Below, one piece after another: positions 1-64,000 of a stretch of DNA of 64,000 bases. The translations under genes were made by a program, and so were the position numbers. The DNA is taken from NCBI RefSeq assembly GCF_032854445.1, contig NC_088296.1:23817604-23881603 (forward strand). Direction: 5' to 3'. The notes beneath the pieces are model-generated. The model made no database searches. It worked only from the letters and a program-made list of their open reading frames with translations, and was not told the DNA's origin. Positions within the stretch are counted from its first letter, which is position 1. Each line of letters begins with the position of its first letter. The DNA is from Liolophura sinensis (lineage: Eukaryota > Mollusca > Polyplacophora > Chitonida > Chitonidae).

Positions 1-286
1 CAATTCTCAATTGGAAACGCCCGTGGAATTTTCAGTGCCTGTGGTGAAATTTTGTGTCATTTAACTTGAAATGAATGGTGTGCATTTATATGAGAAAAAC
101 TAAACGTTCTGTATGCAGTACCATATATCTAAACCGAAGGGACAAAAGATAAGTATGTTAAATGACGTAAGAGTACTGAAATTTCTTTATTTTGTGTGTG
201 AGTTGGTCACTCAGTGTACAGTGCATACAATGTAAATACACTGATAATCCAAAGTAAAGAAACTGTTTTTTTTTTGTTCGTTTCAG

Positions 287-390
287 GTCATTCCACAAAC
301 TATGTGGTAGCTGTCTACCTTCCGTCTAACATGCCACAAGATTACTGGATAGCCAAGGGAGCAGCTTTATTGTGTCAACTGAGTCATTAA
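287..390 (+). CDS. Probable last coding exon of an unrecognised gene
   Basis: A long T-rich tract ending in TTTCAG at 281-286 is a good 3' splice site. After it, the frame starting with two codon-completing bases runs 33 codons to a TAA at 388-390 and ends in the peptide [10 protein letters not shown]. The peptide has balanced composition and no repeat character. It is followed by an AT-rich 3' UTR and an AATAAA at 760-765, as expected of a terminal exon. The upstream exons lie before the window. I do not recognise the family. The call rests on splice site, frame and poly(A) signal together. Confidence 0.5.
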
Positions 391-759
391 TTATGCTTGT
401 CAACAGTAGAATCAACCAATCAAAAAGTGACTTTCATTATCTCAAGCCAATCCAAAATGTTCATTCAAAACAGCCAAAGAATGGATTTGTTTGTACGGAT
501 TAGGCAGTATTTGAATTTGACACAAATTGCATCCCATTTAAATAGTGTTTAACATGCGGAGGGAAGAGCCCATTTCACCTGGTAAAATGTATTATGTTTG
601 GTTTAGGTTTTTAGAAATTTAAACAACCTGAAGTGCTTAGAAAAAGAACTGTACATATCTTTCTAACATCTGTGATACGTAGAAAATATGTATTTATTTA
701 TATATTTCTTTGATTTGTTTATTTTTGTTGAAGTATGTTTAACTGTCTGTTGAAATGTG

Positions 760-765
760 AATAAA
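760..765 (+). terminator. Poly(A) signal AATAAA of the first gene
   Basis: A canonical AATAAA lies 370 bases after the TAA at 388-390, in an AT-rich stretch consistent with a 3' UTR. Cleavage would be expected about 15-25 bases later. Confidence 0.45.
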
Positions 766-785
766 CCAGATAATATTTACAGATC

Positions 786-1690
786 CATTGGCTAATCTTA
801 TCTACACTTTTAGTGAAGTGGACAAGACGCGACAGAAATCCATTATATCCTAGTGGAAGTTATTACGTTTTGGGACATTTTTTAATATAATTATTTTGGG
901 TAAATAAATTGAAGAAACAGACTACTGTGGCTGTAATCCTTATAAGTTTTGCCTCAGGTAAAAAATATTAAAGAATATGTTGCCCTTTAAAATACAACCA
1001 CCTGCTTATTCCAACGGTACAATATTACATTTATCGGCCAATTTCATGTGATATACAACTTTCTCAGAGACATAATTTAATGAATTTTCCAAACCTCCTT
1101 CTGTCTGTGATATTTGCCAATTTCTGCACATGTGCGTGTATATATTTTGAAATTGTTTGAAACACAAAATAATAATATACTGCTCGCAATGCAAACGTAA
1201 TAAGATTTATATTAAGTACTGCATTTTTTGTTTGTAAAGTATTATGAAAGGGAGCGCAAAATTCCTTGCGTTTTGTCTTGCATTTTTTTTTATCTGCACC
1301 GGTTGTCCAGCCTATACTAAGTTTAAAACTGATTATGAATCTTTCCACTGTGGACATCTGTAGTTATACACTGTTCTGACTATTCCCGTCCTCTCCCTGA
1401 CTTCCTGTCAGTTGTGATACCGCCATAACACGAGAAATCCGTCCTGCCTTATTCAGGGTACAGCGTATTGCCTCCCGTTAGAGCCTAGTGCCTTACTGGA
1501 CCAAATTGACGTCTCCATTTTTTGGAGAATCGATCTCTTTTCTTTCCGATATACATGTAATTATTCTCATATGGTTTTGGTTAAATTTTTTGCCAATATT
1601 CTGTGAAATAAAATCAATTGCTACATAATCCCCTGGACTGATAGTTATTTATTTATTATTTGAGAACGGTATTACGTATTTATTTATTTA
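786..1690. other. Intergenic, no gene seen
   Basis: AT-rich sequence with only short open frames and no acceptable splice or codon signal. Around 1380-1500 there is a degraded stretch (AAATCCGTCCTGC) resembling the body of the second SINE family seen at 43.1 and 47.7 kb. Confidence 0.5.
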
Positions 1691-1701
1691 CTTGTTTGTT
1701 G

Positions 1702-1812
1702 TTTTCCACCGTACTCAAGAATATTTCACTTTTACGACGGTGGCCAGCATTATGGTGGGAGGAAACCGGACAGAGGCCTGGGGAAATACACGACCATCCG
1801 CAGGCCGCAAGA
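1702..1812 (-). mobile_element. Truncated SINE (family 1)
   Basis: Matches the body of the family-1 SINE in reverse orientation: the tail signature CGTACTCAAGAATATTTCAC, then the TATGGTGGGAGGAAACCGG core and the CGACCATCCGCAGG segment. The tRNA-like head is missing. Confidence 0.7.
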
Positions 1813-2058
1813 ACGGTATAAGTGGCTGTTACTTCGTACGTAATAATACCAGACCTGCGTATCCATATGAATGTTGCGATGTATACCGACCTTCCAACTT
1901 TTAAATGCCGCTCAAAGAGATTATTTCATTATGATCAACACAACACAGGTTTAAGGGGGGAAGTGCCTGGAGTAAACCACTGACCTTTGTCAAGTACCTA
2001 ATAAACCTCCGGAAGTCATTCTGCAGCCGATGAAACGAGAGCTGGAATAGTGCCTGCT

Positions 2059-2740
2059 AATTCGGAGTGGCTAGGCCGTGACGAGGCCAATGCCTAGCGG
2101 GATGAGCCTGTTGGGGCCTCCGTGGCCTAATGGTTCAGATACTTTATTGTCGAGCCTTGATGAATAACCAGCGGCCTCTGTGGTCGTGTGGTTAGCGCGC
2201 TAGCACAGCACACTGACCCACTAGCCTCTCACCAATGCGGCTGTTGTGAGTTCAAGTCCAGCTCATGCTGGCTTCCTCTCCGGACGTTTGTGGGAAGGCC
2301 TGCCAGCAACCTGCGGATGGTCCTGTGTTTGCCCCGGGCTCTCCACAGCCGAAACGTGAGTGGATAGGCCGTGACGAGGCCAATGCCTTTAAATCTAGCG
2401 GGATGAGCCTGTTGGGGCCTCCGTGGCCTAATCGTTCAGATACTTTATTGTCTAGCCTTGATGAATAACCATGGGGCCTCTGTGGTCGTGTGGTTAGCGT
2501 GCTAGCGCAGCACAATACCCCGGGAGCCTCTCATCAATGCGGTTGCAGTGAGCTCAAATCCAGCTTATGCTGGCTTCCTCTCCGGTCGTACGTGGGAAAG
2601 TCTGCTAGCAACTTCCGGATGGTCCTGTGTTTGTCCCAGGCTCTGCCCGGACTTCTACCATCATAATGCTGGCCGCCGTCGTGGAAGTGGAATTTTCTTG
2701 AGCATGGCGTGAAATACCAGTCAGAACGAATAAGTAAATG
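2059..2740 (+). mobile_element. Two tandem SINE copies (family 1) with a duplicated flank
   Basis: Two SINE heads (about 2171 and 2476) and one full tail (to about 2740). Each head is preceded by the same block of about 110-140 bp containing GGCCGTGACGAGGCCAATGCC, so about 295 bp has been duplicated in tandem. The first copy breaks off before its 3' tail; the second is close to full length. Confidence 0.7.
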
Positions 2741-2800
2741 AGCATGTACCTTGTCATAAAGGTGCGATGGTACTTGCTTATATACTAATTTTTCAATAGG

Positions 2801-3045
2801 GGACCTCCGTGGCTCAGTTTGTTAGCACGCAAGAGCAGCGTAATGACCCAGGAGCCTCGTACCATTGCGATTGCTGTGAGATCAAGTCCAGCTCATGCTG
2901 GCTTCCTCTCCTTACGAGGGAAGGACTGCCAGCAAACTACGGATGGTCGTGGGTTTCCCCGAGCCGGGTTTCCACCCACCATAATGCTGGCTGTGAAATA
3001 TTCTTGAGTACGGCGTTAAACACCAATTAAATAAATAAATAAATT
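2801..3045 (+). mobile_element. Near full-length tRNA-derived SINE (family 1 reference copy)
   Basis: Best copy of the main dispersed repeat. The head has a Pol III A-box-like TGGCTCAGTTTG at about 2812 and a B-box-like GATCAAGTC at about 2881. The body contains CCACCATAATGCTGGC, and the 3' end is TTGAGTACGGCGTTAAACACC followed by a (AAAT)n tail. This sets the orientation of the family: head 5', tail 3'. Such repeats are abundant in molluscan genomes; I cannot give the database name. Confidence 0.8.
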
Positions 3046-4560
3046 GTTCAATATTTGATGAACTCAGTGGAATTGCTGCATACTACCGCATGATTGGCTG
3101 AAGCAAGCAACACCTCCGAGAGATGAACCGTTCTCAAGAATTCTGCGCTTTAATATTCATCGACAGCCACGTACTCCCCACCCCCCCCCCACACACACAC
3201 ACTTTCCCGGCACATTAAAACAATTTACGTGAACAAATAACTGTTAAAACCTTAGCTGAGGTAAAATGAGAAGAGGCCATATTTCACCAGTTAAGTGTGG
3301 CCATTTATCAGTTATCATGACCTCTGTGGTCTCTGCTCTGGTTTTACTTTCTATATGTTGTGATGTAGTTTTTTATATTGGATGTAATGCTCTTCCCAGG
3401 ATCACGATATCATATTAGTCTTAAGTTAAAATTAATCTTGGTGTGGTCCTTTCTGTTATTTTAGCTGAATTTGTTTTACAATAGCTTAACCAGAATTTAC
3501 GTTGTCAAGCAATATTTTGACTTTGTTACGTATGAAAAAACAATTTTAAAGTGATTTGAGTTTCCACTTAAGTCTGAGATCGCTATATCATCCGGGCGCC
3601 AGGTCCCACGTATAGTCACGATAAGCTTATAAAGAATCAACCAGCATTTCATCCAACCCTTTCAAGCAAAAACTGCAGCAAAAATGCGACGCCAGTGTCA
3701 ACTGTGTAGCTCCAAGGCCCGATCGAAGACAAGGCTTAAATAACAATTCTTGTACATTTAGTGCATGCTTTGTTGTTGTGTAATGGATGTATGGTATGTT
3801 ACCAGTTTGCCAGAATAACGTGACATCGCCAATGAGGAACGCCCAATCGACTACACAGCACAGAACAAATTGCCTTAGGCAGGGAAAGTTCACTACTTAT
3901 CGGCTATGACGATATATGCCTCAAATTCTTGTGACATCAATGTGATGCTGAAAACGACGACTTCAAACACCACTGAAATCTTTTTTGGGGACATATTGAT
4001 GTCGCTTTTAGCCTCTGTTGATGTGTGTAAAATGGCACTATTTGTTTTAAAGAGTATTTGCTATGTTTTTGTTTGGACATCGGTCTTCGTGTATGGTGCA
4101 TTTTGTATCTTAGTGCCAGCTGTTTATATTATCAGGTGTTATTGTTTTCACTATTACAATCCGGTTATGTAACATTCCAACCTACTTTATGTGTGTAACC
4201 GTACTCATTTACACAATGTAATTACTCCAGGCGTGCAGAACAGGAGATTTGAGGGAGGGTGGGGGGAGGACGGACAGGCATCGTTGTATGGCTTGGTCGC
4301 TCTCAAGGTAACAGAAGAGTTCAAAAGCTTGTATTTATTCATGTGGAATTCCAATGCCTCGTGGACTGGGTGTGTTTACATCCTCGTGCACGTGGGTCTG
4401 TACAGGTGCACAATGATGTTTGGTCAGGACAGGTATTACCTGTTTGTGACAAGTGGTTTTCTCGCAGATCCCTCAGCGAATTCTTTTCATAGCTGTGTAC
4501 GCGGACTTTGCGGGACACGCGATTTTTCCCAAACAAGCAGTTGTTGTTCCGAATATGGAC
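3046..4560. other. Intergenic, upstream of gene A
   Basis: Contains a C-run plus CA microsatellite at 3178-3202. No convincing exon was found. An open frame at 4191-4724 overlaps the promoter elements of gene A and looks accidental. Confidence 0.5.
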
Positions 4561-4567
4561 AGCTCCG

Positions 4568-4630
4568 ATTGGTGAAATACACCGTTCCCGCCACCGTGTT
4601 GACCAAAATGCATGCACAGACGCTATATAA
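4568..4630 (+). promoter_or_regulatory. Core promoter of gene A (inverted CCAAT box and TATA box)
   Basis: An inverted CCAAT box (ATTGG, 4568-4572) lies 52 bases before a strong TATA box (TATATAA, 4624-4630). The start codon is at 4733. Transcription would begin near 4655, giving a short 5' UTR of about 80 bases. Spacing fits a classical Pol II promoter and supports 4733 as the first coding exon. Confidence 0.6.
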
Positions 4631-4732
4631 GACTTATTTAGTACATCTCTATGGGGCTTCGCCGGTTTATGCCTACCAAGGTAACATCTTTCATAAAAGC
4701 TGTCAATCCAACAGGCACATGTAGATTTAAGT

Positions 4733-5118
4733 ATGTCGGACAATCTTTTCGGGGTAGTCGAAGGTACCAGTCTTCACGCTACAGCAATGGCGGAAAAACT
4801 TCAACACTTTCAGTTTCGGTTTGAGGCTGTTCAGAAGCCACCTGGACGTGACATCAACGAAATCCTGATATTTTTCGCCCCCAACACGCTGTACGACATA
4901 AGAACACCCGTAATTAGGACACATATTAACATGTTGAAACAAAACGTGCTGGGGAATATACATTTCAACATAGAGGGCCATCTGGAGTTTGAGAAGAAAC
5001 ACATGTGCTACGGGAGTCCTGGCAACGCGAGCCGTAACTACGACAGGGTTGTGGATATTCTACTGAAAGTGGCCCAAGATCAGGAGAGACGGGTGGCCCA
5101 TAAATTACCGCTGATTGT
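4733..5118 (+). CDS. Gene A exon 1
   Basis: Encodes 128 codons plus two bases, starting MSDNLFGVVEGTS. It ends at the consensus donor GTGAGT (5119). Mixed charged and hydrophobic composition, e.g. INEILIFFAPNTLYD, is unlike the repeat-derived frames around it. No family recognised. Confidence 0.7.
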
Positions 5119-8100
5119 GTGAGTACTCGTTAGAGAGCCACAGTTAGCTAGTAGTATTACATACTTGCTGGTTATAATCCAGATACCAACAATACTTTCT
5201 GGTTATATTATACTCCAGGCACAAATAATACTTGCTGGTTATATTATACTCCAGGCACAAATAATGCTTGCTGGTTATATTATACTCCAGGCACAAATAA
5301 TGCTTGCTGGTTATATTATACTCCAGGCACAAATAATACTTGCTGGTTATATTATACTCCAGGCACAAATAATACTTGCTGGTTATATTATACTCCAGGC
5401 ACAAATAATACTTGCTGGTTATATTATACTCCAGGCACAAATAATACTTGCTGGTTATATTATACTCAAGGCACAAATAATACTTGCTGATAAAGAAGTC
5501 ACAAGAAGACACAGTATATATACACACACCTAATGACTCCTAGGCGTCATGTGACTGACAAATTACGACGTTAAACCCTAAGCACACATATTCAAATTCA
5601 AATAGTACTTCTTGTTCCACGTCAACCCCATATACACATTTACTGGTTGTACTTCACCAGAACTTTCCACCTATTCTAATTTAGCCCCACACAATACTTG
5701 CTACACAATTCAGTCACAAATACTATTTGCGGGTTGTACTACTCCAAACACATATGATTTGCGGGTTGTACTAAACTTCCACCACAAATAATGTTACTAG
5801 TTGCACTACTTCAGACACAGATAATATTTGCTGATTGTACTGCTCCGACCACTTACAATATTTGCGGGTTGTACTATTCCAGACCGAAATAATATTGCTG
5901 GTTGTACTACTTCGTCTACAAATAATACTTACTGTCTGTACTACTCCAGACCCAAATAACACTTGCTGGTTATATTATACTCCAGACACAAATAACACTT
6001 GCTGGTTATATTATACTCCAGACACAAATAACACTTGCTGGTTATATTATACTCCAGACACAAATAACACTTGCTGGTTATATTATACTCCAGACACAAA
6101 TAACACTTGCTGGTTATATTATACTCCAGACACAAATAACACTTGCTGGTTATATTATACTCTAGACCCAGGGCAGTGACGACAGTGTGATTGTTGGCAT
6201 ATGCTCAGACATTACATAAGACCTACAGCATAGCAAGTAAAACCAGGGCAGCGATGGCAGTGTGATAATTGGCAAATGGTCACACGTAACCGGGGAAAAT
6301 ACAGCCTCTTGACAATTTACCTCGGTTGTGGTTTTATTCAAAATGGTCATGTAAATACTCAAATTACCCGTTCCATATCTCGCACCTTGACTTTAATATC
6401 CGGGATCAGTTAAATTAAAGATGAATGCAGGGTGATGTAAGTTAGTTTGTCATTTGTCCGAGACCCAGATAAGTTACTGGTTGTACCATGCCAGATAAGT
6501 TACTGGTTGTACCATTCCAAATATGAATCATATTCGTCGGTTTATGATATACCACTCCGCACTCAAACAGTTCTTGCTGGATGGTTGGGCTACTCTATAC
6601 TCGCAGTACTTGTTAATTGTTGTTGTACTCCAGACACATGGAGAATTTATCGGTTATTCTACTTCAGGCCTAGATAACCTTTGCCCATCAATACTACTCC
6701 AGATCTAAATAATACTTCTTGTATCAATTCAGGCCCAGATAATACCCGCTGGTTGTACCATTTCAGACCCAAATAATACTTGCTGGCTGTACCACTTCAG
6801 ACCCAAATAATACTTGCTGGCTGTACCACTTCAGACCCAAATAATACTTGCTGGCTGTACCACTTCAGACCCAAATAATACTTGCTGGCTGTACCATTTC
6901 AGACCCAAATAATACTTGCTGGCTGTACCATTTCAGACCCAAATAATACTTGCTGGTTGTACCATTTAAGACCCAAATTGTCATTACCAGTTGTGCTACT
7001 CTAGACAAAAATAATACCTATTGGTTTATATAATTCCTGACAAAAATAGTACGTTATTGCCAGTAAGTATTACTGAGTCTGGAGTTCTGTTACTCTGGCC
7101 TCAAGTAGCACGTACCCGAGTCGTGTCAGACCAAAGACTTTAAAAGTGGTACTTGTTGCTGTCTTGCTTTGCGCTCAGCATTGAAAGGTTAGGTCGGCCC
7201 GGCGTCAGTATAAGCTGCACTTTGGTGACATGGACCCTGTCACAAGAAGACACAGTATATGCACATACACCTAATGACTCCTAGGCGTCATATGACTGAC
7301 AAATTACGACGTTAAACCCTAAGCACACATATTCACATTCAAATAGTACTTCTTGTTCCACGTCAACCCCATATACACATTTACTGGTTGTACTTCACCA
7401 GACCAAAACAATGAAAGTTTCCACCTGTTCTAATCTATCCCCACACAATACTTGCTACACAATTCAGTCACAAATACTACTTGCTGGTTGTTCTACTCCA
7501 AACACATATGATTTGCGGGTTGTACTACACTCCCACCACAAATAATGTTACTGGTTGCACTACTTCAGACACAGATAATATTTGCTGATTGTACTGCTCA
7601 GTCCACTTACTATATTTGCGGGTTGTACTGTTCCAGACCGAAATAATATTGCTGGTTGTACTACTTCGTCCACAAATAATAGCTACTGGCTGTACTACCC
7701 GAGAGCCAAATATTTGCTGGTTGTAATACTCCAGACCCAAATAATATTTACTGGTTATAATACTCCAGACCCAAATAATATTTACTGGTTGTAATACTCC
7801 AGACCCAAATAATATTTACTGGTTGTAATACTCCAGACCCGAATAATATTTACTGGTTGTAATACTCCAGAAACAAATACTATTTGCCGGTTGTACTACC
7901 GCTTCTCCACACAAGTAGTATTTCTCTGTAGTGCTACTACAGAGCCAAATGATATTTGCTGGTTGTAACGGTACTGCTGCAGACCCAGTAATACTTACTG
8001 GTTATACGTACTATACTTCAGGCAAAATAAGTCTAAACTCCTTGGTCCTATGTCTACTATTTCTGACATACAGATCAGTGCTATAGACTTAACTGTGTTT

Positions 8101-11100
8101 CAGAGTTCGTTCTCAGACGGCCTTCATAGCCTTCACGGAGAACCTGGCGACTTTGGTCGCTCACCTGAGGCAGATGTCCAAACCTACCACAACAACAACA
8201 ACGGTTCCAGCAAAGGTCTACGCAGAAGTCTTCAGATCCTTCGCCGAAATGCATCAGCTACGCTTGAAGTGAGGCAGATATTTCTAAGGGTTACATTGTT
8301 ACATCAGTGGTTTATTTGTTTATTTGATTCGTATTTTACGCCGTACACTACCGCCGTACACTACTCAAGAATATTTCACTTATATGACGTTGGCCGGGGG
8401 ATGCCCACGACCATACGCAGGCTGATGGTGGATATATCAGTTGTTAGTTTCTGTATACGTGTATTTCAACATCTTCTCCATGAAGATGTATTCCAACACA
8501 TGGTTGTGTAGTTCTCAGAGAAAATGGTGCTGTCATTGAATTTATGATAAAAGAAAAGCACTCCGGTTTCCTTCATCCATAAAACTCTCCACCATCTTAT
8601 GACTGAAAAATACTTGAGTATGGGGTTAAACAATCACATAGATCTATACATAAATAAAAATAGAAATATTCAGCTGTTGTCCTCGGATTGTCTCCAGGGA
8701 AGGGACTATGTTTGGAGGCAGAGCTGTTATCAACAAACAAGAACTTGTCGGGGCGCCAGATTTCGTCTGTACCAGAAACAACCAACCCGTTATCATAATC
8801 AAGGTACAATGTAGACTAACTCTTTGCGGTTCCTGTTTGTTTCTTATGTCTTCCTTTTCCTTTACGGCCGAGATAAGTGATCCAAAGCCCATTTCGCGAA
8901 TTTTTACATACTTTGGTATTCATAACAATATCTGCGTCAGTCTGATTAAAAACCTAATTGCAGATTAGACATTTGATCTGGGATTGGATTTTATAGTTAA
9001 CATATTGCTCATCGTGAGCACATTATTTGTTTACGGGTTTCAGAATATACAGTTTGGACACAAATGAAAACGTCGCAAATATGTTCGTAAACCAGCTACT
9101 TGCACAAGCATAATTTGATTATTTTCCACATCTAGGTATACAGCAACAACGCGAACAATAATCACAGGAACAACAACAACGACAGATGCCAAAACAGAAA
9201 CACTCCAGTGAAACGAGAGGCTTTCGCCGATTTAAAGTTGGAAACGCAGTGTCCAACACGAGAGAGTCACCCATGTGATAACTGTGGTCAGCTCGCCACT
9301 GTCTGTTCTGAACTTTGTTATCTGACCGCCAAAACATCTAATTTCTCATCAGATTCAATGGACGCAGATCTTAGGCGTTCTTTAAAAGGTGAGTAAATCC
9401 AAGCAACGACGACAGTGTTTTATTTGGCAAATGGCCACACGTAACCGGTGAAATACGTCCTGTTGTCAATAAAAATCACAACTTCAAATCTAATTGCAAC
9501 TATTATTTTGTCCTTTTCTAGTGTTTTTTAACTTAAAGCAAGGATCAACCCTACTACATCACCACGATCTCAATCGATATCAGTATGGTTTTAATGTTAT
9601 AACTACTGCCACTGAGGCCACATTGATAAGGAGTGTTGTGACATCTGTAACATGACCACGGCCTCAATCGATATCACTACAGGTTTAAACAATCCAGGGG
9701 AAGTATACAGTTTAACTTCTAAATTTTGATAATGGGAAAGATTGTTGAGAACCTGTTGAGGTGCGACTGTTCCCTTCTCAATCTTCCCGGTTTCACACAT
9801 CCACAAGCCTGGCCATTGTCTTATATTCCAGTCTTAGCATCAATCAGAGAGAAACAAGTACTTGAATGGCGTGCTTAAGATTTATTTCCAAATTATACGA
9901 CTGTGGTTAGTTTTCTGAGTGGAGGAAAACCGGAGTGTCCGGAGGCAACCATGTGCTTCTGGCAAGTGACATGTGAGATACCTGCAAAGCGATTAAATAC
10001 AAACAAGACACGCTTTGATGTAAGCTAGTGGTGTATATACCTCGTTGAGGTGCACATACTTTTGAGAATGTAACCTTTGTCTTGGCGTGAAATTCATGAA
10101 ATACGAAATTACGCGCTTAAAGCGAGCCTTGTTCTATCTGACTTACAGGTTATCCTATAGACTCTTATTCACGTGTCAGTCCTATCATTTTGAGCAAAAT
10201 TCACGTCGAGAAGCGGGACTTCGTATCATGTATTACATGAACTGTACCTCTGTATCCCTTCTCTTCCTGACAGATGAGGTAGCAACTGATATGCTGGTCG
10301 CCCTGTGTAGGGATGATGTACCACCGTATTTCTCCAACCCTCCACGGATATTAGCTATCATTGTCAAGGAGACACGAGTAAGTACAGATACTATGTTGTC
10401 GACCTAGGACACCGGTCACGTTGCACTTTCTCATCATCAACATCATAGCCATGTTTTTTCTGTAAGCTACTCCAGTTCCATCCTTTAGAAAGAATGGTAA
10501 AATGATAAATGTCGTGATAATCTGATTTATGACCTGTTTTTGTAAATAATATCCAATTTCCATGGTAACAATGAAACAAAAGATTTCGTTTTCGAGGATA
10601 TTCCAGTAATAGGCTACCCATTTACATCTGTATTTGAAGCATGGTTCCGAAATACCATAGATTTTATTCTTGAAGATGTTTGTTATACACGGTACCCATT
10701 AAATGAAATCTTTTGGAACCATGTTCGAATCTGCACAATGGCTTCCTCCAAATGTTTTCCTCGGAACTGGACTAAATCTTTTTGGATACTGATCAACTTT
10801 TCGGTATCATTAGAAAAATCAATCTCTTCATTACATGAATCCGTCATAATTCCGTACTTTAAAGGCTTTCTTATTTCTTTGATGGTTTATGTTGAACGTT
10901 ATTTTAACACTGGTCTTTTGCAAATTGACCTGGAATGCCCATTAGTGTTGACAGTGTATGATGGTTGTATTACGTACGAATATCTAGTTTCGACGCCAAT
11001 GGATTTTTTAAACATGCACACTGAGGGTTCGGCCTTCCTCAACAAGTTCACCATGAAACTGAAAATTGTAACAAGAACCATAATGGAGTTTCTCATGCGT

Positions 11101-11414
11101 ATTCAGGGCGTAATATGAACAATTGTGTCAAATTACCAATATTTGTTTTGTATTTTATATTTATATTAAGTAACTCACTTAAAATGTTTTTTTTTTGTCT
11201 AGTGCTGATTGTTTTCTTTCCCTCTGCTATATTTCACCAGGTTCGCTTTGCCCGTCTCAAGCTTGACGAAGATGACATTATCTGTTTCCGTGCTGGTGCT
11301 GTGACGTCAGAGAAGCCGGTGATCTATTACTCCAGATCTTACAACATGCTGAACATCGCTGACAGGCAGTTGCTCAGTCCGGCTCTGTTCAGACTTGCTG
11401 ATACCTTGGGATAG
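4733..11414 (+). CDS. Gene A: five-exon gene, unknown function, about 357 aa
   Basis: Exons 4733-5118, 8104-8268, 9144-9388, 10274-10377 and 11241-11414, all flanked by GT and AG. The phases (2, 2, 1, 0) close into one open frame of 1074 bases ending in TAG. The start ATG has A at -3 and in-frame stops upstream, and lies about 100 bases after a TATA box. The protein has no signal peptide or clear membrane segment. Exon 3 begins with an Asn-rich run and then has four cysteines (CDNC, followed by two more) that could bind a metal. I do not recognise any domain. The start of exon 3 is the weakest point: 9168 is also in phase and would give 349 aa. Intron 1 (5119-8103) is mostly minisatellite. 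Confidence 0.7.
5165..5490 (+). repeat. 36-bp minisatellite in gene A intron 1 (block 1)
   Basis: About nine near-identical copies of a 36-bp unit containing GCTGGTTATATTATACTCCA. Because 36 is a multiple of three, both strands carry open frames of perfect 12-residue repeats (AGYIILQAQIIL on +, SKYYLCLEYNIT on -). They lie wholly within an intron and I read them as by-products. Confidence 0.9.
5505..5935 (+). repeat. Segment duplicated at 7232-7690
   Basis: Starts with GTCACAAGAAGACACAGTAT and runs through GACGTTAAACCCTAAGCAC, the 3' end of a family-2 SINE, into degenerate 34-bp units. The same order recurs at about 7232-7690 with few differences, showing a segmental duplication of about 430-460 bp inside gene A intron 1. 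Confidence 0.8.
5941..6170 (+). repeat. 36-bp minisatellite (block 2)
   Basis: Six copies of a 36-bp unit related to block 1 but with CCAGACACAAATAACACTTG instead of the AGGCACAAATAATAC version. The blocks were homogenised separately. Confidence 0.85.
6172..6358 (+). repeat. Dispersed repeat with CACACGTAACCGG core
   Basis: Contains two partial units beginning near GGGCAGYGAYGRCAGTGTGA. The second runs through GGCAAATGGTCACACGTAAC and on to a CATGTAAATAC end. Related copies lie at about 9397-9480, 51370-51415 and 57181-57310. Not assigned to a known family. Confidence 0.6.
6720..6975 (+). repeat. 34-bp minisatellite (block 3)
   Basis: About seven copies of a 34-bp unit (ACCCAAATAATACTTGCTGG core) spaced exactly 34 bases apart. 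Clearly the same ancestral sequence as the 36-bp units, shorter by two bases, so it no longer keeps frame. Confidence 0.85.
7085..7335 (+). mobile_element. Degenerate SINE (family 2)
   Basis: Shares GCTTTGCGCTCAGCATTGAA, GGTCGGCCCGGCGTCAGTAT and the tail GACGTTAAACCCTAAGCAC with the better copy at 43.1 kb. The head is lost. Confidence 0.5.
7690..7960 (+). repeat. 34-bp minisatellite (block 4)
   Basis: Units with CCAGACCCAAATAATATTTA at 34-base spacing, decaying at both ends. Completes the diverged repeat field that fills most of 5.16-8.03 kb. Confidence 0.75.
8104..8268 (+). CDS. Gene A exon 2
   Basis: Preceded by GTGTTTCAG and followed by GTGAGG. Its 165 bases keep frame from exon 1 (codon split 2+1) and end in phase 2. 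Encodes an alpha-helical-looking segment (FTENLATLVAHLRQM), a run of six threonines and then VYAEVFRSFAEMHQ. The frame starting at 8050 in the other register is a shadow of this exon. Confidence 0.7.
8330..8415 (-). mobile_element. SINE fragment (family 1)
   Basis: Reverse-strand piece with TTTTACGCCGTAC, a short duplicated CCGCCGTACACTA and ACTCAAGAATATTTCACTTA. Lies in intron 2 of gene A. Confidence 0.6.
9144..9388 (+). CDS. Gene A exon 3 (start uncertain)
   Basis: Ends at AAAAG before the consensus donor GTGAGT (9389), in the phase 1 that exon 4 needs. The incoming phase requires an acceptor such as TATACAG (exon start 9144) or ATCACAG (start 9168). The nearest pyrimidine tract is just before 9135, which favours 9144. 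After an Asn-rich opening it reads VKREAFADLKLETQCP, then CDNCGQLATVCSELC. The four cysteines may be a small metal site, which is only an inference. Confidence 0.6.
9397..9480 (+). repeat. Dispersed repeat, CACACGTAACCGG family
   Basis: Carries GGCAAATGGCCACACGTAAC followed by CGGTGAAATACGTC, matching the 6.2 kb copy. It sits directly after the exon 3 donor of gene A. Confidence 0.55.
10274..10377 (+). CDS. Gene A exon 4
   Basis: Acceptor TTCCTGACAG and donor GTAAGT. Two codon-completing bases and 34 codons (EVATDMLVALC, PPRILAIIVKETR), ending in phase 0. The composition is typical of a globular protein core. No family recognised. Confidence 0.75.
10780..11000 (+). repeat. Four-copy dispersed repeat, copy 1 (diverged)
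   Basis: Contains TTTGATGGTTTATGTTGAAC and ATTGACCTGGAATGCCCATT, weakly but collinearly matching copies at 48.8-49.2, 53.0-53.25 (reverse) and 53.96-54.24 kb. Lies in gene A intron 4. Confidence 0.4.
11241..11414 (+). CDS. Gene A exon 5 (last)
   Basis: Acceptor ATTTCACCAG, in phase 0 from exon 4, 57 codons then TAG at 11412-11414. Reads VRFARLKLDEDDIICFRAGA and ends LSPALFRLADTLG. No family recognised. Confidence 0.75.
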   Translation, partial: VRFARLKLDEDDIICFRAGAVTSEKPVIYYSRSYNMLNIADRQLLSPALFRLADTLG

Positions 11415-12375
11415 ACGTTCATTAATCAGTCTGGCTGGGGGATTTCGCTTCATTTTTCAAGGGTAATGTGTGGTGAGGGTGAAGAGTTTGGGTTGGTTAC
11501 AATTCACATTATTTCATTATCACGATGTGTAGGACGTAATCAAAAATCCATTTTCTCTAAGAATATGTATTTATTACTGGTCAAACGACGCAATTTGTGC
11601 CTTTTCCCACGAAATGGCGATTCGGGTCCAAGCTGGATTGACCGATGTTCTCTAGTAGTGTGCTACATTACAATTTGCTCACAAATCGCCATTATAAAGG
11701 CCGAAATGTACACAGCTTTGTCCTGGCTATATTTTAGCCGTGAATGGTTACCCACCCACTGATTATTTAGCAGAATGAGGTACTCATTGCTATCCAGCGC
11801 TAATTAATGAAGATACCTCAATCAAATTATTTTTGTGTACTTCATGCCATTTTTTGTCATCGCCTCCACCCTCTATCCGTTCATCCTCCTCACACGCCGT
11901 CGAAGGCCAGCTTCACTTACACAAGATCATTTATACAAAGTTCCATTATCCTAAGCTATCCGCAAATGTATATGTACCTGGGCTTCGTGTTATATACACA
12001 AATACATTTTCTTTGGAGATATTTTGGTCTGAGGTAGTACAAGAAATCGCGCACTGTCAATTAGCTGATCTCGGTGATTTTTATCATGACTATATCCTAC
12101 CACGACTTCGTCGAAAAACTAACGATTTACTTGGCAGTTGGGTTTTGGTGTAGGCCTACATGGAATTCCGGTGCGAAGTCAGGCACATATGCTATTATTT
12201 ACAGGTATTTTTACACACAGCCTACATTCGAGTCGCATAATCCCGTAGATTTGTGCAGACAGAGTGCTTTTAAATGACGTGTACTCGTCTAATCTTGTAC
12301 AAATAAGGTTTCCAACTTGTAACTTACTCATAACACTAAACTTTGTATATTTTCTTGTCTCACTATGACGAATAA
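11415..12375. other. Probable 3' UTR or flank of gene A
   Basis: No further exon was found and no AATAAA lies close to the stop codon. The frames present are short and lack splice signals. Confidence 0.35.
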
Positions 12376-12650
12376 CCGGGCTCCCTCATGACCGAGTGTT
12401 TAGCGTGCTAGGGTAGAACAATCGCTCAGGAGCAACTCCCACCCCCGCACCCTCCAACCAACGCGATCGCTTTGAGTTCGTGCTGGTTTCCTCTCCGATT
12501 GAGCTTGGGGAGCTCTTGCAGCAACGTATGTTTCCCTTGAGATCTACTTGGTTCCCCCCCCCCCCCCCACACCCCAACCATTATGCTGATCGCCTTCGTA
12601 CAAGCGAAATATTCTTGAGTACGGCGTAAAAATCAAATAAATAGATAGAT
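12376..12650 (+). mobile_element. SINE (family 1), diverged
   Basis: Head with GTTTAGCGTGCTAGGGTAGA, a C-rich insertion in the body (12555-12569), tail GAAATATTCTTGAGTACGGC and an AAATAAATAGATAGAT end. Same orientation as gene A. Confidence 0.7.
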
Positions 12651-13026
12651 TGATGAACATAGTTGAATATAGCTGTGTTATCGAGTGTCTACTTGAGAGC
12701 TATGACCCTTAGAAAGATCACACAATCTTGTTTCAAGGGATAGCACCTCAATTTTAAGTGCTAAATGTATTTTACGACTTTACAACGCATCTACCCAATG
12801 CAGTTTTGATTTACCATTTATTTGTTAAACATTTTATGGTAAGTGTCATGTGAACAAATATAGAACTATTACAATGTCGGCATCGTTCAACATTAAATAT
12901 TGGTGACTTTGAATGCAATGCATGTACTTGTTAGAAATTGTTCGCTTATAAATATTTGTTCATGAATTGTATACGTTTTCCGGGTGTCTCCAAGGCATTC
13001 ACGTGTAACTTATTGCTTTGTGTTTA

Positions 13027-13032
13027 AATAAA
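13027..13032 (+). terminator. Candidate poly(A) signal (gene A)
   Basis: AATAAA followed about 30 bases later by a GT-rich stretch (GTCTGTGGTTTTG). It is the first well-formed signal after the gene A stop outside a SINE tail, but it is 1.6 kb away, so the link is tentative. Confidence 0.3.
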
Positions 13033-13169
13033 AAAGTACATATTAACTGAACAATACGGAGTCTGTGGTTTTGCTACATGCTTATTGATAGCCTTGGCGG
13101 ACTGTTTCTTCAGGGCAAATACATGCTATTCCCGCATACATGAACTTCTGGCTACGTATTATATTAGGG

Positions 13170-13255
13170 TTTTTACGCCGTTCTCAGGAATATTTCACTT
13201 ATACCATGCCGGCCAGCATTTTAGTTTGTGGAAAACAGACCCGGGTGAAACCAAC
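13170..13255 (-). mobile_element. SINE fragment (family 1)
   Basis: Reverse-orientation tail and core: TTTTACGCCGTTCTCAGGAA, CATGCCGGCCAGCATTTTAG, then GACCCGGGTGAAACC. Confidence 0.55.
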
Positions 13256-13769
13256 GACAAAGGGGACACCTGGGGTCATGCAGCTGAAAACTTCGTTGCC
13301 TTTTATGTTAATGACTCGCTTTAGTTAACACGGAAACAATAAAATTCTATCAATTAGGCCTCTTTGAGGAATCATTATATAGAGCGTACAGAAATCCCAG
13401 GTAGGGATTCGCCATTATATGGTAGAGGCTATGTTTATGTGAGCGTCTAGTTCTTCAGTGAGACGTTTTGACTATTGAAGTATGAGTCTATAATTCATAA
13501 AAATGTATTTGCATATCTCATATTTGCTATACAATCCATGTAAAATGCATCCAGCAGGTCACTGAACCTCAAGGCTGCAGTCCCAAGCCCAGCAATATTT
13601 CCTGCATAATAGCTTTCATTCACCCCTCGTCTTTCAGCTCTCCCCATATATATTCCCCAACAGTCACTGTCATATACAGGTATATACATTACGTAGTCTA
13701 CCTGGCTTCCTTTGGCTCTACCTATATGCATTTCAATTACCGGCACATCGAGCTTTACCGCTCCCAGCA

Positions 13770-13985
13770 TCCTTCCATTACCGCATCACTGCATCCTTCA
13801 AGCGCCCCCAATACATATTCCCATTAAAGGACATCATGTCCATTACCGCTCCGAACATCTTTCCATTACCGTCACTGCATCCTTCAAGCGCTCCCGATAT
13901 GTATTCCCATCAAGAACATCTTTCCATTACCGTCACTGCAGCCGTCAAGCGCTCCCGATACGTATTCCCATCAAGGACACCACGT
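13770..13985 (+). repeat. 61-bp tandem repeat, about 3.5 copies
   Basis: TTCCATTACCGTCACTGCA recurs with a 61-base period, followed by TCAAGCGCTCCCGATA. The first copies are diverged. Continuous with an open frame on the reverse strand (13495-13770) that I do not recognise. Confidence 0.7.
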
Positions 13986-15480
13986 ATTCTGCGATTATAA
14001 CATAATACTGTGTCGTATCCAACGCAATGTCCTACTGATCTAGTAAAATCTTCATGTTGATTCGCACAATGTGTGTATGCTATGTTTAATAGAATAATCT
14101 GCTGTATGCAATGGCCGATCAAATGTGCTGCTACAGGAGAATCCATTCTAGTATCAATCAGACAACCGGCTTCCGGTTAAATTTAACAGAATACATTTTG
14201 AGAATGCAGTAAGAACATACATTCTGAACGAAAAAATGCGTGGTGCATTTACACAAAAAATCAAGAACCACAAAACGGAAGAACATCAAATTTACGTTTC
14301 TTGAGGCTATATAAAACATAGCCAAACTTTTAAACATAAGATATGGACGTCCACTAAACCGATCACAACACATTATTATGACTTACACATCTTGTCATTA
14401 TTAAGCGATATACTTGATTACCACGTTATGGTAACTTCACTCACTTAGGTCAAACGTAGAAGTAGCGCCTCTTTTTCAAGGTGAGTAACATGGGGACGTT
14501 AAAGTAATACTCCAAAAGTTTGCGTTGTTGTGTCATCTTTACAATACAATAACATGACGTGTTTCAGGGAACATGTTGGTAACCTGAAGTATTACCTTCT
14601 AATTTTAACTGATACATGTTATGACCATATGCTTAATAGTCCAATTTGTTTGACAAGTTTTCAGTCAGTTATCTGGCACTACTTTCACTAAGATTCGTGA
14701 ATCAAATTTTTCGTAAATAATGTTGTCTAGGTAACAGATGCAGATTCCACAAAGCCTTTCCTGATTTAATTTAAAATCTCCTCACAGCGCTAAGTTTTCA
14801 GTACTAGAAAATGAAATTTATCCACATTTGTCCTCCGATCACATTTATCAGGTGGTCAAAACTTTAATTTATACAGCCCCAAAATAAACTCTACATGCAT
14901 ATTTCAAAATTTCGACTTAAATCAGAAATGACTTTGTGGAATCGGTCCCAGGGCCGAACAACCAAGTGACTGACAAGAAAAATAATGGCTCCCGCACAGG
15001 TCTACAAAATTGGTAACAATCGGAACTCAACAAAACTAATAACATATTTAAACAAATTTTTTTTTGGGGGGGGAGGGGTACATTTTTCATTTACCAGAAA
15101 CAAATAAAATACTTGCACAAGATAACAAATTCTGCCAGATGTTTGATTTTATCCACAGAGTAAACCATGCAATCTCCTCCATATAGAATGAATGAATTAT
15201 GGCTTAACGCCACATCGTCATTGACAATATTATCGCTTACAAATACCGACGTAGCCAAATTTCTATGGACAGACATGGACACTTGCTTCAGTAAAATAAC
15301 AGCATATGTATACACACAGACCTATGTACAGATTAAACAATAACTGTATGAACTGGACCTTCTTGCTAAAATATTTGCTTCAGCGAACTCCTGAACACGA
15401 AAAGTAAATCATGTAAATTCCCAAAAACATCATGTAGAAATTATATTAATTTCGGTGTGATTTGAACTGCGACTGAGTAT
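13986..15480. other. Intergenic, no gene seen
   Basis: AT-rich. Holds a poly-T/G tract at 15056-15075 and, near 14925-14955, a reverse-oriented copy of the 'fails to match after TTCCACAAAG' motif that is tandem at 50.7 kb. No supported exon. Confidence 0.5.
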
Positions 15481-15499
15481 CTGTATTCATGTAGCTACT

Positions 15500-18400
15500 A
15501 GTGTATATCAGAGTATGTACGCCCACTTCCTGTAGGTAGTAATGTGTATCAGAGTATGTACGCCCACTTCCTGTAGGTAGTTGTGTATATTAGAGTATGT
15601 ACGACTACTTCCTGTAGGTAGTGGTGTGTATCAGAGTATGTACGCCTACTTCCTGTAGGTAGTAGTGTATATCAGAGTATGTACACCCACTTCCTGTAGG
15701 TAGTAGTGTGTATCAGAGTATGTACGCCCACTTCCTCTAGGTAGTAGTGTATATCAGAGTATGCACGCCCACTTCCTGTAGGTAGTAGTGTGTATCAGAG
15801 TACGTACACCCACTTCCTCTAGGTAGTAGTGTGTATCAGAGTACGTACACCCACTTCCTGTAGGTAGTGGTGTGTATCAGAGTACGTACGCCCACTTCCT
15901 GTAGGTAGTGGTGTGTATCAGAGTATGTACTCCCACTTCCTGTAGGTAGTGGTGTATATCAGAGTATGTACACCCACTTCCTCTAGGTAGTAGTGTATAT
16001 CAGAGTATGCACGCCCGCTTCCTGTAGGTAGTAGTGTATATCAGAGTATGTACGCCCACTTCCTGTAGGTAGTGGTGTATATCAGAGTATGTACGCCCAC
16101 TGCCTGTAGGTAGTAGTGTGTACCAGAGTATGTACGCCCACTTCCTGTAGGTAGTGGTATGTACCAGAGTATGTACGCCCACTTCCTGTAGGTAGTAGTG
16201 TGTATCAGAGTATGTCCGTCTACTTCCTGTGGGTAGTAGTGTGTATCAGAGTATGTACGCCCACTTCCTGTAGGTAGTAGTGTGTATCAGAGTACGTACA
16301 CCCACTTCCTCTAGGTAGTAGTGTGTATCAGAGTACGTACACCCACTTCCTCTAGGTAGTAGTGTGTATCAGAGTACGTACACCCACTTCCTGTAGGTAG
16401 TGGTGTGTATCAGAGTACGTACGCCCACTTCCTGTAGGTAGTGGTGTGTATCAGAGTATGTACTCCCACTTCCTGTAGGTAGTGGTGTATATCAGAGTAC
16501 GTACACCCACTTCCTCTAGGTAGTAGTGTATATCAGAGTATGCACGCCCGCTTCCTGTAGGTAGTAGTGTATATCAGAGTATGTACGCCCACTTCCTGTA
16601 GGTAGTGGTGTATATCAGAGTATGTACGCCCACTGCCTGTAGGTAGTAGTGTGTACCAGAGTATGTACGCCCACTTCCTGTAGGTAGTGGTATGTACCAG
16701 AGTATGTACGCCCACTTCCTGTAGGAAGTAGTGTGTATCAGAGTATGTCCGTCTACTTCCTGTGGGTAGTAGTGTGTATCAGAGTATGCACGCCCACTTC
16801 CTGTACGTAGTGGTGTGTACCAGAGTATGTACGCCCACTTCCTGTAGGTAGTAGTGTGTACCAGAGTATGCACGCCACTTCCTGTAGGTAGTGATGTGTA
16901 CCAGAGTATGCACGCCCGCTTCCTGTAGGTAGTGGTATGTACCAGAGTATGCACGCCCGCTTCCTGTAGGTAGTGGTGTGTATCAGAGTATGTACGCCCA
17001 CTTCCTGTAAATAGTAGTGTGTATCAGAGTACATACGCCCACTTCCTGTAGGTAGTGGTGTGTATCAGAGTATGTACGCTCACTTCCTGTAGGTAGTGGT
17101 GGGTATCAGAGTACGTACGCCCACTTCCTGTAGGCAATGATGTGTATCAGGGTATGTACGCCCACTTCCTGTAGGTAGTGGTGTGTATCACAGTACGTAT
17201 GCCCACTTCCTGTAGGTAGTGGTGTGTATCAGAGTATGTACGCCCACTTCCTGTAGGTAGTGGTGTGTATCACAGTACGTATGCCCACTTCCTGTAGGTA
17301 GTGGTGTGTATCAGAGTATGTACGCCCACTTCCTGTAGGTAGTGGTGTGTATCAGGGTATGTACGCCCACTTCCTGTAGGTAGTGGTGTGTATCAGAGTA
17401 TGTACGCCCACTTCCTGTAGGTAGTGGTGTGTATCAGAGTATGTACGCCCACTTCCTGTAGGTAGTGGTGTGTATCAGAGTATGTACGCCCACTTCCTGT
17501 AGGTAGTTGTGTGTATCAGAGTATGTACGCTCACTTCCTGTAGGTAGTGGTGTGTACCAGAGTGTGCACGCCCACTTCCTGTAGGTAGTGGTGTGTATCA
17601 GAGTATGTACGCCCACTTCCTCTAGGTAGTGGTGTGTATCAGAGTATGTACGCCCACTTCCTGTAGGTAGTAGTGTGTATCAGAGTACATACGCCCACTT
17701 CCTGTAGGTAGTGGTGTGTATCAGAGTATGTACGCTCACTTCCTGTAGGTAGTGGTGGGTATCAGAGTACGTACGCCCACTTCCTGTAGGCAATGATGTG
17801 TATCAGGGTATGTACGCCCACTTCCTGTAGGTAGTGGTGTGTATCACAGTATGTACGCCCACTTCCTGTAGGTAGTGGTGTGTATCACAGTACGTATGCC
17901 CACTTCCTGTAGGTAGTGGTGGGTATCAGAGTACGTACGCCCACTTCCTGTAGGCAATGATGTGTATCAGGGTATGTACGCCCACTTCCTGTAGGTAGTG
18001 GTGTGTATCACAGTACGTATGCCCACTTCCTGTAGGTAGTGGTGTGTATCAGAGTATGTACGCCCACTTCCTGTAGGTAGTGGTGTGTATCACAGTACGT
18101 ATGCCCACTTCCTGTAGGTAGTGGTGTGTATCAGAGTATGTACGCCCACTTCCTGTAGGTAGTGGTGTGTATCAGGGTATGTACGCCCACTTCCTGTAGG
18201 TAGTGGTGTGTATCACAGTACGTATGCCCACTTCCTGTAGGTAGTGGTGTGTATCAGAGTATGTACGCCCACTTCCTGTAGGTAGTGGTGTGTATCAGAG
18301 TATGTACGCCCACTTCCTGTAGGTAGTGGTGTGTATCAGAGTATGTACGCCCACTTCCTGTAGGTAGTTGTGTGTATCAGAGTATGTACGCTCACTTCCT

Positions 18401-20535
18401 GTAGGTAGTGGTGTGTACCAGAGTGTGCACGCCCACTTCCTGTAGGTAGTGGTGTGTATCAGAGTATGTACGCCCACTTCCTCTAGGTAGTGGTGTGTAT
18501 CAGAGTATGTACGCCCACTTCCTGTAGGTAGTAGTGTGTATCAGAGTACATACGCCCACTTCCTGTAGGTAGTGGTGTGTATCAGAGTATGTACGCTCAC
18601 TTCCTGTAGGTAGTGGTGGGTATCAGAGTACGTACGCCCACTTCCTGTAGGCAATGATGTGTATCAGGGTATGTACGCCCACTTCCTGTAGGTAGTGGTG
18701 TGTATCACAGTACGTATGCCCACTTCCTGTAGGTAGTGGTGTGTATCAGAGTATGTACGCCCACTTCCTGTAGGTAGTGGTGTGTATCACAGTACGTATG
18801 CCCACTTCCTGTAGGTAGTGGTGTGTATCAGAGTATGTACGCCCACTTCCTGTAGGTAGTGGTGTGTATCAGGGTATGTACGCCCACTTCCTGTAGGTAG
18901 TGGTGTGTATCACAGTACGTATGCCCACTTCCTGTAGGTAGTGGTGTGTATCAGAGTATGTACGCCCACTTCCTGTAGGTAGTGGTGTGTATCAGAGTAT
19001 GTACGCCCACTTCCTGTAGGTAGTGGTGTGTATCAGAGTATGTACGCCCACTTCCTGTAGGTAGTTGTGTGTATCAGAGTATGTACGCTCACTTCCTGTA
19101 GGTAGTGGTGTGTACCAGAGTGTGCACGCCCACTTCCTGTAGGTAGTGGTGTGTATCAGAGTATGTACGCCCACTTCCTCTAGGTAGTGGTGTGTATCAG
19201 AGTATGTACGCCCACTTCCTGTAGGTAGTAGTGTGTATCAGAGTATGTACGCTCACTTCCTGTAGGTAGTAGTGTGTAGCAGAGTATGTACGCCCACTTC
19301 CTGTAGGTAGTGGTGTGTACCAGAGTATGTGCGCCCGCTTCCTGTAGGTAGTGGTGTGTATCAGAGTATGTACGCCCACTTCCTGTAGGTAGTGGTGTGT
19401 ATCAGAGTATGTACGCCCACTTCCTGTAGGTAGTGGTGTGTACCAGAGTAGGTACGCCCACTTCCTGTAGGTAGTGGTGTGTACCAGAGTATGTACGCCC
19501 ACTTCCTGTAGGTAGTGGTGTGTATCAGAGTATGTACGCCCACTTCCTGTAGGTAGTTGTGTGTATCAGAGTATGTACGCCCACTTCCTGTAGGTAGTGG
19601 TGTGTATCAGAGTATGTACGCCCACTTCCTGTAGGTAGTTGTGTGTATCAGAGTATGTACGCCCACTTCCTGTAGGTAGTGGTGTGTACCAGAGTATGTT
19701 CGCCCACTTCCTGTAGGTACTGGGTGTGTATCAGAGTATGTACGCCCACTTCCTGTAAGTAGTTGTGTGTATCAGAGTATGTACGCCCACTTCCTGTAGG
19801 TACTGGGTGTGTATCAGAGTATGTACGCCCACTTCCTGTAGGTAGTTGTGTGTATCAGAGTATGTACGCCCACTTCCTGTAGGTAGTAGTGTGTATCAGA
19901 GTATGTACGCCCACTTCCTGTAGGTAGTAGTGTGTACCAGAGTATGTACGCCCACTTCCTGTAGGTAGTTGTGTGTATCAGAGTATGTACGCCCACTTCC
20001 TGTAGGTAGTGGTGTGTACCAGAGTATGTACGCCCACTTCTTGTAGGTACTGGGTGTGTATCAGAGTATGTACGCCCACTTCCTGTAGGTAGTTGTGTGT
20101 ATCAGAGTATGTACGCCCACTTCCTGTAGGTACTGGGTGTGTATCAGAGTATGTACGCCCACTTCCTGTAGGTAGTTGTGTGTATCAGAGTATGTACGCC
20201 CACTTCCTGTAGGTAGTTGTGTGTATCAGAGTATGTACGCCCACTTCCTGTAGGTACTGGGTGTGTATCAGAGTATGTACGCCCACTTCCTGTAGGTAGT
20301 AGTGTGTATCAGAGTACGTATGCCCACTTCCTGTAGGTAGTGGTGTGTACCAGAGTATGCACGCCCACTTCCTGTAGGTAGTGGTGTGTACCAGAGTATG
20401 TACGCCCACTTCCTCTAGGTAGTGGTGTGTATCAGAGTATGTACGCCCACTTCCTGTAGGGAGTAGTGTGTATCAGAGTATGTATGCCCACTTCCTGTAG
20501 GTAGTAGTGTGTATCAGAGTACGTATGCCCACTTC
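15500..20535 (+). repeat. 41-bp satellite array, about 120 copies
   Basis: Unit contains GTATCAGAGTATGTACGCCC followed by ACTTCCTGTAGGTAGTGGTG, with an exact 41-base period. Long stretches are repeated as blocks: 16000-16182 recurs at 16533-16715 (13 units apart), and 17434-17616 recurs at 18295 and 18992 (21 and 17 units apart). The reverse strand has open frames of tyrosine- and threonine-rich 41-residue repeats. They stop at CTC-TGA in one register and have no other coding feature. The array lies between the converging 3' ends of gene A and PSAT1. Confidence 0.95.
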
Positions 20536-21422
20536 CATAGGTTTCCGTTGGTCAGCTTATCTTTTCTCTACCAGCACTGAGTGGTCAAGAAGGATACAGA
20601 GTGATTTGACCAGTTAATTATGGCATGTAAGTTTTAAATGCGGACTGCAGTGTAACTATATATCTAGCGGTCAGATACACCCCTTGCCACGACACAGGTC
20701 AACATAAGTACTGACCAGAGTCGTGTGATCAAGGTACCAGTAACCAGTAATCCTAATGATCTGGCTCCAGTATGTCCCATACTGGGATCAACATGGAGTT
20801 TTGGGAGTATATGCAAAGAGCTCCCCCAACCTACTCAAGTGACAAGCCCACTACATAAAGCACGGAAAGGTTGTAAAAGTTTGCAGTCTGTTTGAAGTTG
20901 TTAAATTAAGGTTTTCTGGTATCTGCGAAACAAACCTTGAATATTAAGAAACTTAAAACATTTTTTTTTTTTGCGTGGCCTTTTTTTTTTAGGATGACTA
21001 GATAATGTGGCCCCCACCTTCACAGAGTATTCTCTATACTATTTATCCCAACTTTTCTTCTAAATCACACAGACTTTTGACACAGTTTATACCCAGGAAA
21101 GATGTACACAAAGACAAAGAAGGAAAGAAATTTAAAGTTTCGGTATATAGATCGCGTTGACAATTTTTCTTCTCATTTAGAAGCAAATGACGAATGCACT
21201 AATATGATGATGTATATATATCCGTGGAACATCCGTTTCTGCTGGATGGCATGAGTAGCCACAGTTGCTGACGAACACTGCCTTTGTTACTGATGGCAGC
21301 ATCGGATGTCGGGTGTACACTGATGTTCATTGATGATTGTCATGGTTATTGATAGTCACTGGTTGTCTCCCTTTGTAAGCATGGCTGATATCAGTTAGTA
21401 TTGATCTCCTTCGTAACCATGG
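20536..21422. other. 3' flank of PSAT1
   Basis: Unique AT-rich sequence between the satellite and the PSAT1 stop codon, probably holding its 3' UTR. I found no clear reverse-strand AATAAA here. Confidence 0.4.
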
Positions 21423-21525
21423 TTACTGATGGCTGCTTTGGAACTCCTTCATGAACTCTACCAATGTCAGAGTCTCGTCATATGTCACAGCGTTGTAGAG
21501 CGACACCCGAATACCTCCTACCGTT
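21423..21525 (-). CDS. PSAT1: PSAT1 exon 10 (C-terminus)
   Basis: Acceptor TTTTCATCAG; completes the Arg codon split with exon 9, then [13 protein letters not shown] and ends [10 protein letters not shown] with TAA. Carries R348 for binding the substrate. Confidence 0.95.
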
Positions 21526-24500
21526 CTGATGAAAAGAGTAAAATGACTTCCTTTAATATACAGGTAGATTATCTGGTCATCTGGTCAATAAGCACTTCAT
21601 GGCTCCAAGACAGTTGAAAACACATTTATGATACATTTGTCTTGTACATGTAGAGAGTTTCCAATCTGAAATTGTGCTTGTATTTATTTATTTATTTATT
21701 TATTTATTTATCTGAATGGTGTTTTAAGCCTAGCTTAACCAAGAATATTCAAATTATGAGACGGGTAAGCAGAATTATGATGGGAGGAAACCAGGTAGAG
21801 CCCGGGGGAACCCATATCCATCTGCAGGTTGCTGACAGACCTTCCCACATATGACCAGAGAGGAAACTAGTCTAATCTGGACTTGAACTCACAGCAACCG
21901 CATTAGTGAGAGGCTCCTGAGTCATTGTGCTGCGTTGTCACACTAGCCACTTGGCCACAGAGGAAAACGGTGGTCCACTGTGGCCAAGTGGTTAGTGTGA
22001 CAATGCAGTTCGATAGTTAAAAAAATTATCGAGTACAGCCTTAAAGATCAATAAATAAATACAGGACCCCTGGTCACCAAAGTAAGTATGGGACACTATA
22101 TGGGACTCTTTTTAGAGAGATACCATACATATCTATTACATTTTAAGCATGTGTGTGGAAGGCAAAAATGTCACATACAAGAAATTAGTGGGAACAAGAT
22201 CAGCTAAACTAATGCCTCAACTCAACAGACTAAGGTCTAGGGGCTGTTACACGTCCTGAAGAACTTGTATTTCAGCTAACTAGACATGTTTTACCGCCAT
22301 TTCCAGAGACAAAAGCTGTCATATACAGCAGTGATAAACCCCTTTTTTGCCCCTTTCTTTACAATAAACATTTTTCTAGGGGCTGTTACACGTCCTGAAG
22401 AACTTGTATTTCAGCTAACTAGACATGTTTTACCGCCATTTCCAGAGATAAAAGCTGTCATATACAGCAGTGATAAACCCCTTTTTTGCCCCTTTCTTTA
22501 CAATAAACATTTTTCTAGGGGCTGTTACACGTCCTGAAGAACTTGTATTTCAGCTAACTAGACATGTTTTACCGCCATTTCCAGAGATAAAAGCTGTGAT
22601 AGACAGCAGTGATAAACCCCTTTTTTGCCCCTTTCTTTACAATAAACATTTTTCTAGGGGCTGTTACACGTCCTGAAGAACTTGTATTTCAGCTAACTAG
22701 ACATGTTTTACCGCCATTTCCAGAGACAAAAGCTGTCATATACAGCAGTGATAAACCCCTTTTTTGCCCCTTTCTTTACAATAAACATTTTTCTAGGGGC
22801 TGTTACACGTCCTGAAGAACTTGTATTTCAGCTAACTAGACATGTTTTACCGCCATTTCCAGAGATAAAAGCTGTCATAGACAGCAGTGATAAACCCTTT
22901 TTTTGCCCCTTTCTTTACAATAAACATTTTTCTAGGGCTGTTACACGTCCTGAAGAACTTGTATTTCAACTAACTAGACATGTTTTACCGCCATTTCCAG
23001 AGATAAAAGCTGTCATATACAGCAGTGATAAACCCCTTTTTTGCCCCTTTCTTTACAATAAACATTTTTCTAGGGGCTGTTACACGTCCTGAAGAACTTG
23101 TATTTCAGCTAACTAGACATGTTTTACCGCCATTTCCAGAGACAAAAGCTGTGATAGACAGCAGTGATAAACCCCTTTTTTGCCCCTTTCTTTACAATAA
23201 ACATTTTTCTAGGGCTGTTACACGTCCTGAAGAACTTGTTATTTCAGCTAACTAGACATGTTTACTGCCATTTCCAGAGACAAAAGCTGTCATAGACAGC
23301 AGTGATAAACCCTTTTTTTGCCCCTTTCTTTACAATAAACATTTTTCTAGGGGCTGTTACACGTCCTGAAGAACTTGTATTTCAGCTATTTCAGCTATTC
23401 ATCTGTCAGAGGCAACAGGCAAAGATCCAGTGCTTGCCTACCCCTTGAAAACTCTGGCCTTTCAGATCGCTGCAAATGGCGGAAGCTCTGTACATAAATA
23501 CAGGTATAATACATGTAATATATCTCACCTGTGCCCTTTCAATGAGATCATCTTTAGCTTCTTGGCCTCCTCTATGAACTTATCCTCTAGAGCCTCATCT
23601 CCTCCAATTCCACCAATCCGGAACGGGATATTCATGCGGCTGCGATACTGTGGGTCGACTGGAGAACTGTATTGCAGGAATGAAAGAGTCAAAACTTTTT
23701 CCTTCAACAATATTGCTAGGCAGTGAGGCTTAAAATAAGAAATTCATGGGTTTTCACCAGACCCTGCCTGATTTCCTCCCACCATATCGCTGGTTGCCGT
23801 TGTATAAGTGAAATATTCTTGAGTACGGCGTAAAACACCAATCAAATAAATACAGAAATTATCTGTAACCATACTTTTCTTCAAATTGCATTGCTCAATA
23901 AGAATTGAAAATTCCTGCGAACCCAAAAATAACTTTGAAAAACCATAAAAATAAGAGTTCCAGAAACATCAAGATTTGCCATGATACAGTGTATAACACA
24001 CCATGCTATCAAGCTTGGTGTTAATAATGGAGACACATATGATTGTCAACAAATATGATCTGAAAAGCAAGATTCTACAATTGTTCATACATGTGATATA
24101 CATGATGACATAACTGAAATACATATATAAACATGATCAAAGACTTTGAACTTACGAAGGCAATGAATTTATTTATTTACATGTATATTTATTTGATTTG
24201 TGTTTTACGCCGCACTCACGAATATTTCACCTATACGACGGTGGCCAGCATTATGGTGGGAGGAAACCGAACAGACCCCGGGGGAAACTCACGACCATCT
24301 GCAAGTTGCTGACAGACCTTCCCACTTACAGGCAGAGAGGAAGCCAGCAGAAGACAATGGATCATGCTGGTATACATATATGTATGCTCATTATGAATAA
24401 CTGTACACTGTTGTATATCAGTGAGGTATGTGCACCTGGCCAGAGTTACTATATTATACTGAATGTGTAACTGGGCTTGTGAACATACATGCAATAAACA

Positions 24501-27500
24501 TATTCAATAAAATAATAAAATAATATGAGCTAGATTTTAAATTCTCCAGTGAAACAGTTCTGCAAGTACTCGGATATGAAAAGGCATTTTGCTCTTTTCA
24601 ACAGCCTTTGCCCTAGTGGTAGAGAAAATGTGTACAACTTTCATAACCGTTACCGAAGCAGCTCTGTGACAGACTGATAAGGTCAATTCATAATGTAATA
24701 AAATAAAAAACAATATGATATACATGAGGTAAGTTTCAAGTCACATGCCCTTACCAGTAAAATCCGTTGGACTTGTCAATGACTTCATAAAGAGCGCGCG
24801 ATTTCTTCAGGGAGTGCTCGTACATGGCCTTTACACCTCCATGCTTGGCAATCCAGTCAAAAACTAAGCTCATGATGTATATACTGGGGGGAAAAAATTT
24901 CCTGTTTTTCACACATTTTGGGGTACTTCCACAATCTGACAATTGGTATTTTCTTTAAATGAGAGAGAGTTAACTATCATAAAGAAGCCACAGCTTGCAT
25001 ACATCAAAGTTCTCCACATGTGAAATATTTAAAATCTTGAAAAAACTTAATTAACTGAGATCAACAGAGGCTATCATAAAAATTACAAGATTCAAGGGAC
25101 AGAACTCTACAAAGGCAGATAACTCTTTCCATACCTGTATGTAGGTGGAGTGTTATACAATGATTTGTTTCCAGTCTGTACTTTATAATCCAGGATGGAC
25201 GGGCAGGTTTTCATGGCATGTCCTATCAGGTCATCCCTGACAATCACAACTGTTGCTCCAGCACAACCAATGTTCTTCTGTGCACCAGCAATGATGACTC
25301 CAAACTAAACAACAAATACAAATGTGATATTGTCCAGTTACAGGTAAACTGCTTGTGTATTTACATGAATGTATGAGATACTTCCAATTCAACTTGAATA
25401 TTTAGGACAATTTTAATAATTTCACATCACTTTCACCTAAAAGCAGGCCTGCCCTCTTTCTGATATATTATTAGTACTTTCTATTTATTTGATTGGTGTT
25501 TTATGCCGTACTCAAGAATATTTCACTTATATGATGGCGGCCAGCATTATGGTGGGTGGAAACCATTAGTGCTTTTTCACTGTAACAACACGCTGAACCA
25601 GGTAGGTTGTGCCTGCCCAACCACAGCATATGGTTGTAGGGTAATTTACCTTGGACACGTCAACTGGACGGGACAGCATATTTGAAGACATGTCACACAC
25701 TATTGGAATTCCTTTGGTGTCCGGGACAAATGGAAACTCAACTCCTGGTGAAAACAAAAACGCTGTTTCATTAGCTCAGAAAACCAGCACCAAAAGGCAA
25801 AAGGAAAGAAGGGGAGTTGGGGTGGGGGGTGGTAATGGAGGTGGGGGGTGGCGCAGCTGGATGACCATGCCCTGTTTGATTGGCACAGTAAACCATCACC
25901 AAAGAGAGACAATTGAAACACCATGTACTGTTTCATTAGCACAGTAAACCATCACCAAAGAGAGACAAATGACTCACTATGTAGTTTCATTATCACAGTA
26001 AACCATCACCAAAGAGAGACAATTGACTCACCATGCACTGTTTCATTAGCACAGTAAACCATCACCAAACAGAGACAATTGACTCACCATGTACTGTTTC
26101 ATTAGCACAGTAAACCATCACCAAACAGAGACAATTGACTCACCATGTACTGCTTCATTAGCACAGTAAACCATCACCAAAGAGAGACAATTGACTCACC
26201 ATGTACTGTTTCATTATCACAGTAAACCATCACCGAGAAGAGACAATTGACTCACCAATTAGGGTTTCATTAGCACCGTTAAGCATCACCGAAGAGAGAC
26301 AATTGACTCACCATGTAGGGTTTCATTAGCACAGTAAACCATCACCAAACAGAGACAATTGACTCACCATGTACTGCTTCATTAGCACAGTAAACCATCA
26401 CCAAACAGAGACAATTGACTCACCATGTACTGCTTCATTAGCACAGTAAACCATCACCAAACAGAGACAATTGACTCACCATGCACTGTTTCATTAGCAC
26501 AGTAAACCATCACCAAAGAGAGACAAATGACTCACTATGTACAGTTTCATTATCACAGTAAACCATCACCAAAGAGAGACAATTGACACACCATGTACAG
26601 TTTCATTATCACAGTAAACCATCACCAAACAGAGACAACTGACTCATTAGCACAGTAAACCATCACCAAAGAGAGACAAATGGCTCACCATGCACTGTTT
26701 CATTAGCGCAGTAATAGACATAAGAGGCCTCTGGGTCCAGCTTCCATTCCGACTCGTCACACAATCCTGAGGAAAAATAGAATGTTGATATAAAAATTAT
26801 ACCTTCCTTGAAACCATTTAACTATCGTTGGTGTGAACAGTAAGAAGAAATGTTTTGGAGAAACTATTCTCCAAGCATAATGATTAGATGAATATATACA
26901 TTAGCAGGTTGGTCTGGACATGATCCAACTTCCATTGGGTCAATTGCAATTTTGAGATTTTTATTCATTTATTTATTTGATTTTCACCTGCCGTACGTGG
27001 GAAGGTCTGTCAGCAACCTGCGGATGGTCATTGGTTTCCCATGTGCTCTGCCTCAGACAACTCCAGCAGGATATTCAAGAATATTTCACTTATACAATGA
27101 CAGCCCATGGGAAACCCATGACCATGAGCAGGTTGCTGAAAGACCTTCTCACGTACTTAATTTTATTTATTTATTTTTTTTTTTTTGAAGATTTACTTGT
27201 AGATCTGTTTATTTACTTTGGACACCCAGAGTGTTTATATCTTATACTACATGTACATAAACACATTGACATCTGCACATTGTCAACACCCGCACATAAA
27301 CAGTGTAAGCTTTACATGAAGACATGGAGAGTGGTGTTAGGTATCACTATCTGCCGAGATCTACTACATGAGGTCAGAGGTCAAGAGTTCATACTGATGA
27401 CAAGTCTGATTACCTGATGTCAGTGTGGGAGACATGTAAGATGCATGGGTAGGGATACGGGAGAGGTGTCTCAGTTTTATGATTAATGTTTTTGTAAGGA

Positions 27501-30500
27501 ATAATCTGCTAGTTCCATAAAAGAATTTTAAGTATTAATGTTAATGGAAAGAGTGAAACTTCAATGTCAGAGAAGAGCAATAAAAATAAAAAAAAACTTC
27601 AAAATCTTCTAACCTGTGGGAGGTGAGGACTGTCCCAGAAATTGCTCCCATTAAAAACATATTTACCTGTAATATTTTTTCGGAAAGCCTCACGAAAAAG
27701 GGAAAAACACACTAAAATCAGGTAGACTGAAAAGATGGATTTTCGTTTTTATTTCTATTCCTGTTTTGGATGTTTTTAGCGTCGACTCTGCCGTAAAACA
27801 CAAAAACCAAATTGGTGTTGCCTTACTATAAAACATAATAGGTTACATGCTAATGGACAACTGAGTTGCACGCTATTAAACAACTGAGTTACACGCTAAT
27901 GGGCAACTGAGTTACATACTAATGGGCAACTGAGTTAAATACAAATGGGCAAATGAGATACGTTCTCACGGACAACTGAACTACAAGCTAATGGACAAAA
28001 TGAGTTACATAATAATGGACAACTTGAGTTACATACTAATGGGCAACTGAGTTATGTACTAATGGACAACTGAGTTACACGCTAATGGACAACTGAGTTG
28101 CACGCTATTAAACAACTGAGTTACATGCTAATGGGCAACTGAGTTACATACTAATGGGCAACTGAGTTAAATACAAATGGGCAAATGAGTTACGTTCTCA
28201 CGGACAACTGAACTACACGCTAATGGACAAAATGAGTTACATAATAATGGACAACTGAGTTACATACTAATGGGCAACTGAGTTATGTACTAATGGACAA
28301 CTGAGTTACACGCTAATGGACAACTGAGTTACACGCTAATGGACAACTGAGTTACACGCTAATGGGCAAATGAGTTACGTTCTCATGGACAACTGAACTA
28401 CACGCTAATGGACAAAAGGAATTACATACTAATGGACAACTGAGTTACACGCTAATGGATAACTGAGTTACACGCTAATGGACAACTGAGTTACATACTA
28501 ATGGACAAATGAGTTACACGCTAATGGACAAATGAGTTACATCATAATCACAATGTCTGTACATGTAGCTATACACCCCGAAGTCTTTCAAAGCAATGGT
28601 CATGAGTTTCCCCTTGGCTCTGCCTGGTTTCCTCCTACCATCATGCTGGCTGTCGTCGTATAAGTAAACACCAATCAAGTGGATAAATAAATCATCTAAA
28701 AAAGCAAAATTTCACATTAAAAACTCACCTGAGTAGGTCTGTGTCTTGGGGAGGACAAGATTCACTGTGCCGTATTTTTCCGCCTCCTTGGCTGCCTTAG
28801 CAGACCACGTTCCCGTCACAAAATAGTCGGCCTTTTGATGGGATTTAAGGTTCATCAGGTTTAAGGGCGCAGCAGAAAACTGTCCTGTGCCTCCTCCCTG
28901 GACGAAGATTATGTGATAGTTCTCTGGAACATCTCTGTAACAGCAAAATATCTGACTGATTCCAATAATTGAAGTTTTAACCACACTGCCCCAAAATAAA
29001 TTAATATGGTTACAGATCAAATTTAAAAAATGTGAAATTTTTAAAAATGATGAAGTATTTTCATCCCAAAATCACACTATTTAAAGGTCCACATTTAGAG
29101 CCATTCTAGCTGCAGAGAACATTTGGAGTCCCAAACTGTTGGTGCTCCCAAACTAATGAAGCTCTCAAAAATCCCCAATAGAATTGAATTTTACAAAATT
29201 TTTTTAGGCAGTCACAACATCACCTTAAAAGTTTGGGATAAACACTGCCAACTTTTGTTCTAAATTCCACACTGATATACATGAAATACAGGTACCTCCT
29301 AGGTGATGTTAAACTATTATTGGTAGTACTGTAAATCTTCAACCTTTTCAGCCAATAAAGCACATTTCTCAGTGAATTTTCAGATTTTCCTAGTTATTTT
29401 TCTACACCCCTTAGTTCTCCCAGAATGTTTCAAAATATTGGTTGCAGAGGTCAATGAAAAGATTTAAGAATTAGGGTAGTTACAGTATACAGACACCAGG
29501 CATGACACCAGGCACGACACCAAGCTCATACTGACACCTGAGCATGACATGTTACATTGTTGCACAGTTCTGGGTATTAAACAGGCTTACAACAATGATC
29601 GCACACTGGATTCTGCTCTTGTGATGATCTTGAGGAATTCTGGTGATCGATGACTCATCTCTGACAAAAAAAAAATATATATACGTAAACAAAACTTGTG
29701 TACATATATCAGTAATGAGCAAACGTGTGTACATCTATCAGTAACGAGCAAATGTGTGTACATGTATCAGTAATGAGCAAACGTGTGTACATGTATCAGT
29801 AATGAGCAAATGTGTGTACATGTATCAGTAATGAGCAAATGCGTGTACATGTACCAGTAATGAGCAAACGTGTGTACATGTATCGGTAATGAGCAAACTT
29901 GTGTACATGTATCAGTAATGAGAAAAGTTGTGTACATGTATCACTAATTAGCAAACGTGTATACATGTTTCAGTAATGAGTAAACGTGTGTACATGTATC
30001 AGTAATGAGCAAACTTGTGTACATGTATCAGTAACAAGCAAACTTGTGTACATGTATTAGTAATGAGCAAACTTGTGTACATGTATCAGTAATGAGCAAA
30101 CTTGTGTACATGTATCAGTAACAAGCAAATGCGTGTACATGTATCATTAATAAGCAAACGTGTGTACATGTATCAGTAATGGGCAAACGTGTGTACATGT
30201 ATCAGTAATGAGCAAACTTGTGTACATGTATTAGTAATGAGCAAACGTGTGTACATGTATCAGTAATGAGCAAAAATGTGTACATGTATCGGTAATGAGC
30301 AAACTTGTGTACATGTATCAGTAATGAGAAAAGTTGTGTACATGTATCACTAATTAGCAAACGTGTATACATGTTTCAGTAATGAGTAAACGTGTGTACA
30401 TGTATCAGTAATGAGCAAACTTGTGTACATGTATCAGTAACAAGCAAACTTGTGTACATGTATCAGTAATGAGCAAACTTGTGTACATGTATCAGTAATG

Positions 30501-33500
30501 AGCAAACTTGTGTACATGTATCAGTAATTAGCAAACGTGTATACATGTATCAGTAACGAGCAAACGTGTGTACATGTATCAGTAATGAGCAAACTTGTGT
30601 ACATGTGTCAGTAACAAGCAAACTTGTGTACATGTATCAGTAATGAGCAAACTTGTGTACATGTATCAGTAATGAGCAAACTTGTGTACATGTATCAGTA
30701 ATGAGCAAACGCGTGTACATGTATCAGTAATGAGCAAACTTGTGTACATGTATCAGTAACGAGCAAACTTGTGTACATGTATTAGTAATGAGCAAACTTG
30801 TGTACATGTATCATTAATAAGCAAACGTGTGTACAAGAATCAGTAATGAGCAAACGTGTGTACATGTATCAGTAATGAGCAAACTTGTGCACATGTATCA
30901 ATAATGTGTGTACATGTATCAGTAATGAGCAAACTTGTGTACATGTATTAGTAATGAGCAAAGTTGTGTACATGTATCAGTAATGAGCAAAGTTGTGTAC
31001 ATGTATCGGTAATGAGCAAACTTGTGTACATGTATCAGTAATGAGAAAAGTTGTGTACATGTATCACTAATTAGCAAACGTGTATACATGTTTCAGTAAT
31101 GAGTAAACGTGTGTACATGTATCAGTAATGAGCAAACTTGTGTACATGTATCAGTAACAAGCAAACTTGTGTACATGTATCAGTAATGAGCAAACTTGTG
31201 TACATGTATCAGTAATGAGCAAACTTGTGTACATGTATCAGTAACAAGCAAATGCGTGTACATGTATCATTAATAAGCAAACGTGTGTACATGTATCACT
31301 AATGAGCAAACGTGTGTACATGTATCAGTAATGAGCAAACTTGTGCACATGTATCAATAATGTGTGTACATGTATCAGTAATGGGCAAACGTGTGTACAT
31401 GTATCAGTAATGAGCAAACTTGTGTACATGTATTAATAATGAGCAAACGTGTGTACATGTATCAGTAATGAGCAAACTTGTGTACATGTATCGGTAATGA
31501 GCAAACTTGTGTACATGTATCAGTAATGAGAAAAGTTGTGTACATGTATCACTAATTAGCAAACGTGTATACATGTTTCAGTAATGAGTAAACGTGTGTA
31601 CATGTATCAGTAATGAGCAAACTTGTGTACATGTATCAGTAACAAGCAAACTTGTGTACATGTATCAGTAATGAGCAAACTTGTGTACATGTATCAGTAA
31701 TGAGCAAACTTGTGTACATGTATCAGTAGTTAGCAAACGTGTATACATGTATCAGTAATGAACAAACGTGTATACATGTATCAGTAACGAGCAAACGTGT
31801 GTACATGTATCAGTAATGAGCAAACTTGTGTACATGTGTCAGTAACAAGCAAACTTGTGTACATGTATCAGTAATGAGCAAACTTGTGTACATGTATCAG
31901 TAATGAGCAAACTTGTGTACATGTATCAGTAATGAGCAAACGCGTGTACATGTATCAGTAATGAGCAAACTTGTGTACATGTATCAGTAACGAGCAAACT
32001 TGTGTACATGTATTAGTAATGAGCAAACATGTGTACATGTATCATTAATAAGCAAACGTGTGTACAAGAATCAGTAATGAGCAAACGTGTGTACATGTAT
32101 CAGTAATGAGCAAACTTGTGCACATGTATCAATAATGTGTGTACATGTATCAGTAATGAGCAAACTTGTGTACATGTATTAGTAATGAGCAAAGTTGTGT
32201 ACATGTATCAGTAATGAGCAAAGTTGTGTACATGTATCGGTAATGAGCAAACTTGTGTACATGTATCAGTAATGAGAAAAGTTGTGTACATGTATCACTA
32301 ATTAGCAAACGTGTATACATGTTTCAGTAATGAGTAAACGTGTGTACATGTATCAGTAATGAGCAAACTTGTGTACATGTATCAGTAACAAGCAAACTTG
32401 TGTACATGTATCAGTAACAAGCAAACTTGTGTACATGTATTAGTAATGAGCAAACTTGTGTACATGTATCAGTAATTAGCAAACGCGTATACATGTATCA
32501 GTAGTTAGCAAACGTGTATACATGTATCAGTAAGGAGCAAATGTGTGTACATATATCAGTAATGAGCAAACTTGTGTACATGTATCAGTAACAAGCAAAC
32601 TTGTCTACATGTGTCAGTAATGAGCAAACTTGTGTACATGTATCAGTAATGAGCATATATACACATGTGTAACAAATGAGAAACAGCTGAGCCCCAGCCT
32701 TGAGAACATGGCTGGTCAGCAATTTTCCACTCTCCTTCTTGCCATTTTAGGCCGCCAGAATATGAGTAAATTCACGATTTTAACACATTTGGCATATACT
32801 TTAAAATAACCAATTTTATGGCAGATAGCATATTTTAAGCGAGAAACGGCTGATCCTGACAGAATTCGTGGTCACCCACAAAAGGTTTTCAGGTGTCAGA
32901 TGAATTACTACTAAAAACCAAAAACTTTGACAAGCAATCACATCAGAGTGTTCTAAATTGTCACTTCTACCTTTGCAATCATGATCATATCTGAGATTCC
33001 CTTTTCTGACACAATGATACATGCATATGAGTGGGCATTCTGCATTTAACCTCTGCTTTACGGAGTTGAAATTTACACACACTGCTCAGCTCTAGGTGAA
33101 GAGTTCAAGCGTGTCAAGGAGACTGACTGTCTGAAGATAACAGACTTTGTGTTTTTGTTTTTCACATGGAAGAGTCCTCGAAGTCAAAGAGAGTAGTGCT
33201 CATTGCTCTGGTACAGATATCCACTGACCAATGAAATTATGTGTTTCTATACAGCCTCCCCCCCCCCCTTACATTTCCAAACTTCTCTCCCTCCTCACAC
33301 CCTGCCTCAGGAGGTGTAGTTAGGTTCAAAACAGGAGAGGTGTCAATTATATCAGAGTTCATACAGGTTTGGTGGTTTGTCCTTGGGATGATTTTGGTAA
33401 CTGATACATTTCATACTGGTTCAAAATCAAAATATTTATGGAAACTGATACCAACTACACTGGACTGTCTACAGTGTATAAGTCATCAAATGCTTGTAGT

Positions 33501-36500
33501 CACCCTGACATAGAAGTGGGGTTAGGATTTTTCATTTTTAGAATGCAGCTGTTTTCCATTCGGCCACACCTATTTCAAATGCTGTTTTACACAGAGAATA
33601 AATCTTGTTTCAAAGTCGAGGGTGGAAATAAGAATAAAACTAAAACTAAATGATTTCAATAATTTGCGCAAAACGTCAGATTGAGATCATGTTGTTAGGT
33701 ATTAGTTTTACATTTTAATAATCATTGACACTGTATAAGATTGAAGTTTACATTTGAACTGGGGTAAAGATATGCAGCTGGACCTACATTGCATCATCCC
33801 TTGTACTAATGAAAACCTCCCAGTATAACAGACCTTGACAGATACCCACCCCCACTGGACCCTCTTAACCTACTTACACTTCACATCCAGCAAGTAGGAA
33901 ATCCCCTGTCCCTTAATATAGGTCAGGATACAGAGTCACTGGTGTAGCTGAGTGCAGTAATACAAGATCATAAGTGCATGTGTCTGTTTACAGTCACAGT
34001 TGATGTGGCTGAGCGAGCACGAAAACAACCAGATGATGAGAGTGCAGTTAGGCAGAATGCTGAGTTGTGTAACAACTAGCCGCCTACAGAGGAATGATGC
34101 AAGAATACAGATTTATTTACTTATTTATTTATTTGGTTAGTTGGTGTTTTATGTCTTTAATAAGAATATTTCACATATACGACAGCAGCCACGGTTGGAG
34201 GAAAACCGGGACTCCATGACTCTCCGCAGGTTGCTGAAAGACCTTCCCACCATTCTGATGATGCAGGAATATGAGTACAAAGTCAAACCAAAACATCTGG
34301 TGAACTCTACACATTATTAATATAGGTATAAACAGATATATGGTTAGCCAGCTGCCTGAAAAAAGGAAACTGATGCTATATGGACACTCTGTTTTCACCA
34401 CTTTCAACATGGGAGAGACACATACAGGAAAAAATGAAACCTGGACATCCTTCTATATCAAGACAGCCTCAAAATGGGGTGTTTGGACACCCTCCTGGAC
34501 ACCCTCTTTCAAATTTCTGGCACTTGATTCATTAAGTACAGGAACACATAATGGACTTATCTATCTTTATATTCATTTGATTGGTTTTTCATGCTGAAAC
34601 AGGGTTTAATGAAAGTGAGACTTGTTGTTGACGTTTGCTACATATCGTACCATTTGTTTTACTGTGTAAAAAAAGATTCTCTTAGTTTTTGGTTTGCGTA
34701 CATCATATCTGCCACTCTTTGCCTTGCTATACAAGTAGGGCTTTATCTACTGCCTTTATTTCTGAAGTGCTGCCTCACTAAATCACAGTATCCTTCTTAT
34801 ACTGCTCTTTTGTGACATGATTAAATAGTATAAAAACCACATGTTTGAAACACTAAAAAGCCCAGAGTTCCCTTTAGACATGACAATCATAACGATAGCT
34901 AAAAACCACAATGCCATTTGATTAGTCAGAGCACTAGTTGTGCAGGAATACAATTTCTCTAACAGTAATTTATTAGCAGAGATAATGCACAATAACAAAA
35001 CACTCCAATCAAATAACATTGCAGTTTACAGCTGTGGCTTTTTACACGTACATTATGTCTAGTCTATGGGAATTGGCCAGTGAATTAACTTCAGGCTTGA
35101 ATCAATTCCTTTCCAGACAAGATCTGCACTAAAGTTTACCAAAGTACTCAACCATGTGGGGATGTCAGCTTAATCCGGGTGTTGGTTTATTGTTAACTAA
35201 AAAGGATAGAGAATGGATGCTCATTGGCTGACCGTGGACACGCTTGAATAAACGTACCTACCTAAAATTCAGCTTAGGTTGGTCATAAGCTGGACTGGCC
35301 TACCTCACACACCAGCCAATCAGAATCTATTCTGCAGCCCTTTAATGGGGGACCCATAAAACTCATTCCCACTGTAACAAAGGGGTCCAAAGCTTTCTTC
35401 TCCTTTGCTCGTTCCTTTATTACGTCGCAATAATCAGCATATATGTGCTCATAAACCATCTAAGTAGTACACAAGCATAGCAGAAGAAAATGCTGTGTTC
35501 TACTAGTTGCTACTAGAACCTTTTAGTGTGTAGCCTGTCCACAAGTCCCCCACTGTAAGTCCTTACTCTTATCTTTCCTTACCCATGACACTAATCCCTG
35601 TCTCTTCAAAGTGCAGCAGCTCATTCTGGGCCTGTAACAACACCTGTAACGTACAATATATCAAAAGATGTTAGCCATACAATCACAGCTTGTTAAACAT
35701 AAATACATTATGTACTCATATACTAAATCCCTCCCCGGTCCAGTCTGCGGCTTAATCTACCCCCTCTACAACAAGAATATCAAGAAATTATAAATTTTAA
35801 GACCTTATTCAGTAAAAAATATGCACTGTTAGCTAATCTGAGATTGCTCTATTGTTAGGTTTGGCAAAATTTTGTGTCGGCCAAGGATGGTCCCAAACCA
35901 ACGTCAGAGCACACTCCATCTAAAAACCTGGTTCAGTTACCTGTTTTTGTCCAATATATCTTGGCTGTCAGTACAGCCATTCGCTTTGAGCATCACCAAG
36001 GTATCTCAGACCCATGCATGTGGCTTAGGACACAGCAGATCACGGGTGTGCTTGCAAGAAATCCACAGATGAGTAGACAAGGAACATAGGTGTCAGCAAA
36101 CTTAAGGGTCTTGAGATGTTTTCGTAGATAATTCTTTATCTCAAACGTCGTGAACCACTGCCATGGCGACTGCATCAGGTTTTCAAATGGGGTGCGCTCT
36201 GACGTCTGTTTAGGGCCAGCCTTGGTCAAACAAAATTTTGCCAAACCTAACATGACAGCCATCTCACAATAACTGTTCGTTTACTTCAAGCTGCTGTTCA
36301 CACAGGGTATGATACGTAACTAGAAGGTGAAACCGTTGTCATGGCAACAGGTAGGCCTATAGTTTAATACATCTTCAGCAAAAGATGATAAACCCCAAGA
36401 ACTCACTCACTCACTAAAATATATTACTGCAGGTTGTCAAAAAAAAAACATGTATCAGCCAGTACATCTGTTCAAAAAAAAAATACAAAACTTATAACAG

Positions 36501-36847
36501 GTACCGATGCAACGCATAAATATTTAGGCCTACTGTATAGATAATGGATCTTGAATAAAAAGTAAATAAATAATTAAAATGCAAACGTGACACGCTAACT
36601 TCTTTGTTTACCTATAATGTCAATAACGATGATGTTTGCAGGCACGTAGACACCCAGTTCGAAACATATATGGGTACGCAATGCGTAACATAATTCGGCT
36701 ACATGATTTCGACGATGCAGCTACATGATGTAAATGATTATAAAACTTCTGTTTTCTGCAAACACTTACATCTTTAGGAAGTTTTGCCGGGCCAGGAGAG
36801 AAATTGATCACACCTGAGCCGTTGTTGCAATAGCCATTTGTCGTCAT
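21423..36847 (-). CDS. PSAT1: Phosphoserine aminotransferase, complete, ten exons
   Basis: Encodes the PLP enzyme that converts 3-phosphohydroxypyruvate and glutamate to O-phosphoserine and 2-oxoglutarate, the second step of serine synthesis in the cytosol. Exons (reverse strand): 36847-36770, 35643-35583, 29660-29591, 28934-28729, 26766-26689, 25744-25650, 25304-25135, 24883-24755, 23666-23529, 21525-21423. All have GT-AG borders and phases close to 1128 bases, 375 aa plus TAA; family members are about 360-370 aa. Visible landmarks: [10 protein letters not shown] near the start, MSHRS (H50, R51), GGGTGQF (83-89), W113 that should stack on PLP, T162, D182 in CDMSSN facing the pyridine nitrogen, the Schiff-base lysine K206 in AGAQKN, and KGHR...GGIR (H341, R342, R348) for substrate phosphate and carboxylate. 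Residue roles are by analogy with bacterial SerC. No frameshift or lost catalytic residue, so the gene looks functional. An in-frame ATG lies 30 codons upstream (36937), but the TATA-like site places it almost at the cap, so I chose 36847. Confidence 0.96.
21690..21965 (-). mobile_element. SINE (family 1), near full length
   Basis: Reverse orientation. Body TATGATGGGAGGAAACCAGG, CATCTGCAGGTTGCTGACAG, head end with TCATTGTGCTGCGTTGTCAC and GGCCACAGAGG. The (TTTA)n at 21681-21710 is its tail. In PSAT1 intron 9. Confidence 0.75.
21970..22062 (+). mobile_element. SINE remnant (family 1), head to head with the previous copy
   Basis: Forward head CCACTGTGGCCAAGTGGTTA directly joined to a tail (TCGAGTACAGCCTTAAAGAT, then AATAAATAAATAC). 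The body is deleted. Its head faces the head of the 21690-21965 copy across a few bases. Confidence 0.65.
22241..23392 (+). repeat. 139-bp tandem array, about 8.3 copies, in PSAT1 intron 9
   Basis: Exactly 139-base unit starting GGGCTGTTACACGTCCTGAA and ending in a pyrimidine-rich CCCCTTTTTTGCCCCTTTC then TTTTTCTAG. Copies are over 95% alike by eye. One forward frame per unit is open and has protein-like composition ([18 protein letters not shown]). Since 139 is not a multiple of three, the frame shifts at each junction. On the PSAT1 strand it is intronic. Confidence 0.92.
23529..23666 (-). CDS. PSAT1: PSAT1 exon 9
   Basis: Acceptor TGCAATACAG, donor GTGAGA. Encodes [18 protein letters not shown], then [20 protein letters not shown] and the conserved KGH. 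Highly conserved small-domain segment of the family. Confidence 0.96.
23750..23855 (+). mobile_element. SINE 3' fragment (family 1)
   Basis: Body and tail: TTTCCTCCCACCATATCGCT, AAATATTCTTGAGTACGGCG, then AATCAAATAAATAC. In PSAT1 intron 8, antisense to the gene. Confidence 0.65.
24165..24345 (-). mobile_element. SINE fragment (family 1)
   Basis: Tail (ATTTATTTACATGTATATTT), TTACGCCGCACTCACGAATA, GGTGGGAGGAAACCGAACAG and CATCTGCAAGTTGCTGACAG; the head is missing. In PSAT1 intron 8. Confidence 0.65.
24755..24883 (-). CDS. PSAT1: PSAT1 exon 8
   Basis: Acceptor with a C-run (TTTTTCCCCCCAG), donor GTAAGG. Encodes [17 protein letters not shown] and [16 protein letters not shown], matching the family helix after the NTPP loop. 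Confidence 0.95.
25135..25304 (-). CDS. PSAT1: PSAT1 exon 7 (PLP lysine)
   Basis: Acceptor TTGTTTAG, donor GTATGG. Encodes [16 protein letters not shown] with the PLP Schiff-base lysine (K206), VIVRDDLIG, and [16 protein letters not shown]. The most diagnostic exon of the gene. Confidence 0.97.
25478..25565 (-). mobile_element. SINE fragment (family 1)
   Basis: TTTATGCCGTACTCAAGAAT, ATGATGGCGGCCAGCATTAT, GGTGGGTGGAAACC. In PSAT1 intron 6. Confidence 0.65.
25650..25744 (-). CDS. PSAT1: PSAT1 exon 6
   Basis: Acceptor TTTCACCAG, donor GTAAAT. Encodes [11 protein letters not shown] and [18 protein letters not shown]182 is expected to contact the PLP ring nitrogen. Confidence 0.96.
25873..26705 (-). 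repeat. 56-bp array derived from the exon 5/intron 5 junction of PSAT1
   Basis: About 15 tandem units. On the PSAT1 strand each reads TACTGTGCTAATGAAACAGT then ACATGGTGAGTCAATTGTCT and CTGTTTGGTGATGG. The end of real exon 5 is TACTGCGCTAATGAAACAGT, GCATG, donor GTGAGC, then CATTTGTCTCTCTTTGG. So the unit is a copy of the last 25 or so coding bases plus the splice donor and some intron, and the authentic junction (26689) is the terminal unit. Most copies have the donor as GTGAGT. Confidence 0.93.
26689..26766 (-). CDS. PSAT1: PSAT1 exon 5
   Basis: Acceptor TTTTTCCTCAG, donor GTGAGC. Encodes [20 protein letters not shown] then TVH, with T162 expected near the PLP phosphate. Its 3' end is the source, or the terminal member, of the adjacent 56-bp array. 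Confidence 0.95.
26960..27170. mobile_element. Rearranged SINE pieces (family 1)
   Basis: A forward piece (CCGTACGTGGGAAGGTCTGT, CAGCAACCTGCGGATGGTCA) is joined to a reverse piece (ATTCAAGAATATTTCACTTA, GAGCAGGTTGCTGAAAGACC). Two insertions or an inversion would explain it. In PSAT1 intron 4. Confidence 0.55.
27845..28555 (+). repeat. 23-bp minisatellite, about 30 copies, in PSAT1 intron 4
   Basis: Unit GAGTTACACGCTAATGGACA + ACT with a 23-base period. A block starting GTTGCACGCTATTAAACAAC at 27865 recurs at 28097, so about 232 bases (ten units) were duplicated as a whole. Confidence 0.92.
28595..28690 (+). mobile_element. SINE 3' fragment (family 1)
   Basis: GGTCATGAGTTTCCCCTTGG, GGTTTCCTCCTACCATCATG, CGTCGTATAAGTAAACACCA then AATAAATAA; the CTTGAGTACGG part is deleted. 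Confidence 0.6.
28729..28934 (-). CDS. PSAT1: PSAT1 exon 4
   Basis: Acceptor TGCTGTTACAG, donor GTGAGT. Encodes [19 protein letters not shown], then [20 protein letters not shown]. Contains the PLP-phosphate loop (83-89) and W113. Confidence 0.97.
29591..29660 (-). CDS. PSAT1: PSAT1 exon 3
   Basis: Acceptor TTTTTTTTTGTCAG, donor GTAAGC. Encodes [20 protein letters not shown], the substrate-binding His-Arg motif. Phases 1 in and 2 out agree with exons 2 and 4. Confidence 0.95.
29700..32655 (-). repeat. 29-bp minisatellite, about 100 copies, in PSAT1 intron 2
   Basis: Forward unit TGTGTACATGTATCAGTAAT + GAGCAAACT, period 29. On the PSAT1 strand each unit contains TTACTGATACATGTACA. A marker variant (GAGAAAAGTTGTGTACATG, then CACTAATTAGCAAACG) recurs at about 29.92, 30.33, 31.04, 31.53 and 32.27 kb, so blocks of about 14-26 units have been copied. 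The array ends about 40 bases upstream of the exon 3 acceptor. Confidence 0.95.
32656..35582. other. Rest of PSAT1 intron 2
   Basis: No exon seen on either strand. Has a C-run at 33257-33267 and a SINE fragment at 34115-34250. Confidence 0.5.
34115..34250 (-). mobile_element. SINE fragment (family 1)
   Basis: Tail repeats TTTATTTACTTATTTATTTA, TAAGAATATTTCACATATAC, CACGGTTGGAGGAAAACCGG, CCGCAGGTTGCTGAAAGACC. No head. Confidence 0.6.
35583..35643 (-). CDS. PSAT1: PSAT1 exon 2
   Basis: Starts at GTG after TAACGTTACAG, giving [12 protein letters not shown] that aligns with the family. A second AG twelve bases later would delete VLLQ and is disfavoured. Ends ETGISVM plus one base before GTAAGG. 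Confidence 0.93.
35853..36252. mobile_element. 400-bp element with about 80-bp terminal inverted repeats (MITE-like)
   Basis: Left end TGTTAGGTTTGGCAAAATTT is the reverse complement of the right end at 36233-36252. Similarity continues inward for about 80 bases on each side (e.g. GACGTCAGAGCRCAC near the CCATYT block), and the middle is unrelated. Inserted in PSAT1 intron 1. The target-site duplication is not clear. Confidence 0.75.
36770..36847 (-). CDS. PSAT1: PSAT1 exon 1 (N-terminus)
   Basis: ATG at 36847 with G at -3; 26 codons, [12 protein letters not shown] then [14 protein letters not shown], donor GTAAGT. The NFxPGPAKLP motif is the family N-terminus. The frame stays open upstream to an ATG at 36937. 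Confidence 0.93.
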
Positions 36848-36969
36848 CGCGGACAGTTGTGTTGTGAGAAATTTGTGAAGATAACGCCGAAAAATTACAC
36901 GATTAGTCGACTCAGCATCTGTCTTCCGAGAACACATCAAGTGAAAGACAATTGCCGCTCTGAGTGAAA

Positions 36970-37019
36970 CTTATAACCTCGTTTCCGTCACGTGGGAAGT
37001 TCGTGCACTTTGATTGGCT
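36970..37019 (-). promoter_or_regulatory. PSAT1: PSAT1 promoter: CCAAT box, CACGTG E-box, TATA-like box
   Basis: On the reverse strand, in order: AGCCAATCA (37019-37011), CCCACGTGACGG with the E-box at 36994-36989, and GTTATAAG (36977-36970). The start codon is 123 bases after the TATA-like site. E-boxes of this type bind USF, MITF/TFE and Myc-Max. Myc control of serine-synthesis genes is known in mammals; its relevance here is inference. Confidence 0.6.
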
Positions 37020-37890
37020 GGTGGCTGGTAAATGCCGAATACGTGGAGACTAGAAGTGAGGCTCAATACGGTGAAACGATACCTATGATTATCTAGGCCT
37101 AGCAGATGACGTAACATTTTGTAGGCCGACTCATTGTATTTAAGTTAAGAAGCGCCTACCATTATACACAAAGTTATGGAAAATACATGAAAAGTGTCGG
37201 TTTATATACATCTACAGTATTAAACGATACGCTAACTCGATTTACAGAGAAAATAGGTTTAAATGTAAATGTTTAAATGTAATTTTTTTTTACGTTTTCC
37301 GACTCGTCATCATGCATTAGACATGAGCTTAAAAACTTCACGTCTGTGAGTGAATGCATATGTCGCGTCCGACCCCACTCCCCACTCCCCCAAATCACAA
37401 CAGTGTCACCGAAGCGAACTAGCATGTCTGAAACATGTGAATGGAAATTTTTGCGAAGGTCGAGGCCACGTGAAAAGAAATGGGAGTTACTATAGACAGT
37501 CACGTGATAGAGTAAGCTTAAACGTACACTACTCGTGTCGCATTATACATATACATAGGCCTACATCCCTTAGGGCGAACATGTGACCACACCATATAGA
37601 GACTGTAAGTACGACCACGTATAGGTGCTGATCCACCAGTGCTGATCTTCTGTGACGCACATACAGTAGGCCTCTATTTGTATAAAGGTTACAGATAGAC
37701 TGTGTCACACCTGGGACTAATACAACAGTTACACGTATATTAGTATCAGTTCATACTGGGGGAATAAAAGGGTATACACGTGTATAGGTCTACATATCTA
37801 TGCGTATACTTGTATGCCGTTACTTTATAAACTTATGGCCATACATTACACTCTATAGGCCCAATATACTATGTGTATCTAGGCTCTAGT
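37020..37890. other. Upstream flank of PSAT1, no gene seen
   Basis: Unique sequence with only short open frames. Separates the PSAT1 promoter from the SINE and 80-bp array. Confidence 0.45.
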
Positions 37891-37894
37891 ATGG

Positions 37895-38040
37895 AAGGAA
37901 CTTGCGGATGGCCGTGGGGTTTCCCCCGGGCTCTGCCCCGTTTCTTCCCACCATAATGCTGGCCGCCGTCGTCTAAGTGAAATATTCTTGAGTACGGCGT
38001 AAAACACAAATCAATCAAATAAATAAATAAATAAATAAAT
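37895..38040 (+). mobile_element. SINE (family 1), head missing
   Basis: CTTGCGGATGGCCGTGGGGT, CCACCATAATGCTGGCCGCC, AAATATTCTTGAGTACGGCG and a long (AAAT)n tail ending exactly where the 80-bp array starts. Confidence 0.75.
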
Positions 38041-41000
38041 TTAGTGTGGAAGGGGCTGCATGGCTGCATGTGGCCCTTCATGGCACTATATGGGCTCTGT
38101 ATTCTATGTATATCTAGGCCCTAGTGTGGAAGGGGATGCATGGCTGTATGTGGCCCTACATGACACTATATAGGCTCCATATACTATGTATATCTAGGCC
38201 CTAGTATGGAAGGGGATGCATGGCTGCATGTTGCCCTACATGACACTATATAGGCTCCATATACTATGTATATCTTGGCCCTAGTGTGGAAGGGGATGCA
38301 TGGCTGTATGTTGCCCTAGATGGCACTATATAGGCTCTGTGTTCTATGTATATCTTGGCCCTAATGTGGAAGGGGAGATGCATGCCTGTATGTGGCCCTA
38401 CATGACACTATATAGGCTCCATATACTATGTATATCTAGGCCCTAGTGTGGAAGGGGATGCATGGCTGCATGTGGCCCTACATGACATTATATAGGCTCC
38501 ATATACTATGTATATCTAGGCCCTAGTGTGGAAGGGGATGCATGGCTGCATGTTGCCCTACATGGCACTATATAGGCTCTGTATTCTATGTATATCTAGG
38601 CCCTAGTGTGGAGGATGCATGGCTGTGTGTGGCCCTTCATGGCACTATATAGGCTCCATATACTATGTATATCTTGGCCCTAGTGTGGAAGGGGATGCAT
38701 GGCTGTATGTGGCCCTACATGGCACTATATAGGCTCTGTATACTGTGTATATCTAGGCCCTAATGTGGAAGGGGATGCATGGCTGCATGTGGCCCTACAT
38801 GACACTATATAGGCTCTGTATACTATGTATATCTAGGCCCTAGTGTGGAAGGGGCTGCATGGCTGCATGTGGCCCTACATGACACTATATAGGCTCTGTA
38901 TACTATGTATATCTAGGCCCTAGTGTGGAAGGGGATGCATGGCTGCATGTGGCCCTACATGACACTATATAGCCTCCATATACTATGTATATCTAGGCCC
39001 TAGTGTGGAAGGGGATGCATGGCTGTATGTGGCCCTACATGACACTATATAGGCTCCATATACTATGTATATCTAGGCCCTAGTGTGGAAGGGGATGCAT
39101 GGCTGCATGTTGCCCTACATGGCACTATATAGGCTCCATATACTATGTATATCTAGGCCCTAGTGTGGAAGGGGATGCATGGCTGCATGTGGCCCTACAT
39201 GACACTATATAGGCTCCATATACTATGTATATCTAGGCCCTAGTGTGGAAGGGGATGCATGGCTGTATGTGGCCCTTCATGGCACTATATACGCTCTGTA
39301 TACTATGTATATCTAGGCCCTAGTGTGGAAGGGGATGCATGGCTGCATGTGGCCCTACATGACACTATATAGGCTCTGTATACTATGTATATCTAGGCCC
39401 TAGTGTGGAAGGGGATGCATGGCTGCATGTGGCCCTACATGACACTATATAGGCTCCATATACTATTTATATCTAGGCCCTAGTGTGGAAGGGGATGCAT
39501 GGCTGTATGTGGCCCTTCATGGCACTATATAGGCTCTGTATTCTATGTATATCTAGGCTCTAGTGTGGAAGGGGATGCATGGCTGCATGTAGCCCTACAT
39601 GACATTATATAGGCTCCATATACTATGTATATCTAGGCTCTAGTGTGGAAGGGGATGCATGGCTGCATGTGGCCCTACATGACACTATATAGGCTCTGTA
39701 TTCTATGTATATCTAGGCCCTAGTGTGGAAGGGTATGCATGCCTGTATGTGGCCCAACATGACACTATATAGGCTCTGTATACTATGTATATCTAGGCCC
39801 TAGTGTGGAAGGGGATGCATGGCTGCATGTTGCCCTACATGACATTATATAGGCTCAATATACTATGTATGTCTAGGCCCTAGTGTGGAAGGGGATGCAT
39901 GGCTGCATGTTGCCCTACATGGCACTATATAGGCTCTGTATACTATGTATATCTAGGCCCTAGTGTGGAAGGGGATGCATGGCTGTATGTGGCCCTACAT
40001 GGCACTATATAGGCTCCTTATACTATGTATATCTTGGCCCTAGTGTGGAAGGGGATGCATGGTTGTATGTGGCCCTTCATGGCACTATATACGCTCTGTA
40101 TACTATGTATATCTAGGCCCTAGTGTGGAAGGGGATGCATGGCTGCATGTGGCCCTACATGACATTATATAGGCTCCATATACTATGTATATCTTGGCCC
40201 TAGTGTGGAAGGGGATGCATGGCTGTATGTTGCCCTACATGACACTATATACGCTCTGTATACTATGTATATCTAGGCCCTAGTGTGGAAGGGGATGCAT
40301 GGCTGCATGTGGCCCTTCATGGCACTATATAGGCTCCATATACTATGTATATCTTGGCCCTAGTGTGGAAGGGGATGCATGGCTGTATGTGGCCCTACAT
40401 GGCACTATATAGGCTCTGTATACTATGTATATCTAGGCCCTAGTGTGGAAGGGGATGCATGGCTGCATGTGGCCCTACATGACACTATATAGGCTCTGTA
40501 TACTATGTATATCTAGGCCCTAGTGTGGAGGGGGATGCATGGCTGTATGTGGCCCTACATGACACTATATAGGCTCCATATACTATGTATATCTAGGCCC
40601 TAGTGTGGAAGGGGATGCATGGCTGCATGTGGCCCTACATGACACTATATAGGCTCCATATACTATGTATATCTAGGCCCTAGTGTGGAAGGGGATGCAT
40701 GGCTGCATGTGGCCCTACATGACACTATATAGGCTCCATATACTATGTATATCTTGGCCCTAGTGTGGAAGGGGATGCATGGCTGTATGTTGCCCTACAT
40801 GACACTATATAGGCTCTGTATACTATGTATATCTAGGCCCTAGTGTGGAAGGGGATGCATGGCTGCATGTGGCCCTACATGACACTATATAGGCTCTGTA
40901 TTCTATGTATATCTAGGCCCTAGTGTGGAAGGGTATGCATGCCTGTATGTGGCCCTACATTGCACTATATATTTTCCATATACTATGTATATCTAGGCCC

Positions 41001-41860
41001 TAGTGTGGAAGGGGATGCATGGCTGCATGTGGCCCTTCATGGCACTATATAGGCTCTGTATTCTATGTATATCTAGGCCCTAGTGTGGAAGGGGATGCAT
41101 GGCTGTATGTGGCTCTTCATGGCACTATATAGGCTCTGTATTCTATGTATATCTAGGCCCTAGTGTGGAAGGGGATGCATGGCTGCATGTGGCCCTACAT
41201 GACACTATATAGGCTCCATATACTATGTATATCTAGGCCCTAGTGTGGAAGGGGATGCATGGCTGCATGTGGCCCTACATGACATTATATAGGCTCCATA
41301 TACTATGTATATCTAGGCTCTAGTGTGGAAGGGGATTCATGGCTGCATGTGGCCCTACATGACACTATATAGGCTCTGTATTCTATGTATATCTAGGCCC
41401 TAGTGTGGAAGGGTATGCATGCCTGTATGTGGCCCAACATGACACTATATAGGCTCTGTATACTATGTATATCTAGGCCCTAGTGTGGAAGGGGATGCAT
41501 GGCTGCATGTTGCCCTACATGGCACTATATGGGCTCTGTATTCTATGTATATCTAGGCCCTAGTGTGGAAGGGGATGCATGGCTGCATGTGGCCCTTCAT
41601 GGCACTATATAGGCTCCATATACTATGTATATCTTGGCCCTAGTGTGGAAGGGGATGCATGCCTGTATGTGGCCCTACATGACACTATATACGCTCTGTA
41701 TACTATGTATATCTAGGCCCTAGTGTGGAAGGGGATGCATGGCTGTATGTGGCCCTACATGGCACTATATAGGTTCTGTATGGCTGTATGTGGCCCTACA
41801 TGGCACTATATAGGCTCTGTATCTAGTGTATATCTAGGCCCTAGTATGGAAGGGGAGGTC
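38041..41860 (+). repeat. 80-bp satellite array, about 48 copies
   Basis: Unit CTAGTGTGGAAGGGGATGCA, TGGCTGCATGTGGCCCTACA, TGACACTATATAGGCTCCAT, ATACTATGTATATCTAGGCC. Between 38761 and 41760 the register hardly slips: the same string falls every 80 bases. Variants co-occur (CTCCATATACTATG with CTCTGTATTCTATG; GACACTA with GGCACTA), giving mixed subfamilies. The last units are truncated at 41780-41860. Confidence 0.95.
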
Positions 41861-42289
41861 AGCAAGTCAGTTAACTCGTGGATAGACAAGATCGTCCAAG
41901 ACAAATCGTCCAAAAAGGTTGAGCACGTTGAAATGAGGTTTCATTTTCATTGCCTTGAGGCCTTGATGACACGACTGATTGCGAAGCCATCGACAACGCT
42001 CCTCTGGCCGTTTGCGCAGTCTATAGGCCCTAAGTTGGCCTATAAAGTTTGTTGAAGACTAGTTACTTTTGCGTTCCACCAAATGGGCCTTCATGTATCT
42101 GTACGTTACATGTGCGTGGTCCGAAAGCTCGGCAGTATCAGCATTAACTTCACATAGATCGGTAGTCTGGTAGTTGCCTACATGAACCACTATCTAACGC
42201 GTAGGCCCTATCTGACCAGATTAATCTTGGTACCCCAACCTATGTACACGTATACATGTTCTCGGTAGTATTTGAAAACACAGCCTTGT

Positions 42290-42425
42290 GGTATTCGATC
42301 ACTCAGCAGCATGGTATTCGATCACACGTACAGCCACGTGGTATTCGATCACACGTACAGCCGCGTGGTATTCGATCTCACGTACAGCCGCGTGGTATTC
42401 GATCACACAACGACGAAATTACTAA
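42290..42425 (+). repeat. 27-bp tandem repeat, about four copies
   Basis: GTGGTATTCGATCACACGTA + CAGCCGC repeated at 27 bases. Since 27 is a multiple of three, two forward frames stay open (GIRSHVQPR repeats). No other coding evidence. Confidence 0.85.
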
Positions 42426-42821
42426 TGTGGTATTCAATCTTACAAACGCGTGGTACTTGATCACACAACGACATAATTACTGCTGACAATGTGATTGGTG
42501 TTTTACTCAAGAATATTTCGCTTATGCGACGGCGGAGTACAGCGCAAGCATTTTATATATTTTTTAAAAATTTAATATTGCCTTTTCACATACCACGTAA
42601 GTATAGTGTAGCAAGCATTCAATATATATAGCACAACCGTGCATGTATTTCAATAACTGGTATTTCAATAACATACATCGTTAGCACGCCACCGCGGCGT
42701 GGTGACCCAGGAGCCTCTCACCGATGCGGTCGCTGTGAGTTCAATAACCATATTTATGTTATTGAAATATCAGTTAAATACCACGTACGTCAATAATTTC
42801 GTCGTTGTGTGATCGAATACC
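42394..42821. mobile_element. Nested foldback structure with SINE pieces inside
   Basis: GGTATTCGATCACACAACGA followed by CGAAATTA at about 42394-42421 is inverted at 42794-42821. Inside it, CTGGTATTTCAATAACA (about 42657) is inverted as TGTTATTGAAATATCAG (about 42757). Between the inner arms lies a SINE head (GTTAGCACGCCACCGCGGCG) and, nearer the left, a SINE tail (ACTCAAGAATATTTCGCTTA). Confidence 0.65.
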
Positions 42822-43109
42822 ATACCATACCATTGAAAGTATATTTATATTTATTTATAGTTTTAGGTGGTCTATTTAGTGATCCCTACTTCGATTTTTA
42901 GGGGACTTTATACTTTAAATATAACGTTAAGTTAGGTTGGCACAATGAGCCTTATCCGCCTTTAATCATAAATATTTTCAACCATATTGCCATTCGACAC
43001 AGCACAACGCTCACTTGTAGCAAGCAGTAATAACGTAATTGATTTTCACCGCATTACAATGTATATAAGTGATTGCCATTCCACAATCTAAGTACAAAAA
43101 TGTAATTAC

Positions 43110-43470
43110 GACCGGCCCCGATGGCTCAGTTGATAAAGCCTCCTTTTGAGTGGCGGTAGATCCATGGTCAATCCTGGGTCGGGTCACACCTATATGACCT
43201 TAAAAGACGAAGTTGTAACTTCCTTGCTTGGCGTTCAGCATTCAGGGAATGGTACAACGACTGGTTGACCCGTATCAGTACAATGGCTTGGGTGGGTGGC
43301 TTACTTGCCTCCAGTTAGTCGTCTCAGTGAAGCAGCACTAGATAAAAGAGCAGTGGAAATCCGTCCTGCAACAAGGAGGCACATTACACGTATATGCTCT
43401 CTAAAAACTCCTTCGTCGTCATATGAGTGAAAAAATGTGAAGTACGCCGTTAAACCCTAAGCACGCACTC
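43110..43470 (+). mobile_element. tRNA-headed SINE, family 2, near full length
   Basis: Head GGCCCCGATGGCTCAGTTGA has an A-box (TGGCTCAGTTG); a B-box-like GGTCAATCC follows at about 43168. Body GGTTGACCCGTATCAGTACA and GGAAATCCGTCCTGCAACAA, tail GTACGCCGTTAAACCCTAAG then CACGCACTCACTCAC. About 360 bp, distinct from family 1. Confidence 0.75.
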
Positions 43471-44303
43471 ACTCACAATGTAATTACGACTGCAAACAAC
43501 GTATAACTGGAGTTCAAGTGCATTTGAAAGGGCGACCTGATAATCTTTGAACTTTGAATTTCAATGAAAGTTTTGAAACTAAAAGCTCAAAGTAATTGCC
43601 CGAAGGTGGCAAAATATGACTCCGCGAAATCCTACAAAACAGCACCTAGTTTGGAAATTCCTGCCCAGGTCTTGAAGAAAAGCATGATGATATAAAAGCT
43701 GATATAACAGAAAATCATGTTTTAAATGTTGGATTTAACTCAAAAGGAATTTTGTAATGTTCACAACATTAGCAAAAATAGCTACATAATGCTGTGATGG
43801 TGGTTATTTTATGAAACATTTAGCTTGAAGGTACTAAATTGTTTGAAAAGCCGCATTTAGTCTGACACCTTATGACTTGAAAGCAGGAGCGCGGATTCTC
43901 TCTCACGCCACACCGTCCTAACCTACCGACGGTTCTAGCCCTACAGCTATGGTCCCCTGCCAAGGTGAGTATAGCGGGACGTTACGAGGGATATCTGGAT
44001 TCTAGTCTGCGGTCTCATTAACAGTAAGCTGATCAAATGTGGCAGGAAAAATGCTGTTGGATGCAAATAAATATACACACAGTACCAGAAGCTGTATAAA
44101 TATGCGCACCCCTTACAACAAGCCGAGTTGTTTGTGTTTGAAACGAAAATAACCGAATGACCATACACATGTGAAAATAAAAAAGGGATTTTGAAAATCG
44201 ATATTTCAATACTGTTCTACTTAAATGAGATACCTTTTCCTACGCACTGGCTAAACGAGTCGAAACTGGATTGACGATTATTCTCTGCTGACGCTTGCGT
44301 ACT

Positions 44304-44552
44304 ACACTAAAAAAATAATCTGTTAATTTTAACACAGAGTCTGCGTGATGCTAGAAAGTTTTCTGTTCTTATAACACAATATTCTGTCACATTCGACATT
44401 GTAATATCCCGTTAGTCTAGATTCTTCATGTTGAATTAATAGAATATGTGTTATATTTAACAGAATGATCTGCTACAATGACAGAATATGTTCCAGCAGC
44501 ACTCAGACAGCAAACCCTCTGTTAAAATTAACAGAATTAATTTTTTGAGTGT
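44304..44552. mobile_element. MITE-like element, copy 1 (about 250 bp)
   Basis: Left end ACACTAAAAAAATAATCTGT + TAATTTTAACACAGAG, right end CTCTGTTAAAATTAACAGAA + TTAATTTTTTGAGTGT: imperfect inverted repeats of about 35 bp. Both ends abut TA, as expected for a Tc1/mariner-type insertion. Interior noncoding. Confidence 0.75.
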
Positions 44553-44696
44553 ACGTTACCAGTTAATTCGTGACCATGAAGGTAGACATGGAGAACGGGC
44601 GATATGCACAGTTTATAGGTCCTGATAGCAATAGGCGAAGAAAATTCCCCATGTATGGCAATTTCCTAACTCTGTACATGTATAGCCAATCTGCAC

Positions 44697-44862
44697 TAAG
44701 ACTAATCACTAAGACTAATCACTAATCACTAAGACTAATCACTAATCACTAAGACTAATCACTAAGACTAATCACTAAGACTAATCACTAATCACTAAGA
44801 CTAATCACTAATCACTAAGACTAATCACTAAGACTACTCACCAATCACTAAGACTAATCACT
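44697..44862 (+). repeat. Short tandem repeat, ACTAAGACTAATC units
   Basis: Alternating CACTAAGACTAAT and CACTAAT units, giving 13- and 7-base periods. Confidence 0.85.
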
Positions 44863-45209
44863 ATGTGTGTATGCTTGGGCTTTGACGTAATATTTTAAAG
44901 CACTTTAGTCAAAAGACGACGAGTAGTCATTAAGTGTGGGTACATACACTGTGTCTTCTTGTAGCAGGCCAAGTGCATGCCGCCAAAGTGCTGACACCAC
45001 CATCATGCCGAAAACACCAGGCATGGCACCCTACCCAGGCACATAATACTGATACCAGGTCAACCAGTCATGTTTGTTTGCTCTAATAGCTCGTCGCTGA
45101 ATCACAGGAGTTCCGTTTTTACCACGCTTTTGTATGACCCGGGTTTGATCCTATGTCTTCCGACTTCGTGAAAATCAATGGTCGACTTGCACGTATATGT
45201 TTGTTAGGC

Positions 45210-45227
45210 GGGGTGGGGTGGGGTGGG
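45210..45227 (+). other. G-quadruplex motif
   Basis: GGGGTGGGGTGGGGTGGG: four G-runs with single-base loops, a textbook strong G4 candidate. No gene context found. Confidence 0.7.
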
Positions 45228-46342
45228 ATGGTACAGGGTGGTGTGGCACTCCTTTACGTAATACTTTGTTGACATGTATAGAGAAGTGTGTTGTGACATT
45301 TGTGTGAATATGAAATATGTATAAGTATTTCCAGAGGTGAAAAAGACACAAAAACTCTTGTTCAAGGGAGATAACTCTATCAACGAAACACGAAAGCCTG
45401 GCCTGTGACACAGCTGTGACAAACCTTCCTAGGTTGATGGATGAGTGAAAAAGCTCCTGTTGCTACCAGATTTTTTTTTTTTTTTTTTTTTTGTTTCTAC
45501 GATGTGTATTGTGAGGGAAAAATGACAGTATCGAAAATGCGTTGATGTAATAAGTGTTATGAGGGCTTCATTTTTGTTAATGGCAGATGTGAAGGCGTAC
45601 TCATGCCTTCTCACAGGCTTCTGCTTATGAACTATATATCAGATGAAAGACCATTTCACACTGCCCAGGAAAATGGTTTGATTTTTTTTTAGAATTGTTT
45701 CAACCAATTAAAATGATTTTAAAACATCACTTTCTACGGTGGTTTCTAGTGACCCTGAGGGTATCAGTGACGCAACATTCGTATTTTTGCTTGAAACAGT
45801 TTGTTTCAAGGTGCATTCAGTAAATGCATACAAAGGTGCATATGCACTAAGGATGATGAGATTTAGCAATCTGTATGAACCTGTATCCATGCCAACATTT
45901 GTCATCCCATTTTGGACATACTATACCCTAGCCTTTGTACACACAAAAGCTCTGTTGAGAAAAAAACCTAACTCCCAACCACGTATGGAGCGTCTGTTGT
46001 TCTATGGACGTGTTAATCAGGTTGGAGCTTTCTCCGTGCGCATCACACCAAAAGTTCTCCACAACACAGCAAGATCTTGTCTCAGGCGTTTACAGTGACA
46101 TCGTGATCGCATTGTATCGTGAGCGAAAATAAACAGCATTTACGAGTTAAGGTCAGGCTTTCGATCGTACTTTTTAGACAGACTTCTTACGTTTTTGTAG
46201 AGATAAACGGAAATAAATCATTTTTCCTCATGTTTTTTTTTATTGAAGGGGCTATTTGCACATGCTAAGGGATTCTTTGCAGATAATGTTGGCGTTGCAC
46301 ACATATAAACCATTCACGTTACGTAACAAACACCTACACGTA

Positions 46343-46555
46343 TACACTCCAAAAATGATCTGTTAAAGTTAAGAGAAAGCCTTTTGTCTACATGAGTGAT
46401 GCAGGAATGTTATCTACTATTGCCGCAGATTATTCTGTGAAATATGACACATATATTCTATTAATTCCACATAAATATTCTATTACTCTAACATTTTATC
46501 ATCGCTAAGACAACACACTTTCTGTTAAAATCAAGAGATTGATTTTTTTAGTGTA
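46343..46555. mobile_element. MITE-like element, copy 2 (about 213 bp)
   Basis: Ends TACACTCCAAAAATGATCTG + TTAAAGTTAAGAG and CTGTTAAAATCAAGAGATTG + ATTTTTTTAGTGTA. Same terminal pattern as copy 1, and interiors share ATTCTATTAATTCCACAT-like stretches, so one family. Lies 1.8 kb away. Confidence 0.7.
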
Positions 46556-47049
46556 TCTGTACGCTTTGTTAATACATTACTTCCTTTTCAGCAAAGTTTG
46601 CGGACCGTTTGACTTACAATGTTTCCGTAGATGAACAACTTTTCTCTGAGTGTAAATTTGCAGTCAGTAGCATGGTTACACAGACAAGGTGCAGTAAAAC
46701 TTCAGCATCGCCTCTTGATTTTCATAGCCAAAGTGCTGCTCCACTGCAGTTAAAGTTACAGTTAAAATGAGTGTACATACAATTCAAGGGTACGTCAATT
46801 TCGTAAGTCTACAGCTGGTGTTAATTGTATGTGTAAAGTAATGTCATATTCTACTTCATTTGCCTCTCTAAAAGATTTACAGGTCTTCTTTTTGTCGTAA
46901 AATGCCGCAAAATATTGTGATAAGTCTGCTGAGAGTGGGTCTGCGGCATTGGCCTGGAAAGTACAGCTTTAATGACACATTCGATCCAGGGCTTTGCTAA
47001 TAACATAACGCGTTAAAATGCTACAACATGCTAAATGCTGTAAAACATA

Positions 47050-47715
47050 AGTGTCAGTATCTTAAAATGATACGTTTTGTAATCATTGCCTTCAGTGCAT
47101 CTGTTTTAAAATGTTATGGTTAGTAATGATTGTCTGCCCCTTGTCTTAAATTTTACGATTGGTGTTGATTGTCTGTACTCTGTTTTAAAATGTTACGGTT
47201 TGTACTGGTTGCCTGCACTTTGTCTTACAATGTTACCGATTGTAATGATTGTCTGCACTTTGTCTTAAATTATTACTATTGGTATTGATTGTCTGTACTC
47301 TGTCTTAAAATGTTACGGTTTGTACTGATTGCCGGCACTTTGTCTTAAAATGTAACGCTTGCAATTGTTGCCTGCACTCTGTTTTAAAATGTTTTAAAGT
47401 GTTACGGATTGCAATTATTGTCTGCAGTACGTCTTAAAATGTTGCAGTTTGTAACGGTTGCCTGCACTCTGCCTTAAAATATTACAGTTTGTAACGGTTT
47501 TCTGCATTCTGCCTTAAAATGTTACGGTTTGTAGCGGTTGTCTACATTCTGCCTTAAAATGTTACGGTTTGTAACGGCTGTCTGCACTCTACCTTAAAAC
47601 CTTACGGTTTGTAGGGGTTGTCTGCATTCTGCCTTAAAATGTTACGGTTTGTAACTGTTGTCTGCATTCTGCCTTAAAATGTTACGGTTTGTAACTGTTG
47701 TCTGCACTCTATATA
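47050..47715 (+). repeat. 40-bp minisatellite, about 16 copies, diverged to the left
   Basis: GCCTTAAAATGTTACGGTTT + GTAACTGTTGTCTGCATTCT with a 40-base period. The right end is most uniform; left copies are increasingly degraded. Confidence 0.9.
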
Positions 47716-47734
47716 ACATTTTCAATGTTTTGTA

Positions 47735-48050
47735 GTCCGCTTCTGGTAGCGGTAGATCCAGGGTCAATCCTGGGTCGGGTCACACCTAAGACCTTAAAAG
47801 AGGAAGTTGTAACTTCCTCGCTTGGCGTTCAGCATGAAGGGGATAGTGCGACGACTGGTTGACCCGTATCAGTATAATGGCTTGGGCGGGGTGGCTTACC
47901 TGTATTCGGTAAGGCGTCTCCGTGAAGCAGCATTAGATAAAAGAGGTGTGGAAATCCGTCCTGCAACAAGAGGTATATACATGCAATTTAAGGATTCCTT
48001 CGTCGTCATTTGACTGAAAAATTGGTAAGTAGGACGTTAAACCCCAAGCT
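47735..48050 (+). mobile_element. SINE family 2, second copy (head truncated)
   Basis: Shares GGTCAATCCTGGGTCGGGTC, GTTGTAACTTCCTCGCTTGG, GACTGGTTGACCCGTATCAG and GGACGTTAAACCCCAAGC with the 43.1 kb copy. It directly abuts the 40-bp array. Confidence 0.75.
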
Positions 48051-48789
48051 CTCACCCACGCAATATTTGTAACATTTACAATGCGAAACATAGCACCTAA
48101 AAGTGTTAAATTGACACAAGATAGAATTAAGAGACAACAGTTTCTATAATTATTTTGCAAAGTGCGTAATAGGACCACATCGAATCACCTAACAGTTGAG
48201 ATCACATTCCCACACACAAGACGCGTTTAGTGTAGCGATTTATGGTAAGTTGAAGGGGGCATCAGCAAATGCCACCCTGTAGAGTACCCTTCAAATCCCC
48301 GACTTGCAGTCCACGGACTGTTATACATGTATGTAGATTCCACTGCAAGCACTGATTTCACGTATTTCTCCAACACGACCACCGTCGTGTTAGCAAAATA
48401 TTATCCAGTACGGCATTACACTTGTAAAAATGTAATAAATGTAAAAAAAAAAGTTGTGTCAACATCATTTATAAAAACGTATACATGAAATATGTGTCTG
48501 AAAGGCTTACAGAATGCAGTGCAAATGGTGTGTGGTGTGTAGCTTTTGGCATTTGTTAGATCCTCTGTGTTTTGTGACGATTTTAGTCAGTGTCATAAGA
48601 TATTCAACTTGTGTCAAGGGTATTCCATCAAACACTTTAAGTTTCTTAAGCTTTACAATGAGTATAATTCTCTTGAAAGCAAATATGGACAGAGCGTCCG
48701 GAAAAAATATGAACAGAGCGTTGAGAATCTCAAGCGCTCTGCGTTATTATTGTGTCTAATTCCGCTTAACCTAGGGCTAGGGGCGGTAT

Positions 48790-49190
48790 ATTCATCGTGT
48801 TGAAGTAGATGGTCACGTTGGATATAGGAATAGTTGCAATCAAAGCGCAACTGAGACACATATTTCCCTATCTACAACTTATATCCTACCATGGTACACG
48901 ACTTAGGTACTGATTTCACTCAGTGGCCTAGAGTCTACCTTTCGTCTTTCCAGCATCATTGAAAACTATTGACTGCTTCTCTTTGCGTGATTCCGTCTTA
49001 TTTTTGTTCTTCATATACTTTCTTAATTCTTTGGTGGTTTGTGTTATTTGTCGTTTTGGGAATTGGTCTTACGATTATTGACCTGGAACTTCCTTATTGG
49101 TTGACGGCTGGTTTGCGAATGTCTGCTTCGATGCACAGACTGAAACAAACATTTGTATATATACCAGCCGTTAGCTATATTAGGATCGTT
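48790..49190 (+). repeat. Four-copy dispersed repeat, copy 2
   Basis: From about GGATATAGGAATAGTTGCAA through GCAACTGAGACACATA to ATTGACTGCTTCTCTTTGCG, TTTGGTGGTTTGTGTTATTT, TGGTCTTACGATTATTGACC and GGTTGACGGCTGGTTTGCGA. Shares this order with 53.96-54.24 and, reversed, 53.01-53.25 kb. Confidence 0.65.
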
Positions 49191-49269
49191 TCGGATTAAC
49201 AGTCAGATTATGTATTTGGTCAATAATCAACAATTCCTGGGTATAAACGCCCTGAGGCTGACAACTTGG

Positions 49270-49430
49270 TGTCTTACGTGGAAGCTCGTCTGCCAGTAAC
49301 CTACGGATAGTCATGGGTTTGCCAAGGGGTCTGCACGGTTTCCTCCTACCACAATGCTAGCCGCCGTCGTATAAGTGAAATAATCTTGAATACGTCGTAA
49401 AAAGCCAATGAAATAAGTAAATAAATAAAT
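49270..49430 (+). mobile_element. SINE (family 1), head missing
   Basis: CCAGTAACCTACGGATAGTC, GTTTCCTCCTACCACAATGC, CCGCCGTCGTATAAGTGAAA and AAATAAATAAATATAAG tail. Confidence 0.7.
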
Positions 49431-50655
49431 ATAAGGAGCTAATTTCTGATTAATTGCCAAACTATTCCAGATATAGTGTCTTATGGGCAAAAAAAAAAAA
49501 ACCCCTACGCTGTTAAGTATACGACACGTTAATTGTGTGAGGTTAAACTGCGCTTGTAAAAACATTATTTTGGTCATGTCACGTCGATGATTTATTTTAA
49601 CATGCCAGTCTCAGTGGCGACATGTGTATAGCCTTACACCAAATAAATGGATCACCATACCAAAGACACCAAACCTGACATGCCAATCTGTTTATGCCTT
49701 TTGGCTTGACCAGACATGGATTTGAACCCAGGTATACACACTTTCTGAGGATCAGACAGGCTATCTATTCTTTAGAATATAGACGTCATATTAGATATTC
49801 GTTCGCCGCCTGCCGTCAAAATAAAGGACGCCATAGGTCGCATATCGGAAGATCAATTTGGGAAACAGCTGTAATTCATAAGATACAAGAAAAGGGACTG
49901 TGAGTATGGTTTTAAGCAAACTGAAGAAAGATATTTTTTTCATTTTTGCCCTGTACTTTATTCATATTTTCCGTCAGTGCTCGGAAGTGTCCGGATATGA
50001 CGTCATTGATGAACATACCGGGAACGCGGGACCATCTTAGAGCTCCCATTTCAACCACCCCTCCCCCACCACCCCCCAACAAAGAGTCTTTGACAGCTAC
50101 CACCGTTGACATCAACACAGCAGTCTACTTAATTTTCGGATGACTGTTGGGGTTTTAGTAAAACTGTAGTTTAACGTCGTTTTAAGCCTCCTGATAGAAG
50201 CTGAGGAACTTTTTTGTACTTTTCTATCATGGAACATATCATAAAGTCTATATTAAGAAATAAAACCTAGTGTTTCATTTATCCTTTAAGAAACGTAAAG
50301 TCAAGGCATGATGACATTCTAACGGGACACAGATCGAGTAAATATCTGCCAGTAACGGGCACCAATATGAAGTTAACATGATATTTCTGTCAGATATACA
50401 TGGCGAAGGGCTGTAGTTTTCCCGTACTCATAAACTTCACCGCGCCGGCGTGAAGGCGTAATAGTATATATAAATAAGCTTGAAATATTCTACAGAATTA
50501 AATCCCAAATAAGTAAATATAAATTATAGGACATTGTAGCGGTTGTAGTACTTTTGTTATTCCGTAAGTCTTCATTTGTTATTACCATGGGAAATGTACG
50601 TGTTCAGTGAATGAAACCGAACTAGCTCACGACGTGTGTTGGTAATTGACATCTG
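49431..50655. other. No gene seen
   Basis: Unique sequence with an A-run at 49491-49501. It also has a perfect CRE (TGACGTCA, 49998-50005) and a C/A-rich stretch at 50055-50080. Confidence 0.4.
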
Positions 50656-50659
50656 AAGC

Positions 50660-51050
50660 CGATTTCACAACACTATTTCTGACTTAAGCCAAAATCTGAA
50701 ACACAATTTCAGGGGCCGTTTCCACAAGGCCATTTCTGACTTAAGCCAAAATCTGAAACACAATTTCAGGGGCCGTTTCCACAAGACCATTTCTGACTTA
50801 AGCCAAAATTTGAAACACAATTTCAGGGTCCGATTCCACAACACTATTTCTGACTTAAGCCAAAATCTGAAACACAATTTCAGGGCCGTTTCCACAAGGC
50901 CATTCCTGACTTAAGTCAAAATCTGAAACACAATTTCAGGGGCCGTTTCCACAACACTATTTCTGACTTAAGCCAAATCTGAAACACAATTTCAGGGGCC
51001 GTTTCCACAAGGCCATTTCTGACTTAAGTCAAAATCTGAAACACGGCTTT
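50660..51050 (+). repeat. 57-bp tandem repeat, about seven copies
   Basis: Unit GGGCCGTTTCCACAAGGCCA, TTTCTGACTTAAGCCAAAAT, CTGAAACACAATTTCAG, period 57. CTGAAA and TTTCAG form a six-base hairpin in each unit. Single diverged copies of the same sequence occur reversed at about 14925-14955 and 51165-51215, so a dispersed repeat has been amplified locally. Confidence 0.85.
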
Positions 51051-51474
51051 AGAGCTTACTTTTGGCCCAGTAATTAAAAGTTTAACAACCTCATATATGC
51101 TATCTAAAGATAAATGTGTAAGAATTGAAAACTTCCTGTACCCAAAAATATGTTAAATTTGTGTTTCAGATTTTGACTTCAGTCAGAACTGGATTTGTGG
51201 AATCCGTCCCTGAGCTTACTTTTGGGCATCAGAAATTTAAATCTGAACTGCCGTATGATTGTCAACATAAGGCAAATGTGTGAAAATCTTAACATTCAGT
51301 GTCAAAAACTGACCGTTGTTATGAAATTCTAAATGCTGTCTTTGGTCAGAAATAGCTACGTGGAATGGGTCTCTGGTCACACATAACCGGTGAGAAATGC
51401 GATATGTTACATTCTAATTGGTGACAAGATCTCTCAGCGCATCCACCTATCATTTACAGGTAACATTAAGTACC

Positions 51475-51535
51475 ATGGATGAGTACGATTTTAACAGATA
51501 CGAGCTCGAAAGCAATAATTTCCAGGACTGCAAGC
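51475..51535 (+). CDS. Possible initiator exon 1a
   Basis: Preceded by ATCATTTACAG (ending 51459). ATG in an excellent context (ACCATGG) opens MDEYDFNRYELESNNFQDCK and stops at a GTAAGT donor in phase 1, the same phase as the initiator exon at 59935. It could be an alternative first coding exon of that gene. No homology recognised. Confidence 0.3.
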
Positions 51536-51835
51536 GTAAGTTCTGACGGTCACAGGAAGATTTGTGCAAGTCATTTAGAGAATACCATCTATTGTGGCGA
51601 CTATTTACTGCATTGCTTAGAACGTAGCCTTAGGACTTATCACTCGTTATGACTTGATGTCGGACAGTTGAAGACTCCTAGCCTACTTGTTTAGAGGTTG
51701 TTACCTTCGAAGCGGATCGAATTGTCACGGCCCACTCCTTCTCTTGTCTAAGCAACTGTCATACGAGTGGCCTCTCCCCGTGTGCTTGCCTCCGTGAGTC
51801 TCAGGGGAGACTGCGGAAGCTAAGGTCTCCTCCCC

Positions 51836-52013
51836 ATTGGTCGATGCCAGGCGATGAATGAAGGGTTCGATTTCCACTCGTTTCACTTGTGACTTCGTCT
51901 CCAAGAGAGAACGCGAGCACGAGAGCCCTCCGCGCGCGCGAGCTGGAACGAGTCAGCCGAAAAAAAAATTGACCGAGCAGACGACACATAGATAGCAGGA
52001 AAGCTTGAAGAAG
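51836..52013 (+). promoter_or_regulatory. CpG-rich promoter and probable 5' noncoding exon
   Basis: ATTGG (51836-51840), then a local CpG-rich stretch (CTCCGCGCGCGCGAGCTGG, about 51930-51950) in an AT-rich neighbourhood. It ends in GAAG before GTAAGAAT at 52014, a good donor. Would splice to the UTR exon at 59445 and lie just after exon 1a. No TATA box seen. Confidence 0.35.
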
Positions 52014-53009
52014 GTAAGAATGTTTCTTGATGGATATTTTTGTTCCGTGATTTAACGTACATGTGTCATTATGCACATAGGTTTTGTAAGACATCGTAAA
52101 ACAATCCAGTGACATTTTGGAGCAAATTGTTTTTCCTTAGAAATGTTAAGAAGCGATAAATTTGTCAATTGTCTGCAGTGAGGTGTTATCAGTGTTAAAC
52201 CAGCTCATTCAGTAAAGACATATCATCTCTCTTACACACATTTGGCTTTTTGTTCAAACTGCTTAGCTGTTGATTTATTCATGAGAGTCTTCGAGCCGAA
52301 AGCTGAAAAAATAGCAAAATGCCGAAGTTTGGATTCCATGCTGTATTTAATACACAGTAACCGCCATACATCATAACATAGAAGTATTTCTTTTAACGCT
52401 TCAAAGATGATAAAACAAATCGTATATATATCGTAGATTTCAAACAGGCAAAAGAATTTTGTGATTTTGCACATCCACAATGTCAGCCATAACATTTATC
52501 CACATATTTTCCACAAATTTTTGTTCTAATATTCAAAATACATAAAGGATAGGGATATAGTATACGTGGGTCGTGTATCTTTTACTGTTTCACCAATCGC
52601 CCAAAGATCAGCAAAAAATCGAAAGAAGAATTCAACGACGAAATGAGCATTACCGTCACATATTCTCCCTAAAATCCAGAGGTAGCTTGCTGTTTGCTTT
52701 GTGGTTGGAGCAGAAATATAAAGTTTACTTCGGTAGGATGTCCTGTAACAGATGCTCAAGAAGACATGATGTCTTGGTAAATATGTTGACTTTCAACACC
52801 TAAAGAGCTCTTAGATAAAAGCTATATTAGGTTTCCGGCATGTTGTGGTGGTACATAGCTTTGTCTTCTCACCCATGCATGGTGGACAATCATACTTCAA
52901 AGCAGGGAACAAGTTAAAAAGTTAACAAAACTTATGGTGGCATGATTTCTCGACCGAGGCTAGTTGAAGTAAGACAACTTCGTAATTAACATTACAGAAA
53001 GGAATTTGG

Positions 53010-53250
53010 GACTGCATGGACGAAAATCGTTACTGATACATATATAGAGCCGTATGGTTTTCCGGCGTCATCTGAAATGTAGAAATCAAAACAGGCATTC
53101 GTATACCAGCCATCAACCAAAATGGACGTTCCAGGACAATAATCACGAAGACCAATTTGCCAAAGAACGTTGATTACGAACCACAATTGAACTGAGAAAG
53201 TATATAAAGTAAGAAATTTGGATGGATTCATTCGCAGAGAAGCAGTCAAC
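53010..53250 (-). repeat. Four-copy dispersed repeat, copy 3
   Basis: Reverse strand reads TTGACTGCTTCTCTGCGAAT, CAATTGTGGTTCGTAATCAA, TGGTCTTCGTGATTATTGTC, GGTTGATGGCTGGTATACGA, and CTGTTTTGATTTCTAC. Closest to copy 2. Confidence 0.65.
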
Positions 53251-53959
53251 AGTTTTCACTGACGACGGTGAGATGCAATGAATTGTCCTGGCGAATAAAT
53301 TAAGTCGGTACCGTATCCAAATTAAGCGCTAATCTAGATCAAAAGCTGTCGGTAGTGGATGTCAGCTGCACTTAAGTGAAACGATTCATGACGATCCAAC
53401 CATCTTGTTCCACAGCTTAAAAATATGGCACTAGCGCTATACCTAACCATTACACACTTTGAAATCGGAGCTTTTGGACGCTGTCAACATGCAAAACTCA
53501 AGAAAACTGACCTTTTACACCTCTTGCAGATTCTGTACAGGATGGGGATGGCGCGGGCGTGGGTGGGAGATGAGGGGTGGCCGTAGATCTTAACTAGCCG
53601 TGTGCCTTAGACCCTGGTCTGGCTTATTTACGTGTTCTTGCAGTATTGGCTAGACACGGGTGCTAACAGGCTGGTAACTTGTGGGTATGGGATATATGTA
53701 TAAATATCATGACGAATAAACCGAGTCGACATTTCAGAACTTTCGTAATTTCACCTAGGTTTGGGCGAGACAGGGCGGGGGTTCACGCCAGTTAACAGCG
53801 CCGTTGAACTGAGAGACTACCGTGTAACCTCGCCTGGTAGCCGCGCTAGTTTGCCCACTAATTGTCTCGCCCACACCTGTGCGAACTCGCGAGAATTGAC
53901 GATGTATAACATTCACAGTGCTAGACATATGTTGGGACGATGTATATGTATCGTCTTGA

Positions 53960-54240
53960 CTATTGTCACAACCTTGGATATATGAACAGTTACAGTCAAA
54001 AGGCAACTGAGATACACATTTTTTCTTAACGATAAACTAGCAGGATGCAAGAACTGAATCCTAGAACATTCCTTATCTGTTGACTGCTTCTTTTTACATT
54101 CCACTCTATAATTTTTTACTCTGTACACTTTCTAAGATCTTAGGCGGTTTGTGTTGGACGTTGTTTTGGACGCTTTGCTTACTGAAATGGAATAAGCATT
54201 GTGGATAACGACTATAATACGAACAGCTGTTTCGACGGCT
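53960..54240 (+). repeat. Four-copy dispersed repeat, copy 4
   Basis: GGATATATGAACAGTTACAG, GGCAACTGAGATACACATTT, TTGACTGCTTCTTTTTACAT, CTTAGGCGGTTTGTGTTGGA and GAACAGCTGTTTCGACGGC. Same order as copy 2, including the part before TTGACTGCTTC. Confidence 0.6.
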
Positions 54241-54949
54241 AGATGTACTAGCATCCGTCGTTACGCTCCCAGATAAGGAACGTTAAGTTCTCATCGTGTA
54301 GCGTAACCGGCTTACGAGTTTATCGCGCAGTTAGTTAGAGAGGTGAACCGTTATCAACCAGGAAATCAATTTAACTACCTCATGCCTCCTTCATCAATAT
54401 AACTCAAAGAATACACTGATAAGCTGAATGAGTGATGGTTGTCTCCCATAAAGACTTGTGTTATGTTTCATTTTATCGGTTCGCGGAACGAAAAAGCTCA
54501 CTGCGTATATAGCTTTGCGGGGCGTGAATCGTTGTTTTTACCCTCCACAAATGAAGATTTACTTCCGTTTAATTTGACCTGATAACTACAGTAGAGGGCT
54601 GATAAAGTGCTAAGTGAGTAACGTGCACGCAATGTTGTAGGGTGACGAGGAAAAGTATGAGCGAGCAGTTCTGTTCTGAGGATCGCGACGTCTCCTTACT
54701 AGAGTTCCCGTTATTGTTTTACCTCGGACTGGAGTTCGAATCTCGTCCCTACCTTTCTGGATTTCTCAAGAAATTTTTCCCAAGCAAAAAAGTGGCGTTC
54801 TCAGCACTACGTTTCAAACAGATAGAATAAATTCCTAATTGTAAGATAGAAGTAATGGACCCTCTTAAAATACTGTTCTTGTTAATTTTTTGTAACTTTC
54901 AATTTAAATCACTTCACTTTACGGCGCTATAACCGGGACAGCGAAAAAC

Positions 54950-56020
54950 TTAGGGGTGGTTAGATGGGTGATCAGATGGGAGTGTCAGACGTGTGGTCAG
55001 ATGGAGTGGTCATATAGGAGGGTCAGATGGGAATGTCAGATAGGTGGTCAGATGGGGTGGTCATATGGGTGGTCAGATGGGGTGTCAGATGGGAGGGTTT
55101 GATGGGGTGGTCGGTTGGGGTGGTCGGTTGTTAGGGTCAGGCGGGAAGGTTAGATGGGTGGTCAGATGGTGTGGTCAGTTGGGAGGGTCAGATGGGTGGT
55201 ATATGGAGTGGTCAGATGGGGTGGTCAGATGGGAGGGTCGGATTGGGTGATGAGATGGGGTGGTCAGATGGGGTGGATAGATAGTGGTCAGATGGGTTGT
55301 CAGATGGGATGATCAGGTGGGGTGGTCGGATTGGGTGGTCAGATGGTGTGATCAGTTGGGAGGGTCAGATGGGTGGTATATGGAGTGGTCAGATGGGAGA
55401 GTCGGATTGGGTGATCTGATGGGGGGGTTCAGATGGGGTGGATACATGGTGGTCAGATGGGTGGTCAGATGGGATGATCAGGTGGGGTGGTCGGATTGGG
55501 TGGTCGGATGGGGTGGAGCAGATGGAGTGGTCAGATGGGGTGGTCGGATTGGGTGGTCAGATGGGGTGTTCAGATGGGGTGGTCAGATAGTGTGGTCCGA
55601 TGGGTGATTCGATGGGTGGTCAGGTGGGAGGGTCAGATGGGAGGGTCAGATGAGTGGTCAGATGGGATGATCAGGTGGGGTGGTCAGATAGGTGATCAGA
55701 TTGGGTGGTCAGATGGGGTGGTCCGGTGGGGTGGTCAGATGTGTGGTCAGATTGGGTGGTCAGATTGGGTGGTCAGATGGGTGGTCAGATGGGAGGGTCA
55801 GATGGGGTGGTAAGATGGGTGGTCAGATTGGGTGGTCAGATGGGTGTTCAGATGAGAGGGTCAAATGGGGTGGTCGGATTGGTTGGTTAGATGGGGTGGT
55901 CAGATGGGGTGGTCAGATGGGGTGGATAGAGGGTGGTCAGCTGGGTGATCAGATAGGAGGGTCAGATGGGAAGGTCAGATTTGGCGGTCAGATGGGTGGT
56001 CAAGTAGTCATCAATGACCT
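54950..56020 (+). repeat. G-rich minisatellite, GGTCAGATGGGGTGGTCAGA type
   Basis: About 1.07 kb of irregular 9-14 base units built from GGTCAGATGGG and GGTGGTC. The forward strand has almost no C outside GTCAG, so GC skew is extreme, and GGG/GGGG runs are dense. All three forward frames stay open for long stretches (VRWGGQMGWSD repeats) only because the unit lacks TAA/TAG. Confidence 0.92.
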
Positions 56021-56150
56021 CAGCCTGGACAAGCCGTCATCAATGACGTCAGCATGAAGTGGTCATCAATGACGTCAGCATGGAGAAGCTGTCATCAATG
56101 ACGTCTGCATGGAAAAGTAGTCATCAATGACGTCAGCTTGAACAAGCAGT
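56007..56150 (+). repeat. CRE-bearing tandem repeat
   Basis: Five diverged units of about 26-35 bases with GTCATCAATGACGTCAGCAT. Three carry a perfect TGACGTCA (56044, 56070, 56128); a fourth perfect site lies at 56443. TGACGTCA is the CREB/ATF consensus. Confidence 0.8.
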
Positions 56151-57117
56151 CATCAGTTATCATTAGTGACAGAAAGACAGAAATAGTCACGATGCAGTCT
56201 TACACAATGTCAGGAAGAGAGAGAGAGACAGTCAACAGCTTTCAATTAAATACTAAACAATTGTTAGTGATATCTTGAAAAATACCCTCACATATTCATC
56301 TTTGACCCACGGGCATAATAGTTCATGATTCTGTTGGAAAAACTGTGGGGCGGACGTGCATAAACGTCAGAACGAGATAAGCAGTTATCATTTTCAGGGG
56401 TGTCCGAAACAGAGGAGCAATCTTCAGTTTTCAGTGATGTCATGACGTCAGAGAAGCAGTCAAGTTAATGTTGTTACTGATGTCATGAAAGACTCACTCA
56501 CGTATTCACCTTTGACTCACGAGCATGGTTATTCATGATTATATTGCAAAAGTGTTGGACGGACGTGTCGAGTAGTCCAGAGGCTTCCTTCCCAAAAAAG
56601 ACCGTCTTTATCGCCATTTCGGGCGTGTATTTTCTCCGCACCTGAGGATGCCCTCCATCATTGTACTTGCCTAGGGTTACATTGCGGGCGCATGTACTAC
56701 AGTCAACAGACTACAGACAACAGTCAACTGGCACACACGCCGTCATCTCTATCGAAAGTGCAAAATCTTCTCTGGCTTCCAGCAGAGGTCAGGTCACATC
56801 CAGCTTACAGCTTAACTATTTGCTTCATCAGTCCGACCATTGACGAAAGCTCTATTCGGTTAAGACCCGCTACACATTAAGACATCGTCAGCTTACTGGC
56901 CATTGTGTTACTGGCCTAGATAGAAACGCTATACCGATCGTCTGTTGCTCACAGCGTTTCTTGTCGTTGTTTTTGCGCTATTGTTTTGTCTTGTGACTCT
57001 GTTTCCCATGGGTTTCAGCAGTCAGTGGTTCTACTTTGCCTTCAGTATTTGTTAGGATAAAGTGTTTTAGCAATTAATCATAATTGAATGAACATCAGTT
57101 GAATATGCTTGTATATG

Positions 57118-57156
57118 CATGTTACTAATATGCATATATTGCATATTAGTAACATG
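57118..57156. repeat. Perfect 17-bp hairpin
   Basis: CATGTTACTAATATGCA, five-base TATAT loop, TGCATATTAGTAACATG. Could be a foldback remnant; function unknown. Confidence 0.8.
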
Positions 57157-57180
57157 TAACATGTAATACAGTAATATAAC

Positions 57181-57310
57181 AGACGGCTGCATGAAACAAC
57201 AGATGTTAGCTGGCAATATGCTCACACGTGACCGGCGAAATACAGACTTTCGCCTGTTTACCTGTGTACGGGTTTTCACTCTTCATGTAAATGCATTAAA
57301 AGTAACAAAC
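57181..57310 (+). repeat. Dispersed repeat, CACACGTAACCGG family
   Basis: GGCAATATGCTCACACGTGA, CCGGCGAAATACAGACTTT and the CATGTAAATGCATT end match the 6.2 kb copy along its length. Confidence 0.55.
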
Positions 57311-59444
57311 ATGCTCGTCGATAACCATACTTGCAGTTTGCTACCCTCCATTGGTCTAGATTTATTTATAAATTACACGTGCTGAGAAACAAAACGCTGA
57401 ATGGGTAAAAGCTTAAACTATGCGTGGCTCTGCAGCCAAGAATAAGTGTATAAATGTTAAATGCCCTACAGCGAAACATTTTAATTGCAGCTGTGTTCGA
57501 ATTTTTGACGTAAGTCCTAAGACTTTTGATAATATGGGCCCAGCGACGGGTTTGACAAAACTGCGTCAAGAACATTTGCTATCTTCGAGTACCGGTAAAT
57601 CTGAATTTCCTATTTAAGTTGCCATGGGCGACGTATAACGGTGCCAAGAAACATTGCTGAACGCCATTCCTACAACGTTTCTCCTAAACTCTGTTGTAGG
57701 GACATGGCCTTGTACTACAGACTACTGCAGATAAGCTGGCCTATTTTAATCAGACCGATTATCCAAAATACAATTAAAAGTCACTCAGTCTTCACTTGAA
57801 TAAAGGCAACAAGTCTTAAAGCACAAAGTGTTGTAAAGAACCAGAGCGTCCGACTTGCTTTAGGCGAGTGTATTTTATCTTTTCGCGATTCACGTATTTA
57901 TGTGTAGTTGTGTATTCTTAATTGATCGACAGATTTCCGACAGAAATATACAAGGCTTACTAAGAACTTTAAAATGTCTGCCAAAACCGCGTCTTTTTCT
58001 TTATCACATATTTTTCCTTGAAAGATAATGTGAAAAAACATTGTTAAAATTAGTCCTATTTTTTATTCCCGGATGAACCACTTTGTTTCTGTCCGCTATA
58101 AACTACAAACCTGCTGGGGAAAAAAACATCAAAAACAGAGTATAGAAAGTGGTATTTCTCACGACTGCGTCCTTTTAGAATCAAGACGGTTTTTATGTCC
58201 AAATTTACTGAGAGATGCTGGTTTACCCGACCCATTTAAAAAAATGACCGACAGCAGAGTAGGCGTTAAACACCAATCAATAAGCAAATGAAAAAAGCAC
58301 AAGAAGTAATGAATTAATTCCCAACAAACCAGAGATGAGGTCCAGTTCCTCTACCCACAAAACTGTCAGACACTGTCTAGGTCAAAAATTCTAGAGTCAG
58401 ATAAATAAATAAATAGAACGCAGAAATAAATGAATATAAAGCGTATCAGTCCAGAAAAGGGGATCATTTTAAAAACGTAAATTGTTCTGTAAATCATTTT
58501 GTGTGTGGTGAAAGTCATTGTACTTCAAAAAACATGAAGAGGGAACGTCTCAATAAGTCATGGGCATTGTCTGTCGCGTGTTCGTCTGTCCTGACAGCCA
58601 TGCGATCAACAGCAGTATCAGGTTTCTCTCGCGAGATAATCCAATTAGTCACGTGATACTCCGGTACCGGAAGCTCAGGTAGATACTGGCGAGCAGGCGC
58701 TAAACATCAAAGAACGTATGGCTTTGTTCCTCCTACTTGTATTTCACGATTTTTTTTCATTGACTGATTATTGTTGATCCGTCAAACTAAGTAACTGTTT
58801 GTGAAATGCTTGATCGTTATCTCCTGTATACAGATTTATGGCCCATGTCATTTGATCAGTGCGTGGAAAATCAACCTGTGTTTTGCTTCATCCATTCATT
58901 GTGCGAATTTTTATTTTTTGATTGCTTTGTCTTTCTGTTTAGTTTGATCATTTGTATATCTACCTGTCAGTACGTATGCTGCAATGTGTTCATGATGTAT
59001 GACGTACAGGGCGCGTCTGGTAGTTAGGAAATCGCGGGTTCGATGCCGTGTTCGGTCAGACCTGTGAACTCGGTCATCATGAATCTTCCTAGCCTGAATA
59101 GAAAGTCCAGTGCAAGGACACGGCCAATTCTGACTTAAGTTCAGATTTAAATTCCCAATGATGATACAGAGTTCAGACACCAGGTTGAATTTGGAAAACA
59201 TTTGTCTTTTGGCATAAAACTTGTCATGTATTCTAAATGGCAATGTCACAGGTCCAAAAATAAGCATTCAAATCAAGTTTCAATTTTTCACTTAAATTAA
59301 AAATCAATTTGTGAAAATAACTCCGTAACAATAAGAATTATTTCACAGCTCAATTTTTTTAGTTTGAGTTCTTAGTTGAGCAGTGGTCATCATTCATTTG
59401 GAAATCATTGAAATACAGTTTGAATTTTTTTCTCTTTTTTCCAG

Positions 59445-59962
59445 ATGAGCCTGTCGCCACTGACTAAGGACGTATAACACCCTGGACTTCACGATAAGTC
59501 TAGCATTTCCTAGAATCACAGATGTTCGGACTTGATGTCTCTGAAATTCTCTTTATTCACTAGAGCAAGTCATTCTGACCTTTGGTAATATGGGAAGATC
59601 GAGTTGCCTCTAATACACATCATACTACTGTTTTGGAAGAACGAAAACCGTTGCTACCTAATGCTGTAAGTTCGACTTCCTTGAAGACGTTTCTTCACAA
59701 CACTGTAGATCTGTGGCGTTACAGAACAGAGAGCGGCTGTGACCACGTGACATTGTAACAAGCTGTCAATCTGTAACAATACCGCTAGCCTTCATCTAAC
59801 ATTGTAACAAGCTGTTAGTCTGTAGCATTGCCGCGAGCCTTCATCCTCTATCACTGTAACAGAGTTCAAGGGTACGTCAGTATAGTCTCATCCCAGTGTG
59901 TATTGGTGCGAATCCTAAAGGCATACCACTAAGCATGGATTTTGAAGAGTATAGAATGAGAG
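59445..59962 (+). other. Probable exon: long 5' UTR plus first coding codons
   Basis: A superb acceptor (TTTTTTTCTCTTTTTTCCAG, ending 59444) opens a 518-base exon that ends at GTAAGT (59963). It starts with a small upstream reading frame (59445-59477, MSLSPLTKDV). It also has a 49-base tandem duplication (CATTGTAACAAGCTGT at 59751 and 59800) before the ATG at 59935. The UTR exon would follow the CpG-rich exon ending at 52013. Confidence 0.45.
59935..59962 (+). CDS. Possible initiator exon of an aromatic amino acid / histidine decarboxylase
   Basis: ATG with A at -3 and G at +4; nine codons plus one base, MDFEEYRMR-G, then GTAAGT. Group II PLP decarboxylases (DOPA decarboxylase, histidine decarboxylase) start with an x-E-[EF]-[YF]-R-x-R-G-[KR]-E-M-V-D motif, so the ten residues fit. 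I did not find the next exon (expected KEMVDY) in the last 4 kb, so the gene would continue outside. A match this short can be chance. Confidence 0.35.
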
Positions 59963-61930
59963 GTAAGTGCTTTTTTATTTACTAACCGTCTTTTATTGAG
60001 AGATAGTTTTTCAGGTTGATCGTGCTGTTTTGCTCAAATTGTCATTCACTATTTCTTTATGTCGACATATTCGAACGTGTAATGGAGGAATAAAATTGAA
60101 CGAATTAAGCCAAGTGGCATTTGCAGTTTGCAATTTATCGTCGCGTTTTAATACCTCTTTGAATTCATTTCAATCTTCCTCAAATGGAGTGTGGGTAATT
60201 GGTTGCACTGGATATTTCACTCTCTTTCTTTTTTTGTAGTAATTATTTTATTGCTGTTTTAATATATCGCTATTCAGGCAAAAATACAACTGCGATCTTG
60301 CGTCAGACCAGTTTTCAATTACTGTAACATCATAGGGGAGAAATTCGGTTACGGCTCGAGTCTTTTAGACCCGACTCTCTTTGGAAGTGACATCGTCCCA
60401 ATCTCGTCTAATCGAATTTCTCAGGCTTAAATGAAGACTAGCTGTCTAACCGAACCAAAGGGATTTGCCTGTGTGAAAGTTAATTCGTCTGTCACCATTT
60501 CTGGCGGTTCACTCCCTTAAATTAGTTCTTTCGCGAGGGAGGTATGAATGGTGTCAAATGTCTGCTTCCCATGCCCGGATGTACACAGAGGGCGTCACTT
60601 CCACTTTTCTGTCATAACTCTTTTCCGGGCTATGCGCATCCGAAATATGAATTTACCTCGGTATCAGTATCAACTTTGGTCCTGGTATGGCTTCTAATAA
60701 TACGAAATCAATTGAACAGAATCGTTTCTATCTGTTTAAAATACTTCGGTTTGGTTGTGTTGTAGAAATTAAATACCCATGTGGAAGATTTATATTTACA
60801 CAAGGCAAAGAAAAATAGGCAGACTTTTAAAAGTGTAAATCATTAAGAGTTGAAGTGTTGTACATTTCGACTGTGGCGAAAGAATACATGCAAAGGCACA
60901 GTAAAACGAAGATAATGGTTTTGTGACAAATAAAGAAAGTTGTGTCAAATGTTCCGTTTTGAAGGCCTAGGTTATATATCTCATGCGACTCATTTCAATT
61001 TAACGGTTGACTCGGGTCGGAAGTGTTAGACAAGATATGTGTACGCAAATGAGTTGTGTGCTAATTGGCGGCAGGGACCAGCTTCAAACGACATATTGCG
61101 TTTTTTTACGTCTTAGGCTGTCGTGTATGGAGTTTTAGTCTCCCCTAGTTACAGTTCCTTTATGACTCTTCATGAAAACGTTTAAAAAGTAGCAATTTAA
61201 ACGCGCTCGAGCATCATGGCTTAATCAGCATGAAGTAAAAAATGCATTGGGGTCATTTTTTTTCGTATAAGACGTCGCTGATCCAAAATTACTCAAAATG
61301 CGTAATAGGGGTTGTCATCAACTCTAATAAATCTAATGAAAAGAGATCGAAGAGACCCAGCCTAGAATACTCTTAGTCCATAATTAGAATCTTGGGCCTG
61401 GCTTGTCTTTACATTAGGACAGTTCGAAATGGGACGCATGGTGCAATGAATGCAGAAATAACACCTGGCCGTGTTCGCATGGTGCCTGACCATGTTCGCG
61501 TTATACCCCTGTATTGTGTTACACGGAAAGCGGGATAACTTAGTGCTGGCGAATAAACTCTCGCGATCTCGTCCGCAAATACATAGGGTGTGAACAAAAA
61601 CAATGAGCTGAAACAGTCATTTTTTGGAAGTATTTTCCGGAACACGGACTTTCTTGTGTTCGACATTATGAAATATAAAGTTAGTTAACCTTAAGCATCA
61701 TGTGGTAGGAATTCACCTTTGGTCGTAATGTCGGAAACCAGTCTGTCTCCGTCAGTCCACTTGAATACTTGAGGGAATTCTGGGTTTCCCAAAATAATGA
61801 AGCGTTTAGGAGCAGGGCGTATTTTAAAACATCACAAAGCAGATCAATATCAGTGGATGTTCTTTGAAGTTTTGAGGATTGTCTAAAAAAGTTAAACGGT
61901 CATTTAATCTTCACATAATGATTTCTTTTG
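59963..61930. other. Probable intron, no exon seen
   Basis: AT-rich unique sequence. No acceptor followed by a KEMVDY-like frame was found. Confidence 0.35.
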
Positions 61931-61944
61931 TGGAAAGATTAATT

Positions 61945-62290
61945 TAGTCACTGATGATAAGTGATGCGTTTGGGCGGATACGCCAACAATCTTTAGATGA
62001 TGATCTTTAGAATAGTTCCTTCTGTCACTGATGATAAGTGATACGTTTGGGCGGATACGTCAACAATCTTTAGATGATGATCTTTAGAATAGTTCCTTCT
62101 GTCACTGATGATAAGTGATACGTTTGGGCGGATACGCCAACAATCTTTAGATGATGATCTTTAGAATAGTTCCTTCTGTCACTGATGATAAGTGGTACGT
62201 TTGGGCGGATGTGCCAGGTTGTCTTTGGGTCGTGGTCTCTAGAATAGATCGTTCCGTCACTGATGATAAGTGATACTTTTGGGTGAATAT
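61945..62290 (+). repeat. 77-bp tandem repeat, about 4.5 copies
   Basis: CACTGATGATAAGTGATRCG, TTTGGGCGGATACGCCAACA, ATCTTTAGATGATGATCTTT at a 77-base period; the last two copies are diverged. The reverse strand has an open stretch through copies (PLIISD, YSKDHHLK) that changes frame between units. Confidence 0.9.
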
Positions 62291-62449
62291 GAGGTGTTCT
62301 CTTCGTGATGGGCATATTTGTAACATTTGGAAAAATGAAATGGTTTTCTTTTGTGTGGAAATGTGCGTATATACATGAGTACTCCGGTTTCCCCTACCCA
62401 TAAAACTGACCACAAAAATTCTGAAGTGTGGCGTAATAAAACAATGGAA

Positions 62450-62690
62450 CAGATTATTTATACTCAAGCATATTTCGCTCATACGACGCCGGTCAGCATT
62501 ATGGTAGGAGGAAACCGGGCAGGGCCCGGCGGAAAGCCACGGCCAAATGTACGGTTGCTGTATGACCTTCCCACGTATACGGCCGGAGAGGAGGTCAGCA
62601 TTAGCTGGACTTGAACACACAGCAGCAGGATTGGTGAGAGGCTCCGTGATCATTGAGTCGCTAACCACCTTCAACAACCTCCCAACAATG
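62450..62690 (-). mobile_element. SINE (family 1), near full length
   Basis: ACTCAAGCATATTTCGCTCA, GTCAGCATTATGGTAGGAGG, CGTATACGGCCGGAGAGGAG, TAGCTGGACTTGAACACACA, GGATTGGTGAGAGGCTCC: reverse of the 2.8 kb reference copy, with most of the tRNA-like head. Confidence 0.75.
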
Positions 62691-63554
62691 AAATAAGGTG
62701 TTAAATTAAAACCAATCTAAAATTCGAAGCGAACTCAAAGTCTTATATATGCTCAGAAACAAAATTTGTTGTTTAGTTATTTGCTTGTGGTTTAACTTGT
62801 CAATGCATATGGACGACGATCGTCCGATTTATGAACTCTGATAACCGGAGAAAACCCGTATAAAACCGCCGACCACCTGTAACAAACACATTTCCTTATT
62901 TAAAGAATAAAAATGGACACTTCGACAAACTTTCTTTAAATAGACTGTCATTTATGTATCTTCTTTTCAAATAGCATCTGTGTGAATAAGTTTCTTTGAG
63001 CTGTTTGCCTTGGTCGGGATCGGTACATTGTAACATACACATGAGCAAATAGTACTTATCGCACACCGGAAGTGAAAATCAATACGCTTCTGGTATGTAG
63101 TATTTGTCTGCAGAGTTGGACAGATCCAAAGATGATCTGCTAGCAGACATTGCCCTGTACGTGTGTTTTCGTTAAAGTTGTCTTAAGTCAACAGTATGCC
63201 TGAGTTTATAGCCTTATTGTCATATCGCTTACGCATGCGTACTGCGGTCTTACTCGTATAGCAATTGGTAGAAAGTCCAAGCTATTTCCAGCAGCGTAAG
63301 GTGAATAATAAAAACATCGATATCTACTAAAGAGAAATAAACAAAGACCAATGAAGTGAGGGCCACCAGAAAGACCATGCATGTGTCTGCTCATTTTTAA
63401 ATGATTTTTTGATAAGAAAAGTGCAGTACGTGTCTAGATTTTAAGATGGGCTTTATGATCCACATTTCGGTGCTATTATTTTCTCATTAAATCATTATAA
63501 TTTTCCATTATAACCTGTTCACGCCGGTTAAGTTGCATATAGTATATCATTTAT

Positions 63555-63760
63555 CATTGTTGTTAAACGCCATACTTAAGAAATTTTTACACGATAGCGA
63601 CGAGTTTTATGGCTGGAAGAAGCAGCAATGTTTGACTAAACTACCTCTCTATAAAAAGGCCCTGCCAAGCCAGCAGGAGCTGGATTTGAACATGTGACCC
63701 TTAGTGTTCAGGCCGCGACGAGAAGAACGCCTCTTGCTATTGAGACTCGTGTCTACCGAG
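63555..63760 (-). mobile_element. Old SINE remnant (family 1-like)
   Basis: AACGCCATACTTAAGAAATT, GGCTGGAAGAAGCAGC, AGCAGGAGCTGGATTTGAAC: recognisable order but heavily diverged. Confidence 0.4.
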
Positions 63761-64000
63761 TCATAGAGAACTGAAAACATGGCTCTGATTTCACCCTTCC
63801 ACGCCAATTCCTCAAAGTGAACATTTATATAAGTATGGAACCGGTTATAATACCGGCAACGGAAAACAGCGCTACAAAATAACTGACCCGTAAATATATT
63901 GTGTGAAAGCGTGAAGATGTGTATTTTACAGCACCAAATTACCACATACACGTCTTCGAAGCAAAGTTTTCAATTAGAACCTGGTCTTTAAACCCAGTGA

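Follow-up and report, generated by a model that had tools for sequence, protein, structure and literature searches.

A minisatellite seeded by the exon 5 splice donor fills most of PSAT1 intron 5 in the chiton Liolophura sinensis, with similar arrays at other exons of the genome

What happens to splicing when an intron consists largely of copies of the donor that opens it? This question is raised by a stretch of 64,000 nucleotides from Liolophura sinensis (contig NC_088296.1, positions 23,817,604 to 23,881,603; hereafter the window), in which an earlier note had read intron 5 of PSAT1 as a tandem array of its own 5' splice site and proposed that either the first donor is strongly favoured or the array tunes the output of the gene.

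PSAT1 lies on the minus strand of the window. The translation of exons 5 and 6 matches human phosphoserine aminotransferase chains (E ~7e-25), and a query with human PSAT1 yields ten candidate exon segments (36811 to 21426), of which two on the 5' side are weak. The features around intron 5 are listed below (a slash marks the exon/intron limit; all U1 duplex energies given here ignore pseudouridines).

26689..26766, minus strand: PSAT1 exon 5, 78 bp (from the sequence and the match to the human PSAT1 protein)
26714-26689, minus strand: 3' end of exon 5 (~26 bases), genuine seed of the array
26683..26691, minus strand: authentic 5' splice site ATG/GTGAGC, donor G at 26688 (U1 duplex -8.1 kcal/mol)
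25745..26688, minus strand: PSAT1 intron 5, 944 bp, mostly array
26663..26665, minus strand: in-frame TGA past the real donor, intron bases 24-26 (from the reading frame)
25864..26687, minus strand: 56-bp minisatellite, 15 intronic copies, 11 with GTGAGT (Tandem Repeats Finder; alignment of units and donors)
26639..26679, minus strand: shortened opening step of the array, the TTGTCTCT anchors of first copy and real unit lying 41 bp apart
25763..25794, minus strand: further diverged copy adjoining the acceptor, holding GCTAATGA (32 bp at 90.6% identity with units of the array)
25650..25744, minus strand: PSAT1 exon 6, 95 bp, acceptor TTTTCACCAG/GAG, first base 25744 (from the protein match)

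Tandem Repeats Finder (TRF) reports the array at 25864-26646, with a period of 56, 14.0 copies, 91% matches and a score of 1258. Each unit comprises ~26 bases from the end of exon 5, followed by the donor and ~30 bases of intron 5. The array straddles the exon/intron boundary, as do the "mirages" to which we return below. The authentic boundary is the edge (first) unit, and only that copy runs into conserved PSAT1 coding sequence. Fourteen anchored copies and an incomplete one (donor at 25865) make up the 15 intronic copies. The splice signal is present in many of them, not in all: 11 read GTGAGT (preceded in two cases by A instead of G), one GTGTGT, one GTGTTT and one GTCATC, and one has lost its donor. 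Thirteen of the 15 copies can be aligned without gaps; their mean identity to the real junction is 0.842 over 36 bp, single copies being as low as 0.72, and the exon-like part averages 0.853 over the 22 exonic bases, above the bar of 80% identity to exon 5 that had been set beforehand. In a self-comparison, 13 hits overlap exon 5 by at least 15 bp (26 bp in at least two of them), and the other nine PSAT1 exon segments have no exon-overlapping copies. The earlier note was thus right that intron 5 is an array seeded by the exon 5 donor with the real junction at its edge, and that most copies carry GTGAGT where the true site has GTGAGC.

Its picture of a weaker real donor followed by a series of stronger decoys holds in part. 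In nine of the 15 copies the U1 duplex is stronger (-8.9) than at the real site (-8.1); the copy nearest to the real site, however, has no donor. Counting from the real donor, this first copy reads CTA/ATGAGT (TRF period 41 at 26603-26687), its donor having been lost because the copy is shortened by 15 bp; the second copy has GTGTGT and the third ATA/GTGAGT. At the other end of the intron, the diverged copy (25794-25763) contains GCTAATGA, which by eye looks like a putative branch point. Within the 824 bp of the array there are nine donor-like sites with a U1 energy of -8 or better, i.e. 10.9/kb against 0.76/kb on the same strand outside arrays, a density far beyond chance. Among 18 array intervals taken from TRF, strong donor-like sites on the strand of the gene are found in the PSAT1 array (9) and in one other (1), and on the plus strand in two arrays (4 and 6). 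Tandem arrays occupy about 30% of the window; two of them have 123 copies of 41 bp (15486-20536) and 47 copies of 80 bp (38042-41781), respectively.

Use of a decoy would have a predictable cost. The earlier note had pointed to an early in-frame TGA past the real donor, and this stop is indeed found (intron bases 24-26). A GT is first retained in the copy at intron +97, and each GT-keeping copy lies beyond the TGA; with a decoy in use, the stop would precede the new junction by 71 nt or more. The usual rule for nonsense-mediated decay asks for a stop 50-55 nt before a junction, and decoy-spliced PSAT1 messages are therefore predicted targets of this pathway. The statement that the copies contain no AG acceptor is not literally true, since 12 CAG/TAG trinucleotides fall in array copies. 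Intron 5 has 32 AG in total and 15 CAG/TAG, the remaining three being in the diverged last copy, between this copy and the array, and at the real acceptor; by eye, none of the array CAG/TAGs has a pyrimidine tract directly before it.

Is such an array peculiar to PSAT1? A search with the junction across the whole genome (609,464,459 bases, 632 contigs) gave six matches, all at the PSAT1 locus, in a procedure that skips common words and so may miss other loci. One contig, G000:C99 (108,685 bp), carries COX1 about every 15.5 kb, as head-to-tail mitochondrial copies that are probably an assembly product. We also cut conserved exon matches of four families with 1.5-kb flanks, best matches first (n=87: best 30 of 50 for PF00118, 21 of 21 for PF00227, best 22 of 49 for PF00270 and best 14 of 20 for PF00004), some of these loci overlapping one another. 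Donor-side arrays overlapping the exon, confirmed by reading the sequence, are present at five of the 87 exons (95% interval 1.9-12.9%), none of them among the 14 PF00004 matches sampled:

L011: CCT gene, unit 66 bp, 10 of 11 decoys match or surpass the real donor
L019: CCT gene, unit about 60 bp, 1 of 5 decoys matches or surpasses the real donor
L022: CCT, unit 109 bp, 3 of 6 decoys match or surpass the real donor
L053: proteasome, unit 80 bp, 3 of 5 decoys match or surpass the real donor
L076: DEAD-box, unit 65 bp, 7 of 22 decoys match or surpass the real donor

Exon-overlapping donor arrays are not peculiar to PSAT1. There are limits to the generality of the 5/87, which comes from a small sample of four families taken best matches first, and in which L011 and L019, neighbours on one contig, evidently belong to one CCT gene. 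Decoys strictly better than the real donor occur in L053 (3/5, one of them by just 0.1 kcal/mol), and none were seen in L011, L019, L022 or L076. At L011 (1646-2106 in gene orientation) the 66-bp unit is in frame with the exon and the first copies have no stop; judging from this frame, splicing from a decoy there would insert 22-residue repeats and no stop.

On the acceptor side, one clear array (L062) and one touching the exon (L020) were found among the same 87 exons, and a bias of donors over acceptors (5/87 vs 1 or 2/87) is not significant (p = 0.21 or 0.44). L062 was left out of the donor count for its side. L020 was left out as well: the HMM match gives it 37 exonic hits, yet by eye the array begins past the exon end, and a second array there reaches the acceptor with 1-2 exon bases. 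Also omitted were L018, L082 and L091, with self-hits none of which has 15 exonic bases, and L084 and L086, where two whole exons and no array account for the hits. At L084 (1495-1923; G000:C1:39401644-39402075) the two neighbouring AAA exons, presumably katanin-like, are 75% identical, each with splice-like ends, and are candidate mutually exclusive exons. PSAT1 itself has a 103-copy, 29-bp array (window 29692-32655) ending ~30 nt before exon 3; on the strand of the gene, most of the units seen hold TTACTGAT, a putative branch point by its look, and this array may be a candidate acceptor-side counterpart.

Measured from the ends of HMM matches, not from mapped splice sites, arrays cover 8.1% of the 25 bp that follow exon matches and 2.3% of the 25 bp directly upstream, as against 9.4% of the flanks and 3.2% of the exon matches themselves, so arrays are unthinned at donors and thinned in coding sequence. 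Once formed, the decoys do not appear to be under a clear regime of their own: in 62 copies of six arrays, compared with their own consensus, core donor positions carry 43 mismatches in 558 (7.7%) against 91 in 1674 (5.4%) elsewhere (p = 0.063), which shows neither protection nor clear removal of decoy donors. In PSAT1, L019 and L076 (3/6 arrays) the decoy closest to the real donor is either absent or clearly weaker than it, and in L011, L022 and L053 (3/6) it is about equal. The former could mean that decoys near the site are not harmless. We considered whether the decoys closest to the true donor had been selectively disabled and rejected this, given the equality in half of the arrays and the p value of the donor mutation excess.

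We think that the PSAT1 array is a mirage that arose by tandem duplication across the boundary and is mostly tolerated since the first donor is the one used, and we would give this reading a probability of about 0.78. A segment spanning the 3' edge of exon 5 and its 5' splice site would have been duplicated in tandem, and the array would have grown later by slippage or unequal exchange. Such duplications would arise throughout a minisatellite-rich genome without regard to donors, which fits the 8.1% coverage past exon ends, near the flank average; those falling in coding sequence would be purged by selection, and those straddling a donor would survive. Their survival in turn suggests that splicing keeps to the exon-side donor: the spliceosome would join this first donor, as exon definition expects, and the mRNA would be unchanged. 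A message occasionally spliced from a decoy would carry the TGA at intron +24 and be expected to fall to nonsense-mediated decay, so that PSAT1 output would drop slightly at most, in proportion to the number of copies.

A first-donor bias also seems likelier, from the sequence, than the tuning of PSAT1 that the earlier note had offered as an alternative. In that scenario, the decoys compete for U1, the share of transcripts spliced from them carries the TGA and is degraded, and the number of copies sets PSAT1 output. The better U1 pairing of nine copies and the position of all GT-keeping copies beyond the stop are what it would predict. However, CCT, proteasome and DEAD-box genes share the anatomy of the PSAT1 array, donor bases in the copies show no excess preservation, and the copy nearest the real site is without a donor. 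Similar arrays in unrelated housekeeping genes, at five of 87 exons, and donor bases neither spared nor clearly lost (p = 0.063) weaken the proposal; we regard tuning as quite improbable, and a tuning specific to PSAT1 has no support. The more trivial possibility that the array is an assembly artefact, a collapsed or inflated repeat, deserves mention because tandem arrays can be mis-sized and the HiFi coverage given in the accessible part of PMC11068029 is modest (14x). The same text, as far as available, gives a mean HiFi read of 8,347 bp against an array of 0.8 kb; the copies are not identical to each other, and other loci carry similar arrays, all of which makes an artefact very hard to believe.

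A bolder hypothesis is that the array records the birth of the intron. Intron 5 would then, rather doubtfully, have been born by tandem duplication of an unbroken coding sequence across the Gly of VHG/VEF (~residue 159), where the intron sits in phase 1. Its start would be a decayed exon 6 start and its end a decayed exon 5 end, the array being the expanded duplication; this too we hold to be unlikely. By the same tentative account, a donor would have arisen in the first copy and an acceptor beside the last, and everything between would have become intron, with a ladder of its own donors. In keeping with this, the intron start (GTGAG, a three-base gap, then CCATTTGTC) is similar to the beginning of exon 6, GAGTTGAGTTTCCATTTGTC, read in the same frame; by prefix alignment, a score as high is reached by 3/449 other GTRAG sites, 118/4000 shuffled intron tails, 2/4000 shuffled exon starts and 19/4000 random 36-mers. 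The decayed unit abutting the acceptor reads ANET...GVEF in frame, and little of intron 5 lies outside the array. Prefix alignment replaced a first, end-to-end scoring in which pairing was forced and scores as high were common (110/564 sites, 4679/20000 intron-tail shuffles, 831/20000 exon shuffles); the local score from that first scoring was reached by 3/564 sites. Against the hypothesis, the commonest unit start scores 6.0, below the 8.0 of the real intron start, and by eye ~16 bp of the unit match neither exon. The likeness is modest and was spotted after the fact, and its support is suggestive. If the hypothesis were true, mirages at ~6% of sampled exon ends (5/87) would imply introns at every stage of birth in this genome.

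A tolerated mirage, the reading that we prefer, has its own interest. Each mirage is a natural experiment in donor choice, with 5 to 22 donor copies behind the true one in our six arrays, many of them as good as the true donor, and mirages are a proposed starting material for new introns. Their presence in several percent of sampled exons of a mollusc suggests that a genome rich in minisatellites produces them repeatedly, and that they are no peculiarity of cephalochordates.

The original mirage paper is reportedly that of Canestro 2002. A search at the level of titles and beginnings of abstracts found no mollusc mirage. Mirages have so far been described from a handful of amphioxus genes, going by the accessible parts of two papers: Adh3 and the globins BflGb6 and BflGb9, as minisatellites at exon/intron boundaries (PMC3087553), then PGBD5 as an added case, with troponin C cited (PMC3902484). 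The assertion that no minisatellite seeded by a splice donor had been described must consequently be given up, these being of the same kind. As in PSAT1, tandem repeats straddle a boundary and copy its splice signal, and the amphioxus units of 10-160 bp (same available text) span the 56 bp of the PSAT1 unit. In the available passages, Adh3 data and RT-PCR of the globins suggested undisturbed splicing (PMC3087553; also PMC3902484), with which the use of the first donor that we infer for the chiton agrees. Mirages of the amphioxus type are also marked by length polymorphism between haplotypes or by somatic instability; the chiton assembly is a single haploid one, with one such locus found for PSAT1. 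The chiton differs in being a mollusc, in that 15 intronic copies fill most of the intron with nine of 15 decoys better than the real donor, and in the presence of arrays at 5/87 sampled exons, whereas the amphioxus accounts, as far as accessible, name single genes.

Ordinary intronic minisatellites resemble the PSAT1 array in their imperfect head-to-tail copies and in the array-dense genome around them (30% of the window); the PSAT1 unit, in contrast, holds conserved coding sequence and a splice donor. The accessible part of an earthworm paper describes intronic minisatellites and no boundary copies (PMC12783039). Finally, the Rogers model derives intron gain from the tandem duplication of AG/GT proto-splice sites (cited in PMC3087553, in its available part). 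The likeness is that a coding segment whose ends are splice-like is duplicated in tandem and that splice sites within the copies are used; the difference is that the PSAT1 array, plainly read, is the duplication of an existing boundary, the birth of an intron being a suggestion.
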